A DNA stretch of 64,000 nucleotides from contig NC_135243.1 in the NCBI RefSeq assembly GCF_947623445.1, positions 17,988,479 through 18,052,478 of the forward strand, written 5' to 3'. The stretch is from Clavelina lepadiformis. Lineage: Eukaryota; Chordata; Ascidiacea; Aplousobranchia; Clavelinidae. Each line of letters begins with the position of its first letter. Positions within the stretch are counted from its first letter, which is position 1. The position numbers were made by a program, and so were the translations under genes. Below, piece by piece: positions 1 through 64,000 of the stretch. The notes under the pieces were generated by a model that did no database searches, had not been told where the DNA came from, and saw nothing but the letters and a program-made list of their open reading frames with translations.

Positions 1-3000
1 TATAGCATCTGTTTTAATAACAAGACCACTCCAATATCCAGACCACAATGTTTCAATATAGCTGGCACAAAACATCTAGTTGAACCACGCCTAACACGAA
101 CATAAGTCCATGATGATTACATAAACATCCGCAAAAATTTACGTAGTAATTGTAGAATCATAAGTAACTATTTGCAGATGCGCTGTGAGCACGTATGACT
201 GTCTTTCACCCATTGCTTGTGAGTGTACATGCATGAGTTGGCGCATGGCATGTGCATAAACGTGAATGAAACTAGCGTCAGAACTTCTAATTTTCAACAC
301 TTTTCATTGTGTTCCCAGAAGGAAGATAATGACGGCGCTTAATCCAATGTTAAAAAAATTTTCAATCAAGGAAAGAATCACACTTATTAGGAATAGTGAA
401 ATGTGACCCAGTGCATTAATACAAAAGTTTATGAAAGACTTATTTAGCTAATGTAACAGTAAGTAATTATTTGGGAATTGCATTTATTCAGCATGTTGTA
501 TAAGAACATGTAAGATGCATTGAATGCGTAATATTTTTCATAAATAACAAGGTCATAAAAGCACATGTAATACTCATAAGTCTTAAACAAATTGTGACGT
601 CAACTGCTTCTTTGAGATACACTCATGCCACCAATCTTCTAACACAGCCTTTTGGCAACAATCCGGTAAATGGTTAACTTATTGGGGTTTTACTACTACT
701 GCATCTTAGTTACTTTTAACACAGTTTACTTGCTCATTCAATTTTTAGCCTTGCACATAACCATAGATTGTTTAGAAATTGAAAAGCACTATCATGCATG
801 AAGTCAAGCACATGCTGCAATTTCCAAGTTGTTTACGCTTAGTATGCCAGATAAAGAATAAAATTAGCAACTTACAATAATTGTGCTAAAAGTAAATAGG
901 ATACAGGTAGGGGCAAAAAAAGTTGCTTTTTGTTAAAAGGCACATATGAGAATGAAATCACCAGTTTGTTGACACATTTTGTTACTTTTATCGCTTAGCA
1001 TTGCATTGCAAGTAGTTAAACTTTATAAGGCTTGTTTGTAACATATAACTTGTCAGCACGAAGTTATAACGTTAAAAAGAGTTTTAAGAAAAAAACAAGT
1101 CGGCAGTTTCTCAAGACTTTTTAGTGGCATCTGATGAAAAATACTGCATCAGTGTGTGTTGCTGGTAGCCAATGATGATGGTGAAAAATTATGTGATGTT
1201 AAGTTCAGTAGTTTGATTGGATCAGAGAAAAATGCATTTTCAAGAGCTTCAAATTTAGAGACACCAGCAGTGCTTTCATCCTAAAGTGTTTGAAACTGTT
1301 TTGGAAAAAGATATTGCAATCATTCCATCTAGGCTACTTCCATTTATAAAAAGAACAGAAATCCAGAAAACAAACACAAATGTCAACATTCTTTACTGCT
1401 GAGATAATCACAAAAATAATGACACCAGAAAGTTTAAAAAGCACAACATTGAAATGACTGTGAAGAATAGTGTACTATACCTACGTTTCTCTTTGCACAA
1501 AAAGTTTTTTTGGCGCTAGATAGTCTATAACATATAGAGGATGAAAAATTGCAAATCAACAGTGAAACAAATAGCCTACCAATTAAAATTTTGTGATTTT
1601 ATTAACTATGCTTATATTACTTGCAAGACATAATTTTCTTAGAATATAAGTCGTAGTCCTTCAACGACCTGCAAAAAAATTTCCATTGAACATTTGCAAC
1701 AGCTGCGGTTCTACTCTCTTGTATGCATGTTTCCTGCTAACCCAGAAAAAAAGCTGTTGTTTATTGCAGTATTAGTTAAAAATTTTTCATTATTGTTCGA
1801 AAATTACCAAGTCGAGAATACGTTAATATTTTGGTTGTCTCAACACACTGTTATGTTTGACAATGTTTAACCAATAGGCTATAATGAAGATAATTCAAAG
1901 TGACCATATTGTGTTTATTGATGTCGTAACAATTAGACAGCAACTAGCGACAGTTGTATAGGATTCAACGCCTAACTGATTGTGTAAGCGGTCGAGCATA
2001 AAATTACGGCATTCAAATTACAAACAATACAAACTGAAGTGACTGCTAAGAAAATGTCTGTAACCAGACAAGAATAATTCAGCACGAACAATACAACTGT
2101 CTGGTTGTAAAAAGTGTGCATGACCTTGGAGACTCATAAATAAATCAATAGACCAGAATTCACAATCAACTAAATGCTCAACTTTATGATTTGGTGGTGT
2201 GATCGACCTGTTCAACTAAAAGTTATAACTACAACTCCACCATTCGTCATTAAGTCTAAACAGAGAAATGGTTTGAAAACTAGGAGAATGCTGAGTAAAA
2301 GTTTGAATTTTATGTGCCCAGTAGGGTTGTTCATACTTAGGTAATGTTTAAAAAGTTTAAGTTTAATAGATTAGTCCTATTCTGTACCAACCAAAACCAA
2401 TTTGCAACAAAAAATTTTTGAAATGTTTGACTTTCTACTCCACACATAAGCCTCAAAGTTTTCACCTAAAACAATTGCTAAATTTGGGGATTCCCGCAAA
2501 CGTAAAGTGTTGAAAATCTTAGTTTAAAAGCGCTGTAAGGAAAATGAAATATTTTTGTCATAATATGATATCAGTAAAAATCTGTGATGACATTTTTTCG
2601 TATTTAGTTAAACAAGCAGGATTTTACTTCAAAAAATAATTGCACACTTAATATAGCCAGTATACCAGATTTGGGATTTTCTTTATCGTCAAAGAATACT
2701 AAGTAACTTTTGTGTATCTTTTTTCAATCCCGAGTGTCACTGTAAAAAGCAAGGTATCCTCGGTAGTCCCTATTAAGGAAATTTTGTGCAGTTTTTTCGT
2801 TTAAAATGCGTTTTTAAGGGTCTATAAATTCCTGAAGACAAAGTGGTATTCTTATTGCATATTAATGCACCAACGACCAACTGGCATACAGGGTTAGATT
2901 CATGGTCGGGTTCCTCGGTAGGATTGAATTTATAGTAGTTTGGTATTCCAAAGTTATGTATTACGTGTACATGCATTTCATTTCCCTATGAAATAAAATG

Positions 3001-3556
3001 CAAGCGAATAAAAGCACGATATTTCTACAGTATGAATAGAGTGGCGCCTAATCGAGGGGAATTCCTCAGATTTGTGTCAAAAACTGGCTCCATTGGAAAA
3101 GAAAATATCGTCAAATTAAAAAAACGCAACCCCACCGAAACTTTAACAAGGGAGTGTAACCTCAAAGTGACGTCATAGATAAAAAAAATTCGGATTATTT
3201 CATTGCCCAAAATACTGCCTACTTGTCTAACAATTTGTAAGGGAAAACAAAGCCGATATATGATGATATTTTCATTATTTAAACGTTAATGAACCATTTG
3301 GGTTTGAAGCAATGTAGTTATAAATTTGTAAATTCAAAATACATGTACAGTAATGTTAACTACCAAGTGTTAAGCCAAGTCCAAATTACTGAAGTTGGCA
3401 TGTAAGATTTCAATAAACTTTTCTATATATGTGGGCTAATAAAGTTCATTTATCTGTATTTAAAGGTTGTGCAATGGAGTAATACCAGGAATCTAGGGCT
3501 TGAATGTTTTTTCATGCTACCCTTTAGTGCAAAATTTGCATTAATAATTTTCTATT
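1..3556. other. Upstream region without a recognised gene
   Basis: About 3.5 kb of AT-rich sequence in which I find no exon with a recognisable protein, no tRNA and no clear transposon ends. Short open frames (for example 2018-2215 and 2773-3210, minus strand) have no recognisable composition or flanking splice signals. A TGACGTCA (CRE-type) octamer lies at 3168-3175, about 390 bp upstream of the ABCC start codon. A pyrimidine-rich stretch ending in TTTAG at 3523-3527 looks like a 3' splice acceptor 30 nt before that start. Confidence 0.5.
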
Positions 3557-6500
3557 ATGGAAGGTGGAATTGAAGAAGCGACTGGTGTACAAGATTCTCA
3601 GCAGCTTATTACATCCTGTACATCTGATGATCAAAACTTAGATACTTCAGATGATGTTTCATTCAGATCCAAGTCTTTCCTTGAAAAGTATGGATCATCT
3701 TTAAAAAACCTAATTCCAATTCGACCACGTAAACGAAAAGAGTCTGAACACCCAAGTGATGCTGCAGGACTCTTTTCTACACTTACTTTCTCATGGATGA
3801 CTGTATTAGTTGTAAATGCATTCCGTCACCCACCCACCACAGATGACCTTTGGGAACTCTCGCAATATGACCAAGCTCAAACTAATTATCAACGCTTTGC
3901 AAACCTGTGGAGAGAAGAGCTGAGGTTACATGGTAAAGAAAATGCATCGGTATGGAGAACCATTTTAAAATTTGTTCAAACGCGGCTTATTCTTGCTGTT
4001 ATTTGTTCAGCAATTTTTGCAGCTACTATATTCACAAGCAGTGCTATAATAATGCGTCAGTTACTCCTGCTTTTGTCCAAGGATAGTATGAGTCTTGGGT
4101 TTGGTTTTATCTTGGTTGGAATTTTGCTTGCTGTAGAACTGACACGTGCATTTTTTTTCACAGCAATGTTTGTAATCAACTATCGCACAGCAGTTCGAAC
4201 CAGAGCAGCAGTGCTGTTAATGGTTTTTAAAAAAGTTATAAAAATGTCTCCGGTAATAGGCACAACTACTGTTGGAGAACTTCTCACAGTTTGTTCCAAT
4301 GATGGGGATCGTTTGTTTGAAGCCAATAGATTTGGCGCCTCCATATTTTTGGGCCCAACTTTGTTCATCGCCGGCACTATTTACACTACATTTCTTCTTG
4401 GGCCGATTGGTCTTGTAGGATCATTTGTTTTTATTGCTGTTTTGCCACTGCAAGGAGTTTTGATACGTCTAATGAGCTCTTTACGCTTGAAAGCTCTTGA
4501 ACAAACTGAATTAAGAGTAATGAAAATAAATGAAATTCTTACTTCAGTTAAACTAATCAAAATGTATGCATGGGAATCATCATTCAGTGATGTTGTTGAA
4601 AAAATACGCAGAAAAGAGTTGAGTGCATTGCGTACAGCTGCGTTTCTGCAAAGTATCAATATAAGCATGGCATTTCTAACACCAGTTTTAGCTTCAGTGA
4701 TCATGATAGTGGCATATGTTCTTTCAGGTAATAACTTAAAAGTTGAGGATGCATTTACTGCTATTGCTGTTTTCAATGCTATGGCATATGCTTTGAAAGT
4801 GATGCCCCTGGCTTTGAAAAGTCTGGCAGATGTCAACATTTCAATGCAACGATTTAGAAAGATTCTTTTAATCGATAATTTGGAGGACTATGTCTTATCA
4901 TCCACAGATGATAAAGCAAATGCAATAGAAATGAAAGATGCTGCGTTCATGTGGAAAACGCTCCACCTGAATGAAGGCGAAAGCAAGCACAATATATCTT
5001 CAGAAGAAGGAGATAATGGTGCTTTATTGGAACAGAAACAGCTTCTAGATAACAATCTATCTCTCCAATTAAAAGATATAAGTCTTCGAATTCGTAAAGG
5101 TTCACTCGTTGGTATTTGTGGTGCTGTTGGGTCAGGAAAAAGTTCACTAATAGCTGGTATGATGGGCTATTTGCATTTACAGAAAGGAAGTGTTTCAGTT
5201 TCTGGGACAATTGCATTCGTTGGCCAGCAGGCATGGCTTATGAACGCCACTGTTCGAGAGAATATACTCTTTGGGTTACCTTTTGAAGCAGAAAAATATA
5301 GTGAAGTAGTAATGTCGTGTGACCTGAGCCCTGATTTTGAATCACTGCCCAGCAGAGATTTGACAGAAGTTGGGGAAAGAGGGATCAATCTCAGTGGTGG
5401 ACAAAAGCAAAGGATAAGTCTTGCTCGAGCTTTGTATAGTGATCGAGATATATACTTACTTGACGATCCATTGAGTGCAGTTGACGCTCATGTGGGTAAA
5501 CACATATTTCAGCAAGCGATACTTGGAAAGCTAAAAAAAGGATTAAAAACTGTCCTGTTGGTAACACATCAACTTCAGTATTTGCCGCAATGTGACCAGG
5601 TTTTGATCATGGATAATGGCTCATTAACAGAGACCACTGAACAAGAAATTTCTTTACATAGGTATGACTTTATACATTCACAGGATGAAAAGGAAACTGT
5701 TAAGAAAAAAGAGAATGAAGCCTCAGCTGCCTGCATTAAAACTTGCATCGAAAGCAGTTTGGATGATGAGGAAAAACTTCTTGTCCAAGGTAAATTGATG
5801 ATTGAGGAGGAACGTGGTGACGTGATATCATTAGCAGTATATGCAAAGTATTTCAGGGCAGCAGGAGGTCCTTTGATTGTGTTGTTAATATTTCTCTTCT
5901 TCTGTATCAATGTGGCAGCACAACAGTTCAGTAATTTTTGGCTGTCATACTGGTTGAGCCAAGGATCAGGTGCAGTGTACGCGGAAAATACTATTACAGG
6001 TAACTCGTCGTTTGTAACTACCCCACAAACGGTTGAAGTTAATGCTAGCACCGGCGATCTTAGCAACATGTTAGCTAACCCTAAATTTAACTTTTATCTA
6101 TTGATCTATGCATTGTCAGCCATAGCAATGTTTGCTATAAGCTTTTTGCGTGGGTATGCTTTTGTCTGTATGGTTACTCGTGCTTCTTTGACTCTCCATG
6201 CGTCTTTATTTAAAACTGTTTTACACAGTACAATGACATTCTTTGATACCAATCCAACCGGTCGTATAATAAACAGATTCCACAAAGATATGGATGAACA
6301 GGACGTAGCTATGCCAATGATCATGGAGATGTTTCTCCTTAATTTTACAACTTTGTTGTTCGCCATGGGCCTAATTGCGTTTGTGTTTCCAAAGTTCCTG
6401 ATTGTTGTTGCAGTCGTGTGTCCTGTTTTCTTTGTCATTTACACAGTTTTTAAACCTGCAGCAAGGGAAATGAGGCGCCTCGACTTCCTTACTCGTTCCC

Positions 6501-7654
6501 CTTGGTTCTCCCATATAACTACAGCTATTACAGGTCTGCCAACCATTAGAATCTACCGTCAAACACAGAATTTTGTAAAGCGTTTTTCCACTTTGTTGGA
6601 TACAAATGGCATTCCTTGTTATTTGTTTGCATGTGTTAATCGATGGCTCGCACTTCGCTTAGACCTGCTCATGATTGTCATATGTATCATAACTGCTATA
6701 TTTGTCATCCTCAATCAAGGTTTAATATCTCCTGCATTTGCAGGCCTCGCTATTAGTTCTGCATTTTTAATGAGTGGGATGTTGCAGTTCACAGTAAGGT
6801 TGCTTATTGAAGGAGAAGCACGATTTGTTTGTGTTGACAGGATAAAATACTATATTGAAAATACACCTCAAGAGTCTTCTGATTTTTCTGTGACTCCACA
6901 GCCAACTTGGCCCAACTTTGGCATAATAGAATTCAAAAACGTCAATCTAAGATATCGTAATGGTCTTCCTCTTGCTCTTGAAAATATTACATTCGAAGTT
7001 AAACAGGGTGAAAAAATTGGAATTGTAGGTAGGACTGGTTCAGGAAAATCATCTTTGACAACTACATTATTTCGTTTGGTGGAGTTAGATAGCGGCACAA
7101 TTTTAATTGATGGCATTGACATCAGCATGGTCTCTCAGCGTAGTTTGCGGTCAAAGTTATCGATTATCCCGCAAGACCCAGTGCTTTTTTCTGGAACAGT
7201 TCGTTACAACCTGGATCCATTCAATGAGTTACCGGATGATGACATATGGAATGCGCTTGAGCAAACCTGCTTGAAATCTTTGATTGCTAAGTTCCCTGAC
7301 AAACTTGGAGCACCTGTTGTTGAAAATGGAAACAATTTCTCAGTGGGCGAGCGTCAGCTCATTTGTCTTGCTAGAGCATTGCTTCGAAGAAGCAAAATAT
7401 TGATATTAGATGAAGCTACTGCTGCAGTGGACAATGAAACTGAAGCCATGGTCCATGATATGATAGAGAAGGTTTTTTCTGATTGCACTGTTTTAACAAT
7501 TGCTCATCGTTTGCCCTCAGTTGCCTTTTGTGATCGAGTAATGGTTCTTGATGCGGGAAAACTTGTTGAATTTGATTGTCCAAAGAAATTGATGCAGGTT
7601 GCTGACTCCAAGTTTGCAAAGTTGCTATCCTCATTTCAAGCCAAACATGTTTGA
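3557..7654 (+). CDS. ABCC5-like: ABCC5-like multidrug-resistance ABC transporter, single exon
   Basis: A full-length 1365-aa ABC transporter of subfamily C, in one uninterrupted reading frame. The order is TMD1 (about 75-450), NBD1, TMD2 (about 800-1090), NBD2. NBD1 has Walker A GAVGSGKSS (522-530), signature LSGGQ (612-616) and Walker B ending in Asp636-Asp637, so Asp replaces the catalytic Glu, as usual in ABCC NBD1. NBD2 has Walker A GRTGSGKSS (1158-1166), the variant signature FSVGE (1261-1265) and Walker B Asp1285 with catalytic Glu1286. There is no N-terminal TMD0. Short-type layout and NBD2 wording point to the ABCC5/11/12 group, whose members export organic anions and cyclic nucleotides at the plasma membrane; the substrate here is inferred only. 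Vertebrate ABCC5 has many introns, so an intronless copy is unusual and may be a retrogene. The ATG lies 30 nt after an acceptor-like TTTAG. Confidence 0.93.
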   Translation: MEGGIEEATGVQDSQQLITSCTSDDQNLDTSDDVSFRSKSFLEKYGSSLKNLIPIRPRKRKESEHPSDAAGLFSTLTFSWMTVLVVNAFRHPPTTDDLWELSQYDQAQTNYQRFANLWREELRLHGKENASVWRTILKFVQTRLILAVICSAIFAATIFTSSAIIMRQLLLLLSKDSMSLGFGFILVGILLAVELTRAFFFTAMFVINYRTAVRTRAAVLLMVFKKVIKMSPVIGTTTVGELLTVCSNDGDRLFEANRFGASIFLGPTLFIAGTIYTTFLLGPIGLVGSFVFIAVLPLQGVLIRLMSSLRLKALEQTELRVMKINEILTSVKLIKMYAWESSFSDVVEKIRRKELSALRTAAFLQSINISMAFLTPVLASVIMIVAYVLSGNNLKVEDAFTAIAVFNAMAYALKVMPLALKSLADVNISMQRFRKILLIDNLEDYVLSSTDDKANAIEMKDAAFMWKTLHLNEGESKHNISSEEGDNGALLEQKQLLDNNLSLQLKDISLRIRKGSLVGICGAVGSGKSSLIAGMMGYLHLQKGSVSVSGTIAFVGQQAWLMNATVRENILFGLPFEAEKYSEVVMSCDLSPDFESLPSRDLTEVGERGINLSGGQKQRISLARALYSDRDIYLLDDPLSAVDAHVGKHIFQQAILGKLKKGLKTVLLVTHQLQYLPQCDQVLIMDNGSLTETTEQEISLHRYDFIHSQDEKETVKKKENEASAACIKTCIESSLDDEEKLLVQGKLMIEEERGDVISLAVYAKYFRAAGGPLIVLLIFLFFCINVAAQQFSNFWLSYWLSQGSGAVYAENTITGNSSFVTTPQTVEVNASTGDLSNMLANPKFNFYLLIYALSAIAMFAISFLRGYAFVCMVTRASLTLHASLFKTVLHSTMTFFDTNPTGRIINRFHKDMDEQDVAMPMIMEMFLLNFTTLLFAMGLIAFVFPKFLIVVAVVCPVFFVIYTVFKPAAREMRRLDFLTRSPWFSHITTAITGLPTIRIYRQTQNFVKRFSTLLDTNGIPCYLFACVNRWLALRLDLLMIVICIITAIFVILNQGLISPAFAGLAISSAFLMSGMLQFTVRLLIEGEARFVCVDRIKYYIENTPQESSDFSVTPQPTWPNFGIIEFKNVNLRYRNGLPLALENITFEVKQGEKIGIVGRTGSGKSSLTTTLFRLVELDSGTILIDGIDISMVSQRSLRSKLSIIPQDPVLFSGTVRYNLDPFNELPDDDIWNALEQTCLKSLIAKFPDKLGAPVVENGNNFSVGERQLICLARALLRRSKILILDEATAAVDNETEAMVHDMIEKVFSDCTVLTIAHRLPSVAFCDRVMVLDAGKLVEFDCPKKLMQVADSKFAKLLSSFQAKHV

Positions 7655-7701
7655 TTTTGTCATATCATACCATGTTATTGTTGATTATGTTGTAGATAAG
7701 A

Positions 7702-7707
7702 ATTAAA
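7702..7707 (+). terminator. Possible poly(A) signal of the ABCC gene
   Basis: ATTAAA, a common variant poly(A) signal, lies 48 nt after the ABCC stop codon in an AT-rich tract. The position is reasonable for a short 3' UTR, but other AT-rich matches exist downstream. Confidence 0.35.
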
Positions 7708-9592
7708 TATAAATTAATAAGTTATTACTGGTTTTTGTAGTGTTTAAATTAGTATGAGATGTTTTGTTGATACAATGTTTGTTTTTGGTATTATTACTTT
7801 TGTTGCCACAGTATTGTCAAAATACACAATCATGAAGTTTCCTTGATTTAAATATATAACAGTTACCTCACTTGAACTTTTGTTAGAAATAGATTATTTC
7901 AAATAAGATATTGCAGTTTTGTTCCTTTTGTCATTTATTGCAAATTTGTGATATGGTAGAAGATATCGTTGAATATGCTAAATGTTTTGATGTTTAACCC
8001 ATTAAATATGACTAACATTATAAATAGTTTTTGTAGAGTTATTCCTGCATGTACAATTGCACACTAGTTTTACCTGTATTGATTTCATTTGTGTTTAAAT
8101 GGACCTATGGTGTTGGTAATTTTGCACTCTCCATGACGTACAAAGACACGTCTATTGCTGCTGCTGGTATTGATAAACATTGTGTTTATCATCATTGGTT
8201 TCATGTGGTTCGATATAAATTATTAAATATATAATATGACAGCAGTGGTCTGGTGGACATAATCATTTCTAGCAAAGTTTCCAAATTGTGGAAAAAAATG
8301 ACAGTTTAACTGCATTTATTCACCACCCTGTGAAATATTTAACCTCAAGCAATATTAGTTATACAGTGCTATTGGAGGCTTACAACAACAATGGCAGAAA
8401 ACAACTTTCTGATGTATGATTTGCAGCTATTTCTGTGGGATTTCATAAGCAATTGACGATTACGCGGCGGTAGTTTATTAGTTTTTCACCAGAGCACATG
8501 CAGGATGACAGTGGCATAGGCACTTACTACATAATACAGTACCGTATTTTACGGACCATAAGGCGCACTGTCAATAAATTGCTTTGATTAGTTTTTTGTT
8601 CATACATAAGGCGCACGATCATACGCACGATAAAAGTTTACTTGTTACGTAATAAATGTAAGCAAGTCACAATAGTACAAGGATCAGTATACAGTTGCTT
8701 TTACCGTAGTTTATTGTGTAAGACGGTGGTTTATTTATATAATAATAGTATCGGTACTGGTTTTGAGTGTAGGCAACAAAGCACTACGGTACTTGATCCA
8801 TACATTAGGCGCACGATCCTCAACTTGCGTCTTATGGTCCGTAAAATACGGTAAATAAAAATTGGCATCTGTTTGATAACCACAGCATTGTACCCACGGG
8901 TGTAATTTGTGATTTTACCTTTTTAGTCGAAAATATTATGTATCAAGGCTGATTATTATAATTTGTTTTCAAAATTGAAGATTTATTAAATGAGTACATA
9001 CGTAAATTTCACATGGGTACAATACTGAGGGAACACATCTGTTCAGCACATACATTAAGATCAGTGAATCACAAACTTCACAAAATAGTTGTACAGTCAG
9101 ATCGCATTAATCCACACCACGTTTTTACGTCAAAAAACATTGGTTTAGTGAGGTATCTGGACAATTGAGAGTATCTTATAAGCAAAGACAGAGAAAGAAC
9201 TGTGTTGAACATATACTTCGAAAATTTTTTTTAAATTAACTTCTTTCTATCGATTTCGATTATAAGATGGGTATCTAAATTGCTGTGTCAGTGTCAAAGA
9301 TTTTTGGATAATAAGGGTGAAATGCATGTGACAAAATCTGTTTCCAACAATGAATAGCAGGGGTTCCCGTTTTTCAGGGTACAGACAAACGAGGCCTTAA
9401 TGTAAATGACTTATTTTATAGTGCAAGTATAATTTAGCTCTAGATAAAAGTGCATTTCAGGTTTATGATGACAATTCAAGCACACTTGCCTGCCAAAGTG
9501 ACTGCAAACACAGCACTTGGAGAGCGATTTCTTTGTCATAATTTCAGTTAAAAATGCAAGTAGTCAAACACAATCGTAACAATAATAGACCT
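7708..9592. other. Intergenic region between ABCC and PYM1
   Basis: The gap lies between the 3' ends of two convergent genes. It holds one terminal-inverted-repeat element (8540-8853, listed separately) and presumably the PYM1 3' UTR at its right side; TTTATT at 8982-8987 reads AATAAA on the minus strand. Nothing else is recognised. Confidence 0.4.
8540..8853. mobile_element. MITE with about 28-bp terminal inverted repeats
   Basis: The 314-bp unit begins TACCGTATTTTACGGACCAT and continues AAGGCGCA. Its right end is the reverse complement with one mismatch, ending ATGGTCCGTAAAATACGGTA. Inside, GGCGCACGATC recurs next to further CATAAGG or CATTAGG words, so the subterminal repeats are internally repeated. 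I see no coding capacity and no convincing target-site duplication, so the superfamily is undecided. The element lies in the ABCC-PYM1 gap. Short open frames over it (for example 8642-8854) are not genes. Confidence 0.75.
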
Positions 9593-11167
9593 TTACTCCT
9601 TTGATTCTAAATTAGACAGTTCCAACAAAAATTCCTCATACTTAGAAACCTTTTCTAGCTGTGTTTTATCTGGAGATATTATCATCCCACCATCAATTTT
9701 GCTTTTAAGTTCTTCAATTTGTCGCAATTTTTTTCTCAAAGTTTTGATCCGTTTGGCCACAAAATCCTCGCTACCATCACTCGATGATTGTTGCGATGAC
9801 GCAGATAATTTTGTGTCTGACATTCTTTTGGATAGCTCCGTGATTTCTTTTCCTCCACTTATCAAGTCATCATATTGCTTCTTGATAATCGATTCATTCT
9901 CTTCTTCTCGTTTCTTCTTTCTCTGTTCCTTTCTCTTAAGGTTTTTCTTTGCTCCTTTACTAATTGGAATATCATTGCTTTTGCTTGAAGGACTAGACCC
10001 CAAGCCAGGCACAGGCTGACCAGGTTTGCTTGGAGTTGCTGAAGGAGTATAACCCGGGCAAGCTGGTGCACACTGACGTATCTTTGCTGCAGAGCTTTGG
10101 TACCTACAAGTTCAAAATGAAGATGATAAAACAAGCAATACTGAACGTTTATGCTGTTTAACCAGTCTTTGAACCTTATTACAAATATCAAAAGCTTATA
10201 TTAACTACCACATATACTTCATGGCTTAAATAGATAAAAACAAAATTGTTTTTACTTTTAATGATTTCAAAATTAATGACACCTAGAGGGAGTGGACTCT
10301 GCTTCTTGTAACAAAGTAGAAACTTTTGATTACAACATCAGATAATATACAACATTTTAATGTCTGAACAAGTAGCTTCAAGGTAAACACATATACTAAA
10401 GTTCAACCACGTCTTAACGAAAATCTAACCTTTTTACATCCTCCTCTGGTACATAACCTTCCTTTACCCTTTGTGCTTTTCTCCAGGTTCCATCAGGTCT
10501 TTGAGTAGCAGGAATAAATGCAACACCTTTAAACAGTGCACACTGAAAGCATCCGATGTGTCATTTAATCTTTGTCGGCCATAATAATGTAGATAATTCA
10601 ATAAAAGTTAAGTACACTACTTGCATATTAAAAACGAATCTCTACAAACTTTGTTATTCTCAAGAAACCAATTTTCAGATATTTTATTTTCATCAATCAA
10701 ATCTAAATATGAAATCATGGCAATTCAACAAACATTCAAAATTCAAGTTATATTATTGATTGTAGCCGGTAAAGGAAGTGCAATGGTTGCGAAAATTAAT
10801 TAGTAATTTTGTGAAACTTAAAACAGATTCCTTGTATTCACCAACAAGGTGACATGACTTAACATGCTCATCAGGCACTTTGACTTTAAAGCAAAGTTAG
10901 CAGATATTTAGATTCATATTATAACCTATTTTGGTATGAACATCAAACTCATAGTCATTTTCTCATGCATCGGCATCTTTTTTAAGTTGGCATATTCCTA
11001 GTGTAGAACCAAAATAACAGCACAGTAACTTTTAACAAAATCAATGCAAAATTTATTAAATCATATACAGACTTCTAAAAAGCATGATATTATAGAAATA
11101 TACCACGATCGTCTCTAACTATTCCAGTAGCTTGCGAAACTTTTAGTGTTGTTTGAGAACTTGACAT
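9593..11167 (-). CDS. PYM1: PYM1 (WIBG), exon junction complex disassembly factor
   Basis: Three exons on the minus strand: 11167-11104, 10526-10430 and 10103-9593. They give 672 nt, 223 aa, with all junctions GT-AG and frame-preserving. The N-terminal Mago/Y14-binding segment spans exons 1-2 (about residues 22-52) and contains [14 protein letters not shown] followed by RVKEGYVP, the family hallmark. A basic run with [13 protein letters not shown] (about 105-120) matches the ribosome-binding region. The C-terminal third is helical and charged, with [17 protein letters not shown] binds the Mago-Y14 heterodimer and the 40S subunit and strips exon junction complexes from translated mRNA in the cytoplasm. 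The human protein is 204 aa, so this is full length. The start ATG is 33 nt after an acceptor-like TTTGCAG (11201), so a 5' UTR intron or trans-splice site is possible. RRN3 lies divergently 1.55 kb away. Confidence 0.92.
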
Positions 11168-11519
11168 TGTCTTCAATCTGTCAGTGTTCACTGGTTCAAG
11201 CTGCAAACAGTAGCAGTAGACTGCCCGCACTGCGCACACTTTCAAACTATTGAAGGTAGAAAGGAAATCTAATATTTGCTTGTTCAACCAGAACTTTCAT
11301 ATACACGATGTAACTAGTTTTAATACAGTAATAGTCATGATTGTCATAGGCCTAGTTTAACAGTAATCAGCTTACAAGTTTTTACATTCTACCACATTAG
11401 CTTCTGAGCTTAAACACAACCACTTGTAGCGTTCAAATGCCAGAGACAGTAAGTTTTTGAATGTTTGTTTCTAGCACCAGCTGATTGGGGGAAATTTTGC
11501 GGTGGTGCTGTATTATTTT

Positions 11520-11700
11520 ATTAGAGAGTGACTATTTCACACAAAGTAGGTCACGCAGCTCATACTTAAAGATAGGCGGTTAGGTTACGAGAATGGGCAT
11601 GCAAAAATTTGATTATAGCTATTTAAGATTTTGCATCCGGTAGGTTAACAAGAAACTGTGAAATAGTGCGATATTTTCTGGTGAAATAGTGGCAGCCTAT
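11520..11700 (+). repeat. Dispersed repeat related to the 57.3-58.1 kb repeat
   Basis: The stretch near 11524-11564 (GACTATTTCAC, AAAGTAGGTCACGCAGCTCAT) closely matches the repeats at 57.33 and 57.46 kb. The end around 11654-11696 (ACTGTGAAATAGTG, then GGTGAAATAGTGGCAGC) matches 57.99-58.04 kb. A third trace of the end motif occurs near 50735. No terminal repeats or ORF are visible, so I cannot name the family. Confidence 0.5.
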
Positions 11701-12320
11701 ATTTTATTCTACAGGAGTCGTATCAGAGAGAGCAGGCCGCAGCAAATTGTTCTTGTGTTGTTTGCTATGATTTTCGAAAAACAATAAATTGTGAAGAGAA
11801 ACGTTACACACACACTATTATAACCAACTACTTAAAATGCTAATCATCTCATTGGTGTCAATGCTATAGTAAAGTAAAGCATGGTACTGATTGCTTTTTG
11901 TTCTGTTGATTTCCCAAAAATCGCTGATTTATGAAAATGAAGTTTAGTCGGTGTTTCTATGTAAAAACGTTTTTCTTTTTACTAAACAAAAATAACACCC
12001 GTAAATGAGGTAGTAATATTAATTAAATTTACAATATCAAAAAATTATTTATAAAATATGAGAAAAATGCTGACATTTTTAGCTAATATAGGCTAATTGG
12101 CATACTGAAAAAAACTTCAACATTTTTGATTGGGAACACGTCTAGAAAACAAATACAAAGGTACTCGTCACTTTGTGGAACACAAGTCTCGAGTTAGGTT
12201 TGGCACGTGTGGTTCGTCCTGTGTCACCGTGGTATTTGCAGTGTCAATGTTTTCAATTACGCCTAGGCGTTTGTGCAATGTGGGCTATTTGGGGTTTATT
12301 GATGTTCAAACGTTTACCTC

Positions 12321-12600
12321 GTTGGCTGCGTCTGTCCGTGCAGCGTTTAGACAGGTGAGAGGACTTGGCTCGTAAGAATGCGAACAGGGTTCGATATCCA
12401 GTGTTGCTAGCCAATACCGTTGAAATGTTCTTGGGCAAGGCATGAAAGACGCTTGTTCCTGTTCAATAGACCTGTTGAACAATTCTAAATTCCAGCAATA
12501 CTAGGATAACTTGGCTTATATAAAAAAACAAAATAAAACGTGTAACAGTCGGAACTTGCACAAAGGCTAGCTCGCTAATCGAGGTTTGAGCAATGAGGAA
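12321..12600 (+). mobile_element. tRNA-derived SINE, copy A
   Basis: This copy shares its order of conserved blocks with 58355-58612 and 59650-59876. They are a tRNA-like head with a B-box-like GGGTTCGATATCC (12388-12400), then TTGGGCAAGGCATGAAAGACGC, then GTTCAATAGACCTGTTGAAC, and a tail GGAACTTGCACAAAGGCTAGC (from 12551). The A-box region is diverged and seems to carry a small insertion. It is transcriptionally probably dead. It lies between PYM1 and RRN3, and the open frames at 12130-12438 are shadows of it. Confidence 0.65.
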
Positions 12601-12721
12601 TCATCGGTTGAGTTGTTTATGTTCATTGAAAGGAGTATTACACCTATATTATTTTTAGTTCATTGAAGGAGTTAAGGGTTTGTTTTTGTTTGTAACTTTT
12701 TGATATCTGGGGAATGTAACC

Positions 12722-15700
12722 ATGAGCCGAAAATCATTGTTAAGGACTCCCTCGCAAAGCAAGAGTGTTCGATTTGGCGGAAATGTAAAAAATATTTTGC
12801 ATGAATTTAATGAGGTATGAATGTGACAGTTTTGCAATAGGTTTATTTTAATATTTTATTACTCATCTAGTTTAATTTTTATTGTTATCCAGTTCTATGT
12901 TATTTAATTGTGTTAATTGCTATTGGAGAGGAAAAACTCGAGTCACTGATTTAATTCTCAATGTTAAAGAGCACTGTTCCCTCTAAACTGCGCAAATGAG
13001 CATTGCTGGCACGGTCTCTGCGCACAGAAAATCTATGCTGCGCGTAAGAGAAAAATCCAACCTGAATTGAAAATAAAATAAACGCATAATAATGACCACA
13101 GTGCGCACGTCTGATGTTGCTCACAGTGGTCCAAGGGACCGCTCAGGGAGCTAGTGTGTTTGCTCAGACTTGTGAAAAATTAGAGGGAACATTGTTAAAG
13201 AGTAAACTTTGGTTGTTTTGACTTGTCAACTTATTTTCTCAAGTTGTCATGGTATATATATATCATTTTTTTATTCATTATATGAGGCCAAAATTCGCAA
13301 AGTTTTAGTAAGACAAAATCCATTTCACCCCTTTACGAACGTTTTTTAGTGGAATGGAACGTCTTTTCTTTTAAAAAACGTTCAATTATTTGTATATATG
13401 AGACCGTTATGACTACTTTCGCCCTTCTTGCCCTAACAAAATTTTGTATAGTGAATCACAATTATCTTGTCATGTTATATTTTATTGAATACTCTTTGTC
13501 GTACATCTTCCGTCAAAATGTATTGTTCTTCTGATAGCAAGTTGCTTTTCTCTGTGCTTTAATTTTTGCCTTTTATTTATTGTTTAATCCGCTGTTTTCT
13601 GTGGAGTTTTACACGACATTCTAAACTACACCACTCAAACTAAGCGTTTTTTTAGTTTCCATATGCCTATGTTTCGTTTGAGTTGACCTCTGCTCTGAAG
13701 AAGTATGTTTTCATAATAATTATTCGAAACTATAATCAGCATTATGTAAATAAAATGTGTATATAACTGCAATGGCTATAGCCACTGGCGCTGGAAGATG
13801 GGGGTGCAATTGTCCCCCATGCCTTTTTATTCTTTACAATCACTAGAGCACAGGGGGTTGTTTATGACTTTTTAAAAGAAGCAGCATTAAAACAGATTTT
13901 TTTGTTGAAATATGTTACAAAAAGCTTGTAACATATTGTTGTATATGTGTTTGTTATGTTGCAATGATTGCAATGCAATGATGATGATGATTCCTTACGC
14001 AAAGTGACCAAATGCGTTCATACTGCCTTTGATTGCCCTTGCCTATTTGATCAAGCAATAGGTTTTATCAAAGGACATCACATTGTTTTATGCTATTGCC
14101 CTGTTTCAGTGAAAGGCAATGTAGGCAGATATTGCACCATTTGCATGTAATCCAGTTACCGGTAATCAGTTGTAATGTTTTTAGGGGTTCAAAGAGAATT
14201 ATCAACTGTTGCTGAATCAGTTAAAAGATCCCACATTAAAGGTACCATTGTTGCCACAATATTTCCATAACAATATACCTTAGCTTAGCTGTTAATTGAT
14301 AGCATTCTGTAATTTTGTACTTTTAATATTTATATATGTAGGTAATATACATGCGTAAATTACTGAAAAGCATCTAAAATTTTCACTTTTCAGAAAAATT
14401 ATATCATGCAAATTGTCATTAAACATAATACATATTTTGTGTGCATGTATTTAGGTTTTGTGAAACAAATGCTAACTGAATAAGTAGTGATTGTTTGTTG
14501 TGTTTTTTTCAGTCTAGTCAAATTTTGGAATGGCTTAAAGAGTGCATTGCATGTATTCATTTAATGGATCGATCTCATGCTGAAATCGTTAACGTCCTGT
14601 TGAAAGGTAATCTTCGAAGATTTCAAGAATACTCCTTAAATGTTGTTAATTTAAAATGTTTAATAGCTTGGTTTTGACTTTTCCGAAAAGATTTGTGCGA
14701 TTTTCTGTAGTCTGTTAAACTAATAAATATTTGAAAATGTTGTCCTAATTTTTAATACAGCAATTACAAGTGATATGGTTACAATTCAGTGTTTTGAAAT
14801 ATATTAATTTATGTTTGTTGAAGCAAAAAGACTACAGCCAGAGTTGATCCAAACATTTTAATTGCAAACTGTTTCAGTTCCGTTTCACTTTACTCATTCT
14901 CAATGAAAAATAGAACAAACTAGATAATATGATTAATTGCTACTTGAATATGGACAGTGTTATAATAAGGCATGAGTATAGTAGATTTAAAATTGTTAAA
15001 CTTAATCACGTGTTTGTGTTTATGTACCAAATAATTGTAGCGTCTAGCTTGTTGTAACTTGCATTCGCATTGAAAATGAGTGAAGTTATTACTTAAAATG
15101 TCAATAATTAAATTGTTTTTGTTTGTTGCTACTATTATTGATCTACCCAGTATTTTGCCCCTAAATACATGATTTATATACATTTTGCAGTTCGTTGGAT
15201 GGAAAGAGAATCAGAAGTTGTTTCAAAATTCAGCTCATTTTTAGTTACCCTTATTACTACTAATCCTGTTCACCTGCGTGCAGTTATAAAAAGCTTGACA
15301 AGCAGTTTTGTTTTGGGTAAAGCAAGAACAGAACTTTCAAATAGATGAGTTTGTAGTAGTAATCTAGAAGTATTTTCAAGACTAATTTTTTCTTTTTAGA
15401 CTTGTCTCGCTCTTCTGATACATCTTTTCCCCAAAAGAATGAAAAACTTGTCTTTTCTACATTGCATCATGTTTTGAAAACATTATTTACATTAATACCT
15501 CAGTAAGTGTTGGCATATAGTATCTGTTGAGCTTAATTCTGTTGAGACAGTGGCCCCAAGCCGCCATAATTAAAATTTCATACGAAGCCGTGACTTATCC
15601 ATCTGTTAAGTAATTTCACTATTACACCAAAGCATGTACCAAAATGAAAACTTTTCAACTTTGTTAGAATGCACATATGAAGCATCTTCATAAATTCTAA

Positions 15701-18700
15701 ACTAATTCGTTTAATTGCAAAAAAAAACGGTTGTCATTGCTCTGTTTGGAATTTGGATTGAAACTGCATTGCAACCTGGCTTTATTTTGTAATAATAATT
15801 AATCTGTGTAAAATGATGACTATCTAATAAACTATGCAATACTTTCTTGTAATATGTGCAATCAACCTTTTAGGTTACATTTAATGTTGTAATTCACAAA
15901 ACCTCCTAGTAAGCTCAATATGTTTGGGTTTGTATTCGTCAATTCTTGGCTATTTAATCGAAACATTTCTTATTGTATGTGACATCTTAAAACTAGCAAA
16001 TCGTTGGGACTTCCGTCTTATAATGTGTCTTTTTGATGTAGAGATTTTTCTTTATTTACTTTTTGTAATTTTGTTTAATGTTGTAGTTATGTAAATGTTA
16101 ATCTAAAAATGTTGCACCTGATTCAGGTCGAAATCTACTGCCGAGCTCATATTTGGAGAATCGTTTCCTTATATGAGAAAACCAATTACATCATTAGTAA
16201 GTTGTGGTTATATCACTACTCAATACATGTTTTGCAATAATTAATATTCTATTGTCTATATAGGTTTTTAAAATATAACATGATGATGAAATCTGCATTT
16301 TTATTAGTAGCATTAAGTTTTAGTATCAGTAGCGGTTGATTTTTTCATTTAAATTATTTGTAAGTTTATTTTGCCGAAATGTTGGCAGATTTCTTAATGA
16401 AAATAAAATATAATATTGTATACATATAAAACATTTGTTACAAAATATAGGTATACCTATAAACAGCGATATTTTATTATACCAAAATCAGTAATGTGAA
16501 TTTGTTACCATCCAACGCAAATTATGAAGGAATGGACTTCCTCCGATTTATTTAAATGTATCATATCTCAATTTTGGTATTCTGTACATCTCGCTTGTCT
16601 AACTCGTTCTGAGCAAAAATTGGTTTGGATTAACAAGACTTCCACTGTATACATATAGTGTAGTATTTGAATAGCACTGTCATCAGAATGCAAAATATAT
16701 TGAATGAATGATAAGATGCTGTTGAAAATGTAAGAAAGGCCTGGATTTCCGGTAAAACTTGTTTTTCCTAATTCCATTCATCATGTACATTGCAGAAGTC
16801 ATACACCCAAAATATACTCCATGTAACAAACTACCAACCAGATCTACGACCACGTGTTTTGGAGCTTATTTTAAGAAATTTGATCGACTTGGATGTAAGT
16901 ATCAGTATTGGACTATTGGCCTTTAAAATGTGCTGCTTCTTGGGTACTAAAGGAACTGTCTTTAAACTCAATTCAAATCATTCCAAAAGCAAGTTCAACT
17001 TTTTGGCACGCCTTCTAACTTAACTGTCTATTGTTATCAATGGGTTTCTTGCTTACAGAGAAGTAGCCAAGTCCTTACAATGTTACAATTTGTCATCTAT
17101 TTTATCAGGTGCATTCCCCGAGGCAGGAAATCTTAGAACAAGAAGAAGTTGATGATCACGAAGATGACGAAAATGAACAAGTTTTTCAAATGGTAATGTT
17201 CAGGTATCATTTGCTGTGATTTGGTACAGTTTCTGTAATTGTTTGTTATTTCAGGATGAAGATTTAAAAGAAAAGGCGAACGCATGCTCTGAAATGAAGC
17301 ACCCCCTTGCCAACAGACTTGATACGTTGATGCATATGTTATTGCAATATATCTATGACACTTGTTATGATGGCGGTGAGTAAAGAAGATTTAAAGTATG
17401 TTCAAAACTTGTGGTTCTGCTAACATAGCTAAAAAAGCAGTTATGCTAGCTAAAAAAACAGTTATGCTAGCTAAAAAAACAGTCACGCTATTTTCACTTT
17501 TTTTAGTATTTTTACACTGTTCTAATAGATGCATTTGCTTATTGTTAGATATCTATCTTTAATAGACACAACCACCTTATAAAAACACAAATTGCTCTTA
17601 CAATCTTAGGATTCGCATTAATTGTTAAGATATTTAAAATAATCACACAGCACCAGCTGCAATACACTGCTGATATAGTTAGCAGACTCATCTATGCAAT
17701 TCTTTATGTATTGCTGAAATCAATCATACCATTAATTTGGAAATAGTCACATAATTACATATTCATGTTGGCATTTTTTAATTCATTAAAATACATCACA
17801 CAAATTTTCTATTTTCAGTTAGTTAATTATAATGTCATTGTTGAGATGGAAGTCATGTAAAAAAGTTTATCTGTTGTGTCTTTACCATGACATATTTCTT
17901 GTATGTAGGTTTATTGTTTATTCAGCATTATCTTTTGATGTGTAGGCGAGCTGCAAGTTGAGAATGCCAGAAAATTATTTCGTGAAATTATTTATTTATT
18001 TGATGATATTATCCTGCCGATTCATCTACTTGTTCATGTTCAGTATATTGTTTTCTACATATGCAGTTTTAAACAGGTCAAATTAAATTTTTATCATTTA
18101 TTACAAACAAATTTATTATTATTCGAGAATGACTGTTGCTTATCAAAATATTTTTAACATGATTAACTACCAGTAACAATGTATCTGGTTGAAAAAATGG
18201 CTAAAATCGTTAACGTTAATATAATGCGGCAAATGCCTCTTAGAATTAACTGAAAAAATTATTTATTGTTAACTAGAGCTTTCATGAATCTTTTATTGAA
18301 CACTGCTGGAAAAAGGTGACCAACGTTAATAACCCTTCAATTTTGCGACAATCTGCTGTATGTTACATAGCCAGCTTGTTGGCGAGAGCAAATTACGTTT
18401 CATTAAGGTAAGCTCTATAACTACTTGGCAGGTATATATATTAACAATTTTAACCAAGAAAAAGGTCAAATTTATTAGGTAGGTTATATTTTTTTAAATT
18501 ATTTACCTGTATTCACTTAACAACTCTGCTACACAATATTTGTAGTGCTGTGAAAGCCTGCATCGACACAATGACCACATGGGCTCACCGCTACTTGAAC
18601 GAATGCACAGACATTCTGTCATGTACCTCATATTGCTGTGATATTACCCGGCATGGAACATTTTACAGTGTCTGTCAAGCTATTTTTTACATAATTGTTT

Positions 18701-20620
18701 TCAGACACAAGCAAATTTTACAATCTAAATTAGGTATGGATTTTATTTTTCACTTTCGTATTTTGAAATTATTTTAGGCTTAGTTTCTTGTTGTAATTGT
18801 TAATTTTATATTTAATAGTGTTTAAAATAGTAATGAGGAGGCAGAATAATTTGCAGCATTGAATGTTTACTATACCACAATCTTTTTTTCAAAACCCTCT
18901 ATTTATAATTAATCTGAAAAATGTTTATTGATTGCTTAATTTGGCTTAGACGCAAATATTTTAAAATGTAGAATTTAACGTCACAAATCTAAATTTCAAG
19001 TGTGACAGAAATCTTTCTTACACTCTGTTATTCTAATTTATGTCAACTATATAATGATGCTGATACAAATTTTGTTTACAGGTTACCATTACCTTCAGTC
19101 ATTAAATCTACAACATTTAATAGTGAGCCCTCTTAATCCATTAAAAGCTTGCTTGTCTTCGGTGGTTAGCATATTTTCTTCAACCATGAGGTAGAAATAA
19201 GCAAACTTAAGCTTTACTTTATCAAAGCCAAATGTGTATTTAAAAAATGCAAACAAACTCTAAATACCATTTTTGAAAATTTTTCTTTGTATATTAATAT
19301 TTATCGTCATAATGCATTGCCAATTGTAAAATTTTAATTTACGTAAAATAACTCATACAGACAGCATCAGATTGTATACTGTGACACAATAGTGGAGCGC
19401 AACAATCGCCAAATGCTGCCAATAGTTGGAGTTCCATCAATTTCAACAAACAATCCACTGGAGTCATTTTTTCCTTTTGACCCGTGTCTTTTAAAACGGT
19501 TTGTGTTCTGTATAAGTTTTAAATGTATATGATTTATAAGGTAAATGAGAGTTTATTTACCTTACTACTCTGCTACAGTTTCACAGGGCATCAGAAAAAA
19601 AGTTTTTTAATCAATTTCCTCAGCTAGTCAAATTGTGTTATGGTGGCACACTTCCTGTACAACAAAAATATTTTTATGAGCTTTAAACATTTTAAATCTG
19701 CCATTTCCACTAACAAAATCTTTATAAAGGTGATTATATATTACCTTTGTAAAGATGTCCGGGAATGAATATGCGGTATATACTTCTACATCATTCTACA
19801 GACTTTTTAATGTATGTGGTTAAGTTGAGCACAGGGAAGTTAAATTTAATGCATTTAAGCTGTTGTAAGTAGATCACAAGACACTTGTTTAAATGAATTC
19901 CTTAATTTTGTCAGGTCCATATCCTTCATTCAACCTCACTACAAAGAGTGGGATGGAAGGAGCCCTGAATCGCAGCCACAGGACGCCGAGGTAAATTATT
20001 CCATTCACTTGAACATCTCAACTTTGGAGTTTGCTGCAGCATTTTGCAATGAAAGTGCAAGGCTTTTCAAGAAAAACGAAACCAATTTTTTTGAAACGGT
20101 TCATTACTTTTTGTGATAATGCCTGTTTTCTGAAAGTGCTTGTTATGTTCAATTTAACCTTTGCGAAGACAACTACGAAGCAATTGCATAATACAAAACT
20201 GTTCAAGTGAAAACATATTATGAAACATCTGGCATGTTTTCGCTGCAATAACCACCAAATGTACTAATTTAGTAGTAAAATAGACCTCATTTCTCATAGG
20301 AATACCATGTACTTTTATGCAACAAAGCTTCATTCAAATTTTGCTGATTTGCAAATTCTTGTCGATTTAACTGGGAATAATCCGACCTTGCTTACGTATT
20401 GGTTAGAAATTAATTGTTGTTAGTAGGGTTAGTTTTCTTAATGTTATTTATTATTATTATACTTTGACTTCAACAGGGTTTGAAAGATGATGAATTTCTG
20501 GAAGAAATTGAAATGAGTCTTCACGACTCGGAATCTTTTCCGTTCGGTTCATTACCCAAACAGATCACCCCTTCCCCCATTTCAAGTGGTTTTGGCTTAA
20601 TAACACCTTCACCCTTCTGA
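12722..20620 (+). CDS. RRN3: RRN3 / TIF-IA, RNA polymerase I initiation factor
   Basis: Sixteen exons: 12722-12814, 14185-14241, 14513-14606, 15191-15316, 15400-15502, 16127-16196, 16796-16894, 17109-17192, 17255-17375, 17946-18076, 18277-18407, 18546-18733, 19082-19190, 19361-19498, 19915-19990 and 20477-20620. They total 1764 nt (587 aa) and every junction keeps frame. RRN3 tethers RNA polymerase I to the rDNA promoter selectivity factor in the nucleolus. Diagnostic pieces are SVRFGG near the N terminus, LLNQLKDP, an acidic segment (about 215-250), HPLANRLDTLM, HGTFYSVCQAIFYIIVFRHKQ, IVERNNRQMLP and NPLESFFPFDPC. The C-terminal tail is Ser-Pro and Thr-Pro rich (ITPSP twice), where the human factor is phosphorylated. 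The human protein is 651 aa, so this is slightly short but complete. Intron 1 holds a hAT-type MITE. The ATG lies about 63 nt after an acceptor-like TTTTTAG (12658). Confidence 0.95.
12972..13194. mobile_element. hAT-type MITE in RRN3 intron 1
   Basis: A 223-bp element with ends CACTGTTCCCTCTAA and, inverted at the right, CAATGTTCCCTCTAA. It is bracketed by a perfect 8-bp duplication TTAAAGAG (12964-12971 and 13195-13202). The 8-bp duplication and CA..TG ends are hAT hallmarks. It is rich in CTGCGC words and has no coding capacity. Confidence 0.88.
17420..17490 (+). repeat. Short tandem repeat in RRN3 intron 9
   Basis: About three copies of a 21-24-bp unit, GTTATGCTAGCTAAAAAAACA. They lie just downstream of exon 9 and are probably neutral. 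Confidence 0.7.
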
Positions 20621-23600
20621 CAGGATGAGAAAAGATACTTGCTAGAAGCAAGTGTGCCTAAGCGATTTTTACAAAACTGCTATTTTGGAATTTGGTTTTC
20701 GCTAAACATTATTTGCTTCTGAGTATCTCGACGTTTTGGTGCTAAATGTTAAATACAGTAGTTTTATTTCCAGTGATACTTTTCGTAAGTGAGACTTGTG
20801 GCATTTTGTTTTTATCTATCTTTCTAGAATATTCTTTTCCACTTTCTTTTAGTACTGCAATACTTTTAATTTTGTTATCAGTTTAGATAAATAATTTACT
20901 AATTAGTTTTAAAGGTGTTACCTAAGTTTTTCTGTGAACAAAGCATGAGTGCCATTGTGGGATTCTAAATTGCCTAAGTTTTAATCCGGAAAGTTAATTG
21001 ACATGCTATCGTATTCTGCCATTTCACAAACTATGACGTAGTTTGCAAATTTTTTTTCTTTCCGTTAGCTAATATTCCAAAAAGCAATACAATTTCTATT
21101 TTGCTGCTTTCCAAGTATTTCGGACCAGCCAATGTACCCAGTCGTACAGTGTAATTCTATCATGTTTTTGTGATTCTTTATTTTCAAAGCTGCTTAGTTA
21201 AATATCTGTTGAAACAACATGCGAGTGATTGTACAAAAATCATGACAATAAATTTGCTGTTTTCGTTGTAGTTTAACTAACTTCTTATATCGCGTATTAT
21301 AGCAGCATTTGCTCAATTGACGTTATTTACGTCACAAGTCGTTTCGCTCCAGACTTGGTCTTAGTTGCACAACTGAGCGAAAAATGGTGTTTAAAGTAGG
21401 CCGACCGTCACGCTCAAAACGGAATTACCGCCACGCTGTTTAGTAAAACACATGGAAAACCAAATCTGTGTCAGCTAGGCCAGTCGACTAAAACCAACCG
21501 TAATCTCGTAAACATGGTTAGCATTGTCCACATTTTTGCCGCCTAAAACTGACTCAAATGGCCTGCGGCTTTAAAGATTTGACATGTAGTTTTCGCGACA
21601 ACACAAAGAATCTGGTTAAAAGCTTTTTGACCAGGTCACCAGGCTATGAGACTATGCATCTTTACTATGGTTGTTGTTTATCCACATTCTTCCATGCTAA
21701 TTGATTTGTCATCCGCCTAGGGATATATTACAAATTTTTTTGTCATTTTGTATTAGTAATTATTGCATCAGCTTTGTGCTCCAGTTGATAGCTGTTAGCT
21801 TATAAGTTACTCATACTGAGTAATTAATGTTCGACGTAAATTCTTACAATGTGGATGAAAAACTACAAAAAAACATTATTAAAACACAGCAGTTTTTAAT
21901 TGTACAATCAGTAACTTTTTTTGGCAAACGTAGGATTACAATTAAATGTAGCCTATTTCTATTCTACATTGCCTTTCGGAAAGCTCATAGATAGAGTTGG
22001 TTCTACTAGCAAATTCTCAGTATGGTTGTTAAAATCATCCCAGCCCGCCCTAAAACGCGTTTCCGACCGCTCCTTATTGCCACGTAATTGTAAAGGACAT
22101 GCATGTGTCTGGCCAAGGTATTACAATTATCGTATGATCAATCAATCATTTTGTTTTTTGTCGAAGCGCGGTGGGTGCGAAAAATTCAAGCCAGCTGTTA
22201 TTGGCATGGGATTGTGAAGTACTTCCAAAGTTTATTTTTCAACATATCAATCTACATTCTACAGCCTACTTGGCTCTTGATATTCATGTTGCTGATGTTG
22301 GGTTTTGAACAAAGCGCCAGACTTCCAAGTCTGTCAGAACGATTTCCTGGAATGTTGTTTAGTTTTCAGAAGAACATTTTGTTGGATCTTTAGCGAGTTA
22401 GTAGCGTAAAATTCAAAGTTATTTCGCGCTTTTGTGCTCTAACACACATTCAAGTTTAATAGAGTTAAACCTACGGTTATATAAGCATAGATATGCAAAT
22501 GTTAGACTACATGCGCAGTATTTTAGCGTGACTATATTTTAGCCTAATTGGCTGGCTAATCGTAAGAACATGTTGTCGTCTTCCTGTGTTAAGAAAGCAG
22601 TAGCGTTATCGACATAACATTATTCATTAATAAACACCATCGTGACATCGGAAAGTATTTTGACAAAATTGTTACTCAAACGAGCACGATTGGTATTAAT
22701 GTCATTAATTTAGTTACATTTCCTACAGTTTTTCCTCAATCGTCACGATATTTAGCGTTGTCTCCATATTACCAACGCATTACTTGAAACAAGATTTGTC
22801 ATCCTGTTTTTGCTGTTGCATTACGGATGACAATCGTTTTGCTTATCAGACTCATTAATGCTGACATAATATCCGGAGCATACCACAAGCGAAATGCGTT
22901 GTAAACTGCAGTTCCAGTATCCACATAGTTTTCCTATTTTTAGATAGGACTTAAACTAATAGTCGTAGGCTATAAACAAATACTAGTCCACACAAGTAAG
23001 TCTACAGTGTAGACTCTACACAGTAGTCTAGATACAAAAACACAATAACTGGTTTGGTGGACTTTTTTGTTCTTTGGTGATAAGTCCGTTTTTACTTTTT
23101 ACGACAAGCTGCGCATCTGTTCGTATGAAATACAAGGATAAACGCAGCAAAACTTGAGTATAACCTAATTCTGTCTGGGAAATTAATTCATTATGATATA
23201 TAATTATCTAAATAACGTAGTCCAATTTTTAAAAAAATATCTGTAACGTACGCTTATGAGAAAAGGGGCGTGTTATTTTATGTTACACGCATACTAATCT
23301 AAAATTCTTACTGGTATCACCCGTATAGTATAAAACAACAATCTTATGTTAATATTGATTTGTACTAGCAAGTTATAGTATTTATCATAGTAGTCAGTAG
23401 AATATCGGTAGTTATTATATTGATTTCTTCAATATGAATGTCATGAAAGCGTAAAGTTGGTGAGAAATATCATCAATGCTGGTTAAATCGTGAACAGCGC
23501 GTAAACTTCGTCCAATGAAGTACACGGCTTGTAACATATTATCCTCAGTTTATGTCAGTTAGCCTCTTTGGAACGTAAAGAAACAAAACGCCCACGGCTA

Positions 23601-24392
23601 CTAAACTCTGCAGGATGTGGAAACCACATTTAGGTCACCGCTCCATGTGTTGGTAGCTAAACGCTACAGCGGCTACACCCACATTCTGCCATGTGTGCAA
23701 TTTAAAACTTTAACAAACAAAGACCTTTTTCTAGTCTATTTGAAACAAACATCTGCTTATTAGACCTCGACTAGGCGATTCGAAATCCGATTAGACTTTG
23801 ATTAAGTGCTACTGCTTAGAAATACCAACAGTGGATCAAACCAAAACCTGAATTAAAAAGAGCGTGTTAACGGGTTGTGCAACTGAAGTAAATAGCTGTT
23901 GCTACCAAGCAAATAGAGCATGAAATCTGTAGATCCAACCAAGGTAAAATAGAGTTGCGTTTGCAGTTAGTAATATTTCATTCATGGTAAACCATTCTTT
24001 CTAACAGCTTGGTACACAATAAAAACATGTGATTGCAAAATACCATCAACAAGTATTCCAAACAGCATAGAAAATCCCGCAATTTAAGCTTATAACGAAT
24101 ATTTTCAAATGTAGTTTCAAAGCAATGTTGCCGCTGCAAATAAAATTAAGCTATTTTTCAAAAAAAGGTATGTCATTGTGTGAAATTGAACACCAATGTT
24201 CTAATCTAAACGATCTCTAAAATGTTTTTGAAAGAACCGCCGCCAGGCGATTGTAAAGAACAAAGAAATGCAGTAAACTGAGGTTGCACTAGCAACAATA
24301 AATCTAATGAACTTTCAGTATAGGTGAGAGGCACACGGTTGCACGCCCGGTCTTTGTTTGGAAGCAATCAAATGACGACATTTTCCTTTTTG
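20621..24392. other. RRN3 3' UTR and intergenic region
   Basis: The first roughly 630 bp is probably the RRN3 3' UTR, ending near the AATAAA at 21247-21252. The rest, to the cathepsin promoter-like block, has no exon, RNA gene or clear transposon end that I can recognise. The 98-aa and 96-aa overlapping open frames at 21921-22393 resemble no family. Confidence 0.4.
21247..21252 (+). terminator. Candidate poly(A) signal of RRN3
   Basis: Canonical AATAAA 627 nt after the RRN3 stop, followed by a T-rich stretch (GCTGTTTTCGTTG). Confidence 0.45.
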
Positions 24393-24470
24393 TGACGTCA
24401 TGCATCATATGACTTCTAGTCGGCCACAACAACAAAGAACCACGCATTGGTCGTCGCGCGTTATAAATAG
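24393..24470 (+). promoter_or_regulatory. Promoter-like block: CRE, ATTGG box and TATA box
   Basis: A palindromic TGACGTCA (24393-24400) is followed by ATTGG (inverted CCAAT, 24446-24450) and a strong TATAAATAG (24462-24470), the spacing of a classical core promoter. Transcription would start near 24490-24500. The next gene downstream on this strand is cathepsin L (ATG at 25267). An acceptor-like TTTTCAG at 25214 would close a 5' UTR intron. The link to that gene is inferred from position. Confidence 0.55.
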
Positions 24471-25266
24471 AGCAATTGTTGGTCGGCTCGTTCATTTAGA
24501 AAAGCGATTTGGATGGTGTGTTGTGTTATTGGGTAGTTACAGCACATCATGTTGACGTTCGACATATGTAGAAGGTGTTTTCTGCCATTAGATGAATTAT
24601 TGCAATCAAGTAAAAATACGTTGCCACTCTGCTAAGTGCTTGATCTGTTGCAATAGAAGATGTCATTAAAATATTCTTGTCTAAATGTCTGTATTCTGAC
24701 TTGGTCAGGTAATCTATGATTATAGGTATACTGTGTACACACTACACAGTGTAGCATTAATAATGTTATTCTCAGCTCGACTACAAGCATAATATCAAGT
24801 TTTTAAAAAAAACTTTATTAGTATGATAATTTTAACTGTTATAAACCAATAAACAGGTTTCACATTATAGTTCTAGGTACTAAGGTAGGTTAACGAGTCA
24901 GCTTAAAACACAATCTAATATTCCGTTGCTTTTTTTAAATTATATTATAAGTTGTAAATATATCTTTTTGCAATAGACGAAAAGAGTGATGGCCTAAAGT
25001 GTGTAAAAACTTCAAAAAAGTATAAATAACACTGAAATCTAGCCATATAGTCATGCTACCTGATTAGAGATTAAGGAAAACTTGCATCAATAAACTGTTT
25101 GTTCATCATATTGCAATTTCAGATTCACAGCATGTAAAAAAGTTGTATTTTGTATGATACTTTTACTGGAATAAAATGTGCACTTAACAAGTGTGTGTTG
25201 CTTATAATTTTCAGCGTGGTGTTTGTCATTTTAATTTAGCTTTATTTTAAATTTTGCACCAAAAAT

Positions 25267-28080
<2,814 letters not shown>

Positions 28081-28439
28081 AATCTTTCCCGCCCTGTGTA
28101 TATTATTTCTGTGTACTCGTAATTTGCTTTAATTCATATCCTGATTGAACGGGAAGCAGTGCGTGATAAATGTATATCGTTATGATTTGCTTTTCTGAAA
28201 GCGCCTTGCTTTGTTTCTTAGCGTTTTTATGACCAATGACCTCTATGTACACAAGAGCTTGTTTGGAAAAAAGTCAACGTCAACGTCTTATAAAGTTTTA
28301 TAAAGTCTTCATACACAAACGTGTTACACAATTCTTGGTTTGTGTGTGTCTGAAGCGAAGGAAGTTTTTCCACTTGTGCACTGCTTGTGTTACAAGTGTT
28401 TTAGTCGAATCAGTTGACCTGTATGTAATTTTTACGTCT

Positions 28440-28445
28440 AATAAA
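28440..28445 (+). terminator. Candidate poly(A) signal of cathepsin L
   Basis: AATAAA 360 nt after the cathepsin L stop codon. No closer canonical signal is seen. Confidence 0.4.
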
Positions 28446-28907
28446 CGAAACAAATTTAGCAGCCGTTTGCTTCTGGATTTACATATCTCCGTGTATAAAT
28501 ACGTAATGATATGATAAGTGAATCGTGAAGCGAATAAGTGAAGCCTTTCGTGCGATCTGAACATCGTATTATTGCTGTATTCAGTGCGTTTGAGCTCAGA
28601 TGAAGAAAGTAGTTGAATGTTTCTATTCAGTACAGTTGGGTATGTACCAAATGGTATCACTGCAGTCTGTGCTGCCCATAAATAACGATTATTTTTGTCA
28701 TTCTTACGAATGTATTGCTGCAATAGCCATGAAAATTGGACAAACGCCTCAAGCTTTGGTTTGTATTATTATAGCATTGGCGCTAATGAGAGATTACGAC
28801 TAAATTGGCAAGCAACAAAATCACATGGCTTCTATACTTTTCATGCGAGCAGACAATTTTAAGCACAATTTCCTTGCTTGTTTACTCAGATCTAGCGTAA
28901 TTGTAAC

Positions 28908-29390
28908 CAAGGCTTTGGAGCGGGAGCCGGAGGGGTACATTTTCAACGGAGCTGGAGCCAGAGCTCTACGAGAAATTGAAATGGAGCTGGAGCCAGTTGT
29001 TCGAAAAATAGCTCCGGCTCCGATGTATTTCATAAGATGCTACTACTATTGGCTGAATTCACATAATTTAACAGCAACCCTTAACAAAATTAAGAATTGT
29101 TGGCTTTTTGGCGCCACCTTTTCTAACTAACTGCGTTGCTGGGGACTTGACAGCAGAACTGTCACATTTTCATAGCTGCAATCGATGGTAAATGAAATGT
29201 TTTGTTTGTGATTATTTTGAAACGCTAGATATTTCAAATTGAGCGTTCATCCTTAAACCTCAGTTTTTGACGTAATGGAGCCGGAGCAGTGGTATCAATG
29301 AGCTCCGGAGCTGGAGCTAATGTAGGCCTATGATAAAAGAGAGCTACGTTGCTGGAGCAATTTAACATTTACGCCTGCTCCAAAGCCCTG
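28908..29390. mobile_element. hAT-type MITE rich in GGAGC words
   Basis: A 483-bp element with ends CAAGGCTTTGGAGC and, inverted, CAGGGCTTTGGAGC, flanked by a perfect 8-bp duplication ATTGTAAC (28900-28907 and 29391-29398). It is packed with GGAGCTGGAGC and CCGGAGC words on both strands, which are typical subterminal transposase-binding repeats. The overlapping open frames at 28821-29130 are by-products of this repeat and not genes. Confidence 0.9.
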
Positions 29391-29788
29391 ATTGTAACCC
29401 ACGTAAAAACAAAAGGTAACAGGTGTCTTACAAGCGATGTTTTAGATTTTGTGGAATCGTCTCAGGCAAGGATATAGCCTGCATGTTTAATAATTTTAGG
29501 CTCTTTACCCGGACATTTTTACAGGTAACATTATTCATAAAACTATGTTTTTACCATGTTTGAGCCCTCTTCTACAAGATTGCAAAGCTTGTCTTTTAAA
29601 ACAAAACACTTTCTAGCTTCCTTATCACTCCTTAAAACTAAATGGTTTTAAGTCACGAAGAATTACACACCCAAATTTCGGTTGTGCCTATCATGATAAA
29701 TAGGCATTGCTACATTGGCAAATTACTTCTAGAAGTTCCGTTAGGATGACTTTTAACAGGACCTATCATTTGAATGTAACCTTTCATA

Positions 29789-29794
29789 TTTATT
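29789..29794 (-). terminator. Candidate poly(A) signal of the ELAV gene
   Basis: TTTATT on the plus strand, i.e. AATAAA in the sense of the gene, 155 nt after the ELAV stop. Confidence 0.45.
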
Positions 29795-29948
29795 GTGAAA
29801 GGTATGAACACAATTCGTACTGTAACGCATGATTTCAAAGAATATGAAACAAAACGCTAGCAATAATAAATTTTGAACAAAATGGTTAAAAATGCGGGTT
29901 TGCAGATGTAATACACTGTACTTTTATACTGCTAAAAATAAAATCAAA

Positions 29949-31835
<1,887 letters not shown>

Positions 31836-32201
31836 TTAAAAAAGGATTACTGTTCCTAAAATTCCTAATTGGTTTAATGAAGAAAAAAGAAACTAGTGAA
31901 AATATTTGAAAATAAAAAAATAAAAAAACAAAACTCACGAAAAAAGGAACCTGTGATACCAATAAATGACCTGAGATAAAAAACTGGAATGTGGTTTCGA
32001 TCAAAATTGCTGAAAAGTTACCATGTCTGTCAAGATGTTTTACTAAAATAAAAAAATATTTTTGAAAAGATGTAGGTAAAAAAATTTCACAAACCGAAGG
32101 TTTAAAAGTTACAAGCAGAAAAAGATTTAGATTTATAACCTTGGTCCATAAAAAAGTATCTACAATTGCATCAATTCATATGGCCACTTTATAAAGTAGA
32201 A

Positions 32202-32306
32202 GCCGCTTATATGAGCAAACGATTTATACGACTATTTTGGTATGGTCCCAAATTTTGCCATATAAAATTCTCCATTTATTATGACCAGTCTTTGGATATT
32301 ATGACA
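32202..32306 (+). repeat. Dispersed repeat, copy 1 (inverted partner at 40.1 kb)
   Basis: The core GGTATGGTCCCAAATTTTGC followed by CATATAAAATTCTCC, and the flank TTTGGATATTATGAC, match the reverse complement of 40130-40240. Both copies begin at a CCGCTTA-ATATGA-like edge. No ORF is present. It is probably a fragment of a DNA element. Confidence 0.65.
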
Positions 32307-34131
32307 TCTTTTTAAAGCTTTTTCTTTTTTTTATCAGTTTCTCATGTCATTTATGTAACTTGACAGTGACAATCACGTCAAGTGTATTCTCAATTCATCT
32401 ACTGACATTACTTTAATGTTGCTACAAAATGTTAATGAAATAAATCATGAATTCGATATCTTTTTTGTCATTTTATGCCTAATTGTATCAATCCTGGTTT
32501 GGTTGAAAGGTATTGTAGTAGTTTCAGTTACTGTAGCCATTTAATTTCCACCCAACTTGCAAATCTTGCCATTTTTGATGAATCTATTCCCCACTCAACA
32601 AGCATGTACATATTAAAAACAGTAACTGCTTAAAATTCCCTGCGCAGTTTGCCAACTTTGGAACCTTTAAAATTTGCCTAGTTTGTTTATTACAAATCAG
32701 TAAGCATTTGAAGCAGTGAGCATACATGTTGACATGTTTTGTGTATACAACATCCACATTTTCCACTATATTTTGATGTCGACTATTGATTAAGATTATA
32801 TGGCTTTCAATTAAGTTAAACTGTGATTAAATTCTGTACAATTAGTAAAACTGTAAAATCAATTCACGTCAGTATGGGATGTTTACTGGGTCTAGTGCAG
32901 AAGAGTAAAACGACGTGATACATTTGTTACACTAGGCTAGAACCAAGCTGTCAAAAGCTGGGTGTCATTTGGTTAAAGTTTGCTAAGTGTGCAGGGGATT
33001 AGAATCAACTGCGTGTATAATGGCTATTGCTTAATATTTGTACGCGAGAATTTCTCACCCAAAAACAGCAAGCTTTCTTATCTGGGTTATGTGCACTTGC
33101 AGCACTAGATCCGTTTTATTTTTACCTGTAATCCAACTGAACATACACCATGATAGCTAGATGTTCAACCACGATGCATTTTATTCAAAACACAGTTATT
33201 TGAGTACAATCTCAAACAATCAGGCTGTCGTACATGACCGTAAACTTAGGCCTTAGAAACTCACCATTAAAATGATTGACACGTCCCTACACGCCGTTTT
33301 AAGATACAAAAACTTTTTCCTGAACTGCTAGGTTGTAGCAAACGACCAAAGCCAAATAGCTTTATAAATTTTTTTTGTAAATAATCGTGTATGATTTCCA
33401 GCTTCACTTCTCGTTTTCCGCTCGGCCTAGTTTGCTTAGTTGCTGCAGCCTACTGCTTACTGGTACTTGTGCACTGCAATTCGGTGCAATCTGCAATGCT
33501 ATCAACGTGGATACCATTAGCGCACAGTACACCTTAAGCGCACAATTTTGAAAACTTTGTCAAAGGATTTTTCTAAATAAAACAATGGTCGACAAACTGT
33601 GAGCCTTCAATCAAAACAAAATGAGCCGCATATTGTATCGTGTAATCAAGTAAATGTGGGCTGAGTGATAGTTTCAATGTTTTTTTTCTATTAGTCAGGT
33701 TAATTTGCGCCAACAATCTACTTCTTGATGTTTTTTTCCATATAAAGCAAAGATTACCTACAGGTATAACGACAAACTTTTGAAAACACAACCAGTAACT
33801 TCCCCATTATATAACGTTAACTTTAACGACATATTGAGAGTGCAAGCCTTTTTTATTTATAACGCTAATCGTTCACTTAAGTACCATTTATCTGTACCAA
33901 TTGTGGCTTGGACGATAGTTGAATAATTCACAGTGAGTGTTCCAAGGATATCTAAGTCACACTTCGGTCAGCGAATAGTTATGTACAGCGCTTCATGCTT
34001 TATTTCATCAGTAACGATGAAACGATAATTTACAAGAAAATGTGAAGGCTGAATCTAAATTTCATGTCTCATAATTAAGATGTTAAATTTAACGCAGTCA
34101 GTACTGACTGCTATAGTCAGCTAGTGGGATT

Positions 34132-34653
34132 GATAGATGGGCAATACCGCAGTGCTATAGTACCGAATTATGGTACTGCGGTACTTTTTCAGCAGCGATA
34201 TTGATACCGACGGTACTTTTGAAAAGAGTACAGAATCCCTGTACCACATTACTTTTTTCAAGAAATTTCAGTCGGCCCTGGTACTCGGTACTTTTCACGT
34301 AATAATTTCAAACATTTAACAAGTTAGTTTTCAAAAATATAGCCTATGTTAAATAATCCTTAATATTAATTTTAGAATCTTTTGATCTTTTTTAATCTGG
34401 AAATGTCAAGTAACATTGCAAGCGATTAACTGTATATACGTTTTGACCTGGAGTAACCTTTACCGGGAGCATAATAGCGGCAAACATTGCCATCGCAGCA
34501 GCATCTTTTACACAAAAAGTACCGGTACCGAGTACCGACAAAGTACCGAGCTACTTTTTTAAAGTAGTACCGAATACCGGAAACGTCGGTACATTTTTTG
34601 TTAAGTACGGCCGTTACTGACGGTACTCTCAAAGTACCTTCTGCCCACCTCTG
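34132..34653. mobile_element. hAT-type MITE with many GGTACCG/GTACCGA repeats
   Basis: A 522-bp element with ends GATAGATGGGCA and, inverted, CAGAGGTGGGCA, flanked by a perfect 8-bp duplication GTGGGATT (34124-34131 and 34654-34661). Both subterminal regions contain many copies of GTACCG, CGGTAC or AGTACC words in both orientations. The minus-strand open frame 34426-34680 is contained in it and is not a gene. Confidence 0.85.
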
Positions 34654-34796
34654 GTGGGATTCCAACTTACGCTCACACATACCAATGCAAGTTTTAGTTT
34701 CAACTCCGCAATAGCCTACAACTTAAAATAAGTGATGCGAGTGTATTTTTATTTGTTAACTGTCTGTTTATTACAGGTAACCGTATATTTCTAAAA

Positions 34797-35022
34797 CCTG
34801 TGGAAAGCACGTAATTAGATTAAAAGTTAATTGAAGTTATCCTAAAAGTATCAAAAACTAATTTCTGCTGCTAAAAAGAGAAAAGCACATTGAAATTTTT
34901 AGTTAACTAGTAATATTTACTGCATTAAGCTATAATTAGTATATTTCACATGTGATGTTGGGCCTTCATTTGCAAATGAAGTGAAAATTTGGGCCATCGT
35001 AATAAAAGTTTGCCGACCACTG
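34797..35022. mobile_element. Degenerate hAT-type MITE
   Basis: The right end GTTTGCCGACCACTG is a familiar hAT terminus, and the 8-bp TTCTAAAA occurs immediately outside both ends (34789-34796 and 35023-35030). The left terminus (CCTGTGGAAAGCA) matches the right only loosely with gaps, so the element is old. Confidence 0.6.
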
Positions 35023-36588
35023 TTCTAAAATATGCCAGTGCCCGCCTAATTTGACATGACTCTGGTACCTTTTCCGGACAATGTGAGGAATGTAGCGTCC
35101 CAGTAGGAACCCCTCAGAATAATATTAAGCAGCGCAGTGATTAAGATTTCCGTTATATTCTTAATTTAGTTTATTCATGTAACTATTACCGGGCTACATT
35201 TGTTATAGTGCGCTACCCGTATATTTGTTATTTAGCGCCAGTTATATTGATGTCAAAACGTCATCATAGAATTATGATAAAAATCTTCCACTGCCTATAC
35301 CGTAGCAAACTTTTTACCTGTTAAACAGGAAGCCCTCCTAGACTTTTCGGAGCCCCGCCTGGACAAACACGCTAGCTACGGGACTGCAGCTTTGATATAT
35401 TACCAAGATTAACTTCGATCGTTTGAATTTCAAAATTTAATTTTTTAAATCCATTAACTTGTCGACAATGATGCTTTATTATTTATATAACAGGGTTCAA
35501 CAAAGCGATAGTAAATGTACTCAGGATCTGTGTTGCAGCATGTACGGGTAACGTAATTCACAGCATTCACATTGGTTTGCAAAACTCAAAAGAAAATGCA
35601 AATACTTTTACTATAACTGCAAAGAATTCATTTGAGAAGTGCCGCTTTTGCAGAACATGATTAAAATTTAATCAATTGCACATTAGTAATAAGTGGTGGT
35701 AAAATGTTAGGAGAATCACCCTGTTTAGTAAAACAACTGAAACTCTATGTAAGTCATCCAGTACTGATAACTTAAGTAAAACACAAAAGGTAACGCTTCT
35801 TTCCACGTAAAATCTATGTAAACATGACGTCATAGTGTAGTCACGATGCAGTGCAACAGGGACAAAATGGGAAAAGTAGAACTTAATAAGAACTATGATT
35901 CGTTTTGTAGGTGCATAACGTACTTAATTACAAAACAGGCATAACGATACTTCAGAAGTACTACATTAAACTGCATTTGCAACGACGCATAGGAAAAAGA
36001 AATATACTAAAAACGTAGTGGAACAAGCTCTATTGGTTTGTACGTTTAACATGCTTATGTGCTTACAATTACAAATCTCATGGCAAAAAATGTACCGGTT
36101 GTCACCGTTCAACGCAAAATAGCAATATAAGGAAGGCAGCTCGGTAGTTCAACATGGCACAGGGTTGGTAGAAAATAATCGGTCAAGGTAAGGCGATGGG
36201 GCTTGTGTACTACTGCAAAGAAGTTCGGTGGGGATGGGATTGTTTGTGTTCTGACTGGGATAGAGCTGTACAGAACAGCTTAGTATGAATAGGCAAAATG
36301 TGCAACGAAGAAGAACTGTTATGCAAAAAGGTTTCAAAATGCGCTATAAGCAATATACAATTCACAAACGGAGAAAAGGGGGGGTCAGCAAAAACAAAAA
36401 CCACAACTTTCCAGTTTACAGTTGCATAAAATCATTATTTCATTGTACCAATGTACACCGCGATGTGTTGAAATACGATGCTTACAAGAGACGTTCAGAG
36501 TGAAATAATATATCGAGTTATGATTTCGTAATAATCTGTACACACGAAAATCACAAAGAGAATAAAATAACTTCAAAGGCAATCACAG

Positions 36589-39500
36589 TTATTCCTTTTT
36601 CGCTATATCAGATGGAACAGTCTGCGCCAGGTCTTCCCTTCCAATTTCGATCAAGATCTCTCTTAAGTTGTTGCGAGAGCAAGGCACAGGGCACTGGGTA
36701 CGGATCCAGTGAAAAAGAAGGACCTCAAAGGGCCGCAGCGTCGAATGAGAACGTGCTAGCGAAGCTAACTGCTGGATATCACTGAATCGGAGACCTGGAA
36801 AATAACACTGTGCTGTACTAGTTTGAAATTAGTAAGCTTGAATGAAAACTTTTTATGAACATGTTTCATTGACTGTAGACAATGAACATATATACATATT
36901 AGAGGGCCATGAAAAGTATGAACACTGAGCAGGCCTCTAGTAGCATATGCAAAATTTATTCACCTAGCACTTTATGGAATTTCAAAGAAAACAAAATGTG
37001 CTAATTAGGGAGATCATCCAAATTACCAAGCCTTTCAGCAAATGCTCTCCAGCCTCCGACAGTGACTTCTTCTTTTTCGAGACCAAAAGCTATTCCCAAG
37101 AAGATAACATGCGGCAAATCAAGCCATCTCGAGTTACTGAGATGGGTGCCCAGTAAGACTTCACTGATGGCAACTTCAAACTGTACGATACAATACAAAA
37201 ATATTCACACCAAACTTAAATGATTTTATATGTTGGCAACTGGATTACGATCAAGTTCATCATTATCCATGACCTAGCAAGACATTGCAATGGTGTGCAG
37301 CAACGCATTGGAGGACATAGCTTGATATCAAGCTTCTTCTGACAGTATTACAGACCTTTATGACGCTATATTTGTTTATTTACAAGCATACTGTGATATT
37401 AAACATAATCTGGTGTGAGGGGCAGAAACACTATGTTCGTCAGATTGCTGAGCAACTGCCAGGTATACTGCATTGCTCCTCTGTAAGTAACTTAACAGAG
37501 AATAGTAATTGCCGAATAGAGCTCTACAATTCTTGAGTCATTAAAGATTATATTGTTAAACTAATAAGTTAAGTATATGATAGCATAAACAACATTCTTT
37601 GTATTGTCAGCGAAAAACTATTCACTAAAGGTGCTTTAATCTGTGACAAAAATCTTACATCTGATCCATCAGATTTATTCTCGTAAATCCCTCTTTGTGG
37701 ATCTTCTCCGGGCAAAGGCGGCAAAGTTCCACGCTGAATAGAAGACACCAGTATATCACTGCCATCCGGCCTGAAAAGATTTCATATTTGAAGAGCACAC
37801 CTACTATGTAATGGAATACCATTTGTTAGAGACAAAACTACACCAGAAGATGAGAAACAATACAGGAGTATAATTATTAATTAAGCCATTTGCAGTACCG
37901 TAGCATATCTTCATCATGAAGAGATTGTCTAGATGGCAAGGGTGGGGCTCTGAAGTTGTTACTGGGTTCAGCAACTTGCATGTCAAATCTAGATGGTTCG
38001 GCGGTGGCTGGGAGACTAAATGGCAATGGTTAATCTTCGTAAAAACTAAATTTGAAGCAATTACAGTAAACACTTAGAAGACGAGTTATTAAGAAAATTT
38101 ATCTAAGTTGATGTAATGTTATTTAATAGAGGCAAGAAGAAAGCTTATGCATCAACTACGATTAAACCAAAACATCAGTAATAGGTCAAACTTCACACAA
38201 AAATCATCTTGTTTACTTTGATTTGGGAGGTCGCGGCGGTGGTTGAGATTTGATGTTTATATATGATGGAACTGACAAAGGATGATCATCTCGAGCGGGA
38301 AGTGCTGGAGGCAGATTTTCTGGCTCTTGTGCAATATTCTCATAAGCGACATTTGGGCGTGGTCTCCCAAGGCTTCCAGTACGATTAGAGTCATTATCGG
38401 ATGCATGGACATTAACATAGCAGTGTGGCACATCATTTTCAGTCAATAACGTCGTTATATTCTCTCCAGTTTGATAATCTGAATCGAAACTGATCTGTGT
38501 CGCCAAACCAGGGCCTTTTTTCAAATGATTATCATCAAATCCTGGAGAGGGGAGTTGAGGAGGAGATGAACGAGGTGCTAGCCCATTAGGAGGTGCAAGG
38601 GAAGTGGAGGCTGGTTGAACAAACTCTGGGGCAAAACATCTTGTCTGTTTGCACAGAATAAAAACCAATTAAAGCAGGTTAGTAAAAATTCACAACTAAC
38701 TAATCAATCCAATGTTAAAAATTTAAAATAATTGTAAGCTTCAATATACTAATAAAGTAATAATATATATTTCATTACTCTGAAACGTTAAACGCCTCAA
38801 AAAAGTGAAACCAAAACTGAATAAGAGAAACTTACGGGGGACTGATCAATAAGACTAGGAGGAACACAGACACGTGGATTCGAATCGTGGAAGCAAGGAG
38901 CTCCCTTTCTGGAAGCAGAGGGCTCATCGTTGTGATTGCATCTCCGAGGCGAATTTCTGTCAGTTTCAATGCAGGGTGGGCGAACGTTGTAGTAAGACTG
39001 AACAACTGGTTGTTCAGATTCGTGAGACTTGACGTCTTCATTATCGTGGTCTAATTTTACATAAAGATTTCCAAGACTGTGTCTATTCAGCTTTTTAGCT
39101 TTTTCCATATCTAAAGCTTCTTCTATAAAAATAGGTAAAGATTTGAAAGTTGCTAAATGATGAACAAACTGCTCATCATGACCATCAGATGACAAATAAA
39201 TGTTATACCACGGGGTGTGCCTTTCATGCTTTTCGTTTTTGTTAGCATCGCACGAATACCTTTCGGTGTTTGCTGAACTGGTATTCTCACCAAATTATGG
39301 GAAGGATTCAAATCTGAAATTAGATCAGTGTTGGTAGCTGGTACAAACTCATGATAAAAACTATAAGTTTTAACCTGACATTTTAAAAAACCCAGACTTG
39401 GCATTAATTAGATAACAGTAAGTAAAACTGGTATATATTGATACAAAAAGTCTTCAAAAATTCTCTCCTATGTTAATATTGGTGATGTACTATTTATAAC

Positions 39501-42500
39501 TATTAAAATATTCAGAGCACATTTACCATCGAAACCGGGGAAAATAGTTCCTTTTGGCTTCTTTTCCTCCCCATTTATTATATTATGCTTTTGAAACCTT
39601 TGCAGAAGTTGAGGAGTTCCTTCAACAGTGATGCTCACCTTCATAGAAGTTCCTGTGAAAAGAGAGATGAAAACAGTACAGCATTAAATTTGAGTTGGAT
39701 GATTAAATACAATGAAATCAGCAAATTTATGCCTGAAAACGATTAAAAAATGAAACGCCACAAATGTTTCAATGGTCAATGTGACTTCACACAACATAAA
39801 TTACTTACCCACAACAATTAATAATAGCAATGTGCAAAACGAACTGTCAGTGTGAATAAAGATTCCAAAAAATGTAACTGTTTTCTAGCAGAATTTTGAT
39901 CAGCCACAATAACTGAAGCTGCTACAGTATTGCATAATCACACCAGGATTGATGCAGTTAACCACCAAATGACAAGTTAATGTCAGTAAATCAGTTTTAT
40001 AAAATAAATAATTGGTTGATTTAAAACAAACAAAAACAATTGGATTATGACAGCAACTATTATGTTGTACAAGTGTGAATACATTTAACGCAATTGTCAC
40101 TGCTACGCTGCATAACTGACAAGAAAAAATTGGTCATAATATCCAAATAGTGGTCGTAGTTAACGGAGAATTTTATATGGCAAAATATGGGACCGTACCA
40201 ATATGATCAAATAAAGCAAATGGTCATATTAAGCGGGTTGTACTGTACCAACATTAAACAAAAAGCATTTAATTTATTTTTAACAAAAACCAATGAATTT
40301 ATTCACATTTTACACCAACACCACTTGCTCAATTAATTGCTCTTGAATTTCTTACCAAAGTCATTTGAAACAAGAAAGGTAATATCCGATCGTGTTGCGC
40401 TATCTGTAGTAGAAGCTTGTTCAAAGATTTGACTAAGGTTTCGACATCTCCATGAGCGCAGTACTAAACCTAAAAACAATGTCACAAGTAGAATCTCTCC
40501 ATTTGTCAGTGGTTTATACAGTACTATGCACAATGTTACACAACAAAACAGCACAGGAAAGTAACAGTAATAGCAAAAATCTAGCTGGAAGAAAATCAGA
40601 AAACCTGTGTAATATAAATGGAAACAATGTCTTAGTTGTTTTGAAAAATATACCACTTTTCAAGCAGTCAAAAATGGTGGTTATATATAGCACAAGCAGT
40701 GTAAATTATTTTCACGTTTTTGACTGTCACGATTATTACCACATTTCTGATTGTCATTTATTTCGTTTCTTAAAAACCCTAACGTCTTAACTGGACCAAA
40801 AAACTGGTTTGCAAGGAAGCTAAAAATACATATACTTAACGTTTTTCCCCTGATTACAAGTTACAACTATTGTTGTGGCTAAACAATAAATATCCAGCAG
40901 CGTTTAGAAATAGATCTGAGATAACTTTCAGGTCTGAGTCATCGATATTATGGGGATTTTGTTTAGTTCATTTCCACATTATTGCTCTTAGCTTATGTGG
41001 TATGTCTGCTTAATTTGAATTTAATTTTGTAGTATGTCTGTTATTGGAATTATAAAAGTTTTGTGATTCTATCACTGCTCCTTCTATCAAATGTACAATT
41101 GTACATGTGCTTTATTGTGAGTGTACGTCACTAAATATATCACAACTGGTAATTAATAGAAAACACATATTATAAACTAGTTTTTATTTTAATGTGAAAA
41201 TGATCAAATAGCCCTAAGTGGTCAAGAAAAGTATATATCTTACCAACACTAGCATCATCTTAAGGTTATATATATATATATATATATATATCATCATATA
41301 TTTGTTGCACTAGTCCACTATTAACTTACAGCTTCTATTTTCTCTGGTTTTATCCTCCAAGCTGTGGCATTCTGATATATTTTCAGTGGTGAGATGCAAA
41401 TAGCAGATTTTTTTGGCAAGTTTAGGATCACTTTCAATCACCTTCCATCTGTCGACTAAAAGCCACCGCACCATGCAATCATTGTAATTAGTGTTTAGCA
41501 ATGCGGTAATTGGATTTAAACATTGTTAAATGTAATACAATTAGCTGCATTGGTGGATTGTATGATAACCAGCAGACTAAGGTAACACTATTACATGATT
41601 ACAATAGTAAATGCAGTAGTGCACACCATAATTTCACTTAAATGCGCTTTTGTGGTTAAGTGCTAAGAAAATAAAACCAAATCCAATTCTGTACATACCA
41701 TATCCCATCACGTGTGAAATATATTGATACCAAGTGCCAAGGACATTGTGGTTAACACCAGTAGCAGTCATGACAGCATCTTCAATGATTATATGCTTGT
41801 CTTTCGTAATAATGCAAAGGTATCTGGAAAACAAAAATCTTTTGTGAGGTCGAAGTCTCAGATATATACTGGAGGTATTCTGTTATGAATACAAACAATC
41901 TGCACACATTCGCTGTGACACATTACCTACCGGTATTTCAATTAATCAACAAATGTAGGAAACAAGACGTGAAAACGTTACAATTAAATATTATTTAGTT
42001 AGAATTTGTGCATAGTTCAGCATAACCACATGTTTGGGTGGAGACTTGAGACATTGCATATATAAATATACAGTAGATGGGCATACACATTTCCTTATAA
42101 TTAAAATCTTCAAAATCTTCTGTATTCTGTTTACTAGATACAGCATATAAAGAGAGCACAGTGTATAAGGAAGGTATGTTGTGTACATGACGATAATCAT
42201 CTATATACGTAAATGAAATTGTAAACAATATATCATAGATGATTTACTACATTATAATAAAACTTTTGTTGCAATGACAAACTCTGGGAACGACTTAAAA
42301 TCATGATATGCTGTGGTTGCTGTTACTATTTATAATTATACAAGACTAAAATGTGAAATTTCGCAATATTTACAAAACTAATGTATTCATACTAAACCAA
42401 AACAAACATGGATTTTAAAATATGTAACATGTACTCTTTATTACCGGTACATAAATAGCACATCAGATTTTCGAGATATTTGCATTTTAAATTTTTAGTT

Positions 42501-45500
42501 GTTATGCTAAAATAGCCTATTATAGGGAGAATCTTTTGCCAACCTTTTGCAAAGTAAGTGGTATATTGAGCAGTTAATTCCACATGTAGATAGTGCTTAT
42601 AGCACTGCAGCAGAAAATTTGAAATAAACTGTTTGGTTTTCACAATTGTTGTTAATGGAGACCTTAAGACATGTACCACATGATGCTTCACTTCTTGTTC
42701 CGCTTCCTTCTCATGGAGGTCTTGAATCTGTTTCTGATGAAGTTAATGAAGAAACTTGGACGTGACCGCAGCATTCACAGCAGACGGACCTCTTTGCTAC
42801 TGCCACAACATTAATCACTTGTTTTAAAAATTGGGTGAAGCACATATTGTTGATGAGTGGCGACTTTTCATTGACTCTTCGAAGAGAAGTTTGAAAGCTG
42901 TGTTGTTGCACAATGGAAATGTAAAACAGTCTATTCCTATCGCACATTCTGTTCTTCTGAAAGAATGTTATGAAAGCATCGAAGTCCTTCTGGAAACTAT
43001 TCAGTGCAATGCTTACAAATGGAATACTTGCGGAGACCTCAAAGTCGTTGGCATCTTGATGGGAATGCAGGGAGGATTCACGATACACTGCTGCTTCTTA
43101 TGTTTGTGGAACAGCCGTGCTACCAAAGAGCATTATATCAGAGGAGACTGGCCTGTAAGAGAAGCGCACTTAACTGGAGTGGCTAACATCGGAAACGTTC
43201 CTGTAGTAGGTCTTCAGAAAATTCTCTTGCCACCTCTTCATATCAAGCTGGGTTTGATGAAGAATTTTGTTAAAGCAATGGGAAAGTGCAATTCTAATAG
43301 GTTCGCATTTCTCTGAAAAACATTTTCCTAGCATAAGCCAAGCAAAACTAAAAGAAGGAATCTTCGTGGGTCCTCAAATTAGAGAAGTGCTAAAGGATCC
43401 ACATTTTGAAAAATTATTGTCAAAGTTGGAATTTTGAGCTTGGCAGGCATTCAAGTGGTTGTGTGCTAAATGTTTAGGAAATGTGAAATCACCTTCTTTT
43501 CAGGCAGGAGTTGATGATTTGCTTGCGGCTTACAGAAAAATGGGTTGCCGCATGTCCCTCAAAATGCATTTTCTGCACTCTCACTCTCACTTCTTTCCAG
43601 AAAACCTTGGTGCAGTTAGTGACAAACAAGGTGAATGATTTCACCAGGACATTCAAGCTATGGAAGCTCGTTACCAAGGTTTTTGGAACGAGGGAATGAT
43701 GGGGGACAACTGCTGGATGTTATACCGTGATAACCCCAGTCATGTGTACAAAAGAAAGTCATATGCTAAACATTTTTAAGTACCATGTATCATAGCTGTG
43801 TATTGTTTTTAATGCTTTTTTCTGAAAACACGAATTCGACGATATCTTGAAAATGTGATGAGGTAAAGAAAAACAAAAGATAGATTCGGAATCAGAGCAA
43901 AAAATACATCTCAAATAATATACTTGCGTTCTCGTTTAAGAAAAAAAGTGAAATTTTGTTGACCTGTGTTATTATATAAAATTGAAAATATTAACCCTCA
44001 ATATATGCTTAACAGCATTTACGTATATGATATATATGCGTAACATATTAACTTGCATATGCTAAAGTACAAACTTCTTACTACCTTCGAGTTCCATAAC
44101 GATCAAAGTGATCTCCTTTTTCAAGCCCACAAAAATCATCTCTGGAAAATTGGATTTCAAACTTGAGCTTTGGCTCTTTTGCTTTCATAGCATCTGAACT
44201 TAAGCTGAGCATGTCATGCTTGAATAACTGTATGATGCATCTTGCTGTAAAATGAAAATTAATGCTGTTGGATGTACAATGTACTACCATTAGTTAAAAT
44301 TGCGTGACTGTTTTTTGGGTAGCAGCTGGATAGCTTCATAACTATCAAAACAAATATTACTTTTCAAATTAAAGGATTACATATGTTAGGATTTCCCAAT
44401 CAGGGATGCAAACAGTGTTGGTCCCTACCTTTTACCAACCCACCCTTGTTAAACGACCACGGCAAAAAATTAAACTAATGATACAGGTCCTCAACGATAC
44501 AAAAATGCAACAGTTTAAGAATATGGTGATTAACATTATCAGCGATAGTCCAGTAAGCTTCCAAGAACTTTTTCTGTACCTTGGTTGTTGCTTCAGCACA
44601 CCTCACTCTGTACAAAGAGATCAGTCGCTTATTACTGCCTGTTCTTGCATATGGAGATTTCATTTTCAATTTCACAAAATTGTCTTGATTCAGTTGGTTT
44701 TGACAGCCCAGCATAAATGTTTGTCGCATACAGCAATTTATTGCACCTTCATTTATATGATTTTGCTAAGAGCTACTCAGTTATTAACCACCAAATCCAA
44801 GAATGTGAATGTTCCCCTACCTGGTTGTAAACATGACCTCACCTCACATGGCCTCACCTGGTTGTAAACAAGACAAACTAGTTTTAAGTTTAACATGCTC
44901 GACATCATAGCATACTGCTTAAAGGTGAAGTATAATATATGAGAATTGGGTTTAACATTTTTGATCCTTTACATTTATTTCAGAAATGATATTGTAATGT
45001 GTGGAATGTTTTTCCCATTAACTCATTTTCATTGTTAGTTTTATTGATTGGCTTTTTTGAACCATCTGAGCGCATGTTAATTGTATTAAAACTTTGCATA
45101 AATTAAATCTAACACCAACCTTGAAATTCGCAACAATAATAACTGATTTAACATTTTTAGTATCTCAAATATCTTTCAAGGCCTTTTATGTTTCAATTCA
45201 CCCTTTGTCAACGGAAACCTCTGATGCAGATTGAACAAAAACAAAGTTGAACCACTCATTTGCAACTTCCAAATTTCTACTTAAAAGTGTCTTCAAATGA
45301 AAAATGTTTGATAGCAATTCGACATGTCGGATATATGATATATATTAGGGTTGCCATACGTCCGGATTTCCCCGGACATGTCCGCAATTTTAGTGTTCAA
45401 ACTGCGTCCGGGGGGAAATGCTAAAATATGCTTAAATGTCCGGAATTTTTTTAAATTGTTTGTTGCGTTACGGGTAATAATTTGATTGTTACGTCATAAA

Positions 45501-47652
45501 CAACAATACAGCGCTCTATTTAGGATACAATGATACATGGATGAGTGGAGCTGGGCTAGTAGCTGAAGGCCTTATATCTTAGTCGATATTGCAAAATTTA
45601 GAACATGTCTGAAACGATAAGAGCGTATATTCGCTGAAGAAAATTATAAAGCAGTAGAAAAATAGCGCAACAAGAAGTCTGTTGCAGACCCAATTCACAA
45701 GGTACAATAGCCTAGTGAATTCACGACATTTTGTTGAAAAATCCACTCCGGTATACAATGGATAGGCAAAGCATTGCTAGTGTGACGTCATATTGACAGA
45801 CAATGTGTTAATACCTCATTCTAAAAACCGCTAGTGGGCACTAAAGAGTGTCCGGATTTTAGGCCACGAAAATATGGTAACCCTAATATATATACGGTAC
45901 CGGTTATTTGTGTCTTATATGGTTGAATAAATCAAAACCTTGTTTTTAATTTTTATTATGAGAAATCGGCAAAAACGACTTGAAAAACTTTCTCGTGTAC
46001 CGCTAGTTCGCACGATATACATGTTAAAGCATTTCACACTATCTGACGACGGTTTGCAACCCAGATTTGGGAAGTCCTGGCCTATATTACAGAAGGACTA
46101 AATTTTGATAAGTCAACCGGCAGGTTTTAAGAACAAAAACTAACCAGAGTTGTTGTTCATTTCCACTCTCAGTTCTCCCCATCTCTGAAATCACAAAAGA
46201 TATTTTGATTAATACCACTTCTGAAAGCAAATTATTGGCATCATATACTTATATGCCAAAGGGCTTGTTGTAAGTAGGCTATATTGTAAACATAACATTA
46301 ATAATAGTCAGCATTAACAACATGTATTTACAAGAACGAATTTCAAAAATGCCATTTGCACAAATGAAATATACATATACCATACATAAGATATCATACT
46401 ACTACTAGCCTAAATAATCAAGTCTGCATACAATGAGCAAAGAAAAGTTGACAGTGACTTATTATTCACATCTGTTGTCAGCTGAAACTTTGCCTGCATT
46501 TTACCACAACAGACTGTGTTGATAAAGATGGCATAAATGCAAAATATTAGGATAATAATAAGCGTTTCTAAAAAAAATAGTGATTCTGATGATTGACGGC
46601 ACAATTGCAGAAGTAGGTCAAATTAGTATATTATAAATATTATTATGTAGTTAGTGTAGTGGTTTTTTATAATACTCTAAACTTAACCAAGCTGTGTTTA
46701 GAAAAAAATGTCGCTAAGGTCATCTAAAAGAATAAAAATAAATTTGCATATCATCGCTGCAAACTGAAAAATCATATTTAGAAAAATAGTTTAGTCAACA
46801 AAGCAACAGGAATGAAAACCTCACTTAGCACATATTTTATCCCTTAAGTAGGTTCATGTTGATTTCATTCCATTTCTTTTTTGTCAGGTAGATTTGAAGC
46901 CAGTGTATATAAAACAATTCCCATGAATTTCTACAATATCCTAAATTGGGAAACTGTAGCATAAGTGGGTGGCACAAAATGTATGATTTTATCCTGAAGT
47001 CAAAACAATTTTTCATGGTATACATAAGAAAAGAATAGAATGCCATATGAGCAGATGGAAAATTTAAAAGTAACAGTTAGTCCTTAAAAGTACCCCTCTC
47101 TTAAAATTTCTTAACGGTAGCCAAAGTCAAACCTTAAAAAAACACTGGTTTTACACATTGACACTCAAATAAAAATTAAGGATATTGTTTTACAATATAA
47201 CATGTTAAAATTTTATCACACTGTTGATGATTTGCTGAAGTTGGCGCCTATAAGGCTGTTTATTCATTTCTTTGTTGGGCCTAGTGCAGAAGTGCACAAC
47301 CAGATGACGTCACAATTTGAGTAGCTGGGGTCTCGTACACAAAGGCATCCTGTGGTTGTGCACTTCTGCACTAAACCATCTTTGTATGTATAACTTATAG
47401 TATATATCAATCTGTATGTAATCAGACTGTTGTATTGTATATTATGACAAATTGTTTATCAAAATCTACATGACCAAAGCCAGTTAATAAAATTTAATTT
47501 ACATAAATACATATACATCATAAATCTATAAGACATACCCTTTTTCTTTTGTAACCTTTGTATCTATGCATAACACATCCACGTAAAACATCTTCAACTG
47601 TGTTATTGCATGATGACATTGTACTTGGCATTGTTGCGTGTTGGCCATCCAT
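36589..47652 (-). CDS. Adaptor with PH-like, PTB-like, multi-YxN and C-terminal death domains
   Basis: Thirteen exons on the minus strand: 47652-47539, 46184-46145, 44244-44085, 41823-41699, 41455-41330, 40469-40356, 39652-39527, 39272-38836, 38644-38217, 38015-37899, 37770-37659, 37180-37027 and 36794-36589. They give 2259 nt, 752 aa, all in frame, with an in-frame TAA six codons before the ATG. Residues about 20-146 look like a PH domain: basic KGYKRKRRW between strands 1 and 2, then a terminal helix with GTWYQYISHVMG. Residues about 149-250 resemble an IRS/DOK-type PTB: YLHLTTENIS, LRSWRCRNL, then helix TPQLLQRFQKH. The linker carries five Y-x-N motifs (YYNV 362, YVNV 490, YENI 515, YINI 542, YENK 625), the GRB2 SH2 consensus, plus PPALPAR, PPPRPP and PPLPSR SH3-type motifs. 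The C terminus (about 650-745) is a death domain: GWRAFAERLGLRFSDI, LLFHWIRTQ, LREILIEIGREDLAQ. I know no family with this layout. A cytoplasmic or membrane-recruited signalling scaffold is inferred. Introns 1-3 and 6 contain mobile-element remains. Confidence 0.82.
40130..40240 (-). repeat. Dispersed repeat, copy 2 (inverted relative to 32.2 kb)
   Basis: Reverse complement of the repeat at 32202-32306, with about 80-85% match by eye across roughly 105 bp. It lies in intron 6 of the adaptor gene. Confidence 0.65.
41267..41291. repeat. (TA)n microsatellite
   Basis: An uninterrupted run of about 12 TA units in intron 5 of the adaptor gene, followed by TCATCATATA. Confidence 0.9.
42650..43780 (+). 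pseudogene. Decayed transposon-type gene inside adaptor intron 3
   Basis: The plus strand carries a readable but broken protein in a minus-strand host gene. Recognisable blocks in order are DEWRLFIDSSKRSLKAVLLH from 42858, a GDLK..G.LMGMQGGF block with C.LCLW (about 43030-43110), PPLHIKLGLMKNFVKAMGK (43230-43290), FVGPQIREVL, AYRKMGCRMSLKMHFL, DKQGE.FHQD and YQGFWNEGMMGDNCW. I recall this block order from a multicopy family of uncharacterised proteins in invertebrate genomes, presumed mobile-element encoded; its biochemical role is unknown to me. Lesions seen: TAA near 42820, a frameshift around 43310, TGA near 43436 and TGA near 43636. The minus-strand open frames here (42392-43088, 43489-43677) are shadows. 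No terminal repeats were found. Confidence 0.6.
45346..45885. mobile_element. hAT-type MITE with CCGGAC-rich termini, adaptor intron 2
   Basis: A 540-bp element. Its left end is TAGGGTTGCCATA and the inverted right end is TAGGGTTACCATA, each followed inside by TCCGGA/GTCCGG words. The 8 bases outside each end both read ATATATAT (45338-45345 and 45886-45893), but that is simple sequence and weak evidence on its own. It has no coding capacity. Confidence 0.75.
47282..47373. mobile_element. 92-bp element with perfect 21-bp inverted repeats
   Basis: TAGTGCAGAAGTGCACAACCA at the left is perfectly repeated in inverse at the right (TGGTTGTGCACTTCTGCACTA), around a 50-bp centre that includes a TGACGTCA octamer. 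It lies in adaptor intron 1. It is either a minimal MITE or a foldback element; no target duplication is evident. CTAGTGCAGAAG recurs at 32897. Confidence 0.7.
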
Positions 47653-49354
47653 TGATATAGATAATGATTAATCCATGCACATAATAGTAAGTTACAAAAC
47701 ATACATCACTGGATTAGTAGCTAAGCTCTTATGTAACATGATGTATCAGATCTACAGTTTTAAACATTGTAACGAGATTTAAACATTATTACCACAGAAT
47801 ATAACAAGTGTGCAACAAAAAATTCAGATTTTTATCATTGAACTGCTTAAAACAAGGATAACTGCAGAGCCACAAAATCTTTGTTGTTTTGCAACTACGT
47901 TGGCCAAAGATTAGGTACTGGAGTAATTTCACATAATCCATAATTGTATTTTTATTTATATGCTATATATATTTTTATGCTTTCTACTCACCTAAATTAT
48001 TATTATTTTTATATTCATGAATATATATATAAACTGATGATGTCGTCAACAAAGAAATCAATCTTTGCTTGTGTGTCATCAATCATCATATAATAGCCTT
48101 CTCGAATACGATGAAAGCCGGACTGCAAGGTTTGGCGCAGTCATTACTGCTTATCATGAACTTCTGTACACTCAATTTTCAATTGATTTAAAGATTGAAT
48201 AAGTCAAACTGTGTACATAACTGTCAGATAATGTAATTCTACACTTTTGTTGCGTCTGACCATTTTTGCACATCGCACTTGTCATTTTTATTTGCTTGGC
48301 GCACCCATGCAAGATCTTACTGAAAACGGCCATACTCTGCAGTCCGATGTGACAGTATCCGTCAAAAAGCCAGGGTGCGTTCCATGAGTATGAGCGAAAT
48401 CTTTGCAATCTAATGTTTCAATATCTGTAATTTTAAAAAGATTTAAAGTTGGTCGACAATTTCCATTGTTAAGTATAGGCGATCGAAAAAAATCTTGCCT
48501 AAACGGGCTTCAATCAACTTCGTGTACCATCTGGGCTCGGGGCTCATACTCGTAACTTTAGCAGCTTTCTTTCAAAGCAGCACTACACTAAAGGGCGTAT
48601 CAATCTAAAACTTGTTATATTTTTAGTGGGAGCATCTAAATTTGTGAAAGCAGGAAAACCTTTTTCTAAATTTTGTTTACTATGTGACTGGAAGTTTAAC
48701 CATTTGCTGCAGTAGATTTGAGTTTTTAGCTGTAAAACATTAGATGTCTGTGTTTGTAAAAAAGAACGCTTGAGGTTAGAGCACTACTAACTACTAAGTA
48801 TAGTCTATTGACAGCTAACAAAGAGACAGACAGATGAAGCAATAGAAAATGCCAAAGCGAGCGTGTAAAATATCGGAGAAACGGCAGCTGACACTCGCAA
48901 TGGATGCGAAATGGAAAAGATATAAGCTATTTCATACAAGGCTGTTGCGTAAAATTTTGGTGTTAACAAGTCTACTCAGTATTCAATGCGATTTTGTAAG
49001 AAATAACCGAGAAAAAATCGGACATATGAGAAATCGTAAGAGGGTTGCGTGACTGCAAAAATATAGCATTGCCCGTATTTCCAAGCAACAGTCCAGGACA
49101 TTAATGGGATCGAAATTTTGTTAAATGGCAAAATCGATCATTAAACGTTAAAAGAGAGCGATTATTTATCAGTGCGACATGACTAAAAAAGGAAATTATA
49201 TAGTTTTCCGACGAACTTGAGTAACATATTTAAAGAATTATACTCTTCATGTATTTTCAGTTTTGAGCAGACTATTCTTACAGACGATCCTGTTAAAAAT
49301 AGGTATTTTACATTCAGGCTTCACCTTATCAGCAAATACTTTTGCTTAATGTCA
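47653..49354. other. Region upstream of the adaptor gene, no gene recognised
   Basis: This AT-rich stretch should contain the adaptor promoter and any 5' UTR exon, but I see no TATA/CRE cluster and no coding exon. A 67-codon open frame at 48849-49052 (rich in Lys and Arg) and a 78-codon minus frame at 48172-48408 have no recognisable family or supporting splice signals. Confidence 0.4.
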
Positions 49355-50440
49355 TCATCTGAAACACTCATCATCATTATTCTTACTAGTTATCAAAACT
49401 TTCGTAGAGTTTTTAAGTTTTTTTGGTAAATCAATAAAAAATGACCCCTTTAGAGGTTTATGTTTAGCAATGATAAGATAATGAGCATCAATAGAGTATC
49501 CACCTTGAACTTGCATTAAGCCAGTTAGCAAATATTTTATTAATTGATTTCCTGCTTTTTCTAACATGTCATCAATTTCATTCTCATCACATATTTCAAC
49601 TGCTTTATTATTAAAAAATGTTTGTGAGAATATCCATCCATCTTCTTTTTTTATAATTTTACATTTCTTTAACGGCACTTCTTCTTCTGGTTTTCTTTTT
49701 TCACGTATTTTATCTCCTACAGCTTTCTTCGTTTTATTTAGCTGTTTTAATGGATACTTTTCATTAATAATGTCAATCTCATAAGATTTTATATAACTTT
49801 GCAGAGCTTTTCAAGTAAAGTTACTTTAAATTTTCAATTAGTAAATTGATTTAAATTTTTTTGAATAACTTACTTCCAGAAACTTTACGTTCTTGTGGTG
49901 TATAATTCAACAGCCAGTTTGCAAACTCATTAATACCCCTTCGCACTTCAAAAGCTAAATTATTAGCTAATGTTTTTAAAGTTGGGGGAAATGTATTATA
50001 AAATGTTAGGTTCAATACAGGAGTATTGATATATGGAATTGGTTTATCTAAAATGTTTTATTGACTCATATTTTTTATGTTAGCCTATAACATGTTTTAT
50101 TTTTATACTTTAAGAAGGTATTATTGATAATTACTAATAAGTTATAATTAATAATAAGATTTGTTCTAATATTCCCCAAAATACTGGAACTTTTTTTATT
50201 TTTAAACATTCAATTTCCACTTTGCAATTATTTTTAAACCATTCTGATAAACAATAAATATATATAATTTTATACTTCGGAAATGTTCTACTATATTGCC
50301 TAATTTTAAAATCAGTTGTTTGTATTTTATCACAAACTGAACCATTTGCTTGTTGAAATTTTTTTTTTTCAATAAGAAATATAGTTTTGTATTTTCATTA
50401 ATAAAACGCTCATCTGGATTTTTGCATCCATTAGCTTTTT
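49355..50440 (-). pseudogene. Relic of a large mobile-element ORF (Polinton/Maverick-like?)
   Basis: Minus-strand, very AT-rich coding-like sequence. Two segments join across a clean 67-nt GT-AG intron: 50047-49874 (starting after an acceptor TTTTAG) and 49806-49355 (ending at TAA). The last segment ends with HYL..AKHKPLKGSFFIDLPK, then KNST...NNDDECFR. I recall this wording from proteins of protein-primed-polymerase mobile elements of the Polinton/Maverick type and related elements, where it normally continues further; here it stops. Upstream (about 50440-50160) more coding-like sequence, with ERFINENTKLYFL and SEWFKNNCKVE, changes frame in an A-run near 50370. I could not join it to the rest. 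I take it as a decayed insertion; family from memory only. Confidence 0.5.
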
Positions 50441-51005
50441 TTAAATTCTTATCTCTATATTTTCATTCATATACTTAAATAATTTAATCTGTTTTATGGC
50501 CCCGCTATACACGAAGCAATAATTCTAACCCGTTTTAGCAAGGTTAGAAAAATCGTAAAACGGATTAATTATTATCGGGATAGATTTATATTGAACACGT
50601 GCTTTATTAGGATCGTTTTACCAAACTAATTTCCATTCGGAAAGACCTCAAAATAGTATATACCGAGTTGCCTTCTTATAAGAACTCGTAAATTTGCTTG
50701 GAAAAGTCTTTACTTAGGCTATACAAAGAACAAAATCGGTGAGAAATAGTGACGGCTTTCAAATGAATTTAGTTTTGCTATTTTGAAAGCGCTGCACATG
50801 TCACCCATCTATGCTACGACTTCAGTACTGAGAGCCAAAATACGTTGACAACAAACAATCACATGAGTACTTTTGCCAACTCGTATCTGTTCTATTTCAC
50901 AGTTGGAAACAAACACACCATGAAATGTTAAAGAAAAAGAAAGTACTTTGAAAACGCTTCGTAATATTCATTGAAGTTATCTCAGTCAAAAATAAAACAA
51001 CATGT

Positions 51006-51269
51006 ATGCAGAAACGTTATCAGTTATCAAAAAACACACAGAAAACTTTTAAGCAAGGACAGTTATCGAACGGGAAAAAGCGGCATAGCTTTGATGGTTT
51101 AAAACGTGCAAAAAGTGAATTACAGTGGTGCTGTAATAATGAAAGTTTAACACGGCCACTAAACTCAAACAGTTTTGGGCTTTTACCATATGAGGACAGT
51201 TGCAGTTTTCGAAATGGTGATGATTTATTTGTCATGTCCTCAAAGCAGTGCTCAGAAATAAAGAAATGA
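51006..51269 (+). CDS. Orphan 87-codon open frame, doubtful
   Basis: An ATG-initiated frame of 87 codons with a polar, Lys/Ser/Asn-rich composition and no recognisable domain, signal peptide or transmembrane segment. A 92-codon frame runs antisense over the same stretch, so chance plus composition is a fair explanation. No splice sites, poly(A) signal or promoter tie it to a transcript. Listed only because it is the longest uninterrupted sense frame in the 50.5-54 kb gap. Confidence 0.12.
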   Translation: MQKRYQLSKNTQKTFKQGQLSNGKKRHSFDGLKRAKSELQWCCNNESLTRPLNSNSFGLLPYEDSCSFRNGDDLFVMSSKQCSEIKK

Positions 51270-52107
51270 TGTTGCGTAATAAGTGCAGATTTTATCAATT
51301 GAACATACTCTGCTTAAAGATAACCTCCTGTTGGAAAATTAAGTTTTTGCTAAATTTCGCTAACCTAACCTAATGAACCCATAACTACAAATTCCCAGGT
51401 GATGCTGTGGTCCATTCCACTAACATTCACTGTTTTAATAGAAATCGACCGCAACCCTTTTTGAATACAGAATTTACTTATTCAAACTCATTTAGTAGAT
51501 AAATTTTACAGTGAAATATACAAACTACTGTATCAACGATTCATCAGCATAAAGCAGTCCATTCGTCCACTCCCGCCAGCCAATTCGATTGGTCTTCTGT
51601 CTTTTCATTGATCATATAACGATGAAAATGTACAAGTATGAAAATGTCCTATACAAGAAAATATAGGAGATCATCGTGTTTTGATCCGCTTCATGCACGG
51701 AAAAAATCTCTCAGCCTCAACGAAGTTAGGTCGTTCGACTGCGTATCTGTCATGTTTTTCCTGTAAATACTGTACTATGTACTCGCTCGTTTAAAAACTG
51801 AATTGTGTTAACATGCTCTACATTCCGGCACCATCTACCAGCGAGCACCTAAATTCTTTTACAAGCGCGAGTTCAATAAAAATATGCCAGACAAAAACAG
51901 TATTTGTTCAGCCACAGACTGATCGAACCATATAAGTGAAAAAATAGCAAGCCGGGTATCTTCGAAACCGGTAAAAACTGTGAGTATAGACGTCCACTTA
52001 ATACAATCTTGTGTGTGCTGGCACAGAATTTCACCAGAATTAGAATTCAATTTGGACTTCACCAGCAATCAATGCACTGGGCTTTCGGAGTCGGCAACGT
52101 TCTAGAA

Positions 52108-52388
52108 CAGGGGCGGGCAACTTCTTCGGTCGGCGGGCCAGATATGAGAAAATGAAGTACTTGGCGGGCCGGATTCCTGAATCGATACATTAATCGTGTA
52201 TTTATCCACCTATGCAAGGAATAAATCGTATTTAATGTAAACTTTAAGTTTTAAGCATAGAGACCAAAAACATTATTTAATGAATTTATTAACGAATAAT
52301 TATGTACTTCAATAGCTGCTGAAGTCAAAACTGAACTGTCTGCAGGCCGCTCAAAATCCCGTCGCGGGCCGTATGTTGCCCGCCCCTG
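52108..52388. mobile_element. hAT-type MITE, well-preserved ends
   Basis: A 281-bp element with perfect 14-bp termini CAGGGGCGGGCAAC / GTTGCCCGCCCCTG and a perfect 8-bp target duplication TTCTAGAA on both sides (52100-52107 and 52389-52396). GGCGGGCC and GCGGGCCG words occur near each end. It is the cleanest mobile element in the window. Confidence 0.93.
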
Positions 52389-52786
52389 TTCTAGAATCTA
52401 GTTAATGGGTATGCTTTCCGCTCACTAACGTTAAGCAAGCGGTGCTTCACAGCCTGACTATAACAAACTGACTTCCCGGTGAACACAGTGACAGGTCAGT
52501 ATTGGACACCAGAAAACTCGAAAAATAACAGAATTTTTTGTTCAAAGCTGCCCCACAGTACTGAACGCTCACAAAAACAAACAACAGAATCCGTGGATCT
52601 ACTCTACTCTGAGTAATGATCCTTGCAATGTGGCAACTAACTCCTTCACCTTCGCGTGACGTCACAATCGGTTCCAATGTAGTGTTTTGATCACTAATCA
52701 ATGGCCTTACGCCAACCCTCACAGAGCGATTGAAACCGTCGACGTATGTATATGAGGTAAAGTATACCCAAAGTACATATAGGCTA

Positions 52787-53026
52787 CAGGATTGCAATGC
52801 CGTCCTTATTTTTTTATTTTTAGGGTAGTGGTTCTATTTTGGGCATTTCGACCTCTTTAGTATACAATTTTGTACCAAAAAGATTCCAAAATTAAGAACA
52901 TGCAAATAGTGTCTCGTTTTTATTAGGAACGTTGATTGCCTTCTGCTGTTGTGCACTGTTTAATGTAGTATTCTTGTTCGTTTCCTAATCGTCCTTATTT
53001 TCGAGTCCAGAACGATGGCAACCCTG
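52787..53026. mobile_element. Possible degenerate hAT-type relic
   Basis: The left edge CAGGATTGCAATGCCGTCCTTATTTT resembles the inverted right edge CAGGGTTGCCATCG, followed after a gap by AAAATAAGGACG. No 8-bp duplication is visible. Instead, similar words TATATGAGGTA and TATACCCAA occur on both outer flanks. Confidence 0.4.
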
Positions 53027-54029
53027 TATATATATGAGGTATACCCAACGTTGGAAATACTTTTATTGTTGTAATTGTAATGGCGCGCTTCAATCGGTCG
53101 CCAATGTCAAACAGGAAACGGATTATGAAACAAAGCTATCAATACTATTTAATAAAAAAAGCAAAGAATTTGGAAAAGCAAATAACTTGAAGAGAATTTA
53201 CCTTGGTAACTTGCTTTCGATCGCCACAGGTTAGTCTAAAGTAAAAAAAGATGTTAATATAATCTGCCTGGAATTGTGTTCTAGGCTCACTTTGACTATA
53301 GACTGGCCGTTAAACGAAATACCGACACACGGAGTAATTTGCAACATAGTAAATTAGGTTAACGACAATGTAACCTAGCCCCACGAACAGGTTGATAATA
53401 ATTTGTAGAATGTGCTAACAACTATAGCAACTTCCTTGTCTATTAATATCGATTACGAACTTCCGCAGAACAGCAAAGGATAACATCCTGAGAAGTGCAT
53501 TGTATTTTTCAAACACATTTCCGCACAAGGCGCAACACAATGAAATATTGCACAGAGACAAAACAATGCGAATTTGTGATTTACTGGTGATTACTACTAT
53601 TGGGCTACAGACAGTGGGGGCGAACGCCCCGCTATCTATGTGTCCAATAATAATGAATGGCTAAATGATTTTGAGTTACGTAATACAGAAACGTATCGCT
53701 TCGTGTTTGAAATTACAGTTAAACTGCTCATGATGTCTGAAACAACGCTCGTGGCGGCCTTGGATGGCAGTATCTTGTGATGCATTTCAATGAAATGCTT
53801 TACTAGAAACGAGAGTACAGTATTCAGCTTACATGATATAACACTTATTGCATACAAGATAAAATGCCTTGTACCGAATTCGGCAACATCGAAAGCTTAA
53901 AGTTTTATGTAACGCTGGCCGGTTATATAACAACAAGTTATTAGGAACAGAAGATATATAATTATATAGTACAAAACCCTGTTAATAGTAAAATGATAAG
54001 TGCATATTCAGAAGTGGACAACTAAAACA

Positions 54030-57000
54030 CTATGTTGCGTATCTGGCGCCTGTATGTTGCGGAAGTCTTGGTGGTGGTTGAGCGGGTGGTTCGGAAACGT
54101 TTCCTCCAGTGCGCTGAGGTTGTAAGCGTGGTACCACTGGACTCCACGATTCCCCGTGCGCTGCGGCCTGTGGTAGTATTTATAAAGACATGCACAGCAA
54201 CGATTATGGTTGATTTAAATCATAACTTCTCAGGTAATTGGAGCTCATCGTGAGTTTTGTGATTGTAACTAGTATTGATGACTAACAACATGACGTCATG
54301 TCATCAAGAAAACAACAAACGCGTTAGTCCAAAATTTACAAAGACAAAAAAGTTTAAAATTAACTCAGAATAATGACAAATATAAATTACTTTTAACAGA
54401 TTGTGTTTGGAGACCAGTTACAATCTATGCAAAACACACTCGCATGAGGTAATAATATAAACATTTGGGAGATTTCTAAACAGCAAATAGTAATACAAAA
54501 CACCTACATATCTAGATTTCAGACTATATTGCCCAAACGCCTACGCCAACTAAAAATTTAAACATTTTTTAAAAATAAAAGAATGTTACCATTGAAAATA
54601 AAAAAACACTCACTCCAAAATAGATTCCACATCCTATCATCACACAGACACTTCCGAGGAAAGTTGGTACAATGATCAAAGTTGGCAGACAAACACTACA
54701 ACAACAAAATATTCAGTTACCATTATATCTACAGTAGTACAGCTTATGAAAACACTGTTTTATTTAAAATTAACCTATCGACCATGCACATATAATTACA
54801 GTAAACAGTACTGTACATCAAAATAATTTTACTACCGCTATTTTATAGATGTTTATAAAAAAATGCCACTTGATGATAATTTCAATATCTTGACATAGTT
54901 TAGCTCACTAATGGGGCATATTGATAAATTTCAACACAATCTGATATATGTTTGGTTTAACATTTTTCTTGTGTGATTAAAATATTTCTACCATGTAGAG
55001 TAAGAAAGGGGCTTCTAATAACATGGCCAAAAGATATGCATTACATCTACAGGTTAGTAATTTAGGTTGAATATGCTGAACGAAAATCTATATATATATA
55101 CTCCCAACCGGGCTATGTCTGTAAGTACTAGAGATATTGCCCATGAAAATCATGTAGATTGGCATAAAAAAAATCTAAAAACTTCTTTGCATCAGCACCA
55201 AATGATGAAACTTAATCAATCAATATATATGTTGGCAAATTGGGCTTATAGTATGACAATAGTGCTAACCAATTTGCTTCCTTTGAAAATATATTTTATC
55301 TGCATAAAGAATGAGAACCAACAAACCTACATAAATCAACAATTCTCAGTAAAATTAATAACTTTATAGATTATAATTAATCAAATAAACTAGTTTTAAT
55401 ATTCGACCAAAGTTCCACCGAGGTGAATAAGGTCTAAAATCTATTTTGGTCTAGGTTTATGTCCTTTAAATTTTAAGACTGTATATAATTTAAGATTGTA
55501 TATTGAAAGTATGTAATAAAAAATCTAAGCCAAGTAACAATATTTATTTTTCTTATTTGTTATGTCTAAATGTTTTAAAACAAAAACAATGAAAATATAC
55601 TACCTAATTTGCTGACAAAAGAAATTTAACAAAAATGCAAACCAGCATATAATATACACTCAGTCACACAGTTCTCATTAGTACACAACAAATAAAAGAA
55701 TGAAATTCAAAATCCGAATATATATTACTAATTCCACTAGTATGTCAAGCCAGTTATGCAAGGCCACTTACACAAAATATATGAAGGCTCTATAATAGTA
55801 GTTTGAGACTACAGGAAGTTTGGAAACCATGGAAGAGAAACAACTTTGATGCCTGAAACAAAATATGAAGCCATGTAATAGATTAAAAACAGCAGAGTAG
55901 TGCCTATTACACCTCCCTTGAGAACTTAAATTTGCACTTAAAATTCAACGAACAAATTAAAAATTTATTCAAATTCAAATGGTAGAGATCATGTGCATAT
56001 ATAATTTTGGTTTGTATACATCTCTAGGAAAGTGAAGTCAATACCAAGACTCACCATCTAGAGACAGTGTTCCCTTTGCTTTTTTTCCCACGCGGGTATT
56101 CTAAAAATGACATCAAAATCCCAAATATTCTAAAAATATCATAGTATCATTAAAACTCTTACTCAAAGCAAACAGCTGACGGTAATATAAGTACTTGAAA
56201 TTTAATACACTAATACAGTACTTCAATCAGTTTTGTGAAAGATTTCCATATTCTTATACACATAACATTTATTCAACAACACTAAGTGAAAGAGTAATGC
56301 ATGAGTTTTCTTTTCTGTAAAATTTAGCATAAATAACTCATATTAGAAACAGCACGTTCACAATGTACATAACTACATAACAATCAGACTGGTAATAGGC
56401 AGACAGCTAGACAGTGCAAGCAGATTAGTGCATTTCTTTTGCAGTATGCAGAAATAGTGGGCACTACAAACATGACCCTGAATAGTAATTATAGCCAACA
56501 TAATATATCATACTTACAATCCATAAATACCAATTGGCAACCAAAACAAGAAATTTTGTGTAACACCACCAACTATTCCAATAACTCCTCCGATAGTTAA
56601 AACTGTGATAAAACAAAACCAAAGCATATGAATTAAAATAGGTTAGACAATAGTAGGAATAGGCTGAAAACCAAACCTGAATGAAATAAGCCCAAATACA
56701 AAAGTTTGATGAAGGCAAATTAACTATTGATAACATAGGCAAACTCGAACACTGCATTTATCAATATGTTACATAAATAAAACTTTTAAACTTGTCAAAA
56801 AGAACTGCATAAATGACCGGCAATTAAGTTGATTGAATAAATATATCATATGGATCATCAGTCAGCAAGCAAAGACGTGTATTCAATAATTCCTTAATAC
56901 AGTAGAATAAAATACTAGACATTTATGTTGTGCTGCAATCCATATAGAAGTCTGCTAAAGCTAACATAATTACAAAGTTACTTTTCTTGGGTGCTGACGT

Positions 57001-59363
57001 AAATAAATTTGAAAGTTAACTGTGTCAAAATACTTGATACTGGGTGCTACAAACCTGGTACATATAGTAATTAGTATTTATTGGAATACTTATCCTATGG
57101 CTGAGAAAAGCCTACACAACAAACACTGGTCAATGAGTGATCACCACGCCAGGAATAGCACTAACTTACAACGGAGAAAACAACACTAAATTCTGGAAAG
57201 TGAAAAATCATGAGCCATTTCATCTCAAGTTTTGTACGTAATAAGATTGACATATATTGCTTATTTCTGGCAATATTTAACTTTAAACAATTGTTATATA
57301 AATATTCCTTACAAAATGACACTAACTATTTCACCGAAATCAGGTCATGCGGCTCATATAGTGTCAGATTTTAGTGGGTGTCTTGGTGTCATGGCAACCA
57401 AATTTTGAATTGGGCATCCAACATTGGGACAATTGTTCTATAAATATTCCTCAAAAATGAGAGTAATTATTTCATCGAAAGTAGGTCATGCAGCCCATGT
57501 AGTGTCCGATTTTAGTGGGTGTCTTGGTGTCAAGGCAAACAATTTTAAATTGGGCATCCAACATTGAGCTGAATGGATGCCCACTAGGAACCCATTTTTT
57601 TTTAATGATTGGACTTTACTGCACAATGAGGTTGCCCATGTGATTGATGTCTGGATAACCTCAATCTTTAAGGTATGATCTCTGCCAGACTATGCTATGA
57701 GCAAAGCATGAAGAGATTGTATTTGCAGGAAATGACTCTGGCAATTGTAACCAGACCATTGGGGAGATAAAGAGCAGAGCTTTTATTAAATTTTAGTCCT
57801 AAAAATGCATGGTTGATTGTGTCTATTACTCTGTTGGCAGATTAAGCTTTGGAGGGGCACCCACTAAAAACAATTCCGGGTATTCACTGATAGTTAAAGA
57901 TTGTTGTTTAAATTAGCTTTAATAGACTGGAAAGAAGATTTGGCTTAGGTTATCATGTTATAACATTTACGTTAGGTTAAAAAAAAACTGTGAAAAAAAG
58001 CTTCGGGCGCACAAGTTTTTCCGATGAAATAGTGGCAGCTTTCAAAAAAACATATTAAAGTTTTCCAAAAACATCTACTTGCCTTTGCCTTAACTTTTTG
58101 CTAGTCCATTGCATTCTTTGAAATATTAACTTATAAATAGGACTAGTATTTTTTGACCTAGAAAACTAAAGTTTTCGACCTAAAAATTGAAAATTTTGAC
58201 ATTAAAAAACTTTTTTTAGCTTAACTTTTTTAATAATCGCCCTACTTATAAACTATAACATGTTACACTAAATATCAATTTTATGTGTATTATACATACA
58301 TAAACATCATTACATAAAAAACTATGAGTATAATATTAAGTAATTCCTAACACAGTTGGCTTGGTAGCCAAGTGGTTAGTGCATAGGGCTCGCAATAATG
58401 TGGCCTGTGTTTAATATCCAGTAGAGCTACCATTGTAATGCCCTTAGGCAAGGCACAAATGACACTTGCTCTTGTTCAATGGTCTTGATAAACAGTTCTA
58501 CATTCGGGTAAAACAGTTTAAAAAAATCCAAAATCCAAACAAAGAACGTGTGTATACCGGAACTTGCACAAAGGCAAGCTTGGCAACCGGGACTGGAGTG
58601 ATAGGTAACCAATAACCATTAAGTTAAAATCATGGAAAAAATTTCTTCAGTCCGAGAACAAAGGTCATGATGCCATACCATATTCAGTAAATCAGTCTTA
58701 ACCTGCTCAAGCCCTGGCTGCATTATGCATCCTGGTCAAACTTTGCGTATTTTTCAAAATATGCAAATCTTTTTTTTTCCTGGATCACTGAACAGAAACA
58801 AATATCTCTTGCAATATCTCATTGTCTCAAATACAGGCTAGCTCAGCACTGCAAGACTTTATATTGATTGTTTAGCAATCAAGTTTGGCATTTTAGTCCA
58901 ATTTGACTTGCTACCGGTACCCATAGTGAAAAATGTGCACTTGCACACACAAAATTCATCAATTTAAATGCCAAACTTTTCATCCTTATGACAATATACA
59001 ATTATCAGACAAGATGAATTAGGTTGTTTGAGTGCCAACTTATAAAAAATTGAAGCTTAAATGCTCATCGGCATACTGCAAATTGGTTTCCAAAACCAAC
59101 ATATTTTCCAGTCAGGCTTATGTATCAGCCACTATAGGCACCGAGATAGGGCTATACTGAGCTGAAAAATTATTTAACTGACCCACCCCTAGATTCATCA
59201 GCACAACCCCAGCCTATGATTAAACCTGTGGCATTTAAAAGCAGTTTTAGGCTATTACAAAAAGTAATCTATTCGTAGCCAACTCACCATAAGCTCCCAG
59301 TAATGCAGTTTCATTCCCCCATATTCCCCACTGAATACTTCGTTTGACAGGTTGTGATGGCAT
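54030..59363 (-). CDS. CYBA: CYBA, p22phox subunit of NADPH oxidase (one apparent frameshift)
   Basis: Six exons on the minus strand: 59363-59288, 56602-56518, 56129-56055, 55852-55772, 54696-54614 and 54167-54030. The expected product is about 178 aa (human 195). Matches are QWGIWGNETALL at the N terminus (human IEWAMWANEQAL), EYPRGK after the second membrane segment, SNYYYRA before the third, GIYFGAAAHGESWSPVVP after the fourth, and the C-terminal PAQPPPRLP, equivalent to the proline-rich motif that binds the p47phox SH3 pair. p22phox stabilises NOX1-4 catalytic subunits in the membrane for superoxide production. Exon 5 is 83 nt, one base too many: the T-run TTTT (plus strand AAAA, 54660-54663) shifts frame between VPTF and LGSVCVM. 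All other junctions fit, so a sequencing/assembly slip or a recent inactivation are both possible. Intron 1 holds a SINE and a tandem repeat. Confidence 0.88.
57287..57568 (+). repeat. Two tandem copies of a 142-bp repeat in CYBA intron 1
   Basis: ACAATTGTT starts at 57287 and again at 57429. The blocks TTTTAGTGGGTGTCTTGGTG and TTGGGCATCCAACATTG recur at the same spacing. Parts of the unit are found again near 11.5 kb, so it is a mobile or formerly mobile sequence rather than a purely local duplication. Confidence 0.8.
58355..58612 (+). mobile_element. tRNA-derived SINE, copy B
   Basis: The best-preserved head of the three copies: GTTGGCTTGGTAGCCAAGTG with an A-box TAGCCAAGTGG, then a weak B-box (GTTTAATATCC). 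After these come the shared body blocks TTAGGCAAGGCAC, TTGTTCAATGGTC and the tail CCGGAACTTGCACAAAGGCA. It lies in CYBA intron 1, opposite to the gene. Confidence 0.75.
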
Positions 59364-59649
59364 AATTATTGTCTATACCAATAGTTTAAACACTTTGTTT
59401 AATAAGGTGGCTAACTTATCTTCATAAGTCTGTAGCAGTATGATGATTGGTCAGCGCCTTGGGCTAGGTAGGCAGATGCACGCAAAACCAAAACCAGCGA
59501 AATCGATGGATCTGTGCGTAGCTGGTGCCTGAGAGTTTAAGTGTTGGCGCCCACTCACGTTTAAGCAAATGCAGAACGATGACTTTATACTGAAACTTAA
59601 TACAAGCGGGCGTTTTTGCGGTTATCTACTGTGCAATTTACGAAAAACA

Positions 59650-59876
59650 TCTGCTCGGTAACCGAGTGGTTTTGAGCGCTGGGTTCGCAATGATATGGCA
59701 CGTGTTCCGTGTTCAACACCCAGTGGTAATTCCGCTGCAATGCTCTTGGACAATGCATTAACGAGGCTTGCTTCTCTTCGGTGGACCTTCTGATCACAAA
59801 AAACGCTAGAGGATTGATATATAATCGGGACTTGTACTACGCCTAGCTTGGTAACCTGGTTTAACTCTTGCAAATC
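59650..59876 (+). mobile_element. tRNA-derived SINE, copy C
   Basis: Head CTGCTCGGTAACCGAGTGGT with a B-box-like GTGTTCAACACCC (59713-59725), then TTGGACAATGCATTAACGAG and the tail GGGACTTGTACTACGCCTAG. It is more diverged from copies A and B in the tail. Minus-strand open frames at 59597-59873 are its shadows. Confidence 0.65.
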
Positions 59877-59939
59877 ACTTTAGTGATAAAGATTACTTAA
59901 TTTACTTAACTAACTAAATTAAACATAAAGTTTCTGGAA

Positions 59940-60490
59940 CAAATTACTTTATTCCTGCAGAAAATCTCCAAGTCCAAAAGTCTTTGCTTAATTATGGGTG
60001 ATTTCAATTATAATCTTTCAGATAGCAACAATGAGAACAATTGTAACTTCAGTGATACAAATGCTTGAAAATGCTTTACCAGCACATGTGCAACTCTCAT
60101 ACACCAAATACTTGAAGAAAATGATGTCAACAAAGCTTATAGTTTCTACTTTTTGATAAATATGAAACATCTTTCATTAATTGCTTTCCTTTACAAAAAA
60201 ATGACTATAAAGTCAACAAAATTTGGTACAATGATACAATTGGTACAATGAGTACTCTTTATAAAACGCAAAGACTCAAATAATTAGCGTTCAAAAAATG
60301 TGTGCGAAAACCATCTTCGAAAAATGAAAAATCATACAAAAAGTTAAGAAACAAGCATGATCGAATGCTTAGAATTGCAATGAGGGATTATTGGCTGGGC
60401 TTGTATACTTGGCGTTTTCGGCCATTCGGTCAAAATGCTTTATCAAATCTTCATATGCAGCGTCCATGCGAAATTGGAAGACGTTCATAA
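59940..60490 (+). mobile_element. Fragment of a LINE (APE endonuclease region)
   Basis: One reading frame shows IMGDFNYNLSDSN (GDFN at 59997-60008), then TCATLIHQIL, the two conserved stretches of LINE apurinic-type endonucleases (GDFN and the ATLIDNI-like motif), with a TGA between them. Further on (about 60280-60410) a Lys/Arg-rich stretch SYKKLRNKHDRMLRIAMRDY matches the linker that precedes reverse transcriptase in L2/CR1/Jockey-type elements. No reverse transcriptase is visible, so the copy is truncated and dead. Confidence 0.6.
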
Positions 60491-60568
60491 AATTTCCTTT
60501 ATCTTCGCAATGTCCGCGCAGAATATTACAGTGTCAATGATGGACGTTATGATTTTTCTATTTTTTTT

Positions 60569-60960
60569 TCATTTGCATGGCATATCTTGCGTCCAAACTC
60601 CCACATACATTTTGATCCGATTCCATGCTTTCGCAGCTTTGGTTGTTTTTCTGTGGTAACCGGTGTCTCGGTGGTCAACAGCCTCCTCAATGAATTTCTT
60701 GAAGTCAAAGCATGGTTTTTGGATGAACGCAACGTAGGTGATATTTCCATGCTTTACATGTGATTCCATCCAAATGCATACTTTGCATAAACCGCCTCCA
60801 CCAGAGAGTTCTAGACTAACCAATCGTAAAACTTCTCATCCTCAAGCCATGTTTTTTTGAAACTTGCGACGACTTTACCTAATGGTATCAAGACGCCTGA
60901 CCTTTCTCGGCCCTCCGAAAGTTAAAAGCCTGCATTTCTAAGCATGGGTGGGATGCGACT
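60569..60960 (-). pseudogene. Possible hAT-type transposase zinc-finger fragment
   Basis: On the minus strand, FKKTWLEDEKFYDWL (about 60865-60821) is followed after a frameshift by GGLCKVC, then FKKFIEEAVDHRDTGYH. The W-L-x-F-x-x-W-L, C-x-x-C and later His residues resemble the N-terminal BED/TTF-type zinc finger of hAT transposases. No catalytic domain is visible. It lies immediately left of a hAT-type MITE, though the two need not be related. Confidence 0.3.
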
Positions 60961-61064
60961 CGTGTTCAAGCACAAGATCATTGGTTTTTCCAATTTCATG
61001 TCTATTGCTGCTGGTGCTCCGGAATAGTAGCATCAACAAAAGTTTTGATAAGTGGTGTTACTAT

Positions 61065-61497
61065 TAGGGATGGACCGATACGAACCCAAACCCGAATAGA
61101 TTCGCCGAATATCGCGTTTATGGAAGATTCGGGCGAACACGAATACCAACAATGGCGAACCCGAATACAATAAGCTTATTACTTATAAATTTACTGACTT
61201 TTGTTAAAAATGATGATCTAGTTTCCCGACAAAGCTAAACTAGAGTCAGCAGTACTTATAATGAAGGTCGTTTTTCTAACCTTTTCCTTTCCTTTTTCAA
61301 TCGTTTTTAAACACTATTTTTCGAAAGAAAGCGATTTGTTTATCGATTACATCATGTTACAAGCAAGACTTGACAAATTTTGGATGAAATTTTATTGTTT
61401 GGTTCTAATACGAATAGATTCGGGATTCGTGCGTGTCGGCCTTCATGATATTCGGGTTCGTGCGAACCCGAATAATCTTCCTCGCGGCACATCCCTA
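61065..61497. mobile_element. hAT-type MITE rich in CGAACCCGAATA words
   Basis: A 433-bp element with ends TAGGGATGGACCG and, inverted, TAGGGATGTGCCG, flanked by a perfect 8-bp duplication GTTACTAT (61057-61064 and 61498-61505). CGAACCCGAATA, GATTCGGG and CGGGTTCG words crowd both subterminal regions. The open frame at 61261-61560 runs across it and out of the right end, and is not a gene. Confidence 0.88.
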
Positions 61498-61505
61498 GTT
61501 ACTAT

Positions 61506-62645
61506 ATTGAGAGCAATATTTATATTATTATTATTTAGTAACAGTAGTGGTTATAGGTAGTAAGCTAAATCAATATTAAGACAAACTAGGAATCGTTACT
61601 TACGAATTTGGGTGGGTGAGGCTATGGCCCCGCCTACGTACTACGATGGTCACGTTAACTGGCTTCTTAGATATGCTTCAAGTAATATTTTGAAGTAGTG
61701 CGGTTTATTGATGTCATTCCTTTTCAGCTACATTTTCTGAGTAAAACTATTTAAGTTCACGCAACTTCATTGATGGTGATTATCGCTCAGACTCGAAATT
61801 TTAGTCTTTATAAATTAATTATAAATTTATTATATAAATTCGAAAAATGACTGGGTAATAACCGCCAATCATGAAAATATTTTCAGTAACTTTTCAGCAC
61901 TTGCTATGGTATGAATGATTGCGTTATACGATATGAGTATGACAAATTATGTGTTTTTGTGGTGATATTACACAACAAACATGTTGTGATAAAGGTCGGC
62001 TGATCTGGCTGTTATTTTCACAATATGAGCCAGGACGATTGAAGATGATAACTTGTTTTGCTTCTGCTTCAATGGTATGAGTTCTCATTTCTCAAACGGC
62101 GTGACAATGCTGTTTAGTTGCCTAACTCTGTCTATACATATTACTAAATGATAATGTTCCCATTTTTATTATTAGACACAAAGGCTTTCACTTTCGAGCA
62201 AAGCTTACTGAATATTACCTTGCGCAGTCGTAACAAGTAAAGGGAAGAATGCAAACATTACGACAGTATTTATATGACACACCAGTTCAAGCGAGGTAAT
62301 TTATCTGAACGTCATTAAGGATAATTTAGGTTTGGTCAACAACTGAATTGCAAGATCCCAAAATAAAATTTCAGCATTTACAAAACAACCCATGACGTAA
62401 CCGTCACAATGTCTACAACATCTGCAGTCTCAAAATGAACGGAACACAAGAACAAAGATGTGTTGGTAACGTTTTTGAAATCGAGTAGATAAAATACATT
62501 TACACGAGATAGAATTACTTCATTGTTATGCTGATAGTGCTATACATCTACAATACTAGGACCTTTCAGAACGCTTGACCTTCCCATCGTTGCAACAAAA
62601 GAGCTTCTATAGTAGCTTAAAGTTAAATCTCAAGTGGGATTTAAA
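61506..62645. other. Upstream flank of the TPR gene
   Basis: AT-rich sequence with no recognised gene or element. It should contain the promoter of the gene starting at 62646, but no TATA/CRE cluster stands out. Confidence 0.35.
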
Positions 62646-63631
62646 ATGTCTCATCAAAAAAAGTGCGTTTTGTTTAAACGTGAATATGACCCAATACCTC
62701 ATGTACAGATTACTGATGCTGTGCAGTTTGTTGGGACAGGAAATCTAACCACAGGCTCAGGAGATTTACTCTATCTGGATAAGACGACCAAAGCCTGGCG
62801 CCGTTGGGTCTACTTCAAATGCAAATATGGTGTACCAGATTTGTGCACAAATTTGTACGAAAACAAAAGTCTTATTGAGAGAATAGAAAAAGCGTGTTTA
62901 GCAACGTCAGAAGGATATAGAAACGTGGCAGAAGATTATTTCTTACGAGCGATGGAAGAGTGCGTTAAACAGTTTAGTAACCCTCGATCAGATAGCGCGT
63001 TGGCACTGGACAGGTAAGTTCAAAAGGCAGTTCGCCAATTTAAAATTATGCGACCACTCTAATGTCCTTAGTTAAATATTAGTTTTACATCATAATTAAA
63101 TGTGTTGAAAAAGTGCCTATAAGGTTATATTTCGTGTATTGTTTAAGTTTTCTGAAATGATGAAATCTTTTTCTTCTCTTTCTCTCACTATGTATCTAGG
63201 CCTACTTTAATTTGACTAATTTGGATTATTCCGACGTACAGCGCTTATGTTTAATTGGCAGGAACCAGATAATTAGATTTACAAACTTGGTCACAATTCA
63301 TAAGTATTGTAGTGATTGTGGCTGTGGGTATGTATGTTGCTACTCCAGTCAATGTGGTTGCTCTTCATATGATAGATTTTAGCAAAGAAGTTACCAGTTC
63401 GAACTATTAGTATCACCTCTTTACCTATGTTTGATATATGTGTGGCATTTTTTTGTGCAGACTAGGAGCAATGTGCCTACAAGCGAACGAATATTCCAAA
63501 GCTATTACTTGTTTCGAATATTCGCTGCACATGAGAAGATTACTGTACGGCAAAGATGCATCTCACGAAAATATATTGACTTCTCTGGTGTACTTGGGAA
63601 CCGCTTGGGCACAATACGCTAACAATCATAG
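62646..63631 (+). CDS. TPR-repeat protein, 5' part only (runs off the window)
   Basis: Two exons are visible: 62646-63013 (ATG start; 122 codons plus 2 nt) and 63461-63631, which ends at a GTGAGT donor. The gene continues past the window end or into exons I did not find. Exon 1 encodes a basic N terminus and a Trp/Arg-rich block with TKAWRRWVYFKCKYG, followed by helical sequence with EGYRNVAEDYFLRAMEECVKQF. Exon 2 has the TPR pattern AMCLQANEYSKAITCFEYSL followed by MRRLLYGKDASHENILTSLVYLG, the long kinesin-light-chain-like TPR type with a G-KD-H-x-x-x-L turn. TPR arrays bind partner proteins; no partner or pathway can be inferred here. I do not recognise the specific family. Confidence 0.75.
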
Positions 63632-64000
63632 GTGAGTAGGCTAATTCAATAAAAGAATGATAAAGCGTCTTTGCCATAATCAAGCTTAAACTGCAAATGC
63701 AACCTTTTCGTATGACGTAATATGGTATGGCTGGACCGAGAAAAGTCATTGCACAAATTAGAAATATTTTGGTGGTTTGCCTACATGAAGTGTTGCTGCA
63801 TTGCAATGACCCACACAGAAATTCAGTATTATATCTTACGTTACCGTGGCACTTCAGAGTATTTAAACTGACATTGGGCCATGGCTATTAGATTGTGATA
63901 CAAAGCCTGTTGACACCAGCTTGTAAACGATAGTTGTTTTGGTTAAAACCCGGCTAAAAATAAATCTTTTAAAGAAAGTGATATACCAGTACTCCTAAAC
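63632..64000 (+). other. Intron of the TPR gene up to the window end
   Basis: The sequence after the GTGAGT donor at 63632 contains no convincing next exon before the window ends. The 88-codon minus-strand frame at 63540-63806 is a shadow of exon 2 and the intron. Confidence 0.5.

What the first reader, a model, noticed from the sequence alone, without database searches (positions are those of the whole stretch)
36589..47652. Adaptor joining a DOK/IRS-like front (PH-PTB) to a C-terminal death domain
Thirteen exons join in frame to 752 aa with a PH-like fold, a PTB-like fold, a tyrosine/proline-rich linker and a C-terminal death domain (GWRAFAERLG, LLFHWIRTQ, LREILIEIGREDL). DOK, IRS and FRS adaptors end in disordered docking tails. 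Death-domain adaptors (FADD, CRADD, MYD88 class) lack PH/PTB modules. I know no protein with this combination. It could couple receptor tyrosine kinase or integrin input to death-fold assemblies. The exon frames are seen directly; the PH and PTB calls are inferences from pattern, the death-domain call is stronger.
Basis: partly seen in the sequence, partly recalled or inferred. Interest (0 to 1): 0.88.

Follow-up and report, generated by a model that had tools for sequence, protein, structure and literature searches.

The report
DOK7-like adaptor with a death domain
A sea-squirt gene appears to join a membrane and receptor docking front resembling the muscle-synapse adaptor DOK7 to a tail of the kind that builds cell-death signalling complexes, a possible natural link from growth-receptor input to death machinery that so far is known only from sequence, not from experiment.

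Summary
On the minus strand 14 exons (not 13), 47652-36589, splice through GT-AG introns into one 737-aa frame (not 752). The C-terminus matches Pfam Death (aa 660-728, 26.5 bits, cut-off 22.6), nearest PIDD. Pfam lists no PH or PTB, but the front aligns with DOK7 PH-PTB: score 107, shuffles 41.5±6.8, 0 of 1000 reach it; BLASTP E 6e-4. PH is well supported; the PTB alone is not (125 of 500 shuffles), and two of three recalled phosphotyrosine-pocket arginines are replaced. The linker has five Y-x-N motifs, 0.53 expected, the recalled GRB2-SH2 consensus. The death-domain exons contain no methionine. By eye the same genome encodes FADD-, RAIDD- and caspase-8-like frames. No transcript or structure prediction was available. 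Six literature searches found no precedent. Most likely a DOK7-derived adaptor that presents a death domain at a receptor; partner and outcome are inferred.

The parts
47539..47652 (-). exon 1 (aa 1-38): start codon and first part of PH with polybasic stretch HRYKGYKRKR
   Evidence: DOK7 alignment begins at aa 33
   Evidence: carries the RW..LR match with DOK7
44085..44244 (-). exon 3 (aa 52-104), PH, holds the DOK7 motif CGLE at aa 90-93
41699..41823 (-). exon 4 (aa 105-146), end of PH including W136
41330..41455 (-). exon 5 (aa 147-188), start of PTB-like region (VDRWKV against DOK7 VHRFHV)
40356..40469 (-). exon 6 (aa 189-226), PTB-like region; LRSWR in place of DOK7 LRRYG
39527..39652 (-). 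exon 7 (aa 227-268), end of PTB-like region
   Evidence: PTB half not significant alone
39209..39313 (-). exon 8 (aa 269-303), start of linker; the phase-1 intron before it splits an Asp codon, as at human DOK7 D218
38836..39122 (-). exon 9 (aa 304-399), linker with Y324 and YYNV (Y347)
38217..38644 (-). exon 10 (aa 400-541), linker with YVNV (475), YENI (500), YINI (527), PALPAR and PPRPPK; reading on into intron 10 meets TAA at once (possible form without death domain)
37899..38015 (-). exon 11 (aa 542-580), linker with PPLPSR; last methionine of the protein (M579)
37659..37770 (-). exon 12 (aa 581-618), linker with YENK (Y610)
37027..37180 (-). exon 13 (aa 619-669), beginning of death domain (GWRAFAERL); Pfam match starts only at aa 660, the stretch before it is helix 1 by eye
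36589..36794 (-). exon 14 (aa 670-737) and stop, most of the death domain

Best explanation
A tunicate adaptor derived from the DOK7 branch of the DOK family. Its PH domain, and probably a DOK7-type PTB fold next to it, places it on membrane at a receptor, as a dimer if it behaves like DOK7. Tyrosines in its linker are phosphorylated and, through five Y-x-N sites, recruit GRB2-type SH2 adaptors, with proline motifs offering SH3 contacts. Clustering brings the C-terminal PIDD-like death domains together so that they bind death-domain adaptors (a RAIDD/CRADD-like and a FADD-like frame exist in the same genome) and nucleate a caspase-activating or other death-fold complex. Shown by sequence: gene model, DOK7-like front, Y-x-N cluster, death domain, presence of possible partners. 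Inferred: single transcript through exons 12-14, phosphorylation, membrane recruitment, death-domain partner, outcome. My estimates: architecture real 0.85; partner RAIDD- or FADD-like 0.4; outcome cell death rather than another signal 0.25.
For: One open frame over 14 exons. Front against DOK7 chain 3ml4: BLOSUM62 local score 70 (shuffles 29.9±4.3), BLOSUM45 107 (41.5±6.8), 0 of 1000 in each; 0 of 42 stop-free frames of this genome used as decoys reach 107 (maximum 54) and the reversed front scores 40; BLASTP E 6e-4, 36 of 142 identical. The shared CGLE motif includes the position of human G64, changed in a myasthenia patient. The intron behind the PTB region is phase 1 within an Asp codon in both (one intron compared). 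Death domain: Pfam 26.5 bits, cut-off 22.6; PIDD local score 90, 0 of 500 shuffles. Y-x-N 5 against 0.53 expected, 8 of 100000 shuffles; PxxPx[RK] 3 against 0.72, 3369 of 100000 (both motifs chosen after looking at the linker). No methionine in exons 13-14. In the same genome: a frame with Pfam DED and, by eye, a death domain (L030); two Pfam DEDs and, by eye, a caspase (L031); a Pfam CARD and a Pfam death-domain stretch 0.7 kb apart on one strand (L037); a Pfam CARD and, by eye, a caspase (L033).
Against: No PH or PTB hit in Pfam at E up to 10 (HMMER's filters drop most matches above about 0.1) and none in the PDB sequence search. The front gives nothing against IRS1, DOK2 PH, DOK5 PTB or FRS3 PTB; by the same test DOK7 itself is null to DOK2 PH (171 of 1000) and only modest to IRS1 (8 of 1000), so this says little, but DOK7 PTB finds DOK5 PTB strongly (140, 0 of 1000) and the window does not. 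PTB half alone: 125 of 500 (BLOSUM45) and 122 of 500 (BLOSUM62); hhalign 35 of 300, and two linker segments scored higher. Of the arginines I recall as the DOK7 phosphotyrosine pocket (R158, R159, R174), R158 aligns with R193, R159 with S194, R174 with D211 or T209. DOK7 was picked after a resemblance was seen by eye. No transcript evidence; exon 14 codon usage is weak. No other animal genome was searched (none is among the collections), and no paralog was found, so conservation of the fusion is unknown. No structure prediction was obtained.
Confidence: 0.55

Rival explanations
1. Same protein, but the death domain is a generic self-association or scaffold module: it polymerises or binds a non-apoptotic partner (NF-kB-type or Toll-type signalling, or cytoskeletal scaffolding), and the protein strengthens receptor clustering in the way DOK7 does at synapses.
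For: DOK7-like front; death domains are not restricted to death signalling (established knowledge, for example MyD88, ankyrins, NF-kB p100); three of eight other death-domain loci of this genome also exceed all 500 shuffles with it, L005, L004 and L002.
Against: The nearest solved death domain is PIDD, a caspase-2 platform (role recalled), and RAIDD- and FADD-like frames are present.
Confidence: 0.3
2. Two genes: a DOK7-like adaptor that ends within exon 10, 11 or 12 and a separate death-domain gene below 37.2 kb.
For: Intron 10 retention gives an immediate stop; intron 12 holds AATAAA/ATTAAA sites at 37640 and 37380, so a shorter adaptor transcript is possible. The 12-13 join has no support from homology.
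Against: Exons 13-14 contain no methionine, and none of the 12 ATG-started frames in the 478-nt gap runs directly into exon 13 (splicing out of those frames was not tested). Exon 12 joins exon 13 in frame with GT-AG sites. A separate gene would need an unrecognised upstream coding exon.
Confidence: 0.1
3. Not exclusive of the above: the PTB-like segment has lost phosphotyrosine binding and the protein acts as a PH-anchored, GRB2-linked death-domain scaffold; receptor choice comes from another contact.
For: Two of three recalled pocket arginines replaced; second half of the PTB not recognisable.
Against: The alignment in that half is uncertain; PTB folds can bind unphosphorylated peptides (established for talin and others).
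Confidence: 0.4

Closest known systems
DOK7 (PH-PTB adaptor of the receptor kinase MuSK)
   Same: PH followed at once by a PTB-like region; 25-27% identity; CGLE motif; phase-1 intron in an Asp codon behind the PTB
   Different: C-terminal death domain; no Y-x-x-P (CRK-type) site but five Y-x-N; two of three recalled pocket arginines replaced
FRS2, GAB and LAT docking proteins
   Same: tail with clustered Y-x-N GRB2-type sites and proline motifs (recalled for these families)
   Different: different N-termini and no death domain (recalled)
PIDD death domain
   Same: nearest solved death domain by sequence
   Different: PIDD carries LRR and autoprocessing ZU5 modules (recalled); none detected here
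FADD and CRADD/RAIDD adaptors
   Same: cytosolic adaptor with a C-terminal death domain (recalled)
   Different: they have DED or CARD in place of PH/PTB, and no docking linker (recalled)
Artificial DED-PTB and DED-SH2 chimeras that redirect tyrosine-kinase signals to apoptosis (mentioned in PMC2575513, passages seen)
   Same: joins a phosphotyrosine-type module to a death-fold module in one adaptor
   Different: engineered; DED rather than death domain

Membership tests
DOK family / DOK7 | N-terminal PH domain | tested here: met
   PH half against DOK7 PH: BLOSUM45 80 against 34, 0 of 500 shuffles; BLOSUM62 54 against 25, 1 of 500. Pfam PH not reached
DOK family / DOK7 | PTB domain of IRS type after the PH | tested here: inconclusive
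   alignment continues into it, but alone 125 and 122 of 500 shuffles, hhalign 35 of 300, no Pfam hit
DOK family / DOK7 | phosphotyrosine-pocket arginines (R158, R159, R174; recalled) | tested here: not met
   R193, S194, and D211 or T209: one of three kept, as far as the alignment can be trusted
DOK family / DOK7 | Y-x-x-P CRK sites in the tail (DOK7; role recalled, Dok7 Y406 peptide mentioned in PMC5043372, passages) | tested here: not met
   0 YxxP in 737 aa
DOK family / DOK7 | no folded domain in the tail (recalled) | tested here: not met
   death domain at the C-terminus
Death-domain superfamily | PF00531 match over gathering score | tested here: met
   26.5 bits in the whole protein, 28.8 alone, cut-off 22.6; profile 16-81 of 86
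Death-domain superfamily | six-helix fold | not tested
GRB2-docking adaptors | clustered Y-x-N sites | tested here: met
   5 of 8 linker tyrosines; 8 of 100000 shuffles reach 5
GRB2-docking adaptors | phosphorylation and GRB2 binding | not testable with these tools
   needs biochemistry
PIDD | LRR and S68/ZU5 autoprocessing modules (recalled) | tested here: not met
   only Death found in the protein at E up to 10

The most novel reading that the evidence does not exclude
A natural receptor-tyrosine-kinase-to-death-fold switch: a DOK7-derived adaptor in tunicates that, when a kinase clusters and phosphorylates it, presents PIDD-like death domains and directly seeds a PIDDosome- or DISC-like complex, with GRB2 recruited to the same scaffold so that survival and death outputs compete on one molecule.
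Probability: 0.2. Interest if true: 0.85.

Novelty: new variant of a known kind. Interest (0 to 1): 0.62.

Why it matters
Growth-receptor adaptors and death-domain adaptors are separate families in the animals usually studied (established knowledge). PMC2575513 mentions engineered fusions of this kind that turn kinase signals into apoptosis (passage seen); here a chordate genome seems to carry one already. It would give a direct physical link between receptor-kinase input and death-fold assemblies, and it bears on what DOK7-like proteins do outside vertebrates, which PMC12445529 says remains to be fully investigated in non-vertebrate chordates (passage seen).

Tried and rejected
Tried without result: Pfam and PDB sequence search for PH/PTB; hhalign against an IRS/DOK/FRS PTB profile; a paralog in the genome (13 matches, all to the gene itself; only the best candidates are scored); DOK7 as a genome query (no candidates; the answer itself says an empty result shows nothing); PIDD autoprocessing family in the genome (best 22 bits, cut-off 31.9); literature for the same architecture and for human DOK7 splice positions (none listed); structure prediction of exon 14 (eight calls, all busy). 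tRNA, Rfam and bacterial promoter scans of the window or part of it gave nothing of use.

Considered and rejected: a front nearer to IRS1, DOK2, DOK5 or FRS3 than to DOK7; GAREM-type CABIT protein (by recall; no CABIT hit); pseudogene (no stop or frameshift in 737 codons); assembly gap (no N in the window). A hand alignment of the PTB second half to the FEGGTRC hairpin was dropped because it scored 3 against 36 for the computed alignment.
Full report
What was checked. The finding describes a minus-strand gene between 47652 and 36589. I rebuilt it from splice signals: 14 exons, 13 GT-AG introns, one frame from ATG 47652 to the stop at 36589, 737 aa. The window has no N. Codon usage trained on the long ABC-transporter ORF in the same window favours the proposed frame over the five others in 11 of 14 exons; exons 2, 5 and 14 do not.

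Organism. The genome behind the window has 209,060,895 bases in 95 contigs and the window lies on C4. The contig lengths listed with my loci (C1 28.78, C2 26.53, C3 25.73, C4 25.07, C5 24.62, C6 20.77, C8 19.51 Mb) agree within 0.01 Mb with chromosomes 1-6 and 8 of Clavelina lepadiformis in Table 2 of PMC10884593 (28.79, 26.54, 25.74, 25.07, 24.62, 20.77, 19.51; passages seen) and not with Ascidia mentula (PMC11109543, passages seen). The totals differ a little (the paper gives 210.1 Mb in 102 scaffolds), so this may be another version of the assembly. C7 and C9 were not compared.

Death domain. Pfam reports one family in the whole protein, Death PF00531, aa 660-728, profile positions 16-81 of 86, 26.5 bits against a gathering score of 22.6, 28.8 bits for aa 619-737 alone. 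The match crosses the exon 13-14 join; the first 41 residues of exon 13 lie outside it and are helix 1 only by eye. In the PDB the best sequence matches are two PIDD death-domain entries at E 0.18 and 0.31, not significant by themselves; the five other sequences under E 10 are not death domains by name. Local alignment to PIDD gives 90 with 0 of 500 shuffles reaching it; of eight death-domain loci of this genome, L005, L004 and L002 also exceed all 500 shuffles, the other five do not.

Front. Neither Pfam nor a PDB sequence search finds PH or PTB at E up to 10. The Pfam IRS model finds eight stretches elsewhere in the genome and none here. Of these, L010 matches IRS1 in the PDB (E 2.3e-19) and the joined L015/L016 fragments match DOK1 (E 1.9e-17); talin (L009, L013) and FRS/DOK-type (L011, L012) are by eye, and L014 is not assigned. 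However, aa 1-275 compared with the solved PH-PTB of DOK7 (3ml4; letters printed) give BLOSUM62 70 (shuffles 29.9±4.3) and BLOSUM45 107 (41.2±6.5; 41.5±6.8), 0 of 1000 shuffles in each case. BLASTP gives E 6e-4, 36 of 142 residues identical. None of 42 stop-free frames from this genome reaches 107 (maximum 54), and the reversed front scores 40. IRS1, DOK2 PH, DOK5 PTB and FRS3 PTB give nothing. That null is not strong evidence of specificity: by the same test DOK7 itself is null to DOK2 PH (171 of 1000) and modest to IRS1 (8 of 1000), although its PTB finds that of DOK5 strongly (0 of 1000), which the window does not. Split in two, the PH half is strong (BLOSUM45 80 against 34, 0 of 500; BLOSUM62 54 against 25, 1 of 500) and the PTB half is not significant alone (125 and 122 of 500). 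Crossed halves, as controls, gave 45 to 147 of 500.

Details that tie it to DOK7. The motif CGLE (window 90-93) aligns with DOK7 63-66; G64 is the residue changed in a patient with congenital myasthenia (PMC10117378, abstract and passages). Human DOK7 exon 6 starts at c.653, the second base of codon D218, behind the PTB (same passages); the window's intron 7 also splits an Asp codon (269) after its first base behind the PTB-like region. Only this one intron could be compared from a source. The DOK7 alignment crosses the joins of exons 1-5 (to exon 6 with BLOSUM45), including a 2.26-kb intron that holds a repeat, so it also supports the gene model there.

PTB pocket. DOK7 LRRYG aligns with LRSWR (R158 to R193, R159 to S194), and R174 aligns with D211 or T209. 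That these three arginines hold phosphotyrosine in DOK7 is recalled, not tested. The PTB-like domain may therefore bind an unphosphorylated ligand or none.

Linker. Of eight tyrosines between aa 276 and 618, five are Y-x-N: YYNV 347, YVNV 475, YENI 500, YINI 527, YENK 610. Shuffling the linker gives a mean of 0.53, and 8 of 100000 shuffles reach five. PxxPx[RK] occurs three times against 0.72 (3369 of 100000). Both motifs were chosen after looking at the linker. Y-x-N is the recalled GRB2-SH2 consensus. There is no Y-x-x-P, the CRK-type motif of DOK7.

One gene or two. The last methionine is M579 in exon 11; exons 13-14 have none, and none of the 12 ATG-started frames in the 478-nt gap before exon 13 runs directly into it (I did not test splicing out of those frames). 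The death-domain exons therefore need upstream coding sequence, and exon 12 supplies it in frame. Against this, intron 10 retention would stop the frame at once, AATAAA/ATTAAA sites exist in intron 12, and the joins of exons 6 to 13 have no support from homology. No reads were available to settle this.

Possible partners. The genome has a frame with a Pfam DED and, by eye, a death domain (L030, FADD-like), a frame with two Pfam DEDs and, by eye, a caspase domain (L031), a Pfam CARD stretch and a Pfam death-domain stretch 0.7 kb apart on one strand (L037, RAIDD/CRADD-like; the join between them was not modelled) and a frame with a Pfam CARD and, by eye, a caspase (L033). A PIDD autoprocessing module was not found above cut-off, which shows little.

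Mechanism. Most likely the protein is recruited to membrane at a receptor by its front, is phosphorylated, recruits GRB2-type adaptors, and on clustering presents death domains to a death-domain adaptor. PMC10117378 describes the DOK7 PH-PTB crystal structure as a dimer (passage), which is why I expect clustering. Only the anatomy is shown; the rest is inference. Whether the outcome is cell death or another death-fold signal cannot be told.

Novelty. No paper with this architecture came up in the searches named; the library is open-access only, and of the papers listed I looked at passages of PMC2575513, PMC2246300 and PMC2394772, the others only as listings. PMC2575513 describes novel death-fold combinations in amphioxus and mentions artificial DED-PTB/SH2 adaptors; the passages seen name no natural PH-PTB-death protein. 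I rate it a new variant of a known kind: known modules, apparently new order.

Noticed in passing
window 42700-43500: Intron 3 holds a dispersed repeat with a 162-aa open frame (42828-43316) on the + strand; 56 matches in the genome including itself (a lower bound), about thirty of them long stretches at 85-94% identity, so probably a transposable element.
   Followed up: partly
window 3548-7654 (+): Single open frame of 1368 aa (stop to stop) of an ABC transporter with two membrane and two ATPase regions by Pfam.
   Followed up: partly
window 9593-10111 (-): Open frame that looks like the C-terminus of a PYM1/WIBG homologue (by recall; no Pfam hit).
   Followed up: no
L037 4071-5177 (G000 C5:8510070-8511176): CARD stretch followed by a death-domain stretch on one strand: likely RAIDD/CRADD homologue in this tunicate.
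   Followed up: partly
L030 and L031: FADD-like (DED plus, by eye, death domain) and caspase-8-like (two DEDs plus, by eye, caspase) open frames.
   Followed up: partly
L003, L006, L007: Three short death-domain exons of similar sequence by eye (for example NKDWNQFARLKLGL), two on C3 about 5.6 kb apart: perhaps a small family.
   Followed up: no
window 45300-45480: Stretch rich in TCCGGAC-type words in intron 2 that looks like a mobile-element end (by eye).
   Followed up: no
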